Assembly: GCA_001023575.1 (NCBI GenBank)
Contig: CP011489.1
Span: 496,001 to 560,000, forward strand
Reading direction: 5' to 3'
Length of the DNA: 64,000 nucleotides
Source of the DNA: Actinobacteria bacterium IMCC26256
GTDB taxonomy: Bacteria; Actinomycetota; Acidimicrobiia; IMCC26256
Within the stretch, counting starts at the first letter, position 1. The number at the start of each line of letters is the position of its first letter. The position numbers and the translations under genes were made by a program. A model generated the notes under the pieces. That model did not search any database, was not told the origin of the DNA, and worked only from the letters and a program-made list of their open reading frames with translations. Below, piece after piece: positions 1 through 64,000 of this stretch.

Positions 1-1
1 G

Positions 2-715
2 CGCTGCCCGCGGCGCTACGAGTATGGATATGTCATGCGCCTTCCCCAGGATCGCCTTGTGCCGGCTGCGTGGAGATATGGAAGCGTCGTGCATGCAGCG
101 CTTGAGGCCGCATATAAGAAGGTGTTGCGCGGGATGCCGTTAGCCCAGACAAAATCCGTAGCTCTTGACGCTCTAAGCGCCGCGTGGGTATCGGAAGATA
201 TGCCCGATGACGCAGAGTGGATTTCACGCGCTGAGCAGGTTGTTGCAGACGCTATCGAGAAGGACCCAATTGGAGTCGCTGAGATTCTTGGGGTCGAGCA
301 GTACTTCAAGTCTTCAATGAACGCAGGGCTCGAGTTTGGGGGCTTCGCTGATTTGGTACTGCGACTTGACGAACGCACAGTTGAGATTGTCGACCACAAG
401 GTCACGAGCCATGCGAGTACTCCAGAAGATCTGCAGATGAATGCACAGCTCAATCTCTATGGCTTCTTTGCACTTGAGAAATACTCTTGGGCGGATCGCG
501 TCGTGGTGACTCATCATTATCCGCCACTTAGATCAACGGTGAGTGCAGAGCTATTACCCGAGAAGATGAATGAAGTAGTTGCATCGTTGGTTGGTCTTGC
601 ACGCCAAGCGGAGGCGGATACCGAGTTCGTGCCCTGCCCTGGCGAGTACTGCTCGAGCTGTCCATGGGCCGATAGATGTGATGCGGCACCCGAGTCTGCG
701 AGGAGTGCGAAATGA
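2..715 (+). CDS. PD-(D/E)XK nuclease with Fe-S cysteines, RecB/Cas4-like (5' partial)
   Basis: The open frame runs in from the window edge, so the true start is upstream. The visible part begins with a CPRRY box, then GSVVHAALEAAY, a central GGFADLV followed by VEIVDHKV (the D...D-x-K nuclease core), and ends with CPGEYCSSCPWADRC. One early Cys plus three late Cys is the arrangement of the 4Fe-4S staple in Cas4/AddB-type nucleases. Such proteins resect or process DNA ends. The stop overlaps the rmuC start as ATGA, so the two genes are translationally coupled and probably act together in DNA repair. No cas genes are nearby, so a CRISPR role is unlikely. The family call is firm; the exact role is inference. 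Confidence 0.85.
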   Translation, partial: RCPRRYEYGYVMRLPQDRLVPAAWRYGSVVHAALEAAYKKVLRGMPLAQTKSVALDALSAAWVSEDMPDDAEWISRAEQVVADAIEKDPIGVAEILGVEQYFKSSMNAGLEFGGFADLVLRLDERTVEIVDHKVTSHASTPEDLQMNAQLNLYGFFALEKYSWADRVVVTHHYPPLRSTVSAELLPEKMNEVVASLVGLARQAEADTEFVPCPGEYCSSCPWADRCDAAPESARSAK

Positions 716-1920
716 TTGTTATTGCTTTAGTAGTTGGTTTGGTTATCGGTGGACTTGGCGTATACGCATGGCAATCAAGAGTGCACTCGAATTTAGAGGC
801 GAAACTGGCGCGCGCAGAGAGTGGGTCTATGACACAGACACAGGTTCTGGAGAGTTTGAAAGCAGCTTCTGCTGCCGCGATGGAGACAAGTAGCAGTGTC
901 ATCGTCGGCTTAGCAGACTCCAAGATGAAGGAGTCTGCTGCGACCGTAGAAGGATTAGTAAAGCCGGTGGCTGTTCAACTCAAGGCAATGCAAGAGCGTC
1001 TTGAAGCAGTTGAGCGCGAGCGAGTGGCAGACTCAAGTTCTGTTAAGACTCTTGTAGATGAGCTGAAGACGACAACGATGAACTTGTTAAGTGAAACGCA
1101 TTCGCTCTCGAGCTCGATGAGGGACTCGCGTTCACGGGGGCGTTGGGGAGAACAACAGCTCGAGCGGATTGTTGAGTTAGCTGGAATGCTCGAACACTGC
1201 GACTACGACACTCAAGTTCATATACCCGGGACTGAGGGCGCATCTCGCCCCGACATGATTGTCCGCCTCCCACAGGATCGACTTATTGTGATTGATGCGA
1301 AAGCGCCCTTGACGGCTTACCTAGATGGTTTAACAAATGCAGCCACTCCAGAGGCTGAAAGTGCAGCATTGCAGGCTCATTCCAAGGCGATGTCAGGGCA
1401 CGTAAACGAATTGGCGAAGAAGAACTATGCGGATCAAGTCAAGAATGCAATTGACTTTGTAGTGATGTTCATTCCCGGTGATGCATTTTTGGCGGCTGCG
1501 ATGCGTACTAACCCAGATCTGTTTGAACAAGCAGCAGCTAAGGGGGTCGTGATCACGACGCCGTCGACTTTGCTAGCGCTCCTGAAAGCAATCTCATTCG
1601 GTTGGCGCCAAACGGCACTTGCCGAGCATGCGCATGAGATCGAAAAGCTAGGAAGCGAGTTACTCAAGCGACTTGGGGTATTTGCAGAACACTTCAATTC
1701 GGTGGGCGAGTCGCTGGGCAAATCTGTTCAATCGTGGAACAAGGCCGTAGGTTCGATTGAGGTGAGCTTCTTGCCCTCGGCGAGGAGGATGAAGGATCTC
1801 GGTGTACGCAGTGAGAAAACTCTCCCCTCATTTTTGACACTTGAATCGCCTCGCCAAGTGACCGCACCCGAACTAGTTGCCCAGACTGATACCGACGGTC
1901 TCGAGGAAATAGGAGATTGA
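712..1920 (+). CDS. rmuC: DNA recombination protein RmuC
   Basis: This 402-residue protein has an N-terminal membrane anchor (about residues 2-20), a coiled-coil stretch to about 135, then the RmuC domain with RGRWGE (142-147), PDMIVRLP (180-187) and VIDAKAPL (193-200). The D...D-x-K pattern fits the PD-(D/E)XK-like fold proposed for RmuC. VVMFIPGDAFLAAAM further on is also typical. RmuC limits inversion at short inverted repeats and is thought to act in DNA end processing. It overlaps the upstream nuclease by four bases, so the pair forms an operon. A short gap separates it from the convergent HNH gene. Confidence 0.93.
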   Translation: MIVIALVVGLVIGGLGVYAWQSRVHSNLEAKLARAESGSMTQTQVLESLKAASAAAMETSSSVIVGLADSKMKESAATVEGLVKPVAVQLKAMQERLEAVERERVADSSSVKTLVDELKTTTMNLLSETHSLSSSMRDSRSRGRWGEQQLERIVELAGMLEHCDYDTQVHIPGTEGASRPDMIVRLPQDRLIVIDAKAPLTAYLDGLTNAATPEAESAALQAHSKAMSGHVNELAKKNYADQVKNAIDFVVMFIPGDAFLAAAMRTNPDLFEQAAAKGVVITTPSTLLALLKAISFGWRQTALAEHAHEIEKLGSELLKRLGVFAEHFNSVGESLGKSVQSWNKAVGSIEVSFLPSARRMKDLGVRSEKTLPSFLTLESPRQVTAPELVAQTDTDGLEEIGD

Positions 1921-1932
1921 TCTCCCTAATTC

Positions 1933-2823
1933 CTAGCCGGCTACGCGCTCAGGTGCTCTGAATACTTGGTCTCGGTGCCAGGCGGAGTGCTCGTCGGCGA
2001 TACGTGGTTGGCCGAGTTGAGGTGCACGAACCTCTTGACCGTTGAGGTCTCCAACGAAACGCTTTGAAGCCTCTGTGGCGCCTCGGAAATGCCCGGAGAC
2101 TGCGATGCGGTTCTCCTCGTTTACGGTCATCACGCCACGATCGAAGAGTTTGTGATGCAGAGAGCAGAGGCAGACGCCGTTCGCCACGTCATCTGGCCCC
2201 TCGTACGCCCACCAGCGAATATGTGCAGCCTCGAGCCCGACCGCCACACGTTCGAGTAGTCCGTCGAACCCGCAGAACGCGCACGTCTCTTCATACGCGT
2301 AGAGCACACGCTTGCGAAACATGGGGTCGCGTCTTCGGCGCAACTCTGCGACTCTCTCGAGGGTAACCACTACATCGTTAAGCGAGAGGCCCACCGCCGA
2401 GAGGATGTCTTCGTGGAGAGTCTCGGGGAACTCTCGATCGAGCAGCAGGCGTGCAATGTTGGCAATAAGACTCGGGGATTCAAGAAGCGCTGCTTCAAAC
2501 TCCGGAGTGAATTGACCTACTGCTCCATTACGAAGCGCCGCTACAGACTCACTCGGTTCTTCTCCGTCACGCATCTCAACGACCCAGAGACCATCAGATT
2601 GAAGTCGGTAGAACGGGTACTGCGGTTTTGGGTCACGCCCTGCATCAATCAGAAGCTCGCCGAGTGGTTTCTCGGCCTCTGAGAAAGCAACCTTGGACGA
2701 ACGCTCGCGTTGCAGGCGTCCGAGTGCGTAGAGGATCAGTAGAGGTTTATGCGGCGCGCGCTCACCGCCGCCTCGGTGCTGGTTGATCCTTGCTACGCGC
2801 TCAAGCCATGCGTTGTCATCCAC
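1933..2823 (-). CDS. HNH restriction endonuclease of the phosphorothioated-DNA-binding (type IV) family
   Basis: The 296-residue protein starts at GTG 2823. Its N-terminal half carries HKPLLILYALGRL (25-37) and PKPQYPFYRLQSDGLWVV (65-82), the hallmark blocks of the sulfur-binding domain found in ScoMcrA/SprMcrA-type enzymes. The C-terminal half is an HNH nuclease: CAFC (181-184), LEAAHIRWW around His201, and NGVCLCSLHHKLFDRG around His223-His224. Enzymes of this family cut foreign DNA carrying phosphorothioate (Dnd) backbone modification. No dnd genes occur in the window, which fits a type IV role where the host itself lacks the modification. The family is recognised by motif; substrate specificity is inference. 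Confidence 0.77.
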   Translation of the reverse strand: MDDNAWLERVARINQHRGGGERAPHKPLLILYALGRLQRERSSKVAFSEAEKPLGELLIDAGRDPKPQYPFYRLQSDGLWVVEMRDGEEPSESVAALRNGAVGQFTPEFEAALLESPSLIANIARLLLDREFPETLHEDILSAVGLSLNDVVVTLERVAELRRRRDPMFRKRVLYAYEETCAFCGFDGLLERVAVGLEAAHIRWWAYEGPDDVANGVCLCSLHHKLFDRGVMTVNEENRIAVSGHFRGATEASKRFVGDLNGQEVRAPQLGQPRIADEHSAWHRDQVFRAPERVAG

Positions 2824-2880
2824 CTGCGTGAGGCTAGAGCCGCACGCAAGTGGATGCTGTGAATCCGCAGGATTAGTGCC

Positions 2881-3846
2881 TCAGTCGAGGGTGTCGCTGG
2901 GTACGAGTGTGGATCTCCGCTCGAGGATTGAGGCGTCATCTATGCCGTAGACATCGAAGAGAGTGCTCGCCACTAACGCGGCGATCTCTGAGGTCGCGGG
3001 ATTCTCGGTGAAGTCGGCCGTCGCAAGCAGCACGTCTCCTTCGAGACTCGACTCGGTCCAACCGATGCGATCAAGGACCGCCCTTGTACCGACATCAAGG
3101 GTAAGTTCGTGGCCGGAGTCATTGGTCATAAGAACAATTCCCCGAGTGTCGCCCTCGAGCGCAATCCAAGAGCCACTTGGTGTCTCAAAGGCCGCGTAGC
3201 TGTGCTCGTCATCGAAGTCTTCGCAGAGGAAGCGGCAACAGATCCCCGCTACCTCCGTGACCAACTCGGCCCGGGTGCTTCCTTGCAATACCCATTGATC
3301 CGAACCAAACCGTTCGCCATTCTGCGATGCTTGAGTCAATGCCATTGTCGCCACATGCTCATAGAAGTGAATCTCGTCGTTGTCGCCATTTTGGCTAGTC
3401 ACTCCAAGCAGGGCGGTAGCAAGAGCGCGCAGAGTTGCAGCCGCAGCGGCGTAATCATTCTCGCTCTCTTGAACCGCATGCAAGATCGCATCAAAATCAG
3501 GTTCGCTACCAAGCTCAATTTCACGTGCGATTAATCCTGCTCGATTTGCGGCCAGCCACGAACTAAGAGCGGAAGCCTCAAGCACTGCAACAAAGGGCTG
3601 TGTATTAGGTATGGAGATCACAGGGGCCTCTGGATCGCTCGGATCTCGAAAACGTTGAATCAAGTTATCGAGTCCTTGACCGAGGAGGTGCAGGCGCGCT
3701 GACTCAACAGTTGCCTCCGCCGCTCGTCCACGAAGCGCTTCGAGTCTCGCTCTAATTACTGCGGGGCTAGGACCAGTCGTCTTAGGCGCTGCTTTCTTGC
3801 TGGTGTTTTTCTTATTGGTGCTGTTGTTCTTCTTTGAGTCTGTCAT
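2881..3846 (-). CDS. Uncharacterised 321-residue protein with Lys-rich N-terminus
   Basis: I do not recognise a named family with confidence. The first 25 residues are Lys/Asn/Thr-rich and probably disordered; residues about 30-60 are helical and charged; the rest is mixed alpha/beta with an acidic bias. The middle and C-terminal parts vaguely resemble YbjN/T3SS-chaperone-like (TY-Chap) domains of actinobacteria, which is only a weak hint. No signal peptide or membrane segment is present, so it is likely cytoplasmic. The start is supported by a strong AGGGGG ribosome-binding site. Its upstream region contains three 15-bp direct repeats with a 16-bp period, a possible operator array. Confidence 0.6.
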   Translation of the reverse strand: MTDSKKNNSTNKKNTSKKAAPKTTGPSPAVIRARLEALRGRAAEATVESARLHLLGQGLDNLIQRFRDPSDPEAPVISIPNTQPFVAVLEASALSSWLAANRAGLIAREIELGSEPDFDAILHAVQESENDYAAAAATLRALATALLGVTSQNGDNDEIHFYEHVATMALTQASQNGERFGSDQWVLQGSTRAELVTEVAGICCRFLCEDFDDEHSYAAFETPSGSWIALEGDTRGIVLMTNDSGHELTLDVGTRAVLDRIGWTESSLEGDVLLATADFTENPATSEIAALVASTLFDVYGIDDASILERRSTLVPSDTLD

Positions 3847-3862
3847 TTTCGTTCCCCCTATT

Positions 3863-3909
3863 GGTTGGTGTTGATTCGGGTTGGTCTTGATTCAGGTTGG
3901 CATTGATGC
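3863..3909. repeat. Three 15-bp direct repeats with 16-bp period upstream of the 3846 start
   Basis: The units GGTTGGTGTTGATTC (3863), GGTTGGTCTTGATTC (3879) and GGTTGGCATTGATGC (3895) repeat every 16 bases. They lie 17-63 bases upstream of the unknown gene read on the minus strand. Spacing and position suggest a regulatory protein-binding array or a slippage-derived leader; nothing here proves either. Confidence 0.6.
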
Positions 3910-4065
3910 CCGGTGCGTGTCACGTAATGCATTGTGCCTTAGGGGTGTGACAGTCAAAAGGCCGGGCTAGGTAATCAAGGCCGGTGCCGTGCTGCATCCG
4001 GGCGTTTGCCTTATGCTTTGATCCCGGAGTCGCTCGTCGAGCCTCTTGTAAATGGAGAATTTTTG

Positions 4066-5124
4066 ATGAATAGGTTTGTTGCAGCATCTGTAGTTTCGTT
4101 GAGTCTGGTCGCTGGAGTATCCGCGCCGGCTTGGGGAGCACCGGTGAATCGGCCTCAAGCTCCGATAGGGGTCGCGATAAAGGGGTCTCCTGGATGCGCT
4201 ATCAAAAACAGTGCCGTTGATCTAGCCATAGATGCGAAGATCGATGTTGCTGTGCCAAACGTCGCGCCCGAACTCTCAACGCGTTGGTACTACCGACACA
4301 TTCCTCCTCAGCCAGGTGGCATCAAACCGTTACCCCTAGTCGTCGACCTGCATGGGTATAGCGAGGGTGCAACGGTCCACCAGGGGATGAGTTCGCTCGG
4401 TAGATACGGAGACAAGAAAGGTTTCATCACAGTCACACCTCAGGGGCAAGGAGTAGTGCCGCGATGGGACACTGCGCTCAAGGGAAGCCCTGACGCTGCA
4501 TTTATCAAAGCGATGATTTCTGACGTCGAGAAGAATCTCTGTATTGATACAAATCGCGTATTTGTTGCCGGATTGTCGAACGGTGCGTTTATGTCCTCAG
4601 CCCTCGCGTTCGTGCTCTCAAAGCAGATTGCCGCGATTGCACCAGTCGCCGGCGTGCAGGCACCCAAGGGCTGCAGGCAAGAGCGAGCGGTCCCAGTCGT
4701 TGCATTTCATGGCACGGCGGATGGTTTCGTTGGATACGACGGTGGATTGGGGGAGCGTGCACGGAGTCTGCCGGCGGCCGACGGTTCAGGCAAGACGCTT
4801 GAAGAATCAGGTCAACTTCCGAAAGGCTCCGCAAAGGGCCCCAGCGTGCCCGAGACAATTCAAGCAATTGCTCGGAGGAATAGCTGCAGTCCGAAGCGCC
4901 TTACGCAGAGAGTCTCTAGTGAAGTGACACGCTTTAGTTATAAGTGTTCGAAGGGCCGCGATGTCGTGCTGTACCGCGTGACAGGTGGTGGGCATACCTG
5001 GCCAGGTAGCGCGTTTTCACAGCAGATCGAATCCGTAGTTGGTAAGACAACAATGACAATCTCCGCAAATGAAATTATGTGGCGTTTCTTTGCAGATCAC
5101 CCGTTGGTGAGTAACGCCAAATAG
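4066..5124 (+). CDS. Secreted CE1/PHB-depolymerase-like esterase (LpqC type)
   Basis: I chose ATG 4066 (352 residues) over an in-frame TTG at 4006, because a GGAG ribosome site precedes it and the protein then opens with a clean signal peptide ending near PAWGAP. The alpha/beta-hydrolase core shows VVDLHGY for the oxyanion region, GLSNGA with nucleophile Ser at about 171, HGTADG with Asp at about 219, and GGGHTWPG with His at about 310. This pattern matches the polyhydroxybutyrate depolymerase/feruloyl esterase family LpqC. It should act outside the cytoplasmic membrane on polyester or aryl-ester substrates; the substrate is not readable from sequence. Confidence 0.85.
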   Translation: MNRFVAASVVSLSLVAGVSAPAWGAPVNRPQAPIGVAIKGSPGCAIKNSAVDLAIDAKIDVAVPNVAPELSTRWYYRHIPPQPGGIKPLPLVVDLHGYSEGATVHQGMSSLGRYGDKKGFITVTPQGQGVVPRWDTALKGSPDAAFIKAMISDVEKNLCIDTNRVFVAGLSNGAFMSSALAFVLSKQIAAIAPVAGVQAPKGCRQERAVPVVAFHGTADGFVGYDGGLGERARSLPAADGSGKTLEESGQLPKGSAKGPSVPETIQAIARRNSCSPKRLTQRVSSEVTRFSYKCSKGRDVVLYRVTGGGHTWPGSAFSQQIESVVGKTTMTISANEIMWRFFADHPLVSNAK

Positions 5125-5178
5125 GCATCGGCGCAATTGCTGGAAAGCAATGCCCCGCGTTTCTCCCGCGCCATCACT

Positions 5179-5206
5179 AGGTAATAGGTACTAAGACCTA
5201 TTACCT
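5179..5206. promoter_or_regulatory. Perfect 11-bp inverted repeat between the esterase and collagen genes
   Basis: AGGTAATAGGT (5179-5189) and ACCTATTACCT (5196-5206) are exact complements with a six-base loop. No T-run follows, so it is either a rho-independent-like structure without U tract, or an operator for the collagen-like gene that starts about 107 bases downstream. A second smaller palindrome (TCCGCA/TGCGGA, 5233-5248) lies between them. Confidence 0.5.
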
Positions 5207-5312
5207 GATCATCAAAATTGTGTAGAACCATTTCCGCAATCCTGCGGATCACATTGCTCCTTTGATTCGGCATTATTTCACCTAGGAAACCCCCTTTATC
5301 TAGGAGCTATAA

Positions 5313-8300
5313 ATGTCATCAAAGCGCACAGTCGTTCTTGCAACACTTGGAACCGTCGTACTCGGAGCAGTGCCCGTCGCCGCTGGGGCGATGACGCGTT
5401 CGGAGTCTGGCTTGAAAGACAAGAATCAAAAGGTCGAGATCCTTCCCATGTCCGCGACTACATACGCGACGACAGGTTGGCTCTGCTACAACATGGTCAC
5501 CAATACGATTAGCCATGTCTCAGTTGACGCGAGTGGCTGCACCGCGGACGAAGTACCTCTTGCTATCGGCGGATACGCAGGCCCAACCGGCGCAACAGGA
5601 CTCGTAGGGCCTACCGGGCCGACCGGCGCTAAGGGTGCGACAGGACCATCGGTTACTGGCGCAACAGGTGCGACTGGAGCAGTTGGTGCGAAGGGTGCAA
5701 CCGGCCCTGCTGGACCTAAGGGAGCAACAGGCGCTCAAGGAAACACAGGTGCTGATGGTGCCAAGGGTGCAACCGGCCCTGCTGGACCTAAGGGAGCAAC
5801 AGGCGCTCAAGGAAACACAGGTGCTGATGGTGCCAAGGGTGCAACCGGCCCTGCTGGACCTAAGGGTGCGACTGGAGCGAGCGTCACGGGTGCAACTGGC
5901 GCAACCGGTGTAACAGGTGCGACAGGTGCCACTGGAGCAAAGGGTGCGACTGGAGCGAGCGTCACGGGTGCAACTGGCGCAACCGGTGTAACAGGTGCGA
6001 CAGGAGCTAATGGTTTGGCAGGTGCCAACGGAGCAGCTGGAGCTAATGGTGCGACCGGCCCTGCGGGACCCGTCGGGCCTCAGGGGCCTGCTGGTCCTAC
6101 TGGCGACCAAGGACCCCAGGGTGTTACGGGCGCAACCGGACCACAGGGTGACCCCGGAGCAATCGGCTCGACTGGTGCGCTGTGGGTAGGTGCGACCGGT
6201 GCGACTGGTGCCAACGGATCTAACGGTGTTGATGGTGTGACAGGTGCCAACGGATCGAACGGTCTCGATGGTGCGACTGGTGCGACTGGTGCCAACGGAT
6301 CTAACGGTGCTGATGGTGCTGCTGGATCGAACGGGACTAACGGTGCTGATGGTGCTGCTGGTCCTGCTGGTCCTGCTGGTCCCCAGGGTGTGACCGGAGC
6401 TACCGGTGCTGACGGCACTAACGGTATTGACGGAACCAACGGAACCAACGGAACCAACGGAACCAACGGAACCAACGGAACTAACGGTGTCGATGGTGCT
6501 GCTGGTGCTGACGGATCGAACGGTGCGAATGGCGCTGACGGTGCGAATGGCGCTGATGGTGCTGCTGGATCGAACGGGACTAACGGAACTAACGGTGCTG
6601 ATGGTGCTGCTGGTCCTGCTGGGCCTGCTGGTCCCCAGGGTGTGACCGGAGCTACCGGTGCGACTGGTGCTGACGGCACTAACGGTATTGACGGAACCAA
6701 CGGAACTAACGGTGTCGATGGTGCTGCTGGTGCTGACGGATCGAACGGTGCGAATGGCGCTGACGGTGCGAATGGCGCTGATGGTGCTGCTGGATCGAAC
6801 GGGACTAACGGAACTAACGGTGCTGATGGTGCTGCTGGTCCTGCTGGGCCTGCTGGTCCCCAGGGTGTGACCGGAGCTACCGGTGCGACTGGTGCTGACG
6901 GCACTAACGGAACCAACGGAACCAACGGAACTAACGGTGTCGATGGTGCTGCTGGTGCTGACGGATCGAACGGTGCGAATGGCGCTGACGGTGCGAATGG
7001 CGCTGATGGTGCTGCTGGATCGAACGGGACTAACGGAACTAACGGTGCTGATGGTGCTGCTGGTCCTGCTGGGCCTGCTGGTCCCCAGGGTGTGACCGGA
7101 GCTACCGGTGCGACTGGTGCTGACGGCACTAACGGTATTGACGGAACCAACGGAACTAACGGTGTCGATGGTGCTGCTGGTGCTGACGGATCGAACGGTG
7201 CGAATGGCGCTGACGGTGCGAATGGCGCTGATGGTGCTGCTGGATCGAACGGGACTAACGGAACTAACGGTGCTGATGGTGCTGCTGGTCCTGCTGGGCC
7301 TGCTGGTCCCCAGGGTGTGACCGGAGCTACCGGTGCGACTGGTGCTGATGGATCGAACGGTGCTGATGGATCGAATGGTTCTGATGGTGCGACTGGTGCC
7401 AATGGTTCTGACGGATCGAACGGCGCTGACGGTGTAACTGGTGCCAACGGTTCTGATGGATCTAACGGTTCTGATGGTGCGACTGGTGCTGAGGGTCCTG
7501 CTGGTCCTGCTGGTCCTGCTGGTCCCCAGGGTGTGACCGGAGCTACCGGTGCGACTGGTGCTGATGGATCGAATGGTGCTGACGGTGCGACTGGTGCCAA
7601 TGGTTCTGATGGATCGAACGGCGCTGACGGTGCGACTGGTGCGAACGGTGCTGATGGATCGAATGGTTCTGATGGTGCGACTGGTGCCAATGGTTCTGAT
7701 GGATCGAACGGCGCTGACGGCGCTGACGGTGTAACTGGTGCCAACGGTTCAGACGGATCTAACGGTTCTGATGGTGCGACTGGTGCTGAGGGTCCTGCTG
7801 GTCCTGCTGGTCCCCAGGGTGTGACCGGAGCTACCGGTGCGACTGGTGCTGATGGACGAACGGTGCTGATGGATCGAATGGTGCTGATGGTGCGACTGGT
7901 GCCAATGGTTCTGATGGATCGAACGGCGCTGACGGTGCTGCTGGTGTAACTGGTGCCAACGGTTCAGACGGATCTAACGGTGCTGATGGTGCGACTGGTG
8001 CTGCTGGTCCTGCTGGTCCTGCTGGTCCCCAGGGTGTGACCGGAGCTACCGGTGCAACTGGTGCTGACGGATCGAATGGTTCTGACGGTGCTGCTGGTGC
8101 GAACGGTTCTGACGGAGCGACCGGTGTGACTGGCGAGCAAGGTATTCCAGGCACGGCCACGATGACCGGAGCTACCGGTGCGACTGGTGCTGACGGTTCT
8201 AATGGATCGAACGGTGCTGATGGTGTGACTGGTGCTGACGGATCTAATGGATCGAACGGTGCGACTGGTGCCAACGGTTCAAACGGTTCAAACGGTGCTG

Positions 8301-9538
8301 ATGGTGCAACTGGTGCTGCTGGTCCTGCTGGCCCTCAGGGTGTGACCGGAGCTACCGGTGCTACTGGTGCTGACGGATCTAACGGTTCGAACGGTGCGAC
8401 TGGTGCTGATGGTGCGACTGGTGCTGCAGGGCCTGCTGGTCCCCAGGGTGTAACCGGAGCTACCGGTGCGACTGGTTCTGATGGAACTAACGGTATTGAC
8501 GGAATCAACGGATCGAATGGTGCTGACGGATCTAACGGATCTAACGGTGTCGATGGTGCCGCTGGTGCCAACGGATCGAACGGTTCGAATGGTGTCGATG
8601 GTGCGACTGGTGCGACTGGTGCGACTGGTGCGACTGGTGTAACCGGAACTAACGGAACCAATGGTGCTGCTGGTGCGACTGGTGCTGCTGGTCCTGCTGG
8701 TCCTCAGGGTGTAACCGGAGCTACCGGTGCGACTGGTGCGACTGGAACCAACGGTACCAACGGCTCGACTGGTGCTGCTGGTCCTGCTGGTCCTCAGGGT
8801 CTAACCGGAGCTACCGGTGCGACTGGTGCGACTGGAACCAACGGTACCAACGGTGCTGTAGGTGCGGCTGGGCCTGCAGGTCCCCAAGGTGTAGCCGGAG
8901 CTACCGGTGCAGGGTATGCAGGTGTAACTTCAGCGACTTCACTAACAATTGGCACTGGTTCTAAAACGTTTACGATTACTGCTGGTAGTGCCTTTGTTAC
9001 TGGTGCAAGAGTTCGAGCTGCAAACACGACAACCCCAGCAAACTATATGGAGGGTATTGTCACGGTTTCTGGGACAACCCTAACCATGACTTCTGATGCT
9101 GTTGGAGGCTCGGGAACTTTTGCCGCTTGGACATTTTCTATCGTTGGAAATGTTGGTGCAACAGGTGCAGCAGGTGTTAACGGATCAAATGGTGCTAATG
9201 GTGCCAACGGAACTAACGGCTCTACTGGTGCTACCGGTGCAACTGGGGTGGCGAGTGTTTACTCCGGTGCCACCGGGTTGACTATGACAACACCAAAGAT
9301 TGTTGCCGGGTATGTAGCAGTTGGCTCTAACGACTTTACGACCATTTCGTTAACCAATGGCTCAGCGTTCACAAGTGCGACTTCTTACTTCTGCACGGCT
9401 ACCGAAGCCAGTGCAAACAACTCAACCGCAGCAATCACGAAGGTGTCTATTTTCCGAACCAGTGGAGCTTCGTTTTCGATCAATGTTGAGAGCAACAAAA
9501 CTATAACGGGCGTCATGTACACCTGCATCGGAAACTAA
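5313..9538 (+). CDS. Secreted collagen-like (Gly-X-Y) surface protein, interrupted by a one-base frameshift
   Basis: A signal peptide (first about 26 residues) is followed by a short non-collagen region with two Cys, then over 1,000 residues of Gly-X-Y triplets rich in GAT, GSN, GAD and GPQ. Near the C-terminus a beta-rich module (about 8920-9150) resembles phage tail-fibre repeats, followed by a short collagen stretch and a final beta-rich head with two Cys. Reading from ATG 5313 (AGGAG site upstream) ends at a stop at 7947-7949, but between 7856 and 7857 a T is missing from an otherwise repeated GATGGATCGAACGGT block. Restoring it joins the reading frame to 9538, giving about 1,408 residues. 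This is either a real frameshift or a sequencing/assembly error in a repetitive tract. Confidence 0.85.
6633..7307 (+). repeat. Three near-identical 225-bp tandem units inside the collagen-like gene
   Basis: The block starting CCCCAGGGTGTGACCGGAG recurs at 6381, 6633, 6858, 7083 and 7308. The three middle intervals are exactly 225 bases and almost identical; the first is 252. Later blocks begin at 7524, 7812 and 8027. Every interval is a multiple of nine except the last one (215), which is one base short. Confidence 0.9.
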
Positions 9539-9569
9539 CTAGGGGGAATCCGGTACAGATGAATATAGG

Positions 9570-9595
9570 AATGGCGGGCCTTCGGGCTCGCCATT
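9570..9595 (+). terminator. Hairpin terminator with TTCG tetraloop after the collagen-like gene
   Basis: AATGGCGGGCC and GGCTCGCCATT form an 11-bp stem with one G-T wobble around a TTCG loop, followed by a short pyrimidine tract. It lies about 30 bases after the stop and between convergent genes, so it may serve both. Confidence 0.75.
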
Positions 9596-9665
9596 CTTCT
9601 GTCCTAAGCCTTTACTGCGGTAGCCCACAAGGCAGTCTTAACCGCTGCGGAGAATCGCTCCAGGT

Positions 9666-11939
9666 TTAGGTAGCGGAGGTTCCTCGGCGCTGCTCGAGCC
9701 TGCGAGGAACAATCGCTAGAGCGATAAGCGCTAGCGCTCCAAAGAGCACGAGAACCCATGTCCACTTGAACGACTGGTACTTAAACTCGATGGTGTGTTG
9801 CCCTGCCGGCACCGGTACGCCTACAAACGAAGGGGCGAGCATCTGAGTCTCTACTTGCTCCCCATCCACTGTTGCCTGCCAGCGCGGGTCAAAAGATGCT
9901 TTAAGCATTACGACACCAGGGCGTGAAAGATTTACTCGCCCACCGAAGACTCCGTTATCAGGCCTACCAAACTGCACGGTGACTACACCTGGGGGAGTGC
10001 TCTGTGCCACCCCATCAAATCGTGTTGGGGGCCCAGACGCCTTGCCCGCATACGCGATTAAAGGGACTAAACCGTTAGCGCCCGCATCACCAAGGAGGAA
10101 ATCTGTAGTCGCTACTCCCAGAGTCTTCTGATCGGCGACGATCGCAGGCCCGGTATCTACAACTCGTAAGTAGCCAGTAGTGCGAACAGACCAGAGTGTC
10201 CATGCACCCAAGCTCTGAATCTGAACAGCGTTGAGGCTCACATCTGGAAGTACTCCGGAGGGGAGAATGATCGAGCGCACGTTGAAGAGGTCGTAGTGGT
10301 TCAGGTTCTTGTCGTTGAACTTCACCTCTGCATCTCCGCTGAGCGAGAGAGTTCTTAGCGTGAATCCAATGCCCTCTGCATCGTCATGAGCGAGTGCCAT
10401 ATAAGTGGCTGCATAGAGAATTTTGTATGGACTCCCCGCTGAGAGTGATCCCGCATAGATGCGTCCGCCAGAAGAGCGCGCGGTGTCAACCAGCGCGGCG
10501 AAGTCTTTTCCTGGCCCGCCATCTGCAACAATCTGCGCGTTAACCCATGTTCCGTTTCCAGACATGTAGGTATCGCGTTCCTGCCAAGCGCTAACAAGCA
10601 TCGCAACTGAGATAACAACTACAAGAGTCGTTGTCATCGATGCAAGAGCGAAATTACGTGCGAGGCGCGCGCGCATTTCGCTCGAAGAAGACTCTGTGCT
10701 CGTTGCCCCGGTATATGCCTTGCTCTGCTTCAGCCAACTCCAGAGGCCCTGTGCAAGCCAAGACGCCGCAACTCCGGCAAGCAGCAAGCCGCTTATCTGC
10801 ACCATGTTGTGAAAACGGTGGAGCAGGAGTTGGTCGGAGCCCGGGAGCCGACTCGTGAGCCAGCCAACCGTGTCTTTGCCGGAGAACATTAGAAAGCCAA
10901 GTGCAAAATAAGAGAGCAGAGCGCGCATGCGCTCATCGCGCGTGAAGCGAGTAATCGCAAGCACGATCCCTATTCCTAGAAACACAGTGAGGAGCGGCCA
11001 ACGCGTGCCACCGTCCTGCGCGTAGTCGAAGAGCTTCCCGTGGATCAACCAACTAAATACTTGCGATCGTCCATGCGAGTTAAAGAAGTAGGTATCTCCG
11101 TTGTACTGAGACGAGAGTCCCCACGCGCTATTCGAAGCAACTGGCAAGAGCAGCCATGAAGCTCCAGCAATTCCTCCTATTCCAACTAGGCATGCTCGCC
11201 CTATGCGCCTTGGGATTTCACGAGGGACGAGAAGCACCCAGACACCCATGCCGAGCACAGCCATCGTGCCCGTAAGAAAGTGGCAGGAGAATGTGAGAGC
11301 TAGAAATACTGCAGCGAGCGCGTAACGCCTGCCCTGTGAGATTGCCCGCCACGTAAGAGCAAGAGTGATTGGTAGCAACCACATGCCCCAGAGTTGGCTC
11401 CACATGCCGTTACCGCGCCATGCGTATGAGCCTGCCTCGAATCCGTAGAGAGTTACCGAGGAGATAAGCGGTGCGAGCATCGCGGTGATGCCGCCCGTTA
11501 CGCGACTGAAACCAAATATGCGTACCGTTAGGTAGATGCAGATCGGCCAGAGTGCCATGCCCAGATAATTGGTCCAGGCCATCGCTCGGTTGGTCCCAAT
11601 TACTGTCGCAACTGCACCAGTAATGATGTGGGGGAGCACCTGATAGTGATGAAATGCCGCGTAACCAAGGGAGAGGTTCGGGAACCAACCATCGAATGGA
11701 ATGCTGCCGTTCATCCAGTGAGATCGAGCCCACTCAACAAAGAGGCGATGAACGCTCTGATCGTTTACTGCAGTTACTACTAACCGCTCTGACCTAAGTA
11801 CCCAGAGGTTTATGAGTACTGCAAGAGCAACTAGCACCATCGGCATCAAGGCAACCCAAGAGCGCGAGGTGCTCTCTAGGGTTGCCTTGTCTGCGTCTGC
11901 GTCAGCGACAAAGACTTCTTGCGAGGAAGAGATGCTCAT
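9666..11939 (-). CDS. Large multi-pass membrane protein, GT-C/YfhO-like
   Basis: This 757-residue protein has about a dozen hydrophobic segments, beginning near residue 30 after a short cytoplasmic tail, and a soluble C-terminal part before a last membrane helix close to the end. The first extracytoplasmic loop contains ND...HRLFVEW and a GWFPNLSLGY block, similar to membrane glycosyltransferase-like proteins that use lipid-linked sugars. The late soluble region (around residues 480-720) is beta-rich, ending in a W-W-rich segment typical of YfhO-type proteins. I infer a role in cell-envelope glycan or glycoprotein assembly. It sits 44 bases downstream of a TPR lipoprotein gene on the same strand, likely one transcript. 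Confidence 0.7.
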   Translation of the reverse strand: MSISSSQEVFVADADADKATLESTSRSWVALMPMVLVALAVLINLWVLRSERLVVTAVNDQSVHRLFVEWARSHWMNGSIPFDGWFPNLSLGYAAFHHYQVLPHIITGAVATVIGTNRAMAWTNYLGMALWPICIYLTVRIFGFSRVTGGITAMLAPLISSVTLYGFEAGSYAWRGNGMWSQLWGMWLLPITLALTWRAISQGRRYALAAVFLALTFSCHFLTGTMAVLGMGVWVLLVPREIPRRIGRACLVGIGGIAGASWLLLPVASNSAWGLSSQYNGDTYFFNSHGRSQVFSWLIHGKLFDYAQDGGTRWPLLTVFLGIGIVLAITRFTRDERMRALLSYFALGFLMFSGKDTVGWLTSRLPGSDQLLLHRFHNMVQISGLLLAGVAASWLAQGLWSWLKQSKAYTGATSTESSSSEMRARLARNFALASMTTTLVVVISVAMLVSAWQERDTYMSGNGTWVNAQIVADGGPGKDFAALVDTARSSGGRIYAGSLSAGSPYKILYAATYMALAHDDAEGIGFTLRTLSLSGDAEVKFNDKNLNHYDLFNVRSIILPSGVLPDVSLNAVQIQSLGAWTLWSVRTTGYLRVVDTGPAIVADQKTLGVATTDFLLGDAGANGLVPLIAYAGKASGPPTRFDGVAQSTPPGVVTVQFGRPDNGVFGGRVNLSRPGVVMLKASFDPRWQATVDGEQVETQMLAPSFVGVPVPAGQHTIEFKYQSFKWTWVLVLFGALALIALAIVPRRLEQRRGTSAT

Positions 11940-11983
11940 ACTTCTTCGGGTTCAGTCTCTGCTTACAGCCTGCGGATTCGGGG

Positions 11984-12544
11984 CTATCCCTTTGGCTGCT
12001 GGTTAGCGGGGATTCGTGACCTGAGCTCTGGGTTGAGAGCAATCGCCTTGCGGAGTGCTGCATCGGCCCCAGCCGTGTCGCCTGTCTTGTATAGGAGCAA
12101 GCCGAGGTTGAGTTGGGTATTGGCATCTGTGGGGTTAGCTGTTCCTGCGCGTTGGTAAAGCAGGATTGCCCCAGCGTCGTCACCGTTAGCCGTCTTGATG
12201 ATCGCAAGATTGTAGAGAGCGGGGCCATACTCAGGGTCGGTCTTCAAGGCTGCTTCGTATTGCTTAGTTGCCTCTTTGCCATCTCGGTCTTGAGTCTGTG
12301 CGATATAGCCAAGGTTGTAATGGGCAAACTTGTTGGTCGAGTCGGCCTTAAGAAGTGCTTCGAAGTTCTTCTTGGCGGTCGCGTAGTCGCCTTGAACCTC
12401 TGCCTGAAGGCCGGCATTAAGCAGTTCGCCTTGCTTTTTAGTGCTGGTGTCGCTACTCCCGCCACATGCGCCGAGAGCGAGTCCGGCTGCAAGTACTAGC
12501 GAGGTGGCGGCGAGAATTGAGCGACGCGTGAGTGAGGTATTCAT
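11984..12544 (-). CDS. TPR-repeat lipoprotein
   Basis: The 186-residue product opens with TRRS and a hydrophobic stretch ending in the lipobox LGAC (Cys about 27), so it should be lipid-anchored outside the membrane; the RR could also direct Tat export. At least three tetratricopeptide repeats follow, with recurring NLG and Y-N-L-A/G-x-I signatures. TPR arrays are protein-binding scaffolds. AAGGAG precedes the start. The membrane glycosyltransferase-like gene follows closely, suggesting the lipoprotein supports envelope assembly; that link is inference. Confidence 0.85.
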   Translation of the reverse strand: MNTSLTRRSILAATSLVLAAGLALGACGGSSDTSTKKQGELLNAGLQAEVQGDYATAKKNFEALLKADSTNKFAHYNLGYIAQTQDRDGKEATKQYEAALKTDPEYGPALYNLAIIKTANGDDAGAILLYQRAGTANPTDANTQLNLGLLLYKTGDTAGADAALRKAIALNPELRSRIPANQQPKG

Positions 12545-12638
12545 ATAGTGACTCCTTGATAGGGGCTAGGCGGATCAGGCGTTATTTTGGGGTTAAACCT
12601 GACCAACAAGATTGCTAAGGCAAAATCTATCTGCCAGA

Positions 12639-12658
12639 GGTGCCAAAAATGTGGCACC
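12639..12658. promoter_or_regulatory. 7-bp inverted repeat in the gap between divergent genes
   Basis: GGTGCCA and TGGCACC flank a six-base spacer in the 221-base gap between the TPR lipoprotein gene and the divergent coiled-coil gene. The position suits an operator; no T-run is present. Confidence 0.35.
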
Positions 12659-12765
12659 CCCAAGGAATCGGCATCTGTAGTCACGACCTTTATGGGAAAT
12701 TTGCTCCGCGCCGACTCGACTCCGCATTCCCGATTATCGCCTGCAAATCGGTCTATCCTGCAGGT

Positions 12766-13371
12766 ATGGCCAGGTCTTGGGGCTCTAAAGCTGCACGACG
12801 CGAACTTGAGGAGCGGCTAACTGCTCAAGAGGCGCGTGCATTAGAGGCTGCAGCGAAGGCTGAGAAGGACTCCGCTCTGCTTCGCGCAGATCTCAGAGCG
12901 ATGCGGTCGCACCTGACAACCCGTGATCTGGAGATGAGGGTTGAGTTGAGCAAGGCTGTTGATCACGCCAAACAACTAGCCGAGAGCCTTGATCAAGAGC
13001 GTTCCGAGCGCTCGATACTCTTAGAGGCCCTTGTGAAACTTGCGGAATCTTTGAAGAGTGAAAGATCCATTCCTCCATCCGAGGGGCAGAGAGCCATTGG
13101 GGGTTCCATAGCCCCTGGACCACTCTCAGCGGATGGCCGGATCGAGGTGCGATCACAGTTTGGGAACCGATGGGTAAGCGGATTCGCAATACATGAGGTA
13201 ATTCTTGGGGACGATGGCTCGGTGGGGTACCGGCTCCGGAGAGGAACAGACGGGTTCGTTCTCCCCGCGGTATTCCCTGAGGCGGACGTGCGGGCTGCTG
13301 ACTCCTCGACGAATTGGACCCCGGTTGGGTCTCGCACCCGCGCAGGTGCAGATGAGTTCGGCTCATTCTGA
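12766..13371 (+). CDS. Hypothetical coiled-coil protein
   Basis: An upstream in-frame ATG at 12640 would add 42 residues of poor composition, so I place the start at 12766, where TATCCT lies six bases before the ATG, a leaderless pattern. The 201-residue protein begins basic (MARSWGSKAARRE) and is highly charged and heptad-like to about residue 110, then a small C-terminal beta-type domain with FGNRWVSGFAIHEV and YRLRRGTDGFVLP. No known family is recognised. No signal peptide; presumably cytoplasmic and oligomeric. Confidence 0.6.
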   Translation: MARSWGSKAARRELEERLTAQEARALEAAAKAEKDSALLRADLRAMRSHLTTRDLEMRVELSKAVDHAKQLAESLDQERSERSILLEALVKLAESLKSERSIPPSEGQRAIGGSIAPGPLSADGRIEVRSQFGNRWVSGFAIHEVILGDDGSVGYRLRRGTDGFVLPAVFPEADVRAADSSTNWTPVGSRTRAGADEFGSF

Positions 13372-13551
13372 GGGCCGGAGTTTTGATTCTCGGGGCCATT
13401 TAGGGCTAAAATCTTATGAATTGCCTCATGTGGCTTTATTTTGCTCGGGTGGGAACCGATACTCGAGCGGTAACGTTCTCCACTTATTCCTTCAGTTATC
13501 GCACTCCCTAATTATTCCTAACTATTTTTCACTATAAGGATTGAGACTCCA

Positions 13552-14889
13552 TTGATTACTTCATCGCCTGAGCAGTCAACCAGCAACCCGAGCCCTTCGC
13601 TCATTTCATCCTCTGGCCCACTCGCAACTGTGGTTGCGGCCTGCCTCGCTGGTGCTGGACTCATCCACCTTGCATTTGCCCCTGGACATCTTGAGACCTC
13701 TGCTACCCACGGAGCATTCTTTGTTGCAGTTGCTTGGCTGCAACTCGTGCTTGCAGGTTTGATCGTTACCCGTCGCGGAGGGCGCGCAACTCTCTTCGCT
13801 ACCGTTGCAGTTCAGGCTGTAGTGATAGGCGTATGGGTTGTCTCGCGTACCTCGGGTATCGACGGTGTAGTTGAGCCTGTCGGTCTCGCAGATTCACTTG
13901 CTTCAGCATTCGCAGTCGTCGCCGTAGCGGGGTCTGCCCTTCTGCTCCTAGGTTGGCACGGGCCGCGAGTTCGCGGATTCGTTGGCGGCGTTGCAACCAC
14001 ACTCTCGGCTGTTGTAGTGATGGCTCTAGTAACGATGTCAGTATCGCCGGCACTTGGCGGAGGCCATCTCCACTCAGGCTCTGCAGCGCACGGGGACGGT
14101 CATGTAGCTGGGAGCACCCACGATCACTCCTCGGTCGCAGCGCCAAGCGGGCACGAAGATGGGGGCGCCGGGCATGGCGACTCAACGGTTGTTGGTACTA
14201 GTGGAGCGACCGGAGCCGAGGCGCTAGCCGCCGGAGTTAGCGGTCCGACAACCACAACTGCATCTCGGGGAGGCACTACTCCCGTAGCCCCAACGACGCC
14301 TAATGGAACGCCAACCACAACCGTTCCCGCCGCTCCCTCGGGGCCGATTATCTCTTTTGCAGATCCTCGGCTAACCGCAGATCAGCGTGCGCGTGGTCAG
14401 GCTTTGTTGGACGTCTCCACTGCAGGCATGGCGCAGTACAGCGGATTAGTGGGCCGGCTACCTCTTAAGGCTGCGTTGAATGCGAATGGCTATACATCCA
14501 TTGGCGATTCCGGGACCGGTTTCGAGCACTATGTGAACTCCGCATACCTCGGCGATGGAATTGAGCTCGATCCGTACAAGGTCGAGTCGGTTGTGCTCCA
14601 GCGCCAGCCTGATAGCTCATGGGTGCTCGGCTCTGCCATGTACATCCTGAACAACGGCAAGACCATGGCAGACGTGCCTGAGATCGCTGGTGCGTTTACC
14701 ACTTGGCATGATCACCAGAATCTCTGCTGGGAGGGCCTGCAGGTTGTTGGGGTTCTTGTGAACGGTACCTGTACTCGAGGAACCTTCCGCCCAACTGCTC
14801 CAATGCTCCACGTATGGATGACGCCTCAGGCCTGTGGTCCCTTCACCGGAATTGAAGGTTTCGGCGGAACCTGCGTACACGGCCACTAA
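13552..14889 (+). CDS. Membrane protein with His-rich linker and conserved secreted His/Cys domain
   Basis: The only suitable start is TTG 13552, with AAGGA eleven bases upstream. The 445-residue protein has about five N-terminal membrane helices (to about residue 165), then a linker dense in His, Gly and Asp (about 165-225), a Thr/Pro spacer, and a C-terminal domain from about 275. That domain contains IGDSGTGFEH, LDP, AMYIL, PEIA, WHDHQNLC (His386, His388, Cys392), a Leu-His-Val-Trp motif, CGPF and a Cys-Val-His tail. The lipoprotein at 53.8-54.7 kb shares the same order of motifs. The invariant His, Cys and Glu suggest metal binding, perhaps copper or zinc; that is inference and I know no name for the domain. 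Confidence 0.7.
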   Translation: MITSSPEQSTSNPSPSLISSSGPLATVVAACLAGAGLIHLAFAPGHLETSATHGAFFVAVAWLQLVLAGLIVTRRGGRATLFATVAVQAVVIGVWVVSRTSGIDGVVEPVGLADSLASAFAVVAVAGSALLLLGWHGPRVRGFVGGVATTLSAVVVMALVTMSVSPALGGGHLHSGSAAHGDGHVAGSTHDHSSVAAPSGHEDGGAGHGDSTVVGTSGATGAEALAAGVSGPTTTTASRGGTTPVAPTTPNGTPTTTVPAAPSGPIISFADPRLTADQRARGQALLDVSTAGMAQYSGLVGRLPLKAALNANGYTSIGDSGTGFEHYVNSAYLGDGIELDPYKVESVVLQRQPDSSWVLGSAMYILNNGKTMADVPEIAGAFTTWHDHQNLCWEGLQVVGVLVNGTCTRGTFRPTAPMLHVWMTPQACGPFTGIEGFGGTCVHGH

Positions 14890-14935
14890 TAAGCAGCCGA
14901 ACTAGGCGCAGTCCATACTCGTAAATTTAAAGAAT

Positions 14936-14981
14936 GAGGCCCACAATTTTCGCGCGGCTGGCGTTGGAGAGCGTGGGCCTC
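14936..14981 (+). other. Nine-bp inverted repeat with long loop
   Basis: GAGGCCCAC (14936-14944) pairs perfectly with GTGGGCCTC (14973-14981) across a 28-base GC-rich loop. It lies between the secreted-domain gene and the acyl-CoA ligase, so it may terminate the first or fold in the leader of the second. Confidence 0.4.
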
Positions 14982-15000
14982 GTACGGTCTGTGGTCTAAA

Positions 15001-15040
15001 CCAATCGATATCAATCGATATCAATCGAGACCAATCGAGG
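15001..15040. repeat. Four 10-bp repeats just upstream of the acyl-CoA ligase
   Basis: The unit (C/T)CAATCGA(T/G)(A/G) occurs four times in a row with exact 10-base spacing, so all copies face the same side of the helix. The last copy runs into the ribosome-binding site. It could be a regulator-binding array. Confidence 0.6.
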
Positions 15041-15049
15041 AGCCAATCC

Positions 15050-16615
15050 ATGCCTGATCCAGCGCTGTACACCCCAACCTTTACCGCCGACTTAATTGTC
15101 AGAGCGCTCGAGCAGAACGCAGACCGCCCGACGGTCTACATCGACGGGCAGGTGCTGACTGGGGCGCAGGTCCGCGATGAGATGAGTCGTTTTGTGCAGG
15201 CTTATGCGAGCTTTGGAATAGGTGTCGGCACCCCGGTCTCAATGCTTGCACTGAATCGCCCTGAGGTTCTCTACTGCATAGGGGCCAACGGAGTATCGGG
15301 TGCGCGCGGTACGCCGCTGCACCCCCTTGGCTCCGTTGATGATCACGTATACGTCCTCGAAGATGCCGGTATCCAAGCGCTGATCTTCGATCCAATTTTT
15401 GCAGAGCGAGCAAAGGCACTGGGAGAGCGTGTGCCCTCGCTGCAGCTCCTCTCTCTCGGCGTATGCGATGTTGGGGAGGACCTAATTGAGCGAGCGATGG
15501 GCTTTACTCCGCAGCCGCTAGTTACCCCAGATGTTGACGCTGAGGATCTCGGTGGTCTTGTCTACACCGGAGGTACAACCGGTAAGCCCAAAGGCGTTAT
15601 GAGCACCTATCGAAGTGGTGCTGCAATGACCGCAATCCAGATGGCCGAATGGGAATGGCCTGAAGAGCTTCGTTTCTTGATCTGCACACCGCTTAGCCAC
15701 GCGGGCGCTGCATTCTTCATACCGACTCTTCTGCGCGGTGGTTCGCTAGTCGTGATTCCGTACTTCACCCCAGACTCTTTCCTCGAGACTGTGCAGGAGT
15801 TCAAGGTCACAGCAACGATGCTCGTACCGACGATGCTTTACACGATTCTCGACAACCCGCGTATTGACGAGTTCGACCTCTCGTCGCTCGAGACTGTTTA
15901 TTACGGCGCTGCAGCCGCTTCGCCGACCCGTCTAAAAGAAGCGATTGATAAGTTCGGTCAGATTTTCTTCCAGTTTTATGGACAGGCCGAGTGCCCAATG
16001 ACGATCACTGTGTTGCGTAAGGGCGAGCATGACACGAATGACCTCGCTCGACTGGCAACATGTGGACGACCAGTGCCGTGGGTTGATGTTGCGCTCCTCG
16101 ATGAAGAAGGCAACAAGGTGGCTCGCGGTGAGCCCGGAGAGATTTGTGTACGTGGGCCATTAGTAATGGGCGGATACTGGAACAAGCCCGAGGAGACAGA
16201 GGCTGCGTTCGAGTTTGGGTGGCTACACACCGGCGATATTGCTCGTGAAGATGCAGAGGGCTTCTACACAATCGTGGATCGCAAGAAGGACATGATCATC
16301 TCAGGGGGATTCAATGTTTTCCCACGCGAGATTGAAGACGTGCTTGGAACCCACCCCGCTGTTGCACAGAGTGCAGTGATTGGCGTCCCGGATGAGAAGT
16401 GGGGAGAGTCCGTAAAGGCAATCGTGGTGCTTCGCCCTGGCCAGAGCGTCGACGCCGATGACCTGATGTCACTAGTGAAAGAGGCCAAGGGTGCTCATTA
16501 TGCGCCCAAATCGGTCGAATTTGTTGAGGAGATTCCGTTAAGCCCTCTTGGCAAGCCAGACAAGAAGGCCCTACGCGCGCAGTATTGGTCTGATGCGACA
16601 CGTCAGGTCAACTGA
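15050..16615 (+). CDS. AMP-dependent acyl-CoA ligase (FadD-like)
   Basis: The 521-residue enzyme belongs to the ANL superfamily. It shows the P-loop-like YTGGTTGKPKGV (172-183), an aromatic FYGQAE motif, YWNKPEET...GWLHTGDIA, the DRKKDMIISGGFNVFP hinge and the catalytic Lys in PLGKPDKKALR near the C-terminus. It should adenylate a carboxylic acid and transfer it to CoA in the cytoplasm. The start has a GAGGAG site seven bases upstream. The chain length and substrate are unknown; menB and menC nearby raise a MenE role, but length and motifs look more like a fatty/aryl acid ligase. Confidence 0.88.
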   Translation: MPDPALYTPTFTADLIVRALEQNADRPTVYIDGQVLTGAQVRDEMSRFVQAYASFGIGVGTPVSMLALNRPEVLYCIGANGVSGARGTPLHPLGSVDDHVYVLEDAGIQALIFDPIFAERAKALGERVPSLQLLSLGVCDVGEDLIERAMGFTPQPLVTPDVDAEDLGGLVYTGGTTGKPKGVMSTYRSGAAMTAIQMAEWEWPEELRFLICTPLSHAGAAFFIPTLLRGGSLVVIPYFTPDSFLETVQEFKVTATMLVPTMLYTILDNPRIDEFDLSSLETVYYGAAAASPTRLKEAIDKFGQIFFQFYGQAECPMTITVLRKGEHDTNDLARLATCGRPVPWVDVALLDEEGNKVARGEPGEICVRGPLVMGGYWNKPEETEAAFEFGWLHTGDIAREDAEGFYTIVDRKKDMIISGGFNVFPREIEDVLGTHPAVAQSAVIGVPDEKWGESVKAIVVLRPGQSVDADDLMSLVKEAKGAHYAPKSVEFVEEIPLSPLGKPDKKALRAQYWSDATRQVN

Positions 16616-16631
16616 GCATTTTCAGCACTAG

Positions 16632-16649
16632 GGTCACACTCCTGTGACC
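16632..16649. promoter_or_regulatory. Perfect 7-bp inverted repeat over the DUF2142 gene start
   Basis: GGTCACA and TGTGACC flank CTCC, and the right arm covers the GTG start codon at 16644. It could end the upstream ligase transcript or occlude initiation of the membrane protein. Confidence 0.45.
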
Positions 16650-18167
16650 ACTAATCGAGGTACCTCTGCGCTCCGCTCTAGGGCTGCGGCTGCGCGCGTT
16701 GGCAGGCGCGAGTGGTGGGTCTCCTTCCTTCTCTTCGCTGCACTCGGCGCTGGTTGGGCAATTGCGCTTCCGCTCTTTGGGTCTCCCGATGAACCAGCAC
16801 ACACAATCCGCGCAGCCTCGGTAGCGCGTGGAGAGATAATTGGTGAGCGCATACCAGGCAAGGACGGCGGGTGGCGCTTAGTCCATGTGCCCGAGGTAAT
16901 GGAGAAGGCATACGATGTGGGCTGTTATAAATTTCATTCTGACATCAGCGCCGCTTGCTACTCATATGAGGGAAGTGATCGCGAGACAGAGGTAGAAACA
17001 ACGGCTGGAACGTATTTTCCTGCTTATTACTGGGTAGTTGGGCTCCCGTCACTTATCAGCGCCCAGGCTGGGGGCGTCTACTTGATGCGTTTTCTCTCCG
17101 TTCTCCTCTCTGCGGCCTTTCTTGCGTGCGCTGTGAGTTCGCTGCGCGGTTTCCCAAATCTGCGCGTTGGCGCAGTTGGGCTAGCGGTTGCTGTAACTCC
17201 GATGGTTCTTTTTGTTAACGGGACAGTAAATCCAAGCAGCCTCGAGATATCTGCAGCAATTGCTGCGTGGTGCTCCGCCCTAGCCATCGCAGCGACTCGA
17301 TCTGATTCCCGGATTGAACGCGCAGAGATAGTGCGGCTTGTGGTTGCGTTTAGCGCACTTGGAGTGTCACGTTTGTTCGCCCCAATGTGGATCGTCGGGA
17401 TCCTTATTGTCGCTGGCCTGCTCGGTGGCTGGACCGCTATTCGGAGGATGTCGAGAGATCGACGTATGCAAATAGCGGCTGGAATTATAGGCTTTGCGAC
17501 ACTTAGTCAAATTATTTGGAACGTAATCGTTCGGCCAGTCGATACTGGTACCTCGGTTGAGGTCTCCCAATATGAGCTAATTCGAAGCATCATCGGTCGC
17601 TCTGGATTTTTCTACGACTCAATGATCGGTAATTTCGGTTGGCTTGATGTCAAAACGCCATACTTAGTGATCCTGATCTGGACTGCCGCTATCGGGCTTC
17701 TTCTAGCGCTTGGGCTATCTCTACCCTCGCAGCGCGCTGCGCTTGCATTGCTATTGACTGCAGCGGCGACCGTGCTGCTTCCGTTAGTGAGCGAGTACCG
17801 AGAGGTTCCGATCATTGGTCCATTCTGGCAGGGGAGGTACACGCTGCCACTTGCAGTAGGGGTGCCGATTATCGCTGCATGGATAATCGGGGCCTCGAGT
17901 ATTGGAGAGCGGCTAGCGCGTAGCCGGTTGCCTCTAGTTGTTGGAGCAGCGCTCTTCATTGGTCATTTATTATCCTTTGCCCAGACGCTTAGGCGCTTCA
18001 GCGTTGGATATAACCGTTCGTTTATGTATTGGCGCACCCCTTCTTGGTCGCCGCCTCTAGGGGCTCTGCCGATAACGCTTGGGTTTGGTCTCGTGCTTAT
18101 TATTTGGTATCTCTGGCTGCTAGGTCCGAGTCCTGCGGATCTCCACGTCGAGGTTGAGACATCGTGA
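16644..18167 (+). CDS. DUF2142 family membrane protein
   Basis: The 507-residue protein starts at GTG 16644. After a basic tail it has a first membrane helix and the signature GSPDEPAHTIRAASVARG (about 47-64), diagnostic of DUF2142, followed by about ten further helices. DUF2142 proteins are GT-C-like and occur in envelope polysaccharide loci of actinobacteria; the Asp-Glu pair after helix 1 is in the place of the metal-binding acid of GT-C enzymes. The enzymatic role here is inference. It follows the acyl-CoA ligase by 28 bases, with an inverted repeat in between. Confidence 0.82.
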   Translation: MTTNRGTSALRSRAAAARVGRREWWVSFLLFAALGAGWAIALPLFGSPDEPAHTIRAASVARGEIIGERIPGKDGGWRLVHVPEVMEKAYDVGCYKFHSDISAACYSYEGSDRETEVETTAGTYFPAYYWVVGLPSLISAQAGGVYLMRFLSVLLSAAFLACAVSSLRGFPNLRVGAVGLAVAVTPMVLFVNGTVNPSSLEISAAIAAWCSALAIAATRSDSRIERAEIVRLVVAFSALGVSRLFAPMWIVGILIVAGLLGGWTAIRRMSRDRRMQIAAGIIGFATLSQIIWNVIVRPVDTGTSVEVSQYELIRSIIGRSGFFYDSMIGNFGWLDVKTPYLVILIWTAAIGLLLALGLSLPSQRAALALLLTAAATVLLPLVSEYREVPIIGPFWQGRYTLPLAVGVPIIAAWIIGASSIGERLARSRLPLVVGAALFIGHLLSFAQTLRRFSVGYNRSFMYWRTPSWSPPLGALPITLGFGLVLIIWYLWLLGPSPADLHVEVETS

Positions 18168-18185
18168 TCTATTTTAGAAGCAAAG

Positions 18186-19094
18186 GTGTTCGTAGTGGTC
18201 TCTGAAATTTTTGATGAGTCATCCTGGGATCAGGTTCCGGGTTTCGACCTGTTGGATATCACGTATCACCGCGCAAAGAATCAGGGAACCGTTCGCGTTG
18301 CGTTTAACCGCCCAGAGATTCGAAATGCATTTCGTCCGTCAACTGTTGATGAGCTGTACCGAGTTCTTGACCACGCACGCCAGAGTTCTGATGTCGGGTG
18401 CGTATTGCTGACAGGTAACGGCCCCTCGCCTAAAGATGGCGGTTGGGCCTTCTGCTCCGGTGGCGACCAACGCATTCGCGGCAAGGATGGTTACCGCTAC
18501 GCCGAGGGAGAGACCGCGGCGACGATTGACCCCGCTCGCTCGGGGCGTCTCCACATACTTGAGGTACAGCGACTCATTCGCTTCATGCCTAAAGTGGTAA
18601 TCGCTGTTGTGCCCGGATGGGCTGCTGGTGGTGGACACAGTCTCCATGTCGTGGCCGATCTCACGATCGCAAGCCGCGAACATGCACGCTTTAAGCAGAC
18701 CGATGCAGACGTAGCGTCCTTCGATGGAGGCTTTGGCTCCGCCTACCTTGCCCGCCAGGTTGGGCAGAAATTTGCCCGTGAGATATTTTTTCTAGGCGAT
18801 GAGTACTCGTCCGAGGATGCATATCGAATGGGGATGGTTAACGCAGTGGTCGAGCATGCAGACCTTGAGAAGGTTGCACTTGAGTGGGGTGCAAAGATCA
18901 ATGCGAAGAGCCCGACCGCCCAGCGCATGCTTAAGTATTCCTTCAACCTCATCGATGATGGGTTAGTAGGTCAACAGATTTTTGCCGGCGAGGCGACCCG
19001 CCTTGCTTACATGACAGATGAAGCAACCGAGGGGCGTGACTCATTCTTAGAGAAACGTGATCCTGATTGGTCTGAGTATCCCTGGCACTTCTAG
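18186..19094 (+). CDS. menB: 1,4-dihydroxy-2-naphthoyl-CoA synthase
   Basis: The 302-residue protein is a crotonase-fold enzyme with all MenB hallmarks: FNRPEIRNAFRP, GGWAFCSGGDQRIRG, WAAGGGHSLHVVADL, KQTDADVASFDGGFGSAYLARQ, the FLGDEYSSEDA segment, KSPTAQRMLK and a C-terminal YPWHF. It closes the second ring of the menaquinone head group from o-succinylbenzoyl-CoA. The start at GTG 18186 is the best available but an internal GTG at 18198 is possible. menC lies about 2.4 kb downstream on the same strand, with a GGDEF-EAL gene and a cold-shock gene between them. Confidence 0.95.
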   Translation: MFVVVSEIFDESSWDQVPGFDLLDITYHRAKNQGTVRVAFNRPEIRNAFRPSTVDELYRVLDHARQSSDVGCVLLTGNGPSPKDGGWAFCSGGDQRIRGKDGYRYAEGETAATIDPARSGRLHILEVQRLIRFMPKVVIAVVPGWAAGGGHSLHVVADLTIASREHARFKQTDADVASFDGGFGSAYLARQVGQKFAREIFFLGDEYSSEDAYRMGMVNAVVEHADLEKVALEWGAKINAKSPTAQRMLKYSFNLIDDGLVGQQIFAGEATRLAYMTDEATEGRDSFLEKRDPDWSEYPWHF

Positions 19095-19133
19095 GTCAGC
19101 CTTGAAGCGCCTCTTTAAGCGATAAGGCTGTCC

Positions 19134-20825
19134 TCAAAGGCTGGGGAGAGTTGATAGCGGTGCTGCAGCCCCATATCGGTAACCCTGCAGCTCGGTACAC
19201 CCAAGGTCTTGGGCGATCCACGCTTGCTCGTCAGTCTCAACGCCCTCGGCTACGACCTCTAGGCGCAGGACTCTTCCAATCTCAGCGACTCCACGCACAA
19301 TCGCTCGGTCTAGGGCATTCGTGGTGAGCCCAGCGGTGAAGGTTCGATCGATTTTGACTACATCAATTGGGAAGCGTTTGATTGCAGAGAGGCTTGCCCA
19401 GCCGGTTCCGTAGTCGTCAAGAGATACCGACATTCCGTGATCGCGAAGCTGGGTGAGATTGCGCTCAACGAGAGCGACGTCACCCATCAATACACTCTCA
19501 GTAACCTCTACTCCTAAGCGGTCAAGAGCAACGCCATGCTCCCCAACTGCAGCGAGTATCCGTGAGGCACAGTTACGACGCATCAAAGCCTGCCCGGAGA
19601 GGTTCATCCAGACTCGAGGCAAGACCTTGAAGGTAGTAGCGGCGAGATCGGCGACGATGAGCTCAAGTACCCGATCCCCTAGGTCGTGGATTAGGCCACT
19701 CGACTCTGCTGTAGGGATGAATCCCTCTGGGAGAACCATTCCATCCGCGCGTGGCCAGCGAACCAGAGCCTCGTAGGAAGCAACCTTTCGTGTCTCCGCA
19801 AGCACTATCGGTTGGTAGTGCACAGCAAACTCATTCTGGTTAATTGCTCGGTGCATCTCACTCTGCAGGGCTAGGCGATCTGTGGCCTCTGCCACCATGC
19901 GCGCGTCGTAGCGAGCAACCACGCCAGGGCCCTGACGCTTCGCTGCGTACATAGCAACATCGGCATTTCGAAGAAGATCATCTTGGAGACTTGTACTATT
20001 CGCAGTACAGGCAACGCCGATGCTTGCGGTGACGTGTAGTTCAGTCCCACTGATTGAGAGGGGAGCGCGCAGAGCGGCTTGTATGCGCGCGGCAAGCATC
20101 TCTGCTGAATCGAGATCAGTTAACGGGGAGAGGACAACAATCTCATCGCCACCGAGTCGAGCAACTACGTCGTTGCCTCTAGCGACATTGCGGATCCTCA
20201 CTGCAACTTCACGTATCAAGTCGTCGCCTGCGCGATGTCCGAGGCTGTCGTTTACCAACTTGAAGTGGTCGATGTCGATCATCGCTAGAGATACAGGGGA
20301 TTCCGTGGGGGAGGCGAGTGCGCCAGCGAGATGCTCCTCAAACGCAAGTCTGTTTGGGAGGCCTGTAAGTGCATCAGTTCGTGCCTGCGCATGGAGTGCC
20401 GCAACCAGACGAATTTGATCACTTGCGTCGCGAGCGTTTACGAGGATGCCGGCAATAGCTGGGTCATCAATGCGGTTCTCAAGACTGCAGTGAACCTCTC
20501 GAATTGTTCCGCCGAGACCCCAGAAGGAACCGCTAAAGCGCGTAGAAGAACTAGGGGTACTTGCAATGCGCTGCCACTCGAGGGCAAAACGTCTCCGGTC
20601 TTTGGGGTGAATCCTGAGAGAGATAGGGCGGCTAATTAGGGACCCCGATTCAGCTTCAAGCATCTCATCGGCTGCAGGGTCAGATTTGAGAATGCGCCCA
20701 TCGACCCCAACTACAAGGTGCGCCTCGCCAAGGTGGGCGGAGTAGTCACGATCAAGATTCGGCGAAGGACTGGGCGGCATAGGGTGGTCTGACTGAGATG
20801 AAAAGGTGAGGCTTTGGGCGGGCAT
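19134..20825 (-). CDS. PAS-GGDEF-EAL cyclic-di-GMP signalling protein
   Basis: The 563-residue cytoplasmic protein has an N-terminal PAS domain (about 30-140), a GGDEF domain with TDALTGLPNR (150-159) and LGGDEI (224-229), and an EAL domain from about 320. The inhibitory I-site R216-G-N-D219 lies five residues before GGDE. The active loop is GGDEI rather than GGDEF, so cyclase activity is uncertain. The EAL domain keeps YEALVRW (351-357), EVTES, DDYGTG (470-475), KID (491-493) and AEGVET, so phosphodiesterase activity is plausible. No membrane segment is seen. It is convergent with menB. Confidence 0.92.
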   Translation of the reverse strand: MPAQSLTFSSQSDHPMPPSPSPNLDRDYSAHLGEAHLVVGVDGRILKSDPAADEMLEAESGSLISRPISLRIHPKDRRRFALEWQRIASTPSSSTRFSGSFWGLGGTIREVHCSLENRIDDPAIAGILVNARDASDQIRLVAALHAQARTDALTGLPNRLAFEEHLAGALASPTESPVSLAMIDIDHFKLVNDSLGHRAGDDLIREVAVRIRNVARGNDVVARLGGDEIVVLSPLTDLDSAEMLAARIQAALRAPLSISGTELHVTASIGVACTANSTSLQDDLLRNADVAMYAAKRQGPGVVARYDARMVAEATDRLALQSEMHRAINQNEFAVHYQPIVLAETRKVASYEALVRWPRADGMVLPEGFIPTAESSGLIHDLGDRVLELIVADLAATTFKVLPRVWMNLSGQALMRRNCASRILAAVGEHGVALDRLGVEVTESVLMGDVALVERNLTQLRDHGMSVSLDDYGTGWASLSAIKRFPIDVVKIDRTFTAGLTTNALDRAIVRGVAEIGRVLRLEVVAEGVETDEQAWIAQDLGCTELQGYRYGAAAPLSTLPSL

Positions 20826-21130
20826 GAACCCCTATCGGCAGCTCAGGGCCGCTTCTTGACCACATAGCGTGGGAAATATTTACTAGGGGTTGAGGGGGTT
20901 CTTGGAGCCCTCAGAAAGACTTTTCTTCCCCGTATACCGCTCGGGCCAAATATCCGGTAGCCTGCCCTGCAACCGAGGCCCCGATGTGCCCCGGCCCGAG
21001 TTAGGGCAAGCCTCCTCGCTGCCGTCGTCGCTACTGCGATGGTTGTGTCGTGAAGGGTGCGATCTTCCTTCTCGCTACATCCCGTCTCTTGGCCTTCGGG
21101 CTAGCAGACGACCAGCAAGGAGCAATAAGG
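20826..21130 (+). promoter_or_regulatory. Long structured leader and promoter of the cold-shock gene
   Basis: This 305-base stretch carries no gene. TTGACC (20856-20861) and TTTACT (20879-20884), 17 bases apart, form a plausible promoter, giving a leader of about 240 bases. Just before the AAGGAG site (21117-21122) a hairpin forms: CGTCT (21083) with AGACG (21106-21110), and inside it TTGGCC with GGCTAG closed by a TTCG loop. Long structured leaders are common in cold-shock mRNAs, where structure near the ribosome site controls translation. The promoter of the divergent GGDEF-EAL gene must also lie here. Confidence 0.5.
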
Positions 21131-21331
21131 ATGCCTACAGGCACCGTCAAGTGGTTCAACGCCGAAAAGGGCTATGGCTTCATTTCCCGTGAAGGTGGAG
21201 CGGACGTTTTCGTCCACTTCTCCGCAATCGAGGGCTCGGGTTACCGTTCACTCGAAGAGGGACAGAACGTGGAGTTTGAGTCCGGCCCCGGCCGTAAAGG
21301 TGAGGAAGCTCGCGACGTTCGCGTCATCTGA
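21131..21331 (+). CDS. Cold-shock domain protein (CspA family)
   Basis: ATG 21131 gives a 66-residue protein starting [18 protein letters not shown], which contains the RNP1 motif KGYGFI; RNP2 is DVFVHFSAI. It is full length for a single cold-shock domain. The longer frame from 21050 would add a hydrophobic stretch foreign to the family, so I reject it. The protein binds single-stranded RNA or DNA and melts RNA structure. It is followed by a strong terminator, so it is likely monocistronic. Confidence 0.95.
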
Positions 21332-21362
21332 GTCAATCACGTTTTCCAAACGTATAGGAGAG

Positions 21363-21386
21363 GCCGATCGGGTTCGCCCGGTCGGC
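21363..21386 (+). terminator. Terminator hairpin after the cold-shock gene
   Basis: GCCGATCGGG and CCCGGTCGGC form a 10-bp stem with one wobble around a TTCG loop; TTCTTCG follows. It lies 32 bases after the stop. Confidence 0.8.
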
Positions 21387-21447
21387 TTCTTCGCGTCCGG
21401 CGTAGAACTCTGCGGCCCGACATTTACGAATCTGCGAGAGTATTGAG

Positions 21448-22563
21448 ATGAAGATCGAGGCCGCTGAGACTCTGCGCATACAACTCCCGCTGGTAAACCC
21501 GTTTCATACAGTGCATTCAGAGCAGAGCATGCGCGAGTTGATGCTTCTGCACATCACTACTGATCTCGGAGATGGATGGGGCGAATGCAGCGCGTTCCCA
21601 ACGGCTGGTTACTCGCAAGAGACCCTGGACTCTGCTCAGAACAAAATTGAATCCGCCTTTCTCCCTGCGCTTGCAGGGGTTGAGTTTGATGAGTGGCGTG
21701 AGGTTCGGGATCTACTCGTGGGTTGGGAGCAGTCACCCGCAGCGACACACGCGATCGAGACTGCAGTCGCTGATGCGAGCCTTGCCGCTCTCGGTCGGTC
21801 GCTCGCAGATGACCTGGGAGGGACGAAGAGTCTTATTCAGGTAGGGGTAGTGGTCGGGTTTGAGAGTGACATTGAGACCTTGTTGGGTGTTGTTGCTGGT
21901 TACGTAGCCGATGGATACAAGCGCGTAAAGGTGAAGATCCGACCGGGTTGGGATATAGATCCTCTCCAAGCACTCCGCAGCGCTTTCCCGAGTCTTGCGT
22001 TACAAGTGGATGCAAACGGCTCGTACTCCGCCGCAGATATCGAGCGGTTATGTGGGCTCGACGCAATTGAACTCCTGATGATTGAGCAGCCATTCCCTGC
22101 TGATGATCTAGAGGCCCATCTCAAACTCGCCGGAGTATCTGCCACCCCGGTATGCCTTGATGAGTCGATTACTTCGAGTACTGCTGCGCGTCGGGCGATC
22201 GAGATGGGTGCCTGCTCAATCGTGAGTGTCAAGCCTTCAATGGTTGGAGGGTTAAGCGAGGCAGTTGCGATTCATGATCTGTGCGTCGACGCTGGGATCG
22301 ATCTTTGGTGCGGTGGAATGCTCGAATCCGGTATTGGCCGCGCCGCTGCCGTCGCACTTGCCTCGCTACCAGGCTTCACTCTTGCTGCGGACCTATCCGC
22401 TAGTGATCGCTACTTCGCTAGAGATATAACTGAGCCGTTTTTATTAGAGGGATCGGCTCTGCGAGTTCCAAACGGTCCGGGCATTGGGGTGCATGTCGAG
22501 AATGATGCACTGCTTGAACATGGAGCCGTGCGCAGAACTATTGATCTAACTGCTGGTCTATAG
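21448..22563 (+). CDS. menC: o-succinylbenzoate synthase
   Basis: The 371-residue protein belongs to the enolase superfamily, MenC subgroup 2: RIQLPLVNPFHT at the N-terminus, KVKIRPGWD with the catalytic Lys (about 167-175), LQVDANGSY, IEQPFPADD, CLDESI and SVKPSMVGG in metal- and base-bearing positions. It dehydrates SHCHC to o-succinylbenzoate in menaquinone synthesis. With menB on the same strand 2.4 kb upstream it makes part of the pathway; menD, menF and menE are not clearly seen in the window. Confidence 0.92.
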   Translation: MKIEAAETLRIQLPLVNPFHTVHSEQSMRELMLLHITTDLGDGWGECSAFPTAGYSQETLDSAQNKIESAFLPALAGVEFDEWREVRDLLVGWEQSPAATHAIETAVADASLAALGRSLADDLGGTKSLIQVGVVVGFESDIETLLGVVAGYVADGYKRVKVKIRPGWDIDPLQALRSAFPSLALQVDANGSYSAADIERLCGLDAIELLMIEQPFPADDLEAHLKLAGVSATPVCLDESITSSTAARRAIEMGACSIVSVKPSMVGGLSEAVAIHDLCVDAGIDLWCGGMLESGIGRAAAVALASLPGFTLAADLSASDRYFARDITEPFLLEGSALRVPNGPGIGVHVENDALLEHGAVRRTIDLTAGL

Positions 22564-22589
22564 CCCGAGCGAAGAAAACGGGTTGCCCC

Positions 22590-24146
22590 CTAAAAGCTGT
22601 TTGGGACTATCGCCTCGATGAGGCTTGGCCCTGGGGTTGCAAATGAGCGCTCGAGTGCTGCGTAAAAATCCTCCGATGTTGAGACTCGCTCTGCGGTTAC
22701 CCCCATGCCCTGTGCAAGTAGAACGAAGTCAATCGCAGGCTCTGAGAGATCCAGCATTGCAAGGGCTGCGGGGCCAGGGGTAGCACCAACTCTGCGCAAC
22801 TCAAGATTAAGAACTGCATAAGAGCGGTTGTTGAGTATGACCGTGGTGACGTCTAAACCCTCGCGTGCCTGGGTCCAGAGTGATTGAAGTGTGTACATTG
22901 CCGATCCGTCGGACTCGAGGTTCAGGACGCGGCGCCCCGGGCATGCAATTGCAGCGCCTGTCGCTATCGGCATTCCGAATCCAATTGCTCCGCCAGTAAG
23001 AGAGAGCCAGTCGTGTGGCTCGGCTCCGGCGGTTGCTCCCGGGAGCCATAGTCCAGTTGTATTTGATTCATCTGCAACTATCGCCTCTGCAGGTAGTAGC
23101 GCTGCGACTGCTGCTGCGAGTGTCTCTCCTGTGAGCGGACCCGTTGGCGGCTCTGGCCTAAACGCTGCCACGAGCGGCGCATTCTCAGCAGAGGAGCCGA
23201 TCGCACTGGTGAGAGCGGCAAGGGTTGCCCGTACATCTCCACCGGGATCCACCGCGTGTATCAAGGTTGCGCCTTCGGGTACGAGGTCACTTGCCTTACC
23301 TGGGTATGCGAAGAATGAAGCAGGTGACTTCGCTCCAAGTGTGATGATGTGCACGAGCCCCTCGAGCTGCATCTGCGCGAACTCAGCTAAGTATGCGATG
23401 CGCTCCAAGCCAGGTAGGCCAGCGCCGCGCCGCATGCGCGATGGAAAGGTTTCACCAAAGACGCGAGCACCAGTTGCTACAGCAAGCCCTGCTACCTCAG
23501 CCAACAACTCTGGATCGCCAGCAATGTCATCGCCTACGAGGAGGGCAGTGGGTTCTCCGCTCTGCAGCACCGCTATGGAACGCGTAATGAGGTCTGCGTT
23601 CGTTGATAGGGGATTTGGAGCCGGAACAGGTTTTGCGACAACGCCTCCATCGCCCCAGCAGACGTCTGCAGGAAGAATCAGAGTCGCTACTCCGCCCGGC
23701 GAGGCAAGCGATGCGGCTACTGCAGCGGCGCCATCAGCCGCGACAGTTTCAGGGTCACTAGAGGTGTGTACCCAAGTCGAGACGTTGCTAGCTAGTGCTC
23801 CGATATCCGACTGCAGCGGGGCGTCGTGCTGGTGGTGATATGTGGCGTGATCGCCGACGATATTCACAACAGGGGAGTGGGCTCTGCGCGCATTGTGAAG
23901 ATTGGCGATGCCGTTTCCGAGTCCTGGCCCTAAATGAAGGAGCACTGCAGCCGGGTTGCCTGTCATGCGCGCGTAGCCATCTGCGGCACCTGTTGCTACA
24001 CCCTCGAAGAGCGTAAGGACTCCACGCATCTCCGGTACATCATCCAACGCTGCAACGAAGTGCATCTCAGAGGTGCCCGGGTTGCTGAATACGACGTCAA
24101 CGCCTGCATCCACGAGTGTGCGAATTAATGCTTGAGCGCCGTTCAT
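22590..24146 (-). CDS. ThDP-dependent acetolactate-synthase-like enzyme
   Basis: The 518-residue protein has the three-domain ThDP fold: N-terminal PYR domain with FSNPGTSEM and LFEGVATGAADGYARM including the catalytic Glu, a central domain, and a C-terminal PP domain with the ThDP motif LESDGSAMYTLQSLWTQAREGLDVTTVILNN. It resembles the IlvX/benzoylformate-decarboxylase-like group annotated as acetolactate synthase large subunit. It is next to menC and convergent, but the MenD signatures are absent, so a role in menaquinone synthesis is not supported. AGGAG precedes ATG 24146. Its 2-oxo acid substrate is unknown. Confidence 0.85.
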   Translation of the reverse strand: MNGAQALIRTLVDAGVDVVFSNPGTSEMHFVAALDDVPEMRGVLTLFEGVATGAADGYARMTGNPAAVLLHLGPGLGNGIANLHNARRAHSPVVNIVGDHATYHHQHDAPLQSDIGALASNVSTWVHTSSDPETVAADGAAAVAASLASPGGVATLILPADVCWGDGGVVAKPVPAPNPLSTNADLITRSIAVLQSGEPTALLVGDDIAGDPELLAEVAGLAVATGARVFGETFPSRMRRGAGLPGLERIAYLAEFAQMQLEGLVHIITLGAKSPASFFAYPGKASDLVPEGATLIHAVDPGGDVRATLAALTSAIGSSAENAPLVAAFRPEPPTGPLTGETLAAAVAALLPAEAIVADESNTTGLWLPGATAGAEPHDWLSLTGGAIGFGMPIATGAAIACPGRRVLNLESDGSAMYTLQSLWTQAREGLDVTTVILNNRSYAVLNLELRRVGATPGPAALAMLDLSEPAIDFVLLAQGMGVTAERVSTSEDFYAALERSFATPGPSLIEAIVPNSF

Positions 24147-24181
24147 ATTCTCTCCTAAATAAGTCAGGTTGTGTGTAGCGA

Positions 24182-25588
24182 TTAGCTGAGGAGTGTTCCT
24201 GGGTTGAGTACTCCGTTTGGATCGAAGGCATATTTGATCCGACGCATTAGTGCGAGTTTGTTTGGGTCCTCTAACTCTAGATACCAGCGGCGCTTAGCGG
24301 TGCCGATACCGTGCTCGCCCGAGATGGCACCCCCTAGTTCCATGCCTAAGGCGAACAACTCGGAGAGAACCTTGTAACGCAACTCGTCGTCAGGCTGGAA
24401 AACGGAGAGGTGCACGTTTCCGTCGCCCGCATGGCCGCATCCGGCGATCCAGCTGATGTTCTCGTCCGCAATCTTCGCTACTCGTTCCATGAAAATTGGA
24501 ACACTCGCGCGCGGCACAACAATGTCGACAATGTCGTTTGCTCCGTTGGCTTTCGCTGCCCAGAAGGCCTTCTCCCTTGCCTCAATTAGCCGCTCTCCTG
24601 CTGCTGAGGGGAGTACATAGACATCGATAGCGCCGAGTGCACTTAGTAGTTCTGCGAGTTCCTCGACGTCTTCATTTAAGCGCTCTGCGGTGCGCTGTTC
24701 TAGGACAACGACGAGATAAGCAAGTGCTGTGCTGCGTACTTCGTCAGGTATGCCAAGGTCGAGCCCAACAAACTCTGTAACCACCGACATTGTGAGCAGG
24801 TCTATGTACTCAAGGATTAGTGGCCCAACGCCTCGGTCGAGAATACGGGGTACAGCAGCGGTTACCTGCGCAAGAGTATGGAAAGGAACGAGCATTGTCG
24901 CGCTGTGCTCAAGGCGTGGATAGAGGCGCAGCGTTGCCTCGGTAACTATCGCTAGCGTGCCTTCAGAGCCGGTAATTAACTGTGTTAGGTCATAGCCAGT
25001 TGTTGCTTTTACAAACTTTCCGCCGGTTCGAATTATCTCGCCGCTTGCCAGCACTGCCTCAAGGCCAAGTACTTGGTGGCGCGTCACTCCGTACTTAACT
25101 GCGCGCATTCCTCCAGCATTGGTCGCTACATTCCCGCCAAGGCTTGCGCTCAATTCGCCGGGGAATACTGGGTATACAAGGCCGTACTCTCGGAGCGCAG
25201 CGTCTAGTTGCTCGAGAGTTACTCCCGGTTGCACGGTGGCGGTGTGGTTCTCTGTATCAATCTCAAGGATCGCATTCATCCGCTCGAAGGAGATGAGTAC
25301 GCCATCGGGGCGCGGGACGCACGCTCCAGATAGGCCTGTCCCGCTTCCCCTTGCTGTAACCGCTATTGAGTCTGCATCTGAGAGGCGAAGAATCTCTGCT
25401 GTCTCTGCAGTGTTCTCCGGGAGTGCGACTACTCCAGGCATTACAGGCGAGACGGTTAGGGCCTCGTCGTGCGTGTAATCCTCGGAGATTGCGTCTCCGG
25501 TAAGTATTTGATCCGCTCTCAGGAATCCTTTTAGGGAACTGAGAAATTCGCCGAGTTCTTGGAATAGCGGATTACCGGAAGCGCCCAT
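24182..25588 (-). CDS. GlcD-type FAD-linked oxidase (D-lactate/glycolate type)
   Basis: I place the start at ATG 25588 (MGASGNPL, 468 residues): TACGGT lies six bases upstream, a leaderless arrangement, whereas the frame could also begin at 25630. The FAD-binding PCMH domain shows ARGSGTGLSGAC, FPGELSASLGGNVATNAGGMRAVKYG and GSEGTLAIVTEATLRL. The C-terminal domain has GCGHAGDGNVHLS and GEHGIGTAKRRWY with metal-binding His. Such enzymes oxidise D-2-hydroxy acids to 2-oxo acids. The ThDP gene lies 35 bases downstream, so one enzyme may supply the 2-oxo acid used by the other; that is inference. Confidence 0.88.
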   Translation of the reverse strand: MGASGNPLFQELGEFLSSLKGFLRADQILTGDAISEDYTHDEALTVSPVMPGVVALPENTAETAEILRLSDADSIAVTARGSGTGLSGACVPRPDGVLISFERMNAILEIDTENHTATVQPGVTLEQLDAALREYGLVYPVFPGELSASLGGNVATNAGGMRAVKYGVTRHQVLGLEAVLASGEIIRTGGKFVKATTGYDLTQLITGSEGTLAIVTEATLRLYPRLEHSATMLVPFHTLAQVTAAVPRILDRGVGPLILEYIDLLTMSVVTEFVGLDLGIPDEVRSTALAYLVVVLEQRTAERLNEDVEELAELLSALGAIDVYVLPSAAGERLIEAREKAFWAAKANGANDIVDIVVPRASVPIFMERVAKIADENISWIAGCGHAGDGNVHLSVFQPDDELRYKVLSELFALGMELGGAISGEHGIGTAKRRWYLELEDPNKLALMRRIKYAFDPNGVLNPGTLLS

Positions 25589-25670
25589 GTGCTCACCGTA
25601 GCGACCCTGCGCGCTGCTTGCCAAAGTCACACGGGTTTTCTTAGATATTGGTTAGCCATAGTTGCTAGTG

Positions 25671-27722
25671 CTACAGCCGACTGCTCAATGCCTCGGCGTC
25701 CCTGAAAGCACCCTCTAGGCGCTCTAACGAGTGAGCATCCCCGATTACTTCACCCATGGCTCCGCTCTCAAATAGCAACTCGAGTAGATCATTGCGCGGG
25801 GTAACGGGGACTGTGCAGATAGTGGTGGCGCTCTCAATCTCCACGATTTTCGAATCTCCGCTCATAACGGTCACCGAATCTTGGTTGATTGATGTAGCGC
25901 GGTGCTCGGAGAGGAGCGTGACGCCGGAGGCCTCAAGGTCGGCAATCCACCGGAAGCGCCCCGGGAGCCCCAGCTCAATCGCAAAGACGTGCGTCTCTTC
26001 GATCACCGTTACCTCGTGCCCGCCCGATCGGGCCAAGCGAGCGAGAGTTAGGCCGGCCTTGCCCCCGCCAAGAATCGCAACAGGCCCATCGGGGAGTCGC
26101 ATTTCCCCCGATGCCCATGGAGTTAAGTCGTTGAGCGTCAGGACATTCCCATTCTCTGCTCCAGGGATATCTGGGCGAGACCAGTCTGCTCCGGTTGCAA
26201 GCACAACTCGATCAAAGCCTTCAAGGTCTGGCGCTGCTGCAGGTTGACCTAGGCGTAACTCAACATTGCTGCGCCTTACTTGACCGATTAGGTAATTCAG
26301 CATCTTGGATAGGTGCTCATCTGCGAGTGCCGCTAGGGAGAGCCGGCCGCCGAGTTGTGTAGCGGCGTCTTGAATCGTAACGAAGTGGCCGCGCTCGGCC
26401 AAGCGCCATGCAGCATCTAATCCTGCGGGGCCAGCACCGATGATCAAGATGTGCTCTGGTTCCTGAGTCGTATGCGGTCTAGAGAACTCGGGTGGCGCGG
26501 CACCCTCGCGTGCTGTTAATGGATTTGCGATACATGCAACATGCGTATTGAGAAAAATATTGCCAATGCAGCGGTACTGATAGATGCAGGGGCGTACATG
26601 ATCCGGGACCCCGTCACGCAATTTGTTTGGGAGTTCTGGGTCTGCAAGGAGCCTCCTCCCCATGGCCACAAAATCAGCGGCTCCAGTAGCGAGAGCATTC
26701 TCGGCTAACTCGTCATCGAGATTGCCAACGGTTATAACGGGGACCGCTTCTTTAATGTGGGCGCGAACGGCGGCCGCTGCTGCAAGAAGCGCCCCAGGGA
26801 TATGTGGCGTATGCGCATCGGTTATTCCGGTAGCGATGGATGGGTCGGAGTACGCGCTCACATGGAGCGCATCGACTCCGGCCTCAATGAGGTTTGTCGC
26901 GAGGTATAGGGCATCTTCAATAGTTTCGTGTGGCTCGCGGTGGTGCTCGACTGAGTTGAATCGGCACCACATCGGATAGTGGGCCCCGACCCGGCTTCGG
27001 ACACTGCGGATTGTCTCTAGAAGAAGGCGATCACGTTTATCGCGGGTTCCACCCCATTCATCCTCGCGCGTATTGGTTGATGGTGAGCGAAACGAATCGA
27101 GTAAGTATCCGTGCCCGCCGTGAATCTCGACTCCGTCAACCCCTGCACGCGTGGCTCGTTCCGCTGCTGCAGCGAAAGCCTCAATCGCTGCGAGTAGCTC
27201 TTCCTCCGTAGCGATATGGATATCGACACGTGAAGTCGGCTGCTGGAACGGAGCGGACATCGCAAACTGCTCTTGAGGTGAGAGAGTTCGCGAGATGCGG
27301 TCCGGGCCTTTGTAAGTAGGGGGAGCCGGCATTAAAAGAGGATTTCCGGTCTCTATTGCATAGAGAGACTGCGGACCGCCATGGGTGAGTTGTAGTGCAA
27401 GGCGAGCTCCGTGCCTTTGAACGCGCAGTGCCAACTCAGTGATGCCTGCAATGTGCTCATCAGTGTGCAGTGCAGTCTGATCGGCTGAGAAGGCTCCGCC
27501 TGGGTAAGTAACAGCTACTGAACCAACAATTATGAGTGCAGCCCCACCCCTCGCGCGCGCCTCGTAATAGTCGAGTTGACGCTTCGAGACAGTGCCGTCA
27601 GGGTTCGCAAGCGCATCCCCCATCGGCGCCATGAGGATTCGATTACGCAGAGATAAAGCAGCAATCTGTCCGGGGGCCATGAGAAACGGATATGAATTCA
27701 AATCAGTACCATCCTTTCCCAT
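25671..27722 (-). CDS. NADH:flavin oxidoreductase (OYE/FadH-like, multidomain)
   Basis: The 683-residue protein is an N-terminal Old Yellow Enzyme TIM barrel (RNRILMAPMG, LALQLTHGG, GVDGVEIHGGHGYLLDSF) joined to a C-terminal FAD/NAD module (LIIGAGPAGLDAAWRLAERG, AILGGGKAGL), as in 2,4-dienoyl-CoA reductase. Between them the Fe-S region reads CIYQYRC followed, after eleven residues, by a third Cys; the second Cys of the usual four is replaced by Gln. Start 27722 is likely, though two copies of GGGAAAGGA at the start make the exact initiation site uncertain. It should reduce activated C=C bonds in catabolism. It is divergent from the hydrolase at 27812. Confidence 0.88.
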   Translation of the reverse strand: MGKDGTDLNSYPFLMAPGQIAALSLRNRILMAPMGDALANPDGTVSKRQLDYYEARARGGAALIIVGSVAVTYPGGAFSADQTALHTDEHIAGITELALRVQRHGARLALQLTHGGPQSLYAIETGNPLLMPAPPTYKGPDRISRTLSPQEQFAMSAPFQQPTSRVDIHIATEEELLAAIEAFAAAAERATRAGVDGVEIHGGHGYLLDSFRSPSTNTREDEWGGTRDKRDRLLLETIRSVRSRVGAHYPMWCRFNSVEHHREPHETIEDALYLATNLIEAGVDALHVSAYSDPSIATGITDAHTPHIPGALLAAAAAVRAHIKEAVPVITVGNLDDELAENALATGAADFVAMGRRLLADPELPNKLRDGVPDHVRPCIYQYRCIGNIFLNTHVACIANPLTAREGAAPPEFSRPHTTQEPEHILIIGAGPAGLDAAWRLAERGHFVTIQDAATQLGGRLSLAALADEHLSKMLNYLIGQVRRSNVELRLGQPAAAPDLEGFDRVVLATGADWSRPDIPGAENGNVLTLNDLTPWASGEMRLPDGPVAILGGGKAGLTLARLARSGGHEVTVIEETHVFAIELGLPGRFRWIADLEASGVTLLSEHRATSINQDSVTVMSGDSKIVEIESATTICTVPVTPRNDLLELLFESGAMGEVIGDAHSLERLEGAFRDAEALSSRL

Positions 27723-27753
27723 GTCCTTTCCCAGGTCATTTCGCAGTTCATTT

Positions 27754-27771
27754 CTGAGATTTCTCTCTCAG
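27754..27771. promoter_or_regulatory. Inverted repeat in a divergent promoter region
   Basis: CTGAGA and TCTCAG flank a six-base spacer in the 89-base gap between two divergent genes, a position suited to an operator. Confidence 0.3.
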
Positions 27772-27811
27772 CATTTCCCATCCTTGCTGCAGGTGTGAAA
27801 CTCTACGGGGA

Positions 27812-28981
27812 ATGCTCTCAGGTTATCTCCACCCCAAGTTTGCCCCAGTCGCGCAAGAGCTGCGAAGAGCGCTCGGCTACGGCAAGGGTGGCGTAGAGGC
27901 CGGCGGTGGTGCGGTTGCCATCTATCACCGCGGCGAGTTAGTCGCAGACATCTGGGGCGGGAAGCGAAATCTAGAGGGCGACGATTGGGAGGGCGATACC
28001 GTTGCGCTCTCCTTCTCAACAACGAAGGGCGTAGTTGCGACAGTCGCTCATCGGCTTGTTGACCAAGGGCTACTAGACGTTCATAGTGCGGTAGCCGATT
28101 ATTGGCCCGAGTTCGGAACGGCCGATAAATCTGAGATCAAGGTAAGGCATCTGCTTGATCACTCTGCCGGGATGCATTCGCTTCGCGGCGTCGTTGATGA
28201 CGCATTCGAATTGCTTGATGGTCAGGCGACTACTGAGGCTCTTGCTGGCGCCTCTCCCGCATGGAAGCCAGGGAGCAGACATGGGTACCACGGAATCACA
28301 TTTGGATTTCTCGTAGGTGAGGTGATTAAGCGTGTTACCGGTCTTACTGTTAATGAGGCAGTGCAACGCGAAGTAGTGGAGCCGCTTGGCCTTGACTCGA
28401 TGAGCATCGGGTGGCCTGAGGAACGCGCAGCAGAGCGTGCAGACCTGATAATCCGGCGCAGCCCGACGGAGCGTTTTGAGCCGGGCTTAGGGATGCTCGG
28501 GCGAATAAGTGTGCTGCGACCAACTCTCGAGGCGTTTGTTGTACCGCTCTTCACCGAGTTGATTGCGAGCGATTCTATTTACACGGCCGAGCTACCTGCA
28601 CTTAATGGCTGCTTCACGGCACGTTCGTTGGCCGGTATGTACTCGGTACTAGCGGATGGCGGGCTGGGGCCCAATGGGGAGTATCTGAGCGCCGAGACGC
28701 TGAAGAACGCTACGACAATTCAGGAACTTAAGGTTCGCCCTGATGCAGTAGTGGGGTTCCCAATGCGCTGGAGACTTGGGTATCACATGGCTGCAACTAA
28801 TCGGGGAATTTTGCCAGGAGGGTTTGGGCACTTTGGGTTCGGAGGATCTGGAGCCTGGGCAGACCCGCTCCATGAACTCTCGGTTGCCTTTACATGCAAC
28901 CGAGTCGCTGGTACCCCGTTTGCAGATATGAGGATGCTTCGGATCGGCGCCGAGGCTGTGCGCTGTGCAGGACGCAACTAA
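27812..28981 (+). CDS. Serine hydrolase, class C beta-lactamase fold (EstB-type)
   Basis: The 389-residue protein has the SxxK motif in SFSTTKGV (about residues 68-75), a Tyr motif YHGITFG in the place of YxN, and a HFGFGGSGAW block in place of the KTG triad. No signal peptide is seen, so it is more likely an intracellular esterase than a penicillin-degrading enzyme. Family VIII carboxylesterases have this architecture. It is divergent from the OYE gene and followed by a convergent TetR gene. Confidence 0.85.
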   Translation: MLSGYLHPKFAPVAQELRRALGYGKGGVEAGGGAVAIYHRGELVADIWGGKRNLEGDDWEGDTVALSFSTTKGVVATVAHRLVDQGLLDVHSAVADYWPEFGTADKSEIKVRHLLDHSAGMHSLRGVVDDAFELLDGQATTEALAGASPAWKPGSRHGYHGITFGFLVGEVIKRVTGLTVNEAVQREVVEPLGLDSMSIGWPEERAAERADLIIRRSPTERFEPGLGMLGRISVLRPTLEAFVVPLFTELIASDSIYTAELPALNGCFTARSLAGMYSVLADGGLGPNGEYLSAETLKNATTIQELKVRPDAVVGFPMRWRLGYHMAATNRGILPGGFGHFGFGGSGAWADPLHELSVAFTCNRVAGTPFADMRMLRIGAEAVRCAGRN

Positions 28982-29020
28982 GCCTTCGCTAATAGTTAAT
29001 GGATAGTCGTTTTGAGCGGC

Positions 29021-29674
29021 TCAGGACGATGTGAGTAATGCAAGCATGGCGCGATTAACGACACTCTCAACTTGTTCTGACGAGAGTCCTTCTACGATCC
29101 TAAGGAACTCAATCGACTCAAACGAGCAGGCAAGTTGGAGAGCGCTAACGAGTTCACTCGCATCCGCCTCGGCTCTGCTGCCTAGTTCGTTCTCAAACTG
29201 TTCAGCCATTTGGATGCGCAGCAGGTCACGCCGACTGCGCACAACACTTCTGAGTTTGGGGGATTGGTCGAATAGATGCCTACTGCCGCGAACAATTGGT
29301 GCGGTCTCTGCGTAAATGCGCATGCGTTGAGAGACCAAAGCAGAGCAACGCTCCTCGCGTGTGCCCGATGAATCTGGCGCTTCGTGAAGATCGCCAATGC
29401 GCTCCCATTGCTGGGCGACCGCAATCTCAATTAACGAGTCGATATCCTCGAAGAGTCGAAATACCGTGCGTACGGATACCCCTGCGCGCTCCGCCACGGC
29501 CGCTGCGCTCGGCCTCCCGGTGTTCTCTCGGTATAGGTCCAGGAGTGCCTCAACTACGAGATCATGGCTTCGTTGAGATCGTGCCCGTCGGCCATCAACC
29601 GACTCGACTGAGGCATCGCTAATCTCCGATGAGGAGAGATCAGTGACCCGGTTTGCTGCTGCTTGAGGCTCCAT
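29021..29674 (-). CDS. TetR-family transcriptional regulator
   Basis: The 217-residue protein starts at ATG 29674. A -10 box TATTCT lies seven bases upstream and TTGACA a further 17, so transcription should begin on the A of the ATG (leaderless). Residues about 35-80 form the TetR helix-turn-helix (VVEALLDLY, SAAAVAERAGVSVRTVFRLFEDIDSLI); the rest is the helical ligand and dimer domain. It most likely represses itself and the divergent SRPBCC-sulfatase operon through the 26-bp palindrome between them. The effector is unknown. Confidence 0.88.
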   Translation of the reverse strand: MEPQAAANRVTDLSSSEISDASVESVDGRRARSQRSHDLVVEALLDLYRENTGRPSAAAVAERAGVSVRTVFRLFEDIDSLIEIAVAQQWERIGDLHEAPDSSGTREERCSALVSQRMRIYAETAPIVRGSRHLFDQSPKLRSVVRSRRDLLRIQMAEQFENELGSRAEADASELVSALQLACSFESIEFLRIVEGLSSEQVESVVNRAMLALLTSS

Positions 29675-29700
29675 GCCTCCGAGAATAGATAATTGCAGTC

Positions 29701-29726
29701 TGAGTGTCAATATCTATTGACACTCA
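29701..29726. promoter_or_regulatory. Perfect 26-bp palindrome (operator) with both divergent -35 boxes
   Basis: TGAGTGTCAATA (29701-29712) and TATTGACACTCA (29715-29726) are exact complements with a two-base centre. The right arm contains TTGACA for the rightward promoter (29717-29722), the left arm contains it on the minus strand (29710-29705) for the tetR gene. A bound dimer would block both. Confidence 0.85.
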
Positions 29727-29754
29727 TATGCCAAGTTCTCTACGCTCCTAGGCG

Positions 29755-30147
29755 ATGCCAACTCGAAGGTCCCACGTCATTGTCAAAGGAGCCCCCGATG
29801 AGGTCTGGGGGCTCATTCGCGACCCGCTCGGCTGGAACCCTTGGTTCCCTGAGATGGGGGAGTCGAGCATGGAGGGTGATCTTCGGACCATCACGCTTCC
29901 TTCTGGACTCTCGATCGTTGAGCAGATTACGACCGTTGATGACGAGTTGCGTCGTTTTCAATACCGCATTGTTGAGAACTTTGTAATTAAAGATCACTTG
30001 AGCACTATCGATGTCTTCGATCTTGGTGACGGTACATCCTTAGTCTCCTACTCACTTGAGATTCAGCCCGATGCGATGGCAATCATGCTCGGGTACGTAA
30101 CCGGCCAAGCGCTGCTGCATCTGCGCGAGATCTTTGAAGGAGAATAA
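29755..30147 (+). CDS. SRPBCC (START-like) family protein
   Basis: The 130-residue protein has the helix-grip fold pattern: SHVIVKGAPDEVWGLIRDPLGWNPWFPEMG, then alternating strands, and a long C-terminal helix (VTGQALLHLREIFEGE). Such proteins bind hydrophobic ligands or act as cyclases or hydratases. ATG 29755 lies just below the divergent operator, and the sulfatase gene starts two bases after its stop, so the two are co-transcribed and probably work on the same compound. Confidence 0.85.
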   Translation: MPTRRSHVIVKGAPDEVWGLIRDPLGWNPWFPEMGESSMEGDLRTITLPSGLSIVEQITTVDDELRRFQYRIVENFVIKDHLSTIDVFDLGDGTSLVSYSLEIQPDAMAIMLGYVTGQALLHLREIFEGE

Positions 30148-30149
30148 TC

Positions 30150-31691
30150 ATGGGGCGCAGAATTCTCTTTGTAACAACCGACCAGCAGCGTTACGACGGT
30201 CTCGGTTGTAATGGTGGTCAGGTCGCCGCTACACCAGTGATCGATGGAATCGCTGCAAGTGGTGTGCGGTTTGAGCGTGCGCACCCGCAGAACGTTGTAT
30301 GTATGCCGTCGCGCTCGACAATTATTACAGGGCAGCATGTTCATACTCACGGTGTCTGGATGAATGGTGTTCCACTCCCGATCGATGCACCGAGCGTTGC
30401 GCGCTACTTGAGAGAAGAGGGCGGTTATAGAACGGCGCTCCTAGGTAAGGCTCACTTCGAGCCGTTATTGGATCCGTTCCTTCAGTTCAAAGAGAATCAA
30501 ATTGCAATGAATGACAGTTTCGGACCAATTCGTGGATTCGAACATGCGGAGTTTGCAACACATGCGCCGCGCGGTTATTCGCACTACTCACAGTGGATTG
30601 CAAAGAATCACCCTGACGTCGCAAATGGTTTCTATCCGGTCCTCAACTTCAGCCTTGAAGTAAACGAAGCCGGTGGCGGCGAGACCGGTGCTCCGCAGGT
30701 CTCAACCAACCCTGTCCCGAAGGATCAATACCAGACCGATTGGGTAGCTGATCGCACGATTGCATGGCTCGACTCGCTCGATGCTGAGGACGATTTCTTC
30801 TGCTGGATGTCTTTCCCTGACCCTCATCATCCTTGGGACCCGCCCGCTTCAGAGATTGGGCGCGTCAACTGGCGTGACCTTGATCTTCCTCCTGGCTACC
30901 CACAGGATCGTGCAGAGCGCGAGGCGATTCTCGACGCGAAACCGATTCACTGGCGACGCTGGTACGACGGAACTCTCGTATCCAATTATGAGGCGCCGCG
31001 CGATTGGGTGCCCGCAACTTTGACCCCGGACCAGATTCTTGAGATCAATGCCCGTGTCCATGTCAAGAACATGCTTATCGACGAGGCCCTTGGGCGTGTC
31101 ATGGCGCTCATTGAATCTCGTGGCTGGACCGACTCGACAGATGTCATCTTCACAACAGATCATGGCGAGTTCCAAGGTGATTACGGATTGTTGTTCAAAG
31201 GTCCGTATCACGTTGATTCCCTTATGCGCCTCCCGATGATATGGCGTCCGGCAAAGGACGCGGGGGCAGTGCCTGCGGTAGTGAAGGCACCAGTTGGTTT
31301 GATTGATCTTGCACCGACGTTCTGCGAGATTGCCGGCCTGCCTGTCCCAGAGTGGATGGAGGGAAAGCCGCTTCCACAATCGGATTCGGCCGCAGATGAG
31401 CAAGGGCGCGAACGAGTTCTTACCGTCTGGGACAGCGTGCACCCGAATGGAACTCGGATTCACCTGCGCACCATTTATCGCGACGGCTGGACATGCACCT
31501 CTGCACTCCCGGGGACTGTCCATGACGGAACCGAGGGCGAGCTCTACTGCCACGCCGACGACCCTCTACAGCGTGTGAATCGTTGGGACGATCCATCGGT
31601 TCGGGCACTACGCGATGACCTTGTTGCCGACTGCTTTGAGAACCTGCCCACGTGGGAAGAGCCCCATATGCAGATAGCAGCCCCCGTCTAA
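30150..31691 (+). CDS. Sulfatase (formylglycine-dependent)
   Basis: The 513-residue enzyme has FVTTDQQRYD with the metal-binding Asp at the N-terminus, and VCMPSRSTIITGQ (50-62) with Cys51 in the C-x-P-S-R context that is converted to formylglycine. FTTDHGEFQGDYGL provides the second metal site. No signal peptide is present, so it is cytoplasmic and would act on an imported sulfate ester or a phosphonate-type ester. A formylglycine-generating enzyme is required but none lies in the window. It follows the SRPBCC gene closely under the TetR operator. The dispersed 58-bp palindromic element starts six bases after its stop. Confidence 0.92.
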   Translation: MGRRILFVTTDQQRYDGLGCNGGQVAATPVIDGIAASGVRFERAHPQNVVCMPSRSTIITGQHVHTHGVWMNGVPLPIDAPSVARYLREEGGYRTALLGKAHFEPLLDPFLQFKENQIAMNDSFGPIRGFEHAEFATHAPRGYSHYSQWIAKNHPDVANGFYPVLNFSLEVNEAGGGETGAPQVSTNPVPKDQYQTDWVADRTIAWLDSLDAEDDFFCWMSFPDPHHPWDPPASEIGRVNWRDLDLPPGYPQDRAEREAILDAKPIHWRRWYDGTLVSNYEAPRDWVPATLTPDQILEINARVHVKNMLIDEALGRVMALIESRGWTDSTDVIFTTDHGEFQGDYGLLFKGPYHVDSLMRLPMIWRPAKDAGAVPAVVKAPVGLIDLAPTFCEIAGLPVPEWMEGKPLPQSDSAADEQGRERVLTVWDSVHPNGTRIHLRTIYRDGWTCTSALPGTVHDGTEGELYCHADDPLQRVNRWDDPSVRALRDDLVADCFENLPTWEEPHMQIAAPV

Positions 31692-31696
31692 TCCCC

Positions 31697-31754
31697 AAAC
31701 CCCCGAACTTCGGGTAGTTATTGTCGCTATAGCGATACTCATAGCCCGAAGTTC
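31697..31754 (+). repeat. 58-bp three-palindrome element, copy 1
   Basis: The element contains AAACCCCCGAACTTCGGGT (31697-31715), the palindrome TGTCGCTATAGCGA (31723-31736) and CCCGAAGTTC (31745-31754). The outer blocks are complementary and the left one is itself a hairpin (CCCGAA-C-TTCGGG). The same element, with identical blocks and spacing but different linkers, is present at 49200-49257 on the other strand, also right after a stop codon. Confidence 0.85.
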
Positions 31755-31782
31755 GTTAAGAATCATGGGTAACCTGCGCAGC

Positions 31783-33540
31783 ATGGCTGATCTTGTTATT
31801 CGTAACGGCTCGATTATTGACGGCACAGGCGCTCCTTCTTATGTAGGGGACATCGCGATCGAGGGGGACCGAATTGTCGGTGTCGGCTCGATCGGCGACA
31901 TCTCCACATCTGGCGCGCGAGTCATTGATGCTGACGGACTAATCGTCACTCCAGGGTTCGTTGATATTCACACTCATTACGACGGCCAGCTCACATGGGA
32001 CCCGATGGTTGCTCCCTCGTCGGTCCACGGTGTAACGACGATCGCGGTTGGCAATTGTGGTGTTGGGTTCGCCCCTGCAAAGCCTGATAGTCACGAGTGG
32101 TTGATCGGCCTACTCGAGGGCGTTGAGGATATCCCCGGTACTGCACTCGCTGAGGGTCTCACTTGGGACTGGGAGAGTTTCCCTGAGTATCTAGATTCGA
32201 TTGAGGCGAAGCCGCACACAGTTGATGTTGCATCTCATGTTCCGCACTCGGCGTTACGAACGTTTGTAATGGGGGAGCGCGGTGCTCTGCATACAGAGGC
32301 GCCTAGTGATGATGAACTTGCCCAAATGGCGATGCTCCTTGGAGAGGCGCTGGATGCAGGTGCAATTGGTTTTGCAACATCGCGCACTGAGATTCACCGC
32401 ACGAATACGGGTGAATATATTCCTACGCTTACCTCGTCTGAGAGCGAGTTGATGGCGCTTGCAAGGGTGATGCGTGGTCGAGCGTGGGGAGTTACGCAGC
32501 TGATATCGGATTGCTATCTAACTACCGATGAAGATTTTGCTCGAACGGAGATGGACCTCATCGAGGAGTTTGCACGCGTCTCAGCGCGACCGCTCTCGTT
32601 TACTGTTCAGCAGCCCTATCACGCTCCTGAGCGGTGGCGTTACCTCTTCGATCGTGTTACTGATGCGCGATCTCGCGGTATTGATATAAAACCCCAAGTT
32701 GCAACGCGTCCGATTGGAGTACTCGAGGGGCTAGAAGCGACGGCCAATCCGTTCTTGCTCTGCCCATCCTTTGGAGCCATTGCGCAGTTGCCGCTCGGCG
32801 AGAAAGTATCTGCGCTTCGAGACCCGGCCCTGCGTGCACGCATCATGATCGAGCACGCAGAGTTAATGGAGGCAGTACCCGAAGGACTTCTTCGTCAACT
32901 CTCCGGCGGATTCGATGTCATGTTCAGGCTGAGCGACCCCGTCGATTATGAACTCGATGCAGGGGACTCGCTTGCAGCAGAGGCCAACCGCCGTGGTATC
33001 GAGGCAGTCGATCTTGCATACGACACTCTGCTTGAGGATGGAGGCAAGCGCCTCATCTATATACCTCTCTTTAATTTTGCTCACCACAACTTTGATGACA
33101 TTGCCGAGATGATTTCATCCCCAAATGCGTTGTTCGGTCTCTCTGATGCCGGTGCGCACTGCGGTGCGATCTGTGATGGTTCATCAACGACCTCGTCGCT
33201 AGTTGTATGGGCGAGAGATCGCCGCCACGGCGAACGCCTCCCGATTGAGTCGTTGGTACACGGGCACACACAGCGCGGTGCCGCTCACATGGGGTGGATG
33301 GATCGAGGCGTGATCGCTCCTGGATACCTTGCTGACATAAACGTGATTGACCTTGAGTCCCTAGCGTGCCGCCCGCCGCGTATTGTCCACGATCTCCCCG
33401 CTGGTGGGCGTCGACTAGTGCAGGACGCTTCTGGGTACCGAGCGACCATTAAGAGCGGCTCAATTACTTTTGAGAACGGTGAGCACACCGGCGAATTACC
33501 AGGCACCCTGCTTCGTGGAGCGCGCTCCTTACCGGCGTAG
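31783..33540 (+). CDS. N-acyl-D-amino-acid deacylase-type amidohydrolase
   Basis: Start ATG 31783 (585 residues, MADLVIRNGSIIDGTGAP) is favoured over 31765 because it begins the family-typical strand and TAACCT lies seven bases upstream. GFVDIHTHYDGQLTWDP gives the HxH metal motif, GNCGVGFAP is typical of the D-aminoacylase group, and GLSDAGAHCG carries the metal Asp near residue 450. It should hydrolyse a C-N amide or related bond in a catabolic pathway. It follows the sulfatase after the palindromic element and precedes a CoA-transferase gene on the same strand. Confidence 0.88.
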   Translation: MADLVIRNGSIIDGTGAPSYVGDIAIEGDRIVGVGSIGDISTSGARVIDADGLIVTPGFVDIHTHYDGQLTWDPMVAPSSVHGVTTIAVGNCGVGFAPAKPDSHEWLIGLLEGVEDIPGTALAEGLTWDWESFPEYLDSIEAKPHTVDVASHVPHSALRTFVMGERGALHTEAPSDDELAQMAMLLGEALDAGAIGFATSRTEIHRTNTGEYIPTLTSSESELMALARVMRGRAWGVTQLISDCYLTTDEDFARTEMDLIEEFARVSARPLSFTVQQPYHAPERWRYLFDRVTDARSRGIDIKPQVATRPIGVLEGLEATANPFLLCPSFGAIAQLPLGEKVSALRDPALRARIMIEHAELMEAVPEGLLRQLSGGFDVMFRLSDPVDYELDAGDSLAAEANRRGIEAVDLAYDTLLEDGGKRLIYIPLFNFAHHNFDDIAEMISSPNALFGLSDAGAHCGAICDGSSTTSSLVVWARDRRHGERLPIESLVHGHTQRGAAHMGWMDRGVIAPGYLADINVIDLESLACRPPRIVHDLPAGGRRLVQDASGYRATIKSGSITFENGEHTGELPGTLLRGARSLPA

Positions 33541-33620
33541 ATTCTCAGTCACGTTTGAGGCGCTCGCATTAGGAGCGGTGCCTTGGAGAAATTTGATTCT
33601 GGCTAACGAGAGGGTAAAAG

Positions 33621-34856
33621 ATGACGCAGGACGGCAAGGGGCTCCTCTCAGGGATGCGCATCATTGAGGTCTCAATGCTCGGGCCGGCAGCAATTACTAC
33701 AGCGTTGGCAGACCTTGGTGCAGACGTAGTCAAGGTTGAGCCACCGCAGGGTGACTATGTGCGCCGAATGACATGGCCGATAGTTGAGGGTGTTTCTTTA
33801 ATGCACCTTCACGTAAATCGCGGCAAGCGAAGCATCACGATAGATCTAAAGACTGAGGAGGGAGTTGCGCTGCTTCTGGATCTCGTGCGCGAGGCAGATG
33901 TAATTGTCGAGGCGATGCGCCCAGGCGGTCTCGCTCGACGTGGACTTACTTTCGAGCGCATGGCAGAGGTAAATCCTCGACTCGTGCAGTGCACAATCTC
34001 TGGTTATGGAATGACCGGGCCCTACGAAACACTTGCGAGTCATGGAATCGCATATGACGCATGGGCTGGGATCTTCGATCCCGAGATCGATGAGAACGGT
34101 TTCCCGAGTATCCCTAACCATGTCTCGATCGGAATCAATGCTGCTCCACTATTTGGAGGAATTGCGATTCTCGCTGCGGTGATTCGTGCGCGCGAGACGG
34201 GTAGCGGCACCATGATGGAGCTGGCGCAGTCAGATGCCGCAGCGGCCTTCGACTGGTATCGCAGTGAGACCTTTAGGGCTTACGAACGCCCCGAGACAGA
34301 GGTAACTGGAAACGCATCAGATAACTATGAGCGTCGTGCACCTGCAATAGCGGGAATGCGCGGCGGAGTTCGGTACCAGGTCTACGCCTCGGCTGATGGC
34401 TTCGTACTCTTCATGGCCTCAGAGCAGCATTTCTGGAAGAAGTTCTGTGCAGCCCTCGATCGCAGTGAGATGTTCGATAAGTGGCCGGGCTCTGAGTATG
34501 GAGATCATGCACGTGGCAACAACGAGATGCGTACCGAGCTCACTGCAATATTCTCAAGCCGCACCACCTCAGAGTGGGTTGAGTTCGGGGTCGAAGTAGA
34601 TGTGCCACTTGCCCCCGTGAATACTCCTCAGACTCTTCCGCAGGACCCACAGTTTCGCTCACGCATTGAGTGGATACCTAGCGACCAACTAGGTGCAGAG
34701 CAGTTGCCGTTCCCGGTATTCATATCTGGCGATGATGAGCGCCCTATTACCAAAGCACCCGAGGTCGGTGAGCACTCTGATGAGGTGCTTCGCGATGTGC
34801 TTGGTTTGGATGCTGCAGCAATCGCACAAATGCGTGACTCCGGAGCACTCGGCTAA
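33621..34856 (+). CDS. CaiB/BaiF family CoA-transferase
   Basis: The 411-residue protein shows the class III CoA-transferase pattern: GMRIIEVSMLGPAAITTALADLGADVVKVEPPQGDYVRR at the N-terminus, NRGKRSITIDLKTEEG, ADVIVEAMRPGGL and CTISGYGMTGPY. The catalytic Asp position of the family falls around residue 165. It moves CoA between acyl groups or isomerises acyl-CoA. GAGAGGG precedes the start. Its stop shares bases with the stop of the convergent DyP gene (CTAA at 34853-34856). Confidence 0.9.
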   Translation: MTQDGKGLLSGMRIIEVSMLGPAAITTALADLGADVVKVEPPQGDYVRRMTWPIVEGVSLMHLHVNRGKRSITIDLKTEEGVALLLDLVREADVIVEAMRPGGLARRGLTFERMAEVNPRLVQCTISGYGMTGPYETLASHGIAYDAWAGIFDPEIDENGFPSIPNHVSIGINAAPLFGGIAILAAVIRARETGSGTMMELAQSDAAAAFDWYRSETFRAYERPETEVTGNASDNYERRAPAIAGMRGGVRYQVYASADGFVLFMASEQHFWKKFCAALDRSEMFDKWPGSEYGDHARGNNEMRTELTAIFSSRTTSEWVEFGVEVDVPLAPVNTPQTLPQDPQFRSRIEWIPSDQLGAEQLPFPVFISGDDERPITKAPEVGEHSDEVLRDVLGLDAAAIAQMRDSGALG

Positions 34857-36097
34857 CTAAAGAGTGACTGGCCTAAGTACTCGCCACGCTTAGCTCCAGG
34901 GAGTATCGCAAAAATGGAACTCCCGACATGCGTGATGTACTCGTTTAAGGCGTCACGCTCTGATAGGCGCTGCTGAATCGCAACAAACTGCTCTGCAGGG
35001 TTGTTGCCAAAGGCGAGAAAAATGAGTCCGGCGTCCAATGAGCCATCCGGAAGCGCGCCTGCTGCGTAATTAAAGCCTCTGCGTAGAATTCGCGCGCCTT
35101 CGTTCTTCTCTGGGGATGCCTGAACTACATGTGCGGTATTGGGCCTACTTTTCTTATCTAGACGTGCCCCCGTCGAGCGCACCCGGCCGATTACCTCTTG
35201 CTGCTCCTCGAGCGCCTCAGAGTCCCATGCTGCGAGGTCTGTTCGGATGCGTCGCACCACTAAATACGAACCGTTATTCATCCATCTCTGATCGCCTTCA
35301 TTGACCCAAAGAACTTTATTAAGCTCGGCGCCACTCGGGTTTACCGTTCCGTCGTGGAATCCAAGAAGATTGCGTGGGGGGCGCGCGCTGCTTGCATTTG
35401 AGGTTCCTAGAAATCCACTCTGCATCCAACGCAGTTTTACAAATGCAGTAGATCGTGCGGCGAGTGCGTGGATTGCATGGAAGGCAACCTGTTCGTCCTC
35501 TGCGCATGCCTGCACCAGCAAGTCGCCACCACTCCACTGGGCGTCTAAGTCATCTCCCTTGAAGGCAGGTAGATCGATGAGGTTGCTGGGGCGTTTAGAG
35601 GCGAGGCCAAACCTGTCCTGCTCGGGGGTTCCAAAGAGGGAGGCGCCAACCCCGAGTGTGATTGTGAGTGCAGAGGGGGCGAGCCCCATCGCTTCGCCAG
35701 GGTCGTTGGGGAGGCGCGCTGTAGCTAGTGCTGGGCCGGCGGGGAGTCCAAGCGTCATGCGGGATGCTGCGAGGCTCCATGACTCAAATAGTGCTTGTAG
35801 CGCAGCGCGATCAGGGGCAATTACATCGAACGCTGCGATTGCCGCGTGACTCGGTGCGGGGTTTGCAATGCCTGCTTGTCGCTCGCCATGAAAACTAATG
35901 ATGCTCTCCGAGGAGAGTGGCGCAGCCCCAGCGACATCGGCATTGATGCCAGCGACGCCCGAGGCGCTAAGACCACCGACTGCACCAACTGCCCCGACCG
36001 CTCCAGCAGCACCGAGTGTCCCGAGTAATCGCCTACGCGTGATGCCAGAGGTGCGTTCCTCATTGTTTGGATCGTTCTCATCGGGTTCAATGGTCAC
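34853..36097 (-). CDS. Tat-exported DyP-type peroxidase (EfeB-like)
   Basis: The 414-residue protein has a Tat signal (TRRRLLGTLG followed by an Ala/Gly-rich hydrophobic core, about 17-55). The mature part shows the DyP signature FHDGTVNP with the catalytic Asp, preceded by NLLG, and later conserved Arg and His for heme binding. EfeB-type enzymes are heme peroxidases or deferrochelatases. EfeO and EfeU homologues are not seen next to it. The gene overlaps the CoA-transferase stop and follows the phosphotransferase gene by five bases, so it is in an operon with the latter. Confidence 0.9.
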   Translation of the reverse strand: MTIEPDENDPNNEERTSGITRRRLLGTLGAAGAVGAVGAVGGLSASGVAGINADVAGAAPLSSESIISFHGERQAGIANPAPSHAAIAAFDVIAPDRAALQALFESWSLAASRMTLGLPAGPALATARLPNDPGEAMGLAPSALTITLGVGASLFGTPEQDRFGLASKRPSNLIDLPAFKGDDLDAQWSGGDLLVQACAEDEQVAFHAIHALAARSTAFVKLRWMQSGFLGTSNASSARPPRNLLGFHDGTVNPSGAELNKVLWVNEGDQRWMNNGSYLVVRRIRTDLAAWDSEALEEQQEVIGRVRSTGARLDKKSRPNTAHVVQASPEKNEGARILRRGFNYAAGALPDGSLDAGLIFLAFGNNPAEQFVAIQQRLSERDALNEYITHVGSSIFAILPGAKRGEYLGQSLFS

Positions 36098-36102
36098 GAG
36101 AC

Positions 36103-37251
36103 TTAATCCCAGTAGGTGCCGTCAAGCATTCGCTGCATTGCTGCTCGATGGTAGATGACTTCGTCTGGGTCATCGGGCCAGACCGCTTGCCCGAAGCCGA
36201 CTGAGCGTTCATGTACACGACTCATCACTATGGCGTGTCGAAGTGCGGCGTAGACCTCGAAGAACTCGAGGTTCTCTAATGGCACTCCTGCGGCAGCCTC
36301 GTAGTAGCCGCGGACATTGTTGCGATGTAGGAAATCTGGGAGTCCAGGGAGCCCGAGGCTTGTTGTGATCTCTTGGAAGAAGACATGGATGAAGATCATC
36401 CAGCCGACGTCGAGCGCTCGCGGTGCAAGCCCAGCCATCTCCCAGTCAAAGACGGCAGCAGGCTCAAAGCCGTCATACATAACGTTTCCGATTCGTGCAT
36501 CGCCCCAAGAGACAACTGTCTCGCCTTCATCCTCGGGCCAGTGCTCCTCAAGCCATGCAAAGCCGTCATCGATTAGTCGATGCGTGCGGCCATTCTGAAC
36601 CCACTTGTAATACTGGCGCTGGTGCTCAACGTGTCGACGTAGATGCGTCTCACCCGGTACGTCATACTCGAGGAAAGCAAGGTCGGCATTACTTGGATTT
36701 AGTGTGTGCAGCTCAGCGATGCTCTCCGCTGTTGTGCGCTCAATCGTTGCTCGCTCCTCGGGTGTCGCCTCAAGAACCCAACCATCCATTGTGTAGGGGG
36801 GGATATCGGGAGGTACTCGCCCGTCGACTCGATCCATGATGAAGAACGTGCCGCCTAGAAGAGTGGGGTCTGTCTCGAGCCAGCGCGTGCGCGGAACACG
36901 AACCTTCGTGCGCTGCCCAGCGAGGGTGATGACTCGAAACTGCATCTCAAGGTCGTAGACCGGGAACACGGGGGTGTCGTGGGTATCCGGTTCAACGCGC
37001 GCTACGAGGCGTTCGTTGTGTGCTCCATCGGCGTCGCTCCATGAAGCATCGAATAGGAGAGTCTCGCTGGACATTCCGTTTGAGCCTGGGCTTGTAATCT
37101 CGCCGACGGTTACATCGGTTGCGTCTCCGAGGCGCGCCGTGAGCCACGCCTGCATTTGAGTGCGCAGAGCCTCGGGGTCTCGACTGGATTTCGCGGGGGT
37201 TGACTCGAATGACTCAGAGTCTGGGATCGTGATCTTTGGTTCTTCAGCCAT
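36103..37251 (-). CDS. Phosphotransferase family protein (APH fold)
   Basis: The 382-residue protein carries the aminoglycoside phosphotransferase/ACAD10-11-like kinase fold: FIMDRVDGRVPPD, then the catalytic loop SWGDARIGNVMYD (His of HGD replaced by Trp, which is usual in this actinobacterial subgroup) and FDWEMAGLAPRALDVGW. It is likely a small-molecule kinase in acyl-CoA or hydroxyacid metabolism rather than a drug-resistance enzyme. It is divergent from the NTF2-like gene at 37436. Confidence 0.85.
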   Translation of the reverse strand: MAEEPKITIPDSESFESTPAKSSRDPEALRTQMQAWLTARLGDATDVTVGEITSPGSNGMSSETLLFDASWSDADGAHNERLVARVEPDTHDTPVFPVYDLEMQFRVITLAGQRTKVRVPRTRWLETDPTLLGGTFFIMDRVDGRVPPDIPPYTMDGWVLEATPEERATIERTTAESIAELHTLNPSNADLAFLEYDVPGETHLRRHVEHQRQYYKWVQNGRTHRLIDDGFAWLEEHWPEDEGETVVSWGDARIGNVMYDGFEPAAVFDWEMAGLAPRALDVGWMIFIHVFFQEITTSLGLPGLPDFLHRNNVRGYYEAAAGVPLENLEFFEVYAALRHAIVMSRVHERSVGFGQAVWPDDPDEVIYHRAAMQRMLDGTYWD

Positions 37252-37331
37252 GGGGCGCAGTCTCGCCGATAAGTGTGCGGTGAGTCAGGTCAGGGATTGG
37301 GTCCCTGCTCTATTTCTCTCTGGACGCTCTC

Positions 37332-37349
37332 TAGATATATGTAGATATA
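37332..37349. promoter_or_regulatory. AT-rich divergent promoter region with tandem TAGATATA
   Basis: TAGATATA occurs at 37332 and 37342, ten bases apart, in the 184-base gap between two divergent genes. AT-rich sequence here stands out from the GC-rich surroundings and probably carries -10 boxes. Confidence 0.4.
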
Positions 37350-37435
37350 ACAAGTTCACTGGTATCTATGGGCGATAAGCGAGGCGCAGCTTCGGTGCGG
37401 GTGGCATCATGGGCACCCCCAAGCAGGAGTATCTA

Positions 37436-37987
37436 ATGAGCAACTCGTCCGAGAACGCGACACCTAACTCGACACCTAACTCGACAGAAGCCTCGACCAA
37501 TGAGCAGCTCCCGACTCGCCCTGGTACTTGGGAGAGTCATCACGCAATTACAGGGTTGATGTACCGCTACACGGAGCGCATTGATGCTGGAGACTTTGAG
37601 GGTCTAGGGGCGATCTTCGCTGATGCTGCAATTACTGCAGACGGCACTGATATTGAGGTTCGTGGTGCGGAGGCTGTTGCCGATTACTACCGCTCAATGA
37701 ACGTTGTACACGCTGATGGCACACTGCGCACTCGCCACATGGCCGTGAATGTAATTACCGATATTGATGAGGATGCGGGAACTGCAACTGCGCGCTCTGG
37801 CTTTGTGGTGCTTCAGCAGACGCCTGCATTACCACTTCAGCCGATTGTCACAGGCCGGTACCGCGATCGCTTTACGCGTGTTGATGGCGTGTGGCAATTT
37901 ACGCAGCGCCACATGATGGTTGATCACGTGGGTGATGTAAGCGAGCACCTAAGTTTTGATCTCGCCGCGTTTATAGAGGGCGCTTAA
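37436..37987 (+). CDS. NTF2/SnoaL-like family protein
   Basis: ATG 37436 (183 residues) follows CAGGAG by several bases; an earlier in-frame ATG at 37409 is less likely. After an unstructured Ser/Asn/Thr-rich N-terminus the protein has the cone-shaped fold pattern: HHAITGLMYRYTERIDAGDFEGLGAIFADAAI, then VRGAEAVADYYRSM, and an antiparallel sheet ending FTRVDGVWQFTQRHMMVDHVGD. These proteins bind small hydrophobic ligands or act as isomerases or hydratases. Function is open. Confidence 0.8.
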   Translation: MSNSSENATPNSTPNSTEASTNEQLPTRPGTWESHHAITGLMYRYTERIDAGDFEGLGAIFADAAITADGTDIEVRGAEAVADYYRSMNVVHADGTLRTRHMAVNVITDIDEDAGTATARSGFVVLQQTPALPLQPIVTGRYRDRFTRVDGVWQFTQRHMMVDHVGDVSEHLSFDLAAFIEGA

Positions 37988-38027
37988 ACGCTCTCGTTTG
38001 CGCGGCGCGTATTCAGTTCGTGAGGAT

Positions 38028-38849
38028 TTAGGCCTCTACGCGCATTAAATCCTCGGCGAGCAGGATTGTTCCGCTGAAGTGCTCCTGAGCCATTGCGATC
38101 CACTCGCCCTCGGTGCCCGGCTGTGGTGCCGGTACTGGGTGGGTGAGGATCAGAGTCTTGACGTTGTTCTTCGCAGCGGTCTGGGCGGCCTGTGATACCG
38201 AGGAGTGGTAATCGAGGATGTCGAGCAGGCGCGGGATCGGGATGTTCTTAACAATGTCATCGCGAATAACTGTCTGCACGTAGAGGTCGGCATCTTTACA
38301 GAGACGGTCGAGCCCTTCGCAGGGGACTGTGTCGCCGGCGATCGCAACTACCTTGCCCTCGGACTCAATGCGGTACCCAACAGTTGGGTGGACCGGTGCA
38401 TGGTCGGTTGGGAATGCAAAGATTTTGATGCCCTCGGCCTCATAGGCGAGGCCATCGCTTACCTCGGTTACCTCGCAGAGGGGCTCCCATGTGAGGTCGG
38501 CGTGGTGATGAACTCGGTAGGAGATGTCGTCCTCAAGTGTTGCGAGGGTGCGGTCAATGAATCTCTGTGTGCCGAGTGGGCCAACGATAATTGTTGGGGT
38601 TGGTACGAATGAGTTGATCCACTTAGTTGTGATCACATCGTTTACATCCGTTGTGTGGTCGCTATGGAGGTGAGTGAGGAGCATCGCGTTGATCATCGCG
38701 GGTGCAACCATCGCTCCGGCACAGCGCATCAAGACTCCGCGGCCAGCATCGAAGAGGAGGTTCTGCCCTGCGGTCTGGACAAGCGTGGCAGGGCCAGCGC
38801 GATTCGGGTCGGGCATCGGCGAACCGGTTCCAAGTGTGGTTACAAACAT
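38028..38849 (-). CDS. Metallo-beta-lactamase-fold hydrolase, RNase Z-like
   Basis: The 273-residue protein starts VTTLGTGSPMPDPNRAG and has LLTHLHSDHTTD with the H-x-H-x-D-H zinc motif near residue 60, IAGDTVPCEG with a metal Asp, and LTHPVPAP near the end. The arrangement is that of the RNase Z/ElaC branch, but such proteins in catabolic islands often act on esters or lactones. AGGAG precedes ATG. It is on the same strand as the downstream dehalogenase, about 100 bases away. Confidence 0.85.
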   Translation of the reverse strand: MFVTTLGTGSPMPDPNRAGPATLVQTAGQNLLFDAGRGVLMRCAGAMVAPAMINAMLLTHLHSDHTTDVNDVITTKWINSFVPTPTIIVGPLGTQRFIDRTLATLEDDISYRVHHHADLTWEPLCEVTEVSDGLAYEAEGIKIFAFPTDHAPVHPTVGYRIESEGKVVAIAGDTVPCEGLDRLCKDADLYVQTVIRDDIVKNIPIPRLLDILDYHSSVSQAAQTAAKNNVKTLILTHPVPAPQPGTEGEWIAMAQEHFSGTILLAEDLMRVEA

Positions 38850-38956
38850 TTGTGCTCCTCTAATGGGTAGATAATCGTGAGTAACTCTGTGCGCTGGATT
38901 TGGTCGCTTGGCTGTTCGATGCGTTCAGTAGTTGCGTGCTGTTTGAACTATCCGTG

Positions 38957-39871
38957 TTATCCGATGAAGTTGTGGATGATCTCTACGAGTTGATCGGGTG
39001 CATCCTCTTGGATGAAGTGGTTAGCTCCCTCAATCTCGATGTGGTTGAGGCCCTTCGCTCCAGGTACAAGTTCCTGAAAACGTAGGTGCGATTTGGGCTT
39101 ATAAGCGACCATGTCGGCAGTGCCGAAGACTGTGAGGAATGGTTTTGTCCATGTCTTTAGGTACTCCCAGGTCTCGATGCACATCGGTACACCGGGGTTA
39201 TCTGGCTGAACGGGGATGAGCACCGGGAAGCGCAGTGCGCTCGCCTGGTAGGTGCCGTCGGGGAATGGAGCGTCGTAGGCCGCGGCCTCAGCATCTGAGA
39301 GGGTGCGCGTTACTCCGCTCGTGATGAGCGATGAGATTGGGAGTTCGCTAACGGACTGGCTATACGCAAGCCAATCGCGCATGAACTTGTTCTCGCCCTC
39401 GCCGACCGGCACTCCCGTGTTGGATGCGATTACACGCGCAAAACGATCGCCTACATAAGGCAGAGCACAGAGGCCAATGATGCCGCCCCAGTCTTGGACG
39501 TAGAGGGTTGCTTTCTGCAGATCAACCGCTGCCATCCACTGCCTAACCCAATCGACATGGGATGCGAGCGTGTAGTCGGTGCGCTCGGTTGGTTTATCGG
39601 AGCGGCCAAGGCCCATTAGATCGAGTGCGAGTACGCGATGCCCGCGCGCAACGAGTCCTCGAACCATGTGGCGGTGCAGGTATGACCAAGATGGGTTTCC
39701 GTGCATGAGCAGAATCGGCGCTGCGTCACGGGGGCCTTCGTCTATGTAGTGAAAACGAAGTGCGGTTCCGTCCTCGGCTGTGACCTCGGCGTAGTGGGGC
39801 TCGAAGTCGTAGTCGGGGAGGCCTACAAAGCGCTCATCTGGGGTGCGGAGTACCTGCATCGTTTTTGGCAT
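38957..39871 (-). CDS. Haloalkane dehalogenase (alpha/beta hydrolase)
   Basis: The 304-residue protein has RTPDERFVGLPDYDFEPHY at the N-terminus and HGNPSWSYLHR (57-67), both typical of haloalkane dehalogenases. The nucleophile elbow VQDWGG places Asp127 with the halide-binding Trp128 after it, the acid is Asp253 (GTADMV) and the base His285 (ANHF). The acid after strand 7 fits the DhlA-type subfamily I. It would cleave carbon-halogen bonds of alkyl halides to alcohols. The cytoplasmic location is consistent with no signal sequence. Substrate is not determined. Confidence 0.88.
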   Translation of the reverse strand: MPKTMQVLRTPDERFVGLPDYDFEPHYAEVTAEDGTALRFHYIDEGPRDAAPILLMHGNPSWSYLHRHMVRGLVARGHRVLALDLMGLGRSDKPTERTDYTLASHVDWVRQWMAAVDLQKATLYVQDWGGIIGLCALPYVGDRFARVIASNTGVPVGEGENKFMRDWLAYSQSVSELPISSLITSGVTRTLSDAEAAAYDAPFPDGTYQASALRFPVLIPVQPDNPGVPMCIETWEYLKTWTKPFLTVFGTADMVAYKPKSHLRFQELVPGAKGLNHIEIEGANHFIQEDAPDQLVEIIHNFIG

Positions 39872-39945
39872 CTTTTTTTGGCCTGCTTAGTTGATCGGAT
39901 TGTTGAGGTAGTTGCTGCTTTGGAGTCTCTTCCAAGGCTTTGTTG

Positions 39946-40644
39946 TTAGATCTTGACTACAGACTCCACAATGCGCTCGATGAATGGCCTGCCGAGCACG
40001 GTGATGACCTGCTCCTCAATGCCCTCGACTTCTGTGAGCGCTGCGATTGCCTCAGGGGTAGCGCGGTCGAAGCGAACGTGGTCCCAGCGACGCTTGTCGC
40101 CGACGATTACACCCTCGACCTCAAAGTGAGCGACCGGTGTAACTCCCTCGGGGTCTGCTCCTGCCTCTGTGGTGCCTTCGGTGAATCGCATTACGCGCAT
40201 CACTAACTCGCCATCTTCTTTGGAGGCCTCTGATGTTGATAGTGGCTGGCAGCCCATAACGATTGTGAACTCCATGCCGGCTTCTTTGTGCTCGTGGGCA
40301 TCCTTGAAGTCGTCGCGCTCCTGCATCTCAAAGAATGAGGCGCGAGTTGGGTAACGAACAATTGCGATGCGGTCCCAGTCCGGCTCGCCGTTTGGCTGAG
40401 CAGTGACATTTGCGAGTAGCGATGGCAAGGCGCCGACTGCTGCTAGCGGCCCGATGGGTGCGTATGCATCGTCTGCCTCGGCACCTGTGATGCTGCTCTC
40501 ACGGCCATCGGCGTACTGAGCAACCTCGTGGTACTTCATAAGGTTGAGTGCCCAGAAGGGGCCATCCTCCTCAGCGGGGAGGTGCAGCCAACGACCGACG
40601 AGCTCGAAGTTGATGGTTCCGTACTTGGGGTTTGAAGTTGACAT
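39946..40644 (-). CDS. DUF1330-like protein with dimeric alpha/beta-barrel pattern
   Basis: ATG 40644 (232 residues) has GAGG upstream; a longer frame to 40815 would add a low-quality stretch. Residues about 25-130 match the DUF1330/ABM-like pattern: FWALNLMKYHEVAQYADGRE, then DWDRIAIVRYPTRASFFEMQERDDF. A second half with similar alternating strands follows, so it may be an internal duplication. Its role is unknown; such barrels bind small ligands or catalyse monooxygenase-like reactions. It lies 74 bases upstream of the dehalogenase on the same strand. Confidence 0.7.
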   Translation of the reverse strand: MSTSNPKYGTINFELVGRWLHLPAEEDGPFWALNLMKYHEVAQYADGRESSITGAEADDAYAPIGPLAAVGALPSLLANVTAQPNGEPDWDRIAIVRYPTRASFFEMQERDDFKDAHEHKEAGMEFTIVMGCQPLSTSEASKEDGELVMRVMRFTEGTTEAGADPEGVTPVAHFEVEGVIVGDKRRWDHVRFDRATPEAIAALTEVEGIEEQVITVLGRPFIERIVESVVKI

Positions 40645-40772
40645 GCTGAGCCTCTTCTTAAATCCAGTGCCGGACTCTCCGGCAAGTTTTGTCATTCTGA
40701 CTGCCAGAACATCGCAGCGCAAGCGCAACCCCTGATTTCGCCAGATTTTCGCCCTGCTAACAGGCCCGCGGG

Positions 40773-41981
40773 TCACCCTGTCTCCTTTAGGTCCGGTGGT
40801 GCTCGCCATGCCCACCGAGTATCGCCGTCACCCCCAGGCGCAGCGATCTTGATGAGTCTGTAGCCATCATGCGTTTTCTGAAGGTGATGTCGTTTACAGA
40901 GCCGCACGAGGTTCTCAAAGGATGCAGCTCCACCCTCAGAGAAAGGTTTGATGTGGTCAATCTCTAGTCCGACGGTCATGTCGCATGTTGGTACTTGGCA
41001 GACACGATCTCGTTCCTCAACGGCCGTTCGCAGTGGTGCCGGAATTGCCCTGCCCATATGCGCAACCGTTTTGATGTCTACTCCATCAACGACAAGAAGT
41101 TTTAAGAATGCCTCGCCCAAATACTCAGTTGCACTCGCGACAGGGATCGGCCCGACCCCAGCGATCTCGCAGACTCCTCCATGCTCGGTATGTCCACGTT
41201 TGAGCGCATCAATGTCGATGCGAATGTTGATCACGGCGTTAGATCGAGTTGTTTTTGTTCCCCTTTCGCTCGACTGCTTGGTGGTCGCCTTCTCACAGAG
41301 TGCCATCAATGCGTCAGCTGCGTAGGCCTCGGGTCTTTCATGCGCACCACTCTTACGAGCCGCCTTAAATATCTCGTCCTGTATCGGCTTTAGCGCCGCC
41401 ATTACAAGCGCACCATTAGCAGCAGTCATACGCGCTTTTAGGTTGAAGGAACCATCGAGATCTATCCACGACTTTAAGTAACGCGATTTATGGACCTGCC
41501 TGTGTCGCTCCGCCTCATCAGTGGCAGCTGCAACTACACGCGAGGTTGCATCGCATAGATCGCGCACCGTCGCGTGGCGAGAGAGGTTTAAGAGTTGTGT
41601 CTCAGTATTAGGTGCAACGATCGCGCCACGGGCTACCTCTACAGCCTGTGTCCCCGATAGATCCCCTGAGAGCAACGCTGCAGTCGTCACAGGCAGGTGC
41701 TGCAGTTGATTGGCCAACAACACCACAGACTGCGCCTCGTAGTGGGCACAATCTGTCTCGTTCGAGAGCCACTCAGAAATACTCTTCGCTCCCTCACCCC
41801 TCCAAGCGTTAGTGCGCTCAACCTGGCCAACTGCCACCGTGCGCAGAGAATCGCCAGCCCTGCGAAGTCGCTCGGCGATCTCCACCAATCCGCGAGCACC
41901 GGCAGCATCAACGCAATCAACCTCGAGAGAGGAGATGAAGGCTTGGAGTTCTGTGGTGAGTTGATTTAATCGGTCGAACAT
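40773..41981 (-). CDS. HNH endonuclease, 13E12/DUF222 family
   Basis: Start ATG 41981 (402 residues, MFDRLNQL) is embedded in a LexA box; an upstream in-frame start at 42011 exists but the box and a TATAGT seven bases above ATG favour 41981. The N-terminal DUF222 region (about 1-260) is helical, and the C-terminal HNH domain contains RDRVCQVPTCDMTVGLEIDHIKPFSEGGAASFENLVRLCKRHHLQKT, with paired Cys and the conserved D-H and H-H motifs. Several 13E12 repeat genes in mycobacteria carry SOS boxes. It is a stand-alone nuclease with unclear target; mobile-element origin is possible. Confidence 0.9.
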   Translation of the reverse strand: MFDRLNQLTTELQAFISSLEVDCVDAAGARGLVEIAERLRRAGDSLRTVAVGQVERTNAWRGEGAKSISEWLSNETDCAHYEAQSVVLLANQLQHLPVTTAALLSGDLSGTQAVEVARGAIVAPNTETQLLNLSRHATVRDLCDATSRVVAAATDEAERHRQVHKSRYLKSWIDLDGSFNLKARMTAANGALVMAALKPIQDEIFKAARKSGAHERPEAYAADALMALCEKATTKQSSERGTKTTRSNAVINIRIDIDALKRGHTEHGGVCEIAGVGPIPVASATEYLGEAFLKLLVVDGVDIKTVAHMGRAIPAPLRTAVEERDRVCQVPTCDMTVGLEIDHIKPFSEGGAASFENLVRLCKRHHLQKTHDGYRLIKIAAPGGDGDTRWAWRAPPDLKETG

Positions 41982-41989
41982 ATGTTCGA
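41974..41989. promoter_or_regulatory. LexA (SOS) box
   Basis: TCGAACATATGTTCGA matches the actinobacterial SOS box exactly and lies in an 18-base perfect palindrome. The ATG of the 13E12 gene (41981-41979, minus strand) lies inside it, so LexA would block initiation of that gene. The divergent dsbB-like gene starts 134 bases away and might also be affected. Confidence 0.85.
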
Positions 41990-42122
41990 CTATAAAACAG
42001 GGGTGTGACAACTACTAGTTTTCGGGCCGAAAATTTAGGAATCAGCGAAGTATCTAGTGGGGCCGCATGGGTCATGATTGGGGAGCGTTCCCCACCCTCG
42101 AAGTCCACCATCCGGAGATGCA

Positions 42123-42695
42123 GTGTCCAATCAAGTTGAGATAGCGAATAAGGCTTTTCTCCTGCTCACCCTCGTCGCCAATGCGGTCATTGTTATTGCT
42201 GTAGTCATCTCTGTATTTGCGCTCTTCGTTGCTCCGGTTCGGCGTTTGCGCGACTCAATGATCGCAGCCATCGGCCCTGAGGCACGGCGCCTGGCTTTTG
42301 CAGTTGCGGCTACCTGCACCCTTGGGAGCCTCTACTACTCAGAGTTCGCGCACTTTGTGCCATGTCGTCTGTGCTGGTATCAGCGCATCTGTATGTATCC
42401 ACTTGTTGTGATCCTGGGGGTAGGTGCATGGAAGCGCGCACCTTTTACGAGGCTCACAGCTCTACCGTTCATCGTCTGTGGGCTCGGAGTATCGACATGG
42501 CATTTCCTAGTGGAGCGCTTCCCGACGATCGAGGGAACCTCCTGTGGGACCGAGATCAAATGCTCGGTGCCTTGGTTTACAGAGATGGGTTTTGTGACAC
42601 TTGCATTCATGTGTCTTAGTGGCATGGCTTTGATCGCTACGCTGCTGTTAGTCGACCGCGCCCATGAGCGCAGTACATCTGAGGAGATCGCATGA
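42123..42695 (+). CDS. DsbB-type disulfide bond formation protein
   Basis: GTG 42123 (190 residues) has GGAG five bases upstream; the frame could be extended to a TTG at 42078 but without support. The four-helix membrane protein carries VPCRLCWYQR with Cys81 and Cys84, and a second periplasmic-side pair Cys141 and Cys147 (SCGTEIKC). This is the DsbB pattern: it reoxidises a DsbA-like partner with quinone. It overlaps the next gene as ATGA, and that gene encodes a thioredoxin-fold protein, so the two form a disulfide-forming pair. Confidence 0.88.
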   Translation: MSNQVEIANKAFLLLTLVANAVIVIAVVISVFALFVAPVRRLRDSMIAAIGPEARRLAFAVAATCTLGSLYYSEFAHFVPCRLCWYQRICMYPLVVILGVGAWKRAPFTRLTALPFIVCGLGVSTWHFLVERFPTIEGTSCGTEIKCSVPWFTEMGFVTLAFMCLSGMALIATLLLVDRAHERSTSEEIA

Positions 42696-43375
42696 GCGGT
42701 GCAAATAGGGCCAGAGGATCAAGCAAGTGGCTATGGCCATCGGTGATTGGCGGCATCGTCGTCATCGGTGTAGTTGCGATAGCCCTCGGTGGCGGTGGCA
42801 AGGACAACACCGGAGGCTCGAATAATGGAGGAGCGAAGGACAAGATTGAGATCGCCAAGGTTGTCGAGGTAAGCGGCACTCCATTGCCAGATTTCGATAC
42901 GACCCTTAATGACTCGGCGATCGGCAAGAAAGCCCCGACACTCGATGGCGCCGACTTTGATGGCAAGTCTGTAACAGCTGGTGGTGCGAGCGGTAAGCCG
43001 CAGATCGTTACCTTCATTGCACACTGGTGCCCACATTGCCAGCGCGAGGTTCCGATCATTATTGATCTGAAGAACAAAGGTGTATTCGACGGGGTTGAGC
43101 TGACAGGGGTTGCAACCGGCACCAGGTCCGATGCGCCTAACTATCCGCCATCTGCTTGGCTTGCATCAGCTAAGTGGGATTCGCCGGTACTTGTCGATAC
43201 TGCAACCTCGACAGCGGGAGCCGCATATGGATTGACAGGTTTCCCAATGCTTGTCTTTGTGAACCCCGATGGCACGGTTGCCGGGCGTTGGTCTGGCGAG
43301 ATGGAGCCGTCAAACCTTCAGGCAGTCGCAGAGGCCTTCAAAGCCGGCAAGAAGATCCCGTTCCCCAGTAACTAA
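42692..43375 (+). CDS. Membrane-anchored thioredoxin-fold protein (DsbA/TlpA-like)
   Basis: The 227-residue protein has an N-terminal anchor helix (about 14-33), a Gly/Asn-rich linker, then a thioredoxin domain with TFIAHWCPHCQREV (Cys113, Cys116) and a cis-Pro region at TGFPMLVFVN. CPHC favours an oxidising DsbA-like role. It should sit outside the membrane and receive its disulfide from the DsbB-like protein encoded immediately upstream (four-base overlap). Confidence 0.88.
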   Translation: MSGANRARGSSKWLWPSVIGGIVVIGVVAIALGGGGKDNTGGSNNGGAKDKIEIAKVVEVSGTPLPDFDTTLNDSAIGKKAPTLDGADFDGKSVTAGGASGKPQIVTFIAHWCPHCQREVPIIIDLKNKGVFDGVELTGVATGTRSDAPNYPPSAWLASAKWDSPVLVDTATSTAGAAYGLTGFPMLVFVNPDGTVAGRWSGEMEPSNLQAVAEAFKAGKKIPFPSN

Positions 43376-43387
43376 ATAAGCCAGGAA

Positions 43388-43421
43388 CTAAGTAGCGCGT
43401 GCTGCGGATTCTCCCGCTCGG
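43388..43421 (-). pseudogene. Remnant of a second copy of the FAD oxidoreductase 3' end
   Basis: Read on the minus strand this 34-base stretch encodes RAGESAARAT followed by a stop. The intact gene 73 bases upstream ends RAGESAARDK and stop, at the same relative position. Of the differences in the RAGESAAR part all three are synonymous (Arg, Glu, Ala codons), which suggests descent from a coding sequence rather than chance. Nothing else of the gene remains here. Confidence 0.55.
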
Positions 43422-43460
43422 CTGTCACTATTGGCCGGCGGTCGTTTGAGCGTTGATCAG

Positions 43461-44954
43461 CTACTTATCGCGCGCTGCGGACTCTCCCGCGCGGCGCCCA
43501 AAGAAGGAGCCATCGCCTAGCGAGATGCCGCTGACGTAGCCGTGTGCTGCGATGCCTGCAGTACTGCGACCCGCTGCGTATAGGCCTGGCACGGGTACTC
43601 CCGATGGATCAAGCACATGTGAATCGGGGTCTGTATTTAGTCCGCCAAGTGTGAATGGTGCGTAGATCGCCTTCGAGTCGACGCGCAGGTCAATCGCTCC
43701 ATACGGAGGGCGCAATGGCACTAAGAAATCGGGCTCTTTGTGCCACTCAGGGTCGGTTCCGTTCTCAGCGTGCTGGTTATACGTTGCGATTGTCTCTGCA
43801 AGCGCATCTGCTGGCAGCCCAACATCTGCGGCGAGTTCCTCGGGGGTCTCAGCGGCCCAAGTAATGCGCATACCAACAAAGTTGACCTCAAAAATCTCTT
43901 CGCTGACGATCATGTAGATCTCGCCCTGCTGATCAACGAGTGCGCGATGCCCGATGCGGCCCGTGTATGTATCTTCGTTGATGAAACGCTTACCGTCCTT
44001 GCCCACTAGCAGTGCTCGCGCCATGCGATGTGGCGGGCCGATTGGGAGTGCGCACTCAACGGAGTCCATGCGAGTAGTGGTGCCGCCTGCACCCTCGCCG
44101 AGGCGAATCCCGCGGCCGTCGTCATTATCCGTACCGACACGCCAAGCTGAGAATGGTCGCAGTGCCTCGGGGCAGTAGCGGGCCAGCATCTCTTCGTTGA
44201 AGATAAATCCACCTGCACAGAGAATCACGCCACCGGTTGCACGCACGTGTAGGTCGCGACCGTCAACGCGTGCAACTAGACCAACAACGCGACCAGCATC
44301 AACGATTAGTCGCTCGACGCGTGCATCTGTATGCACTGCCACATCGGTCTTTGCGAGGGCTCCGGTCAAGCACTCCATCAAGAATCCGCCTGCAGTATCT
44401 GGGAACTGTGGGTGATGGCCGCGCGGCACGACATCGGCGATGGTGTTGAAGGGCCAGGAGTCTTCGCCGCCTGAGAAGCAGAGGCCGGCATCGGTAATCG
44501 GCTCACGGTTGGGCTCATCACAGAACTCGCCCTTGAACGGAACGCCGTGATCAACGAGCCAGTTGTAGTGGGCAACAGATCCCTGGCAGTACGCGTGCAC
44601 CTTGTCGGCATCTGCATCTGGTCCGCAGGCCTCTAGGAGAAATCTCTCCATGTTCTCCGCAGTATCTGTGTATCCACAAGCCTCTTGAATTGGGGTTCCG
44701 CCACCGAGGTAGATGAGTCCGCCAGAGAGAGCACTCGTGCCACCGCCAGCGCCGCCACGCTCGAATGCAGCAACGCGTGCGCCTGCTTCGTGGGCACTAA
44801 TCGCAGCGCATGTACCTGCAATGCCTAGGCCGACGACCGCGACATCAGTCTCAATATCCCACTGCGTTACTTCTGCGGCATCGAGTGGTGCGATTGGCAA
44901 CACGGCATCTTGAGCTGCATCTGTTGCTTCGCCTAATGAATCGTTAGTGCTCAC
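43461..44954 (-). CDS. FAD-dependent oxidoreductase (fumarate reductase/ketosteroid dehydrogenase-like)
   Basis: The 497-residue flavoprotein has the N-terminal Rossmann motif VAVVGLGIAGTCAAISAHEAGARVAAFERG, then SALSGGLIYLGGGT, and a C-terminal FAD segment GLYAAGRSTAGIAAHGYVSGISLGDGSFFGRRAGESAA. It resembles the flavoprotein subunits of succinate dehydrogenase/3-ketosteroid delta-1-dehydrogenase. It is the last gene of a four-gene minus-strand operon and overlaps the LLM gene by four bases. A remnant of its own 3' end lies downstream. Confidence 0.85.
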   Translation of the reverse strand: MSTNDSLGEATDAAQDAVLPIAPLDAAEVTQWDIETDVAVVGLGIAGTCAAISAHEAGARVAAFERGGAGGGTSALSGGLIYLGGGTPIQEACGYTDTAENMERFLLEACGPDADADKVHAYCQGSVAHYNWLVDHGVPFKGEFCDEPNREPITDAGLCFSGGEDSWPFNTIADVVPRGHHPQFPDTAGGFLMECLTGALAKTDVAVHTDARVERLIVDAGRVVGLVARVDGRDLHVRATGGVILCAGGFIFNEEMLARYCPEALRPFSAWRVGTDNDDGRGIRLGEGAGGTTTRMDSVECALPIGPPHRMARALLVGKDGKRFINEDTYTGRIGHRALVDQQGEIYMIVSEEIFEVNFVGMRITWAAETPEELAADVGLPADALAETIATYNQHAENGTDPEWHKEPDFLVPLRPPYGAIDLRVDSKAIYAPFTLGGLNTDPDSHVLDPSGVPVPGLYAAGRSTAGIAAHGYVSGISLGDGSFFGRRAGESAARDK

Positions 44955-45826
44955 AGTTTTGTTATTACCTCATCGGCGAAACGCGCGAGCGAGTCGAGTT
45001 GAACAGTTAGGTCATTGGGGTCGCCGCCGTAGAAATACCACGGAACAGTCTGAAGCTCTGTTACGCCCTTCTCTTCTAGGCGCTTGTATCCATCAAGGTC
45101 GAATACATCTACGCATAGAGCATTTACCTCGAAGGGAAGATGCGAACGGCCATACTCGGCGCGGTAGCGAGCGATCTCGGAGAGGGCGTTTGTGATCTCC
45201 TCCTCAGTGTTCTGCACTGAGATCCAACCATCTGCGAGGCGGGCTGCGCGCTTAAAGCCTGGGTCACTTAGGCCACCGACATAAATCGGCACGGCCTTCT
45301 CGGGGGCAGGCGACATCATGAGGCGATCGAAGTCGTAGAACGCTCCGTGGTACTCGTGATACGCAGGGCCGCCTCCGCCACAGAGGAGTTGAAGAATCTC
45401 GATCATCTCATCGGCGCGTTTTCCGCGTGTGCGCATATCTGTGTGTGTCCATGTGAACTCTTCGGGGATCCATGAGAGCCCCACACCGAGACCAACGCGC
45501 TCGCCAGAGAGAACTGCCATCGAGGAGAGTTGCTTTGCAACCATGAGCGGATCGCGAATCGGAAGCTTCACGACGTTGGTGAGGAAGCGAATCTTTGAGG
45601 TGACCGCGGCCATTGCAGCGATGGAGATGAATGGGTCAACGAACGGAGTCTCAGCCGGCCAGAAGCGCCCGCCATCTGGACTGTATGGATACTTAGCGGA
45701 GACTGTCTCCGGGAAGAAGACTGAGTCGGGGACGGTGATCGAGTCGAACCCAGCCTCCTCAGCGGCGCGAGCCATTGGGATGAGGTGGTGAGCAGGGAAC
45801 ATCGGAAACGCAGCAGTCCATTTCAT
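44951..45826 (-). CDS. LLM-class (F420-dependent) oxidoreductase
   Basis: The 291-residue protein is a TIM barrel of the luciferase-like monooxygenase superfamily: MKWTAAFPMFPAHHLIPMARAAEEAGFDSITVPDSVFFPE at the start, TNVVKLPIRDPLMVAKQLSSMAVLSGERVGLGVGLSW, and VPIYVGGLSDPGFKRAARLADGW. This matches actinobacterial F420-dependent reductases or dehydrogenases rather than bacterial luciferase. It overlaps the FAD gene (ATGA) and follows the propeller gene by 26 bases. Confidence 0.88.
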   Translation of the reverse strand: MKWTAAFPMFPAHHLIPMARAAEEAGFDSITVPDSVFFPETVSAKYPYSPDGGRFWPAETPFVDPFISIAAMAAVTSKIRFLTNVVKLPIRDPLMVAKQLSSMAVLSGERVGLGVGLSWIPEEFTWTHTDMRTRGKRADEMIEILQLLCGGGGPAYHEYHGAFYDFDRLMMSPAPEKAVPIYVGGLSDPGFKRAARLADGWISVQNTEEEITNALSEIARYRAEYGRSHLPFEVNALCVDVFDLDGYKRLEEKGVTELQTVPWYFYGGDPNDLTVQLDSLARFADEVITKL

Positions 45827-45852
45827 GCGTGCTGATGTTATGGCCCGAGGCG

Positions 45853-47121
45853 CTAGGACTTCGCCTCGACCGAGATTCTGCTTATTCCGGGGAACGCACA
45901 GGAGTAGAGGTCACGACCAAATCCTGCGGCTGGGAATACCGGCGACTGCAGCGGGGAGCCGGTATCGACACGCCCGCGCACCTCTCCGGTCTCGATGTTA
46001 AGGACGACTACCTGCTCGGCCATGCGCTCGGAGTCGTGGTCGTGCGTGACTAGTTCGCCTGTATCTGGGTAGATGATCATGTGAGGCGCATGGTCCTGCG
46101 TGCGCTGCCAACGGATGCTCGCAGTTCCGTCGGCTCGATAATCAAACGCAGTAAGGGTGCTGTTCCCAGAGTCGAAGCCGATCGCAATCTTGCGTGGTGC
46201 ATCGATAGCTGGGGGATTGGCGATGATTCCGTTAGGTGCGCCGCAGATCTCGTGCATGGCAACATCGCCGCTACCGAGATCGACGCGAATCAGGTGAAGA
46301 GGTGCCGCTGAGGTGCCGTTGTTCTTGAAGGTCCCCGTGAACCTCTCGGTACCCTCGCCGTTATCTAGGAACCACGCAGCACCATCAACTAGCACTGCAT
46401 CCCATCCGTAGGTCTGGCCCTCCATGGTTCGGTACTTGGGTTGGAATACTTCGTCGAGGCTCCAGCCGTCACTCCACTCAAGACGCCAGAGGTGCTCGGT
46501 GCCAACAACATAGAGAGTGTTGCCATCTGCGGAGAGGCGAGCGATCGATCTCTCGGGGAGTACAAACTCATCGCAGCGCGGCTCGAGAGTTACCGGATCA
46601 AGCGCCATGATCGCGGAGGGTGCGTCGCTGTCTTTTGCGAAGTCCTTCGTGACGAGTGTGCCGTCGGCAAGAAGCACGAACGAGTTATATGGACGCGGCC
46701 GCGGTAGTTGACGCTGCGCCTCGATCTCAAGTGTCTCCGGATTGAGGCGGTGAGCGAAGGTTCCGTAGACGCAGAGAAGCGCACCATCAGCCGCAACCGC
46801 TAGGCCGCCCGGCCACATAGGTCCGGCAGGTAGAGCAGCGGAGGTTTGGACCATCTCGAGTGTCTCAGGATCTATGCGCTCAACCCAAGAGTTAGTCTCC
46901 TCGCCGAGAGTGTGGCGAAGCATGAAGAGCTCGCCGGCATTGCGCTGCACCGCCATCGTGACCGCAACCTCAAAACGGAAGGTTGCTTTAAGCATCTCGT
47001 CGTCGCCAATGCCAAGCCCTACTCCTGAGAGGGGGATCTGCTGACGCCGCGCGCCGCCATCCTCGGCCGGCCATCTGCTTGCGTAATAGGGGGAATCAGA
47101 TATCTCGCTCAAGGGGTCCAT
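45853..47121 (-). CDS. Beta-propeller-like protein of unknown function
   Basis: The 422-residue protein has no signal peptide. Repeating blocks such as LMRHTLG..WVERIDPETLEMV, LCVYGTFAHRLNPETLEIEA, AIMALDPVTLEPRC and VLNIETGEVRGRVDTGSP point to several beta-propeller blades of the PQQ/YVTN kind. It has no recognised catalytic motif. Its position in the P450/FAD/LLM locus suggests a role in the same pathway, perhaps substrate binding; this is inference. SDR stop and its own start are only eight bases apart. Confidence 0.55.
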   Translation of the reverse strand: MDPLSEISDSPYYASRWPAEDGGARRQQIPLSGVGLGIGDDEMLKATFRFEVAVTMAVQRNAGELFMLRHTLGEETNSWVERIDPETLEMVQTSAALPAGPMWPGGLAVAADGALLCVYGTFAHRLNPETLEIEAQRQLPRPRPYNSFVLLADGTLVTKDFAKDSDAPSAIMALDPVTLEPRCDEFVLPERSIARLSADGNTLYVVGTEHLWRLEWSDGWSLDEVFQPKYRTMEGQTYGWDAVLVDGAAWFLDNGEGTERFTGTFKNNGTSAAPLHLIRVDLGSGDVAMHEICGAPNGIIANPPAIDAPRKIAIGFDSGNSTLTAFDYRADGTASIRWQRTQDHAPHMIIYPDTGELVTHDHDSERMAEQVVVLNIETGEVRGRVDTGSPLQSPVFPAAGFGRDLYSCAFPGISRISVEAKS

Positions 47122-47129
47122 TCTTCGAT

Positions 47130-47915
47130 CTACAGATCCGGCATGCCCATTGCGAGGTTTGCTTCCTCTAGGCCACCGTCAACTTCGTAGAGTTTTCCGG
47201 TTACGAATGAAGAAGCCGACGACGCAAGGAATAGGGCACATAGTGCAATGTCCTCAGGTTGACCAAGTCGTTTGAGGGGAGTGCCATCGACCATTGCGTT
47301 GCGGAGTCCGTCATCTGTAAGGACAGTCTCAAGAGCGCTGGTTGCGATGGAGCCGACAGCGATGCCATTTACGCGAATCTTTGGTGCAAGGTCTGCAGCC
47401 ATCAGGCGTGTCATATGTGTGAGTGCTGCCTTTGCTGTTCCGTAGGCAACAAATCCACGGTCACGAAGTCGCCCGATTGTTGAGGAGATGTTGACAACTG
47501 ATCCAGAGCCCTGCTCAAGCATCGTCGGAACTGCTGCCTTCGTTAGAACAAATGCGGTAGTGACATTGAAGTGGAAAGAGCGCTCGAGATACCCGGGGGT
47601 CGTGTCGAGGAATGCGCGTGGAGCAGTGCCGCCCGCATTGTTGATCACAATGTCAATACGCCCGAACTCCTCAACGGTCGCGCCAGCTAGGGCTGCAACT
47701 GCATCGTTATCGAGTACATCGGTCGGGATCACGAGTGCTCTTCGCCCCATATCGCGTATCTGCCCAGCGACGATATCCAATTGGTCAATTGATCGAGCCG
47801 CGAGCACAACATCTGCCCCTGCCTCGGCGAGCCCTAGGGCGATAGCGGCACCAATGCCGCGACCTGCGCCTGTAACAATCGCTGCCTGACCATCGAGTCT
47901 GAATCTTTCGAGCAT
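47130..47915 (-). CDS. Short-chain dehydrogenase/reductase
   Basis: The 261-residue enzyme has TGAGRGIGAAIALG near the N-terminus (NAD(P) site), NNAGG, ISSTIG with the catalytic Ser, YGTAKAAL with Tyr and Lys, and a C-terminal YEVDGG. It is a classical SDR that oxidises or reduces a hydroxy or oxo group. GGAGG lies five bases before ATG 47915. It heads the operon that runs through the propeller, LLM and FAD genes and is divergent from the P450. Confidence 0.92.
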   Translation of the reverse strand: MLERFRLDGQAAIVTGAGRGIGAAIALGLAEAGADVVLAARSIDQLDIVAGQIRDMGRRALVIPTDVLDNDAVAALAGATVEEFGRIDIVINNAGGTAPRAFLDTTPGYLERSFHFNVTTAFVLTKAAVPTMLEQGSGSVVNISSTIGRLRDRGFVAYGTAKAALTHMTRLMAADLAPKIRVNGIAVGSIATSALETVLTDDGLRNAMVDGTPLKRLGQPEDIALCALFLASSASSFVTGKLYEVDGGLEEANLAMGMPDL

Positions 47916-47969
47916 TGTTCCTCCGTTCGTGGTGGATTCTGACCGTAGCGCCCTCTACGATGCTCGGTC

Positions 47970-49172
47970 ATGACCGGAGCGCTAAATACTCAGCCAGATC
48001 TCCTCGATGGGCAGTTTTATGTGGAGGACCCTTACAGCACGTACGCGTGGATGCGCGAGAACGAGCCGATCTACTGGGACGAGGTCAATAACCTCTGGGC
48101 TGTCTTTCGCTATGACGACATTGTGGCGATTGAGAAGGACAAGGCGACCTTTAAGAATGGTGGCCAGGCGGATAATGGTTACCGCCCCGGCATCTCCTCA
48201 GACCCATCGATCATTGGGCTAGATGACCCGGAGCATCAGGTGCGTCGCCAGTTGGTAGCACGACGCTTTACGCCGCGTGCGGTGACTGGTTTTGAGGAGC
48301 ATGTACGCGAGGTTGTTACTGAGATTCTTGATCGCGCACTCGCTGCGGGCACGGTAGATGCCGTTGGTGACATGGCTGCACCATTGCCTGCATCGATGAT
48401 CGGTGAGCTGATTGGTTTTCCAGATGACATGGTCGGGAAACTTCAGGAGTGGTCAGAGCGAACCATCTCGCTCGGTGGAGGGCCTCGATATTTTGAGGAT
48501 GCGGGCATCATCGCAACCTTTGAGTTCGCTCAGGCATGCGCGGATCTCTACGAGGAGAAGAAGGGCTGCCCTGCCGATGACGTGATGAGCCTCTGGGTTG
48601 ATCATGAAAAGGCCGGCCTCAAGGACTCAAAGGCATTTGGTCTTGATCAGATAACGAGCGATTGCTTGCTCCTACTTGACGGTGGCGCAGAGACAACGCG
48701 CACGGTAATTGCCCGCACCATGTTGAACTTGATCAGTCGCCCGGATCAGTGGGAGTTGATGCGTAACGGCGCAGACCTGACTCTTGCGGTCGAGGAGTTC
48801 ATTCGCTTCGTGACCCCAATCCACAACATGTGCCGCGCTGCTACGCGCGATGTTGAGTTCGGCGGCAAGTTGATCAAAGAGGGTGAGCAAGTTGTGCTCA
48901 TGTATTCATCGGCGAACCGCGATACAGATCACTTCACGAATCCCGAGGAGCTCGACATCACGCGTGACCCAAACATGCACCTTGCGTTTGGATTCGGGAC
49001 ACACTTCTGCCTTGGCTCCAACCTTGCGCGCCTAGAGATTCGTGTCTTCTTCGAGGAGATGATCAAGCGCGTTAGGGGATGGAGTCTTGCCCCGGGTACC
49101 GCTCCGGTTGAGATGCCAAACGCCTTCGTATTCGGAATGCGCGAGATGATGGTCGTTCTCGACCCAGCCTGA
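47970..49172 (+). CDS. Cytochrome P450
   Basis: The 400-residue protein is a soluble class I bacterial P450. The I-helix region LLLDGGAETTRTVIA holds the acid-alcohol pair variant, the K-helix gives EEFIRF (ExxR), and the heme loop FGFGTHFCLGSNLARLEIR carries the proximal Cys. No ferredoxin is next to it. TACGAT lies eight bases above the ATG (leaderless pattern). It probably hydroxylates a substrate then processed by the divergent SDR and flavin enzymes; the 58-bp element follows its stop. Confidence 0.93.
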   Translation: MTGALNTQPDLLDGQFYVEDPYSTYAWMRENEPIYWDEVNNLWAVFRYDDIVAIEKDKATFKNGGQADNGYRPGISSDPSIIGLDDPEHQVRRQLVARRFTPRAVTGFEEHVREVVTEILDRALAAGTVDAVGDMAAPLPASMIGELIGFPDDMVGKLQEWSERTISLGGGPRYFEDAGIIATFEFAQACADLYEEKKGCPADDVMSLWVDHEKAGLKDSKAFGLDQITSDCLLLLDGGAETTRTVIARTMLNLISRPDQWELMRNGADLTLAVEEFIRFVTPIHNMCRAATRDVEFGGKLIKEGEQVVLMYSSANRDTDHFTNPEELDITRDPNMHLAFGFGTHFCLGSNLARLEIRVFFEEMIKRVRGWSLAPGTAPVEMPNAFVFGMREMMVVLDPA

Positions 49173-49199
49173 TCGCGCGTTATTTCGCTCTTATTTCTT

Positions 49200-49257
49200 G
49201 AACTTCGGGTAGTTGTTGTCGCTATAGCGACACTAATCACCCGAAGTTCGGGGGTTT
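49200..49257 (-). repeat. 58-bp three-palindrome element, copy 2 (minus orientation)
   Basis: Reading on the minus strand from 49257, the blocks AAACCCCCGAACTTCGGGT, TGTCGCTATAGCGA and CCCGAAGTTC appear in the same order and with the same spacing as at 31697-31754, while the two linkers differ. In this copy the inner palindrome is 16 bases (TGTCGCTATAGCGACA). Its left end touches the stop of the aldo/keto reductase, so both copies lie directly after a stop codon in the same relative orientation. Confidence 0.85.
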
Positions 49258-50248
49258 AGCCGCCTGTTCCCCAGCCGGTTGCTGCGTCGATGCGGGCCAT
49301 GATCTCTTCATCTAGGAGCTCGACAACCTCGAGAGCACCCATGTTGTCATGTACCTGCTCTGGGCGGCTTGCCCCTGTGATTACAGTCGATACGCGCTCG
49401 TTCTTGGAGCACCATGCGATCGCCAACTGTGCGAGCGTGCAGTCGAGTTCGCTCGCGATCTCGGCGAGGCTGCGAACCTTTGCGCTTGCCTTCTCGTTGG
49501 TGAGCATTCCTCGTAGCCACTCATAACCGGGGAGTGCGCCACGGCTGTCCTCGGGCACACCGTCTAGGTACTTGCCGGTAAGCAGTCCAGATGCAAGCGG
49601 GCTCCAAGTTGTGAGTCCGAGGCCGATGTCCTCATAGAGGCGTGCGTACTCGAGCTCAACCTTTACTCGGTCGAGCAAGTGATACTGGGGCTGCTCGACA
49701 ATTGGCTTGTGCAGGTGGTGGCGCTCTGCAATCTCGTAGGCGGCGCGAATGTCATCCGCGTTCCACATTGATGTTCCCCAGTAGTGAGCCTTGCCCTGCG
49801 AGATGATGTCTGACATCGCCCAGACGGTCTCCTCAATTGGGGTCTCAGCATCTGCGCGGTGGCAGTAGAGGACGTCGACGAAGTCGAGGCTTAGGCGCTC
49901 AAGAGATCCATCGATTGCCTGCATGAGGTACTTGCGGTTAAGCGTGTTGGACATATTTACGCCACCGTGGATACCCCAGTAAACCTTGGTCGACATCACA
50001 TACTCGTGGCGCTTCCAACCAAGTTCCTTAACAGCATCGCCCATGATCTGCTCGGACTCCCCGCCGGCGTAGGCCTCAGCGTTGTCCCAGAAGTTCACTC
50101 CATAACTCTTAGCGGCATCCATGCACGCGACTGCAATGTCGAGCCCCATCTGCGTACCGAACGAAACCCAAGAACCAAACGAGAGCTTGCTGACTTTTAA
50201 CCCTGATCGCCCGAGTCGGCGGTACTCCATCTTCGATGCATCTGCCAT
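49256..50248 (-). CDS. Aldo/keto reductase
   Basis: The 330-residue enzyme has the (beta/alpha)8 pattern with [39 protein letters not shown] (catalytic Asp/Tyr), [18 protein letters not shown] and [13 protein letters not shown]. It belongs to the Shaker beta-subunit-like AKR6 group. AGGAG precedes ATG 50248. It would reduce an aldehyde or ketone with NADPH. It is convergent with the P450, with the dispersed element between them. Confidence 0.9.
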
Positions 50249-50341
50249 GGTCTTCTCCTGGTTGTTTATTGGTGCCCGAGTGAGGGGTGAACGGCGGTCA
50301 TCCTACGCCGCGACCGTACTCATTCGCTTATGCTCAGGCCC

Positions 50342-50836
50342 ATGACTCCTGATGACCTAGTTGAGTACGAGCAGATCAAGCGCCTGAAGTATGCATATTT
50401 TCGATGCATCGATTTAAAGCTCTGGGATGAGATCGAGACGCTGTTCGTCGAGGATGCCGAGTGTGCGTATAGTGCCGGCGCTTACTCCTACCAAGGGCGA
50501 GATGCGATTGTTGGCTTCTTCCGCAAGGCCATGGATCGTGAGACTTTTCTCTCAAGCCACAAGGTTCACCACCCTGAGATTGAGTTGACCAGCGCCACTA
50601 CAGCGAGGGCAACCTGGGCGCTCGAGGACACGGTTATAGATACGCTCTGGAACCTGCGCATAACTGGGGCCTCTTTCTATGAGGACGAGTACGTGAAGGT
50701 CGAGGGCTCGTGGAAGTTTAAGAAGACTGGCTACAAGCGGGTCTTCGAGGAGCTCGAGCCGCGCTCGCCTGAGACTCAACTCACCGCATCATGGTGGGGA
50801 ACCGGTGGGCGAAGCAGCCTGCCGGCACCTGAGTAA
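50342..50836 (+). CDS. NTF2/SnoaL-like protein
   Basis: ATG 50342 (164 residues) has TATGCT seven bases upstream, a leaderless pattern; a TTG at 50330 is possible. Hallmarks are YEQIKRLKYAYFRCIDLKLWDEIETLFVEDAECAYS and a sheet ending ASFYEDEYVKVEGSWKFKKTGYKR. The fold is common in isomerases and hydratases of steroid and polyketide pathways. A 12-base motif with the stop codon repeats two more times just after the gene (50829-50861). Confidence 0.8.
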   Translation: MTPDDLVEYEQIKRLKYAYFRCIDLKLWDEIETLFVEDAECAYSAGAYSYQGRDAIVGFFRKAMDRETFLSSHKVHHPEIELTSATTARATWALEDTVIDTLWNLRITGASFYEDEYVKVEGSWKFKKTGYKRVFEELEPRSPETQLTASWWGTGGRSSLPAPE

Positions 50837-50900
50837 CAGCTCAGTAACAGCTGAGTAACTCAGATCTGCAAGCACAGTCCTGATCTGTCAGACTCCGGCT

Positions 50901-51359
50901 ATGACATATGTTGAATTTGAGAGTCCACAAGCACTACTCGGCGCCGTTGGTCAAGAACTCGGAATAAGCGATTGGCACACGGTGACCCAGGAGCAGATCA
51001 ATCTCTTCGCCGACGCAACTGGCGATCACCAGTGGATCCACGTCGATGTAGAGAAGGCAAAGGCTGGCCCTTTCGGCACGCCAATCGCACATGGATATCT
51101 CACGATGTCGCTTGCGAGTCTTTTTCTGCCGCAGATTGTTCTCGTACACGGACTCTCAATGGGCCTCAACTATGGAGTCGACAAGGTTCGCTTTCCATCA
51201 CCGGTCCCGGTCGGCTCTCGACTTCGCGGTAAGGGCACAATCATCTCAGCGATCGAGGTAACCGGTGGAGTGCAGGCAGTTATCAGAGTGACGATCGAGC
51301 GTGAAGGCTCTGAGAAGCCCTGCGCGGTTGTTGACACTGTTAGTCGTTACTTAGTCTGA
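50901..51359 (+). CDS. MaoC-like (R)-specific hydratase
   Basis: The 152-residue protein has the single hotdog hydratase pattern: ISDWHTVTQEQINLFADATGDHQWIHVDVEKAKAGPFGTPIAHGYLTMSL with the Asp-His catalytic pair. It would hydrate a 2-enoyl-CoA. It lies in a plus-strand row with the SnoaL-like protein and the nitroreductase, consistent with a beta-oxidation-like step in the neighbouring catabolic genes. Confidence 0.9.
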   Translation: MTYVEFESPQALLGAVGQELGISDWHTVTQEQINLFADATGDHQWIHVDVEKAKAGPFGTPIAHGYLTMSLASLFLPQIVLVHGLSMGLNYGVDKVRFPSPVPVGSRLRGKGTIISAIEVTGGVQAVIRVTIEREGSEKPCAVVDTVSRYLV

Positions 51360-51374
51360 GTAGCAGGCCCCAGC

Positions 51375-52070
51375 GTGGCGCGTGAAGTAGTGAGCGTCAC
51401 CGATGCAATGAGAACGATGCCGTCTAGTCGTTCGTTTACCGATGCGCCGATTGACGACAAGACGCTCTATCGCATTCTCGACTCAGCACGCTTCGCTCCC
51501 AGTGGTGGCAATCGCCAACCCTGGACGGTGCTAGTTGTGCGGGACCTAGAGGTGCGAGCGCAGATTGCCGAACTCGCGCAGCAGGGTTGGAATGAATACG
51601 TTGCGTACATACGAGATGGTCTCGTGCCATTCGGAGCGGATGAACATGGGCGTTGGCCTGGGCCACTTGTTGATCTAGATGCGGCTGCAGCAACGCATTC
51701 ACCCAACGCACTAGTTGACGGGATTGTTAGCGCCCCTGCTCTATTGGTTGTTCTCGCTGACCTAACCAAATTGGCAGTCCTCGATGCAGGCTTAGATCGA
51801 CAGAGCATCGTTGGTGGCGGATCTGTCTATCCCTTCGCACATAACATCATGCTTGCCGCACGCTCTGAGGGGCTCGGCGGGGTAATGACGACTTTTCTCT
51901 GCAGGCGAGAGGCGCAGGCGCGTTCCCTGCTTGGGTTTCCAGAGCAGGTAGGGATTGCATCCATGATTGCTCTAGGCGAACCGGTCGAGGCGATTACTCG
52001 GCTCAAGCGCAGGCCAGTTGAGGAGTTCGCACAGATCGATCGCTGGGGCGGCGAGCCCTTTACCGTCTGA
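51375..52070 (+). CDS. Nitroreductase-family flavoprotein
   Basis: The 231-residue protein starts at GTG 51375. FMN-binding motifs are RTMPSSRSFTDAPIDDKTLYRILDSARFAPSGGNRQPWTVLVV and GLGGVMTTFLCRREAQARSLLGFPEQVGIASMIALGEP. The substrate could be a nitro compound, an enone or a halogenated aromatic; the sequence does not say. It starts fifteen bases after the MaoC stop, so it is probably co-transcribed. Confidence 0.88.
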   Translation: MAREVVSVTDAMRTMPSSRSFTDAPIDDKTLYRILDSARFAPSGGNRQPWTVLVVRDLEVRAQIAELAQQGWNEYVAYIRDGLVPFGADEHGRWPGPLVDLDAAAATHSPNALVDGIVSAPALLVVLADLTKLAVLDAGLDRQSIVGGGSVYPFAHNIMLAARSEGLGGVMTTFLCRREAQARSLLGFPEQVGIASMIALGEPVEAITRLKRRPVEEFAQIDRWGGEPFTV

Positions 52071-52117
52071 GTTTGAAAGTTGGCTCTCCTAAGAGTCGTG
52101 AAAAAATGGAGATGCAG

Positions 52118-52136
52118 CAAGGCACGCGGTGCCTTG
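52118..52136 (+). terminator. Perfect 8-bp hairpin in the gap after the nitroreductase
   Basis: CAAGGCAC and GTGCCTTG flank a three-base GCG loop. There is no clear T-run, so its terminator status is uncertain; it could be a leader structure of the 52216 gene. Confidence 0.45.
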
Positions 52137-52215
52137 TATGCGCTACCTTCACGAAATTAGAAGACGATAAAAAGATGAGCCTAAGAGCACCATCACCTAA
52201 TACACAGGAGCACCG

Positions 52216-52944
52216 ATGTCAGCAACAGAGACCGCAGCAGCAATCAAGCCACTAGTCAATGGGCTACCTGCAAATTTCATGACCGACGGACCTACATATG
52301 CAAAGGGTGCGACGCTTGGTTTTGAGGGCATGTCTTTCTACGTTGGCGGGCGCGGCGCTGTGCTCGGTGATGTTGATGCTGATGTTGTAACCGCTGCCTT
52401 TGTCTACTTCGAGCCGGAGTCGGTGCGTTCCGGATGGGAACTTGCGGGAACTGTTATGTCGCGCGAGCAGGCAGCCTCAGAGTTTGCTGAGTGCTGTGAT
52501 CAGTGGGGTAGGGACCACCTCTCGGATGGTCCGAACTACGAGCGCGCCGCGGAGTTGATCGGCAAGGTCGTCAACGATGCGAGCCCTGCAGGTGCGCCGC
52601 TCTTCGCTGCATGGCGCGCACTTGATGAGCCAGATGACGAGAAGGCCCTTGTTATCCACCGCCTTAACGGTCTTCGCGAACTACGCGGAGCACTCCACGC
52701 CGGTGCGATTATCGCCGCTGGTTTTGAGCCGCTTGAGGCAGTAATGGTCACCACGCCTTACATGGCAGGTATTTATGGTTGGCCCGAGCCGCACCCGGTT
52801 GTTGATGCAGCAGATGCTCGCATGGTGACAGCCGAGGCCGCTACCGATGCTGCCTTTGCACGTGCGGCCCTCGGAACGCTTAGTGATGCAGAGCAGGCAG
52901 AGTTAGTTGCTCTCTCTGCTGAGATTCTCGCTGCTCAGGTCTAA
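52216..52944 (+). CDS. SCO6745-like family protein
   Basis: The 242-residue protein matches the pattern of the actinobacterial SCO6745 family: GMSFYVGGRGAVLGDVDADVVTAAFVYFEP, then PLFAAWRALDEPDDEKALVIHRLNGLRELRGALHAGAIIAAGFEPLEAVMV. It is mainly helical and has no membrane segment. No enzymatic function is established to my knowledge. GGAG precedes ATG. Its 3' side borders the region with the ABC-permease remnant. Confidence 0.7.
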   Translation: MSATETAAAIKPLVNGLPANFMTDGPTYAKGATLGFEGMSFYVGGRGAVLGDVDADVVTAAFVYFEPESVRSGWELAGTVMSREQAASEFAECCDQWGRDHLSDGPNYERAAELIGKVVNDASPAGAPLFAAWRALDEPDDEKALVIHRLNGLRELRGALHAGAIIAAGFEPLEAVMVTTPYMAGIYGWPEPHPVVDAADARMVTAEAATDAAFARAALGTLSDAEQAELVALSAEILAAQV

Positions 52945-52986
52945 AACGAGTCTGGTTTAACCCCGCTCTCCTTACTCTGAGAGCAG

Positions 52987-53041
52987 TAGTTACTCGGCGT
53001 TGGCGAAGAGTCGTATTCCTAAGCCGAGCATCGCCGCGCCT
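52987..53041 (-). pseudogene. 55-bp remnant of the ABC-2 permease 3' end
   Basis: By eye, 49 of 55 bases agree with the 3' end of the permease gene at 54810-54864. Read on the minus strand both encode GAAMLGLGIRLFANAE and a stop, and all six differences fall in synonymous third positions. So this copy was once part of a functional, diverged permease gene. It now stands alone, 1.8 kb from the intact gene. Confidence 0.75.
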
Positions 53042-53102
53042 TCCGCCTTATGCTGCTGGAGTGGAACCGGATCGCACCGTTGAGGACAGCCGAGGGGTTG
53101 AT

Positions 53103-53228
53103 GTGAGTCAGATCCGTCGCCAGTTGCAGATGACTGTCCCGGAGCGTGTCCGATCAATGGTTGAGGCGGCCAACACGATGCTCGCGATCCAGAAGCGCGT
53201 TCAATCCTCGCTCCGTCGAGATAGCTGA
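53103..53228 (+). CDS. Short basic ORF, antitoxin-like partner of the nucleotidyltransferase
   Basis: GTG 53103 follows CGAGGGG by five bases, giving 41 residues; the frame is open back to a GTG at 53061. The product is basic and helical (VSQIRRQLQMT...RVRSMVEAANTMLAIQKRVQSSLRRDS). Its stop overlaps the next start by one base (TGATG), a coupling often seen in toxin-antitoxin pairs. No family was recognised; the antitoxin idea rests only on size and arrangement. Confidence 0.55.
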   Translation: MSQIRRQLQMTVPERVRSMVEAANTMLAIQKRVQSSLRRDS

Positions 53229-53233
53229 TGTTT
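53217..53233. repeat. 17-bp direct repeat, left copy
   Basis: CGAGATAGCTGATGTTT at 53217-53233 is repeated exactly at 53708-53724, flanking the nucleotidyltransferase gene; each copy contains a stop codon at the end of an ORF (both proteins end RDS). Confidence 0.8.
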
Positions 53234-53719
53234 GACCCGGTTCAGATCTGCCAGATCTTGAACGAGGAGGGCGTGGCGTATGTCATCGTCGGAGGTTTTG
53301 CCTCGGTGGTGCATGGATCATCTCTGCCCACTCAAGACATAGATGTCGTGCCGTCGCGGCAACAGGAGAATCTCGACCGACTTGGGCGCGCGTTGCAGCG
53401 GATGAACGCGATGATCCGAACGGGTGGAGATCCGGTACCGGCATCGATCGACGGCCCTTTTCTCGCCAACATGCCGGTCATGCTCAACCTCGTCACCGAC
53501 TTAGGTGATCTCGACCTCACTTTTGCTCCCTCAGGTGGTTTGGGTGAGTTCGAAGAGTGGAGTGCGCATGCGTTGTCGGTCGAGATCGCTGAAGGCCTCT
53601 CCGTGCGAATCGCTTCGCTCGACGACATCATCCACTCCAAGCGTGCAGCCAATCGGCCCAAGGATCAGATGGCGCTGCCCTACCTAGAGTCGCTGAAAGA
53701 GCAGCTCCGAGATAGCTGA
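53228..53719 (+). CDS. Minimal nucleotidyltransferase-fold protein (AbiEii/MNT-like)
   Basis: The 163-residue protein has VAYVIVGGFASVVHGSSLPTQDIDVVPS, in which GG/GFAS and D-I-D are the core of the Pol beta-like nucleotidyltransferase superfamily, and later LNLVTDLGDLDLTF with the third Asp. It is as short as the toxin and domain-only members of this group. It is coupled to the small ORF before it. A 17-bp direct repeat covers both its start region and its own stop region. Toxin function is an inference. Confidence 0.75.
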   Translation: MFDPVQICQILNEEGVAYVIVGGFASVVHGSSLPTQDIDVVPSRQQENLDRLGRALQRMNAMIRTGGDPVPASIDGPFLANMPVMLNLVTDLGDLDLTFAPSGGLGEFEEWSAHALSVEIAEGLSVRIASLDDIIHSKRAANRPKDQMALPYLESLKEQLRDS

Positions 53720-53724
53720 TGTTT
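53708..53724. repeat. 17-bp direct repeat, right copy
   Basis: CGAGATAGCTGATGTTT, identical to the copy at 53217; it covers the end of the nucleotidyltransferase gene. Confidence 0.8.
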
Positions 53725-53794
53725 AGGTTGGGGAGCGAGGTTGGAGTCTTTTGAACCCCAGCGTCTTCACCTCGCCGCGTAGTTACCGGTATCG

Positions 53795-54697
53795 CTAGAA
53801 CGTCAGGCGAGAATGATCAGGCACACACGATCGCACTTCGCCGGCCTTGATCTGCCCCGCTCCAATTCCAATCAACGCTGCAAACGGGCCGCAATCATTT
53901 GGCCTGATCCAAACATGTACCTGGATATTGGGATTGAACTTCACAAGAGGAGGATTGCACTCGCCGGCACCATTTGTGAGTCCGACTACTCTCGCCGCTG
54001 GAGGCTGCGTAAAGCAAAGGTTGTCGTGCTGGTGAAACTGCACGAGGGGGCTCGCGATTTCTGGAGTCTTCTCCAGCGAGTATGACCTTGGCAGAATAAA
54101 CATCGCCGCTTCGAGTGTTCGGGACCCATTACGGCGATCGACTTTGTAAACAAGTGCCTCTGGATAATTGGGATCCAAGATGGTTTGATCCTCGATCCAG
54201 TCCCAATGAAGAAGATGCTCCTCACCAGTACCGCCGTCACCGATCGACTGAAAGCCATCCGCTATTGCCACGGTGATGTCGCTCCATCGCGGCAAGGTGT
54301 TGATGCTCGCAGTAAGCAAATCCTCGGATTGCTTCTGCTGAGATGCTGAGACACCTTCAACTCCCGAGAGATTAACTGATGCAGGATCTATGAGTCCGTT
54401 GGCCGAGACCTTCAGCGCATTCGACAGAATTGAACCAACATTGCCTCCACAGTTGCCCGGGTTCGCTGCCGCATAGGGCGCCTTCATGCAGAGCATCTGC
54501 TCCGGAGTCATCTCGTGACTTGACTCGGTGGTGGAGGTTGTCGTCTCTGGAGGCTTTGCCTGTTCAGATGCTCCCTGAGCGCATGCTGAGAGGATGAATA
54601 TACCCACCATGGCCAGCCCAAGAGCCTTGGGAAAATGACTCGTCTTAAGACTCGGCGATGACCACTTGCGATTGAACAAACTTGTCGAAGAAGGCAT
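53795..54697 (-). CDS. Lipoprotein with the same secreted His/Cys domain as the 13.5-kb membrane protein
   Basis: ATG 54697 (300 residues) is preferred to 54775. A hydrophobic segment ends in the lipobox LSAC, so the protein is lipid-anchored. The C-terminal domain repeats the motifs of the 13552 protein: IGDGGTGEEH, LDP, AMFIL, PEIA, FHQHDNLC, a His-Val-Trp motif, CGPF and a Cys near the tail. Function is unknown; conserved His, Glu and Cys suggest a metal site. The gene lies in the insert between the permease gene and its remnant. Confidence 0.72.
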   Translation of the reverse strand: MPSSTSLFNRKWSSPSLKTSHFPKALGLAMVGIFILSACAQGASEQAKPPETTTSTTESSHEMTPEQMLCMKAPYAAANPGNCGGNVGSILSNALKVSANGLIDPASVNLSGVEGVSASQQKQSEDLLTASINTLPRWSDITVAIADGFQSIGDGGTGEEHLLHWDWIEDQTILDPNYPEALVYKVDRRNGSRTLEAAMFILPRSYSLEKTPEIASPLVQFHQHDNLCFTQPPAARVVGLTNGAGECNPPLVKFNPNIQVHVWIRPNDCGPFAALIGIGAGQIKAGEVRSCVPDHSRLTF

Positions 54698-54812
54698 GAA
54701 TGAAACCCTACAGCCCTGGGTCTCGAAGTGGCGTGCGCGGCGTGAGAAGCGTGCCGCGGTCCCAAACGACGCCAAACCACCCGGCCTGTTCTGGGTTTTA
54801 TCGCAGCGATAG

Positions 54813-55664
54813 TTACTCGGCGTTAGCGAAGAGACGAATACCTAAGCCAAGCATCGCCGCTCCTAGAAAAAGAATGATCGCTGCATCGGCCCACATCGGT
54901 ACAGGGTTACCGAAGAGCGTCAGCGGCGCCGCCTGCGGGATCAGGATTCGTCTACAGAGGTCGACACCATATGTTGCAGGGTTGAGTCGAGTCAGCACTG
55001 CAAGCCAGGTGGGTAGCGATGTGAGCGGGAAGACTGCGCCGGAGAGAAAGATCATCGGCTGCATTACAAGCGCCATGACCATCTGGAAAGACTCCATGCG
55101 TTGAATACGGCTTGAGATCACGATGCCGAGCGATGACAGGGCGAACGCAAGAAGCAGCAGTGCAATGATTAGTCCGAGTACTCGTGGCACCGTGAGGTGT
55201 ACCCCAACGAGTGGAGCAAAGACAATTAGCAAAAGCCCCTGCGCTACTGAGACGCTCCCTCCACCGATTGCCTTACCGAGTACTAGAGATCCGCGTGAGA
55301 CCGGGGCAACAAGCATCTCGCGTAGAAAGCCAAACTCACGGTCCCAGACAATCGACATCGCTGAGAACAGTGATGACGTGATGATCGACATCGCAAGGAT
55401 ACCGGGGAAAATGTAGACCTGATATGAGACGCCGCCTGCACCCTTATCTCCTACGAGGCTCCCGATACCTGCACCCATTACTAGGAGGAAGATGATCGGC
55501 TGAGCGATGCTTGAGATGATTCGGGTAGGCATGCGCCTCAGGCGAATTAGTTCGCGGAACCAGATCATGCGGATGGTGCGCACATTGCGGAGGAGTTTTC
55601 CCGCAGGCGGCTTTATGTGCGCTGTGGGTGCAGCTGCGGGTATCGGGTTTGCCACTGCAGTCAT
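54813..55664 (-). CDS. ABC-2 type exporter permease (DrrB-like)
   Basis: The 283-residue protein has about six membrane helices: RELIRLRRMPTRIISSIAQPIIFLLVMGAG, then SVAQGLLLIVFAPLVGV, LGLIIALLLLAFALSSLGIVISSRI, FQMVMALVMQPMIFLSGAVFPL and the C-terminal IILFLGAAMLGLGIRLF. It matches the DrrB/NodJ-type permeases. The ATPase gene is two bases upstream, so they form one transporter. Its last 17 codons have a diverged copy at 52987-53041. Confidence 0.9.
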   Translation of the reverse strand: MTAVANPIPAAAPTAHIKPPAGKLLRNVRTIRMIWFRELIRLRRMPTRIISSIAQPIIFLLVMGAGIGSLVGDKGAGGVSYQVYIFPGILAMSIITSSLFSAMSIVWDREFGFLREMLVAPVSRGSLVLGKAIGGGSVSVAQGLLLIVFAPLVGVHLTVPRVLGLIIALLLLAFALSSLGIVISSRIQRMESFQMVMALVMQPMIFLSGAVFPLTSLPTWLAVLTRLNPATYGVDLCRRILIPQAAPLTLFGNPVPMWADAAIILFLGAAMLGLGIRLFANAE

Positions 55665-55666
55665 CG

Positions 55667-56746
55667 TTATCTCCTGAAGGCTCGAACCATTGGATTGGCG
55701 GCTAGCCCGCCTGAGCTATCTGCATCTCTAAGTGCACGCCCCGTATATTTAAGGAATACATCATCGAGGCTTGGGCGGCGCACGTTGATGCTGCGAACCC
55801 CGACCTTCAAGGTAGAGAAGATGCGCGGCACGAAGGCCTCGCCGTCAACAACTCGAATAACCAAGCCATCGGGTGTCTCCTCGACATCGATTCCAAGGCC
55901 TGCCTCTAGCTCGGCGCGAGCGGCGGGGTCATCGGCAGTGATGAGGGTGATGATGTCGGCCCCGACCGATGCTTTGAGGGCCGCCGGAGTATCGATGGCA
56001 ACGATCTTGCCCTGATCAATGATCCCAATTCGGTCACAGCGTTCGGCTTCATCCATGTAGTGAGTTGTCAAGAACATGGTCACGTTCTCGCGTGCTCGAA
56101 GTTCGTCGACGTAGTCCCAGATGTGGATTCGAGTCTGGGGGTCGAGACCAATTGTTGGCTCATCTAGGAACAGAACGCGAGGCATGTGGAGAAGGCCCCG
56201 TGCAATCTCAAGTCGTCGCTTCATACCGCCCGAGAAGAAGCGCACTTGTTGATCAGCGCGATCGCTGAGCCCAACCATCTCGAGGAGCGGATCCATACGC
56301 GCCTTGACCTCGCTTGGTGCGATCCCGTAGAGGATGCCGTGGAAACGCAGATTCTCTGCCGCGGTCAAGTAGTCGTCGAGGGTGATCTCTTGAAACACGA
56401 GCCCGATGTTGCGCCTGACGTCGTCTCGCTGGGTAGTTACGTCGTAGCCAGCGACCCTCGCCGAGCCGCCTGAGAGTCCGAGCAGGGTGCAGAGAATCGA
56501 GATGGTGGTGGTCTTGCCAGCACCGTTAGGGCCTAGGAATCCAAAGAGTTCACCGGCCTCAACTTGGAATGAAACACCATCTACAGCAGTGAAGTCATCG
56601 AAGGTCCGCACCAAATTCTCAACGACGATGGCGGGATCAGATTGGGCAGCGTTGTTGGCTGCTTTGGGGGCTGGGTTAGAGGTGCTGGGCTCAGGATTCG
56701 TCACCTCCGCATCTTCGCAGGTTAGGTGGTCCAACTTGTGCTCCAA
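55667..56746 (-). CDS. ABC transporter ATP-binding protein (DrrA-like)
   Basis: The 359-residue ATPase has GPNGAGKTTT (Walker A), a Q-loop LVFQEITLDDYLTA, the signature FSGGMKRRLEIARGLLHMPRVLFLDEPTIGLDPQ (including Walker B) and TTHYMDEAERCDRIGIIDQGKIVA. The C-terminal extension ends SINVRRPSLDDVFLKYTG, typical of DrrA. With the downstream permease it forms a drug- or lipid-type exporter. The exact start is uncertain; a GTG at 56704 could also serve. Confidence 0.92.
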   Translation of the reverse strand: MEHKLDHLTCEDAEVTNPEPSTSNPAPKAANNAAQSDPAIVVENLVRTFDDFTAVDGVSFQVEAGELFGFLGPNGAGKTTTISILCTLLGLSGGSARVAGYDVTTQRDDVRRNIGLVFQEITLDDYLTAAENLRFHGILYGIAPSEVKARMDPLLEMVGLSDRADQQVRFFSGGMKRRLEIARGLLHMPRVLFLDEPTIGLDPQTRIHIWDYVDELRARENVTMFLTTHYMDEAERCDRIGIIDQGKIVAIDTPAALKASVGADIITLITADDPAARAELEAGLGIDVEETPDGLVIRVVDGEAFVPRIFSTLKVGVRSINVRRPSLDDVFLKYTGRALRDADSSGGLAANPMVRAFRR

Positions 56747-56767
56747 GCCGGCCTACGATTGAGACCC

Positions 56768-57661
56768 ATGGTTGCGCTCCCTACAGAGATTGTCTGGCTT
56801 GAGACCGAAGAGGTTCCGGGACCAGCCCTGCCCCTCGGCGAGCGGGTACATCTAGAGGGTCGCGGAACCACTTTTGTGCGCCGAGTCAAGGGCCCGGCAG
56901 GCGCACCTACTGTTCTCTTGATCCACGGCTGGTGTGCAAGTGGCGGCCTCAATTGGTTCCAGGCATTCGATGCAGTAGGGGATCGATTCTCAGTCCTAGC
57001 CCCTGATCTGCGAGGCCATGGACGAGGAATGCGCACATCGGAGCGTTTTCGACTTCGCGACTGCGCTGATGATTTAGCTGCGCTCATCGAGTTAGAGAAA
57101 TGTGGACCGGTAATTGTGGTTGGTTACTCAATGGGAGGGCCGGTTGCCCAACTCTTGTGGAAGCGCCATCCGCACCTTGTCTCTGGGTTAGTTCTCTGCG
57201 CTACAGGATCTGAGTTCGTATCGGGTTATCCAGCGCGCGCAACCTTTGCTGCGGCGATGACGATTGCCTCGCGCGGACTGCGTCTAGGTGGGCAAATAAA
57301 CTTTGTACCGCATGCAATAGGTAAGCGTATTTTTGGAGGCCGCGCGCCTACCCGCCCTTCATCCTTTGCCGGATGGGTGCGTGATGAGTTTCGCCGCCAC
57401 GATCTCCGTCTCGTTACCGAGGCTGGGCGTGCTGTTAGCGCGTTCTCTTCAGGTCGTTGGATTGGGCGCATTGATGTCCCGACAACGGTATTAGTCACTA
57501 ATAACGACCGAGCGGTAAACGCAGAGAATCAGGAGCAACTTGCTCTTGCGATCCCGGGCGCTCGAATTATGCGCATGGATGACACGCACCTTGCATGTAC
57601 TAGCCCAGAGTTTGGGAAGCGCATACTCAAGGCTTGTCTAGATGTTCAAGACCGCATCTAA
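56768..57661 (+). CDS. Alpha/beta hydrolase
   Basis: ATG 56768 (297 residues) with TACGAT eight bases upstream (leaderless pattern). The fold shows LLIHGWCASGGLNW, VLAPDLRGHGRG, VVVGYSMGGPVAQLL with the nucleophile Ser, and near the end DDTHLACTSP with the His. The acid is probably the Asp in TNNDRAV. It likely cleaves an ester or a C-C bond. The SDR gene follows after nine bases. Confidence 0.85.
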   Translation: MVALPTEIVWLETEEVPGPALPLGERVHLEGRGTTFVRRVKGPAGAPTVLLIHGWCASGGLNWFQAFDAVGDRFSVLAPDLRGHGRGMRTSERFRLRDCADDLAALIELEKCGPVIVVGYSMGGPVAQLLWKRHPHLVSGLVLCATGSEFVSGYPARATFAAAMTIASRGLRLGGQINFVPHAIGKRIFGGRAPTRPSSFAGWVRDEFRRHDLRLVTEAGRAVSAFSSGRWIGRIDVPTTVLVTNNDRAVNAENQEQLALAIPGARIMRMDDTHLACTSPEFGKRILKACLDVQDRI

Positions 57662-57670
57662 GTAGTACCT

Positions 57671-58441
57671 GTGCTTAGTGGGCGTGTAGCGGTTGTAACC
57701 GGCGCAGCATCGGGTATCGGACGCGCATCCGCAGAGGCACTCGCTCGTGCCGGTGCATCTGTAGTAGTCGCAGATATCGACGAGGTCGGGAGTCGATCGG
57801 TAGTTGACTCGATTGAGGCCGATGGTGGAAGCGCAATCGCATTCCGTACCGATGTAACCGAGCACGAGGAGTGCGCAGCGCTAATGAAGCGCGCAGTAGA
57901 TGCGTTCGGTGCGCTTCATATTCTCCATGCGAATGCCGGGATCGCTCTTCCTTTTCGCGGTGATGGGTTTGCGCCAGATATTGACCCTGAGGCGTGGGAC
58001 CGTGTAATCAAAGTCAACCTCTCGGGGGTTTTTTACTGCGCGCATTACGCGATCCCCGCGATGATCGCCTCGGGGGGTGGATCAATCATCAATACCGCTT
58101 CCTCAATGGCGACACTTCCGCTTGGCGGGCTTGATGGCTATGCGGCATCCAAAGGCGGGGTGGCGATGCTGACAAAATCAATGGCGGCTGGGTGTGGTCC
58201 ACTCGGTATTCGGGTAAATGCCATCGGCCCTGGTTATGTCGATACCCCAATGAACGAGATGATCTTTGGCAACGCTGACCTCGCAGCAGCATTCGCCAGT
58301 GGGCATGCCGATGGGAATCTGCAGACCTCCGAGGAGATTGGTGACCTAGTGGTGTTTCTTGCATCCGACGCATCTCGCAGCCTCAACGGCGCACTAATCA
58401 CATGCGACCGCGGCTGGACTTCCTTCAAGCGCCCTGTCTAG
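57671..58441 (+). CDS. Short-chain dehydrogenase/reductase
   Basis: The 256-residue protein, started by GTG 57671, has VVTGAASGIGRASAEALARAG, NAGIALPF, IINTASSMA with Ser, YAASKGGV with Tyr and Lys, and VNAIGPGYVDTPMN. It is a classical SDR. It lies in the same direction as the hydrolase before it and the cupin after it. Confidence 0.92.
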   Translation: MLSGRVAVVTGAASGIGRASAEALARAGASVVVADIDEVGSRSVVDSIEADGGSAIAFRTDVTEHEECAALMKRAVDAFGALHILHANAGIALPFRGDGFAPDIDPEAWDRVIKVNLSGVFYCAHYAIPAMIASGGGSIINTASSMATLPLGGLDGYAASKGGVAMLTKSMAAGCGPLGIRVNAIGPGYVDTPMNEMIFGNADLAAAFASGHADGNLQTSEEIGDLVVFLASDASRSLNGALITCDRGWTSFKRPV

Positions 58442-58501
58442 GCAGCCCTGTTTTGGGAGCCCTGGTTAGCGGGTATTGGTAGGCGCGGGTATCGTTTCCC
58501 C

Positions 58502-58987
58502 ATGACTCAAACGACTACTCCGCCAACGACTCCAATGACGATTCACCGCGGCGAGGATGAGATCCCCTTCGTTGCTCTTGGGGATGGAACCCACCTCCAG
58601 TTGCTCCACGTTGATGTAGAGCAGGGCCTATGGGTTATCCGAACAAGGTTTGAGCCAGGCGTAGTTGTACCGACCCATCGCCATACCGGACAGGTATTCG
58701 CATTTACAATCTCAGGCTCTTGGAAGTATGCGGAGTATCCAGAGGTAAATACTGCAGGGTCATACCTATTCGAGCCAGCAGGCTCAGTGCACACACTCAT
58801 CGTGCCTGAGGAGAACGAGGGCATGACCGATGTTTGGTTTGCAATCTATGGAGCGAACCTCAATCTCGACCCAGATGGCAGCGTTAATTTCGTAATTGAT
58901 GCAGGTACAGTGCGCGATCTCTATTACGCGCTCTGTGATTCGAATGGTTTTGAGCGCCCGAACGTCATTGAGAACCGCGGCGTCTGA
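58502..58987 (+). CDS. Cupin-domain protein (2,4'-dihydroxyacetophenone dioxygenase-like)
   Basis: The 161-residue protein has one cupin domain with VVVPTHRHTGQVFAFTISGSWKY and a second metal motif FEPAGSVHTLIV. The His residues would bind iron or zinc. It resembles the small cupin dioxygenases that act on hydroxyacetophenones. TATCGT lies six bases before the ATG. Confidence 0.8.
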   Translation: MTQTTTPPTTPMTIHRGEDEIPFVALGDGTHLQLLHVDVEQGLWVIRTRFEPGVVVPTHRHTGQVFAFTISGSWKYAEYPEVNTAGSYLFEPAGSVHTLIVPEENEGMTDVWFAIYGANLNLDPDGSVNFVIDAGTVRDLYYALCDSNGFERPNVIENRGV

Positions 58988-59037
58988 GCCTCAAGTCTTA
59001 ACTCGAGGCTCTGCTCCGCAGAGTTTCTGAGCTCGCT

Positions 59038-60084
59038 TTAGTTCTGCGACGCGCTGCGGCTTGCCCGCCCTGCAATAAGAGGCAGGTCTAGGTAAGTAAC
59101 AAAGCCCGGGGCTGCAGGTACTACATACGGGATTGCGTTTACGCAGTGCATAGCCGGTGCGATTAATCCAATATTGACGTCTTCACCAACAACCGGCGGA
59201 TGTAGCCCGTGGAGGGTTGCACTTACTGGCGGGTCGGCATCAAAGGCGATCTCGAAGCGCTCCTCGCCAAGACTCCAAGCAGGCTCGAGGTCTTCCTCGC
59301 CCATTAGCCAGTTCACGCTCACAGTAATTACTGCCTCGCCATTTACGGTGCCCTCCCAAGTGAAGCGTTGAGCAGCGACGGTTCCGGCCTCAATTGTTCC
59401 AACGAGGGTCTCGAGGTCAACCTTTGTGATCGCCATTGCGTGAGTTGTTCGCAGATCATGATCGAGGATCCACCCAAGTTCGCTCGCGATCATGCGTATT
59501 GACTGCCCAAACCCGTCCCCAAGAATTTGGAGCATCGGGCTATTCGAAGCGACCTCAAGTGTCTTGCCGAAGAGCATTACCTCCCGCACAACTAACTCGG
59601 CCCCGTAGTTTCGAATATCCGAGAATTCCTCGCAGCGCACATGGCGGATGTCTCTACATAGTGCGGAGAGCATGAGTGGGAATCTCTCAGTGATCCCACC
59701 TGGGTTAATTCCTGTGCCATGGAGCGAGACGCCGCCAACGCGACAGGCTGCCTCAATCTCAGCGAAGCGACCAGATGGGAAGATATAGCCAACTGGGGTT
59801 ACTACGTTCTTGCCAGACTCGAGAATTCGAATTAGCTCTGATTGGTCGGCGAGCATCGGCGTGTAGACAACGCAGTCGGCGTCTAGCGCAAGAATCTCAT
59901 CGATACTCGAGGTTGCGATTACCCCGGTCGGGGCGATCCCGCATATCTCGCCAGCGTCGACTCCGTTCTTAGAATCGCTATAAACAAATACTCCGACTAG
60001 CTCGAGCTCAGGGTGAGAGAGAATTCCTTTGATGGATTCTTGCCCGACGTACCCCGTGGCCCACTGGATGACTCGGTAAGTCAC
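59038..60084 (-). CDS. DapB-like NAD(P)-dependent dehydrogenase
   Basis: The 348-residue protein starts GTG 60084 and overlaps the stop of the membrane-protein gene (GTGA). YRVIQWATGYVGQESIKGILSHPELELVGVFVYSDSKNGVDAGEI is the Rossmann entry of the dihydrodipicolinate-reductase-like family that includes amine dehydrogenases. DCVVYTPM and GTGINPGGITERFPLMLS follow. It is a homologue in catabolic loci of actinobacteria; substrate unknown. Confidence 0.85.
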   Translation of the reverse strand: MTYRVIQWATGYVGQESIKGILSHPELELVGVFVYSDSKNGVDAGEICGIAPTGVIATSSIDEILALDADCVVYTPMLADQSELIRILESGKNVVTPVGYIFPSGRFAEIEAACRVGGVSLHGTGINPGGITERFPLMLSALCRDIRHVRCEEFSDIRNYGAELVVREVMLFGKTLEVASNSPMLQILGDGFGQSIRMIASELGWILDHDLRTTHAMAITKVDLETLVGTIEAGTVAAQRFTWEGTVNGEAVITVSVNWLMGEEDLEPAWSLGEERFEIAFDADPPVSATLHGLHPPVVGEDVNIGLIAPAMHCVNAIPYVVPAAPGFVTYLDLPLIAGRASRSASQN

Positions 60085-61340
60085 TTAACTTCTATTGGAG
60101 CAGACTCAGCGGGCGAGTTATTACCAGAGCGTGCAACGATCAGTAACACAATCTCAACTACTCCCGTTATTAGCGCTAGCCATACAACTGTCATCGGGCT
60201 CGGTGCCGAGATGAATACGAATGCTGTAAACGCTATGACCACAACGATGGATTGCAGGAGAACCAAGTTACCTGCGACAAAGTTGCTAATCGGCCCGCCG
60301 AGGATTCCATGCTCTGATCCAGCAGATCCTGCCCGGTTAGTAAGGCCACTGAAAACGGCGCGAATCTTTATGGCTGCACGGGACTCGCCGAGCACCCCGG
60401 CCGTGATCGCTACTACGAGGCCAATAAGCATCACGATGCGATTAATCATGAAGAGGAAACGAAGTGTGATGTTGTAGACGGATGTTTGAGCCGCCTGCCC
60501 GGTTGATGTAGTCGCTGCAGCGTTTACGTATCCGCTGCGCCCGAGGCTTAGTGCCGCGGCGAGCAGGAGTGAGACCACCACGAGGCCGAGCCCCACTCGG
60601 AAAGCCCCCTTGCGGCGGTCTTTCGCCGCTGCGATTGAGCCTGCGAATAGAGCGATGATTAGCCACGGCAAGATATTTGCAGCCGAGTTCAGCGCCTTGG
60701 TCGCTCCCTGCGCAGTGACAAGGCCATCCGCGCGGGCGAGTACGAAGTCTGTTGGGATCAGGTTGAACGGAATTTTGCTTGTTACTCCAAATGATGTCTT
60801 CTCTAACTTCTTTGAGACCTCTTTGTAGACAGGAGAGAGGTCTATGGTGACCTCGCCTTTCTTAGTTTGAATCGTTATGTTTCCATCGCCGGTCAAGACA
60901 TTCTCAAGGCTCTTGTGCGCGACGCGGTTTGCCTGGATCCAGACAGTCTCAAACTTCTTGTCCTCGACTGCCTTTAAGGTGATCTTGTAAGTGGCCTGCT
61001 GGAGAGCCGTAGATGCAGGGCTTGCGAGGAAGTCGAGGGAGTTCGGGAGTTTTTCCTGCAGTGCGTCGCTGACGCGATTGTCAGCAAAGATATTTGTACT
61101 CACCGAGGTGGCGATGGCTTTTTGAATCGCGGGGTCTGAGGCGAGGGGAGTGATGGTGGCGACATAACGGTCTGTATCTAGGAGCTGGTTGCGACTCCAT
61201 ACGCCGACCACCGTTATTGGGGTGAGGATGATCCCCAGGATGAGGAGAACCCAGGCGACCATGGTGCGCCACCTGCGCTTCGGGGTTTGGGGCTTCTGAG
61301 TATCGCTTGGGGAGGTTGAGGTCTCTTGAGTCTTCGTCAT
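60081..61340 (-). CDS. Membrane protein with extracytoplasmic N-terminal domain
   Basis: The 419-residue protein has one helix near residues 28-50, an extracytoplasmic domain (about 50-220) with LDTDRYVATITPLASDPAIQKAIATSV, and four or five helices in the C-terminal half. This architecture is known from actinobacterial proteins of unknown function with a DUF-type domain. It is translationally coupled to the DapB-like gene. Confidence 0.7.
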   Translation of the reverse strand: MTKTQETSTSPSDTQKPQTPKRRWRTMVAWVLLILGIILTPITVVGVWSRNQLLDTDRYVATITPLASDPAIQKAIATSVSTNIFADNRVSDALQEKLPNSLDFLASPASTALQQATYKITLKAVEDKKFETVWIQANRVAHKSLENVLTGDGNITIQTKKGEVTIDLSPVYKEVSKKLEKTSFGVTSKIPFNLIPTDFVLARADGLVTAQGATKALNSAANILPWLIIALFAGSIAAAKDRRKGAFRVGLGLVVVSLLLAAALSLGRSGYVNAAATTSTGQAAQTSVYNITLRFLFMINRIVMLIGLVVAITAGVLGESRAAIKIRAVFSGLTNRAGSAGSEHGILGGPISNFVAGNLVLLQSIVVVIAFTAFVFISAPSPMTVVWLALITGVVEIVLLIVARSGNNSPAESAPIEVK

Positions 61341-61351
61341 GGGGTGAGACG

Positions 61352-62551
61352 TTAGACGGAAGGGCGTAGTTCCGTCAGCGCAACGGCGTTATCTCGCATA
61401 ATTAATCTCTGTGTCGCCTCCGGAAATTCGGTTAGCTCTCCGGCGTAGTTAAGGGGGGTAGGCATGCCCTCAATGTGTGGCCAGTCGGAGCCGAAAATCA
61501 CACGGTCCTCGCCAACAAGGGACGCGATTTCGTATGGGTTGTCTTCCCAGAACGGATTGATCCAAATATTGCGGCGGAATGTCTCGATCGGGTCCTCAGG
61601 GAAGAAGCCTGGGATGCGCTTGTGGGTTGAGGACAATTTGCGGAATAGGTCTGGGAGGAACTCTGAGCCATTCTCGACAGATGCAATTCGGATATTTGGG
61701 AAGCGCGTGAAGAGGCGGTCGAAGATGAGCGAGGCCAAGAAGTCGTATATGGCGCGCTCCATCGTGAGCATGTTGATACTTGGTCGGTCGGCGCCCTCAA
61801 ATGTTGCAGCGAAACCCTCAGCTGCGTATCCGTTTGCGACGTAGCCGGAGTCTGCGGCGTGCACAACGACTGTGATCCCGGATTCATTCACGCGTGCCCA
61901 GAACGGATCGAAGATCGGGTCGGCGGGTGTACGAGGGCCGTTGGCTGTAAACGCTGCGGCTGGTCGCATCACGACAGTTCGAGCACCATTGGCGAGAGCG
62001 TACTCAAGCTCGGCTACTGCGAACTCGGGGCTACAGAGTGATATGTAGGGTGCAGCGAAGATGCGGTTTTTGTAGTTGAAACCCCAATCCTCCTCGACCC
62101 AGCGGTTAAATGAACGGAATGCAATCTCTACTGCCGGCGTGTCGTGCTTGAGGAGTTGTTCGTAGAGCATCCCAAGAGTTGGGAACATCCAGCACTCGCC
62201 GACACCTTGCTCTGTCAATACATCTAAGCGAGCATCGCGGTCGCGGTACTCGGGGCGAATCGGCTCGCGCTCTTTTAGGAAATCAAGTGGGAACTTCTGC
62301 TCGGGGTTGCCGCGGAAATAGTCGTGGAGCGCTCCGGCCTTAGCGATTGGGTCGAAGGTTGCATTGGTTACGACTCGGCTCACTTTTCCGCCGACTACCG
62401 GGTACATGCGCCCATCAATCTGTGCCCACTGCACAGTGCGAGGACCAGCCCCTGCCGGGAGGTGGCGGGTAAAGGCATCTAGGGCCTCGTAGTAGTGGTT
62501 GTCTGCGTCGAAGGCCGGATAGTCAAGGGCCGGATAGTTGAGTTCGCTCAT
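61352..62551 (-). CDS. Amidohydrolase family protein (TIM-barrel, metal-dependent)
   Basis: The 399-residue protein has FDADNHYYEALDAF (variant of the HxH motif), VVHAADSGY, ENGSEFLPDLFRKL and GSDWPHIEG with the metal Asp. It fits the amidohydrolase-2/ACMSD-like group found in steroid and aromatic breakdown clusters. TATCCT lies seven bases above the ATG. It precedes the membrane-protein gene by eleven bases. Confidence 0.88.
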   Translation of the reverse strand: MSELNYPALDYPAFDADNHYYEALDAFTRHLPAGAGPRTVQWAQIDGRMYPVVGGKVSRVVTNATFDPIAKAGALHDYFRGNPEQKFPLDFLKEREPIRPEYRDRDARLDVLTEQGVGECWMFPTLGMLYEQLLKHDTPAVEIAFRSFNRWVEEDWGFNYKNRIFAAPYISLCSPEFAVAELEYALANGARTVVMRPAAAFTANGPRTPADPIFDPFWARVNESGITVVVHAADSGYVANGYAAEGFAATFEGADRPSINMLTMERAIYDFLASLIFDRLFTRFPNIRIASVENGSEFLPDLFRKLSSTHKRIPGFFPEDPIETFRRNIWINPFWEDNPYEIASLVGEDRVIFGSDWPHIEGMPTPLNYAGELTEFPEATQRLIMRDNAVALTELRPSV

Positions 62552-62643
62552 AGTGCAGAGGATACGGGAGGCTAAGCGGCCAACCTCACTCGGAATACTC
62601 GGTTATTCCTCTGCTCCCGAGTTACCTAGTTAGCCTGCTGATT

Positions 62644-63030
62644 ATGTCCTTAAAGCATCCAACTCGATGGGCCCCGATTGCGGACCTTCTAGTAATTGTG
62701 ATCTTCGTTGCCGTGGGGCGTAACAGGCACGGACTCGACTCAACTGGGACGGTGTGGTTTCTGACCGTGCTCTGGCCTTTCGCACTTGCCTGGATAATCT
62801 CCGGAGTCACGATGCGTCTCTACACGAGCGTTGATCGCACTTGGCTGCGACTTATTGGAACGATCATCGCCACGGCGATTCTCGGTGGACTCCTACGAGG
62901 TATTACAAGCCACACGATGTTCTCGGTCTTCAATATCGTCTTCTCGATATTCATACTTTTTGGTACAGCAGGGTGGAGATCTATTCGCCTGCTTACGCTT
63001 CGAGTGAGGTCGAACTCGAGGCCCGCTTAG
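62644..63030 (+). CDS. DUF3054 membrane protein
   Basis: The 128-residue protein has four hydrophobic helices (LLVIVIFVAVGRNRHG, TVLWPFALAWIISGVTM, LIGTIIATAILGGLLRGI and VFNIVFSIFILFGTAGWRSI). This matches DUF3054, frequent in actinobacteria, function unknown. Its 3' end overlaps the nhaA 3' end by 38 bases. Confidence 0.85.
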   Translation: MSLKHPTRWAPIADLLVIVIFVAVGRNRHGLDSTGTVWFLTVLWPFALAWIISGVTMRLYTSVDRTWLRLIGTIIATAILGGLLRGITSHTMFSVFNIVFSIFILFGTAGWRSIRLLTLRVRSNSRPA

Positions 63031-64000
63031 GGTTTGTGGCTCGACCAACTGCAACCCCTGCGACCGCAGCAATGAGCGTCGCCAATAAAATTCCGAGGCT
63101 GACAGGCTGAGCGTTGATCGTTCCAGCGACCGTCGCCTCTACACCGATTATTGCGACAGTTAATGCTGCGGCTGCTGCAATCCCAAGGGTTATCGCTTCG
63201 CCTATCGAAATACCAATACTCTTGCGCGCCACGAGGAGCACGCCACCAACCCCGATTACCTTCCCTAAGAGAATGGCTACGGCCGTAAACGCGATGAGTA
63301 TCGCTGGCGAGCCACTGCTTAGTGACACCGGAACGAGAGTGTTAACGAAGACAAATAGGGGGAGGAGTATTCCTGCAATCCAGGGATGCCAACCGCGCTC
63401 GATGCGCTCGTCAATTGGTTCCTTGGTCCCCGCGGCTTTGACTCGAGGTACCGAGCACCCAACGGCGAATGCAGCTAGCGATGGATGTATGCCTGCCTGA
63501 ATGGAGAGGATGCATACAGTCGCCGCTACGGCTGCAACAGCCCATCCGCCTAGGTGGAGGCGCTTAGCGAGCACGGCGTAAGCAGCGATTACTCCAAGTA
63601 TCAGAGGTACAAGGAAGAGGTTGGGCGTATCGCTCCCAAAGAGCGCAAGGGCGAATACAGCACCTATGTCGTCAAATATTGCAATCGTAAGAATCATTGT
63701 CCTCAAGTGTGTCGTGCGCGACCTACTTGAGCCTCCTGCGATAGCAATAATTGCGGTTGCTACTGCAATATCTGTAGCCACTACAGCAACCCATCCGCTG
63801 CTCGCGCCTGGGGTCGATGGCGACCGCACGAGGAGCAGATAGATGGCTGCTGGTACGACCATGCCTGCAACTGCAGCGAAGGCGCAGACTCGAGCGATTG
63901 TTCCTGACAGGGCTCCGTGTGCAGCCTCTCTGCGTAGTTCGAGCCCGACAAGCAGGAAGAAGCCAGTAACTGCGACCTCCGAGATTATTGATCTCAGATG
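62993..64000 (-). CDS. nhaA: Na+/H+ antiporter NhaA (5' partial)
   Basis: The frame runs out of the window at 64000. The visible part starts within the second helix region and shows GFFLLVGLELRREA, TDIAVATAIIAIAG with the Asp equivalent to E. coli D133, and IFDDIGAVFALALF with the D163-D164 pair. Several more helices follow to a C-terminus SSTSLEA. It exchanges protons for Na+ across the membrane. Its 3' end overlaps the convergent DUF3054 gene. Confidence 0.93.
   Translation of the reverse strand, partial: HLRSIISEVAVTGFFLLVGLELRREAAHGALSGTIARVCAFAAVAGMVVPAAIYLLLVRSPSTPGASSGWVAVVATDIAVATAIIAIAGGSSRSRTTHLRTMILTIAIFDDIGAVFALALFGSDTPNLFLVPLILGVIAAYAVLAKRLHLGGWAVAAVAATVCILSIQAGIHPSLAAFAVGCSVPRVKAAGTKEPIDERIERGWHPWIAGILLPLFVFVNTLVPVSLSSGSPAILIAFTAVAILLGKVIGVGGVLLVARKSIGISIGEAITLGIAAAAALTVAIIGVEATVAGTINAQPVSLGILLATLIAAVAGVAVGRATNPKRASSSTSLEA

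Follow-up and report, generated by a model that had tools for sequence, protein, structure and literature searches.

Interspersed palindromes are usually ascribed to transposase substrates or terminators. REPs are palindromes of 20–40 bp, in most cases tagged at one end by GTAG or CGTC, which lie downstream of genes, amid tandem and convergent open-reading frames; RAYTs are believed to move those with the GTAG tag, whilst the CGTC type has no dedicated transposase (PMC3733652). Inverted pairs of REPs form REPINs, these are tied to RAYTs, and the singlets are read as non-functional remnants (PMC3116915). For ERIC sequences the mechanism of spread is unclear (PMC2229807, PMC10969869). Here we describe a family of 50-bp interspersed palindromes confined to one freshwater Actinomycetota lineage, which from its sequence we read, with roughly even confidence, as a low-copy, REP/ERIC-like palindrome kept as the binding site of a putative protein.

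The initial annotation had described a three-block, 58-bp pattern with two copies in the window (the whole 64,000-nucleotide stretch of DNA that was analysed), and both are exact matches (31697–31754 on the plus strand, 49257–49200 on the minus strand) where shuffled sequence gave a chance expectation of 0. Both also fold as it described, into stable hairpins with z of about −6 to −7.6, and an Rfam search of the window returned nothing above the gathering score. The unit itself had to be redrawn, it is a 50-bp palindrome, GAACTTCGGG-N9-TCGCTATAGCGA-N9-CCCGAAGTTC, with two 9-base linkers, and the outlying AAACCCCC is a flank, a C-rich version of which accompanies most copies, the strong form usually on one side. 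Two inverted, 25-bp half-sites, AACTTCGGG-YRNTTRNTG-TCGCTA, meet at a TATA centre; from outside inward each half-site runs through A's, a C/T-rich flank (AAACCCCC in its best form), AACTTCGGG, the linker and TCGCTA, followed by the mirror image. Across 62 half-sites AACTTCGGG is essentially invariant. The linkers do vary between copies, as had been claimed, but they are not random, and in the same half-sites follow the consensus Y-R-N-T-T-R-N-T-G, with T-T and T-G strongly retained. The direction of the linkers with respect to the C-rich flank had no significance once orthologues were counted singly.

Table 1 Features of the window around the two palindromic elements.
Feature	Position	Strand	Details
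Copy 1, 50-bp palindromic element	31705..31754	.	Exact match
Copy 1 blocks	31705-31714, 31724-31735, 31745-31754		Linkers 31715-31723, 31736-31744
Copy 1 AAACCCCC flank, C-rich side	31697..31704	+	
Copy 2, 50-bp palindromic element	49200..49249	.	Exact match; core 49219-49230
Copy 2 AAACCCCC flank, overlaps aldo/keto reductase stop codon	49250..49257	-	
Sulfatase gene, stop 5 nt ahead of copy 1 flank	30150..31691	+	ORF; Pfam Sulfatase E 1e-30
Amidohydrolase gene, start 10 nt past copy 1, tandem arrangement	31765..33540	+	ORF, Pfam
Cytochrome P450 gene, ends 27 nt short of copy 2	47970..49172	+	ORF, Pfam
Aldo/keto reductase gene, convergent with P450 gene, ends at copy 2	49256..50248	-	ORF, Pfam
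DUF222 + HNH endonuclease gene of multicopy family	40773-42011	-	

Both copies had been placed right after a stop codon, in one orientation relative to the gene before them. Copy 1 does follow the sulfatase stop. Copy 2 starts inside the aldo/keto reductase stop codon and has the end of the convergent P450 gene close by on its other side, so that it lies downstream, 3′, of two convergent genes.

Genome-wide copies were counted with the full 50-bp core, allowing up to three mismatches. The window's own genome (G000), a 2.46-Mb chromosome in a single contig that is 99.93% complete, holds 18 copies, and two MAGs of the same genus, both incomplete, hold seven (G001) and six (G003), the family therefore extends well beyond the two window copies, with block and linker spacing the same in every copy of the three genomes. 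The search found none in G002, a more distant genome of the same genus, and none in 57 other genomes; in an order-wide search of 58 genomes, matches were confined to the three carriers. Among 84,980 bacteria and archaea, represented by one genome per species, exact matches occurred only on contigs of two MAGs. These are titled Actinomycetota and Bifidobacterium breve; the public MAG with the latter label (CAMDSG010000009.1 and other contigs) is G003 judging by its contig coordinates, and the label looks wrong. The known carriers are three closely related genomes. A viral origin was rejected, as two scans of viral contigs (2.9 million contigs) gave no match. Searched without a mismatch limit, a profile of 31 copies and their flanks recovered these copies again and added a solo arm in G001, with nothing intermediate above noise; its scores were sharply bimodal and it found no decayed full-length copies. 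In G000, the core 12-mer TCGCTATAGCGA and the arm palindrome CCCGAACTTCGGG occur solely inside elements.

All 18 copies in G000 are intergenic or at an intergenic edge, two open-reading frames ending within a copy, and 16 sit 3′ of a gene as judged from open-reading frames and Pfam matches. Nine copies have a tandem gene context, seven a convergent one and two lie between divergent genes (FKBP/small membrane protein and GDPD/WhiB); the convergent share is in excess, 7 of 18 against about 15% of sampled intergenic bases (p = 0.014). Distances from stop codon to element are mostly 3–46 nt, with one of more than 140, at two loci the stop codon is inside the element, and the genes next to the copies share no function. 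With dnaA at position 379 and a change in GC skew sign near 1.2 Mb, the copies leave 768 kb around the terminus (889–1657 kb) free of elements. Under uniform scatter this gap has p = 0.003, or 0.008 with close pairs counted once, though the test is post hoc, run after the gap was noticed, and gives a lead only; a Kolmogorov–Smirnov test on the scatter of copies gave only 0.09.

Repeats of another kind, the DUF222-HNH genes, do occur inside this gap. The window carries one member of this multicopy family (Table 1), which resembles the mycobacterial 13E12 repeat family; by profile there are 20 copies in G000, 15 in G001 and 6 in G003 (more by DNA match), and none was found in G002, an incomplete genome. 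Fourteen aligned copies have a common leader, TTGTCACACCCCTGTTTTATA.TCGAACATATGTTCGA, in which TCGAACATATGTTCGA looks like an actinobacterial LexA (SOS) box. A link between the palindrome and these genes was rejected, since neither the element nor its arm lies near the 14 copies examined.

Eleven orthologous pairs, partly non-independent, were aligned between carriers, in which 4 of 352 block positions, 25 of 198 linker positions and 221 of 2967 flank positions (about 7.4%, omitting two left flanks that fail to align) had changed (Fisher p = 2.5e-7 for blocks against flanks and 1.5e-8 for blocks against linkers). Block changes far below those of flanks and linkers imply that selection holds the block sequence in place, and as the profile without a mismatch limit found no more-degraded copies, a demand for good matches is unlikely to have produced this conservation. 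Together with the copy number and the position of most copies 3′ of a gene, it bears out the selected, dispersed gene-end element that the initial annotation had proposed. Recent spread or conversion between copies could supply part of the block identity: four copy pairs in G000 agree at every linker base, two of these pairs despite distant loci and dissimilar flanks, which implies that copies were duplicated at some time. Between L047 and L065, orthologues of window copy 1, 8 of 18 linker positions differ in register and only 5 once one copy is turned round, a hint that the palindrome was inverted in place.

Covariation between the arms was lower than in 500 of 500 shuffles and the two half-linkers within an element are less alike than randomly paired ones; this implies selection on letters and not on base pairing. 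Selection for an RNA hairpin was rejected, the GU vs. AC counts (45 vs. 32) and the pair counts lending it no support. A bidirectional transcription terminator, or a hairpin stabilising mRNA 3′ ends, duplicated to many gene ends, would explain the position of the family, with 16 of 18 copies just past a stop codon and the convergent enrichment, and it would fit the strong predicted hairpin, the flanks, which are C-rich and G-rich and include a short T3, and the deletion relics, in which one small hairpin, CCCGAAGTTCGGGG or CTGAACTTCGGGG, survives. It would not explain the exact letters, as a terminator would not require the same 32 letters everywhere, and what is kept is base identity rather than structure, the pairing being without covariation. 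Two copies lie between divergent genes, and of the GC-rich hairpin and following U tract of an intrinsic terminator the hairpin is present, but only 2 of 23 tails are U-rich. Arms that do not covary and tails that are rarely U-rich imply that what is conserved is neither an RNA hairpin nor a classical terminator, and the terminator which the initial annotation had suggested, though it gains a little from position and fold, we consider unlikely.

Copies have also been lost, at three loci through deletions that left one arm. G001 has one CCCGAAGTTCGGGG where G000 has an element, a DUF559 gene and an element; G000 retains AAACCCCCGAACTTCG at 1854k, where G003 holds a whole element; and at the 272k locus G003 keeps the left arm, with the core deleted and several changes in the remaining right arm. 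At the 1779k, 1885k, 2338k and L062 loci the element-less alleles are rearranged intergenic sequence which cannot be polarised, and no target duplication is visible in them. As presence and absence are unpolarisable at several loci, mobility may outweigh host function. A non-autonomous, MITE- or REPIN-like element, moved in trans by a putative transposase, would owe its block conservation to enzyme recognition and recent spread. Consistent with this, the family is lineage-restricted, extragenic and present at some loci but absent in relatives, the pairs with identical linkers are distant or neighbouring, and the 1779k copy, missing from G001, is identical to the 440k copy. A transposase substrate would explain the dispersal but not the conservation at orthologous loci, since neutral inserts should decay at the flank rate between species and the blocks did not. 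PF01797 (Y1_Tnp/RAYT) had no match in the 99.93%-complete G000, whilst 5 of 14 control genomes matched, and mobilisation by a RAYT was rejected for this absence. G000 has no solo half-site that might be the end of an insertion sequence, and with the half-site and arm palindrome found nowhere else in the genome there is no autonomous transposon with matching ends, as a MITE would have. The REP or REPIN identity that the initial annotation had suggested does not hold. The inverted halves and intergenic position are those of an extragenic palindrome, but the 18 copies and one solo arm (in G001) are not a high-copy set with decayed members and singlets, and no constant GTAG or CGTC tag was found, TAG following CGGG in fewer than half of the 62 half-sites and TGA, CGA, CAT, TGG and other triplets elsewhere. 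With no RAYT, no visible target duplication and no conserved REP tag, the family is not REP/REPIN by definition, despite its similar look and position, and we hold movement by a transposase to be a rather doubtful explanation of the whole.

Some copies bracket genes, as would a site-specific recombination or attachment site gaining and losing gene cassettes. At L049 4001–7545 (genome 885539–889083), two elements whose linkers are identical enclose a 3.4-kb segment that carries APH/choline-kinase-like and DAO-GCV_T genes; in G003 the segment is missing and one element is present. At L044 4001–5082 (genome 412139–413220), another identical-linker pair brackets a DUF559/AbiEi-type gene that terminates within the second element, at its stop codon, and G001 lacks the gene and shows a solo arm; a third pair brackets a GDPD gene. 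Homologous recombination or slippage between repeats accounts for the segment differences, however, and most copies are single and beside housekeeping genes. The tyrosine recombinases found were XerC/XerD-type and genome-specific ones only, and a candidate common to the carriers and absent in G002, an incomplete genome, proved to be XerD in its usual pyrG-trpS-scpA neighbourhood. With no common tyrosine recombinase beyond XerC/XerD, the attachment site suggested in the initial annotation appears very improbable, even with two loci where copies surround a segment missing in a relative.

A DNA-binding protein would account for the invariant blocks, the fixed 9-bp spacers, the free linkers, the lack of covariation and the indifference to orientation. 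The protein we infer would be dyad-symmetric and sequence-specific, a dimer or tetramer which contacts the outer blocks and core on double-stranded DNA and bridges the fixed 9-bp spacer; selection would then keep the letters of outer blocks and core at each locus and leave pairing and linkers free. Its sites may be useful collectively and dispensable singly, some being lost through deletions that spare one arm, and their location just past stop codons would be the least harmful one, where they may in addition halt or hinder transcription arriving from both directions. The likeliest account would combine a REP/ERIC-like past, in which copies first spread, and a function today as a site for a protein. 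By analogy, a new DNA-organising protein, in the style of nucleoid occlusion or domain marking, might dock on the chromosome at the 18 sites; it would require the 50-bp dyad, exclude the terminus region and propagate sites by copying and not by point mutation, but this narrower proposal we think very unlikely. A small family without a RAYT, in which the exact letters are selected and the linkers are free, as orthologous loci show, allows host use and selfish spread to be separated in one small genome, and if it is bound by a protein, the 50-mer could serve as bait for a new DNA-binding factor in understudied freshwater actinobacteria.

Like REPs and REPINs (PMC3733652, PMC3116915), the elements are extragenic and palindromic, their two inverted units make up a long hairpin, most of them lie 3′ of genes or amid tandem or convergent ones, and single-unit remnants occur. 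They differ in having no RAYT/Y1, no constant GTAG or CGTC tag and 18 copies rather than hundreds, and in their invariant 9-bp spacers, conserved centre and lack of decayed full-length copies. With ERIC/RU-type repeats and bacterial MITEs (PMC2229807, PMC10969869) they share the form of short, imperfect, non-coding intergenic palindromes, although at 50 bp they are shorter than RU-1/ERIC, at about 127 bp (PMC2759123). Unlike ERIC and MITEs, no target duplication is seen here, in element-less alleles with rearranged intergenic DNA, and the pattern of blocks and linkers carries in-place selection. Noc, SlmA and MatP bind palindromic host-protein sites scattered on chromosomes, these are 12–16 bp long and can arise by point mutation. 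The family resembles such sites in its exactly kept letters, its intergenic position and a possible avoidance of the terminus, but differs in that its protein is putative and that a 50-bp site must be copied.
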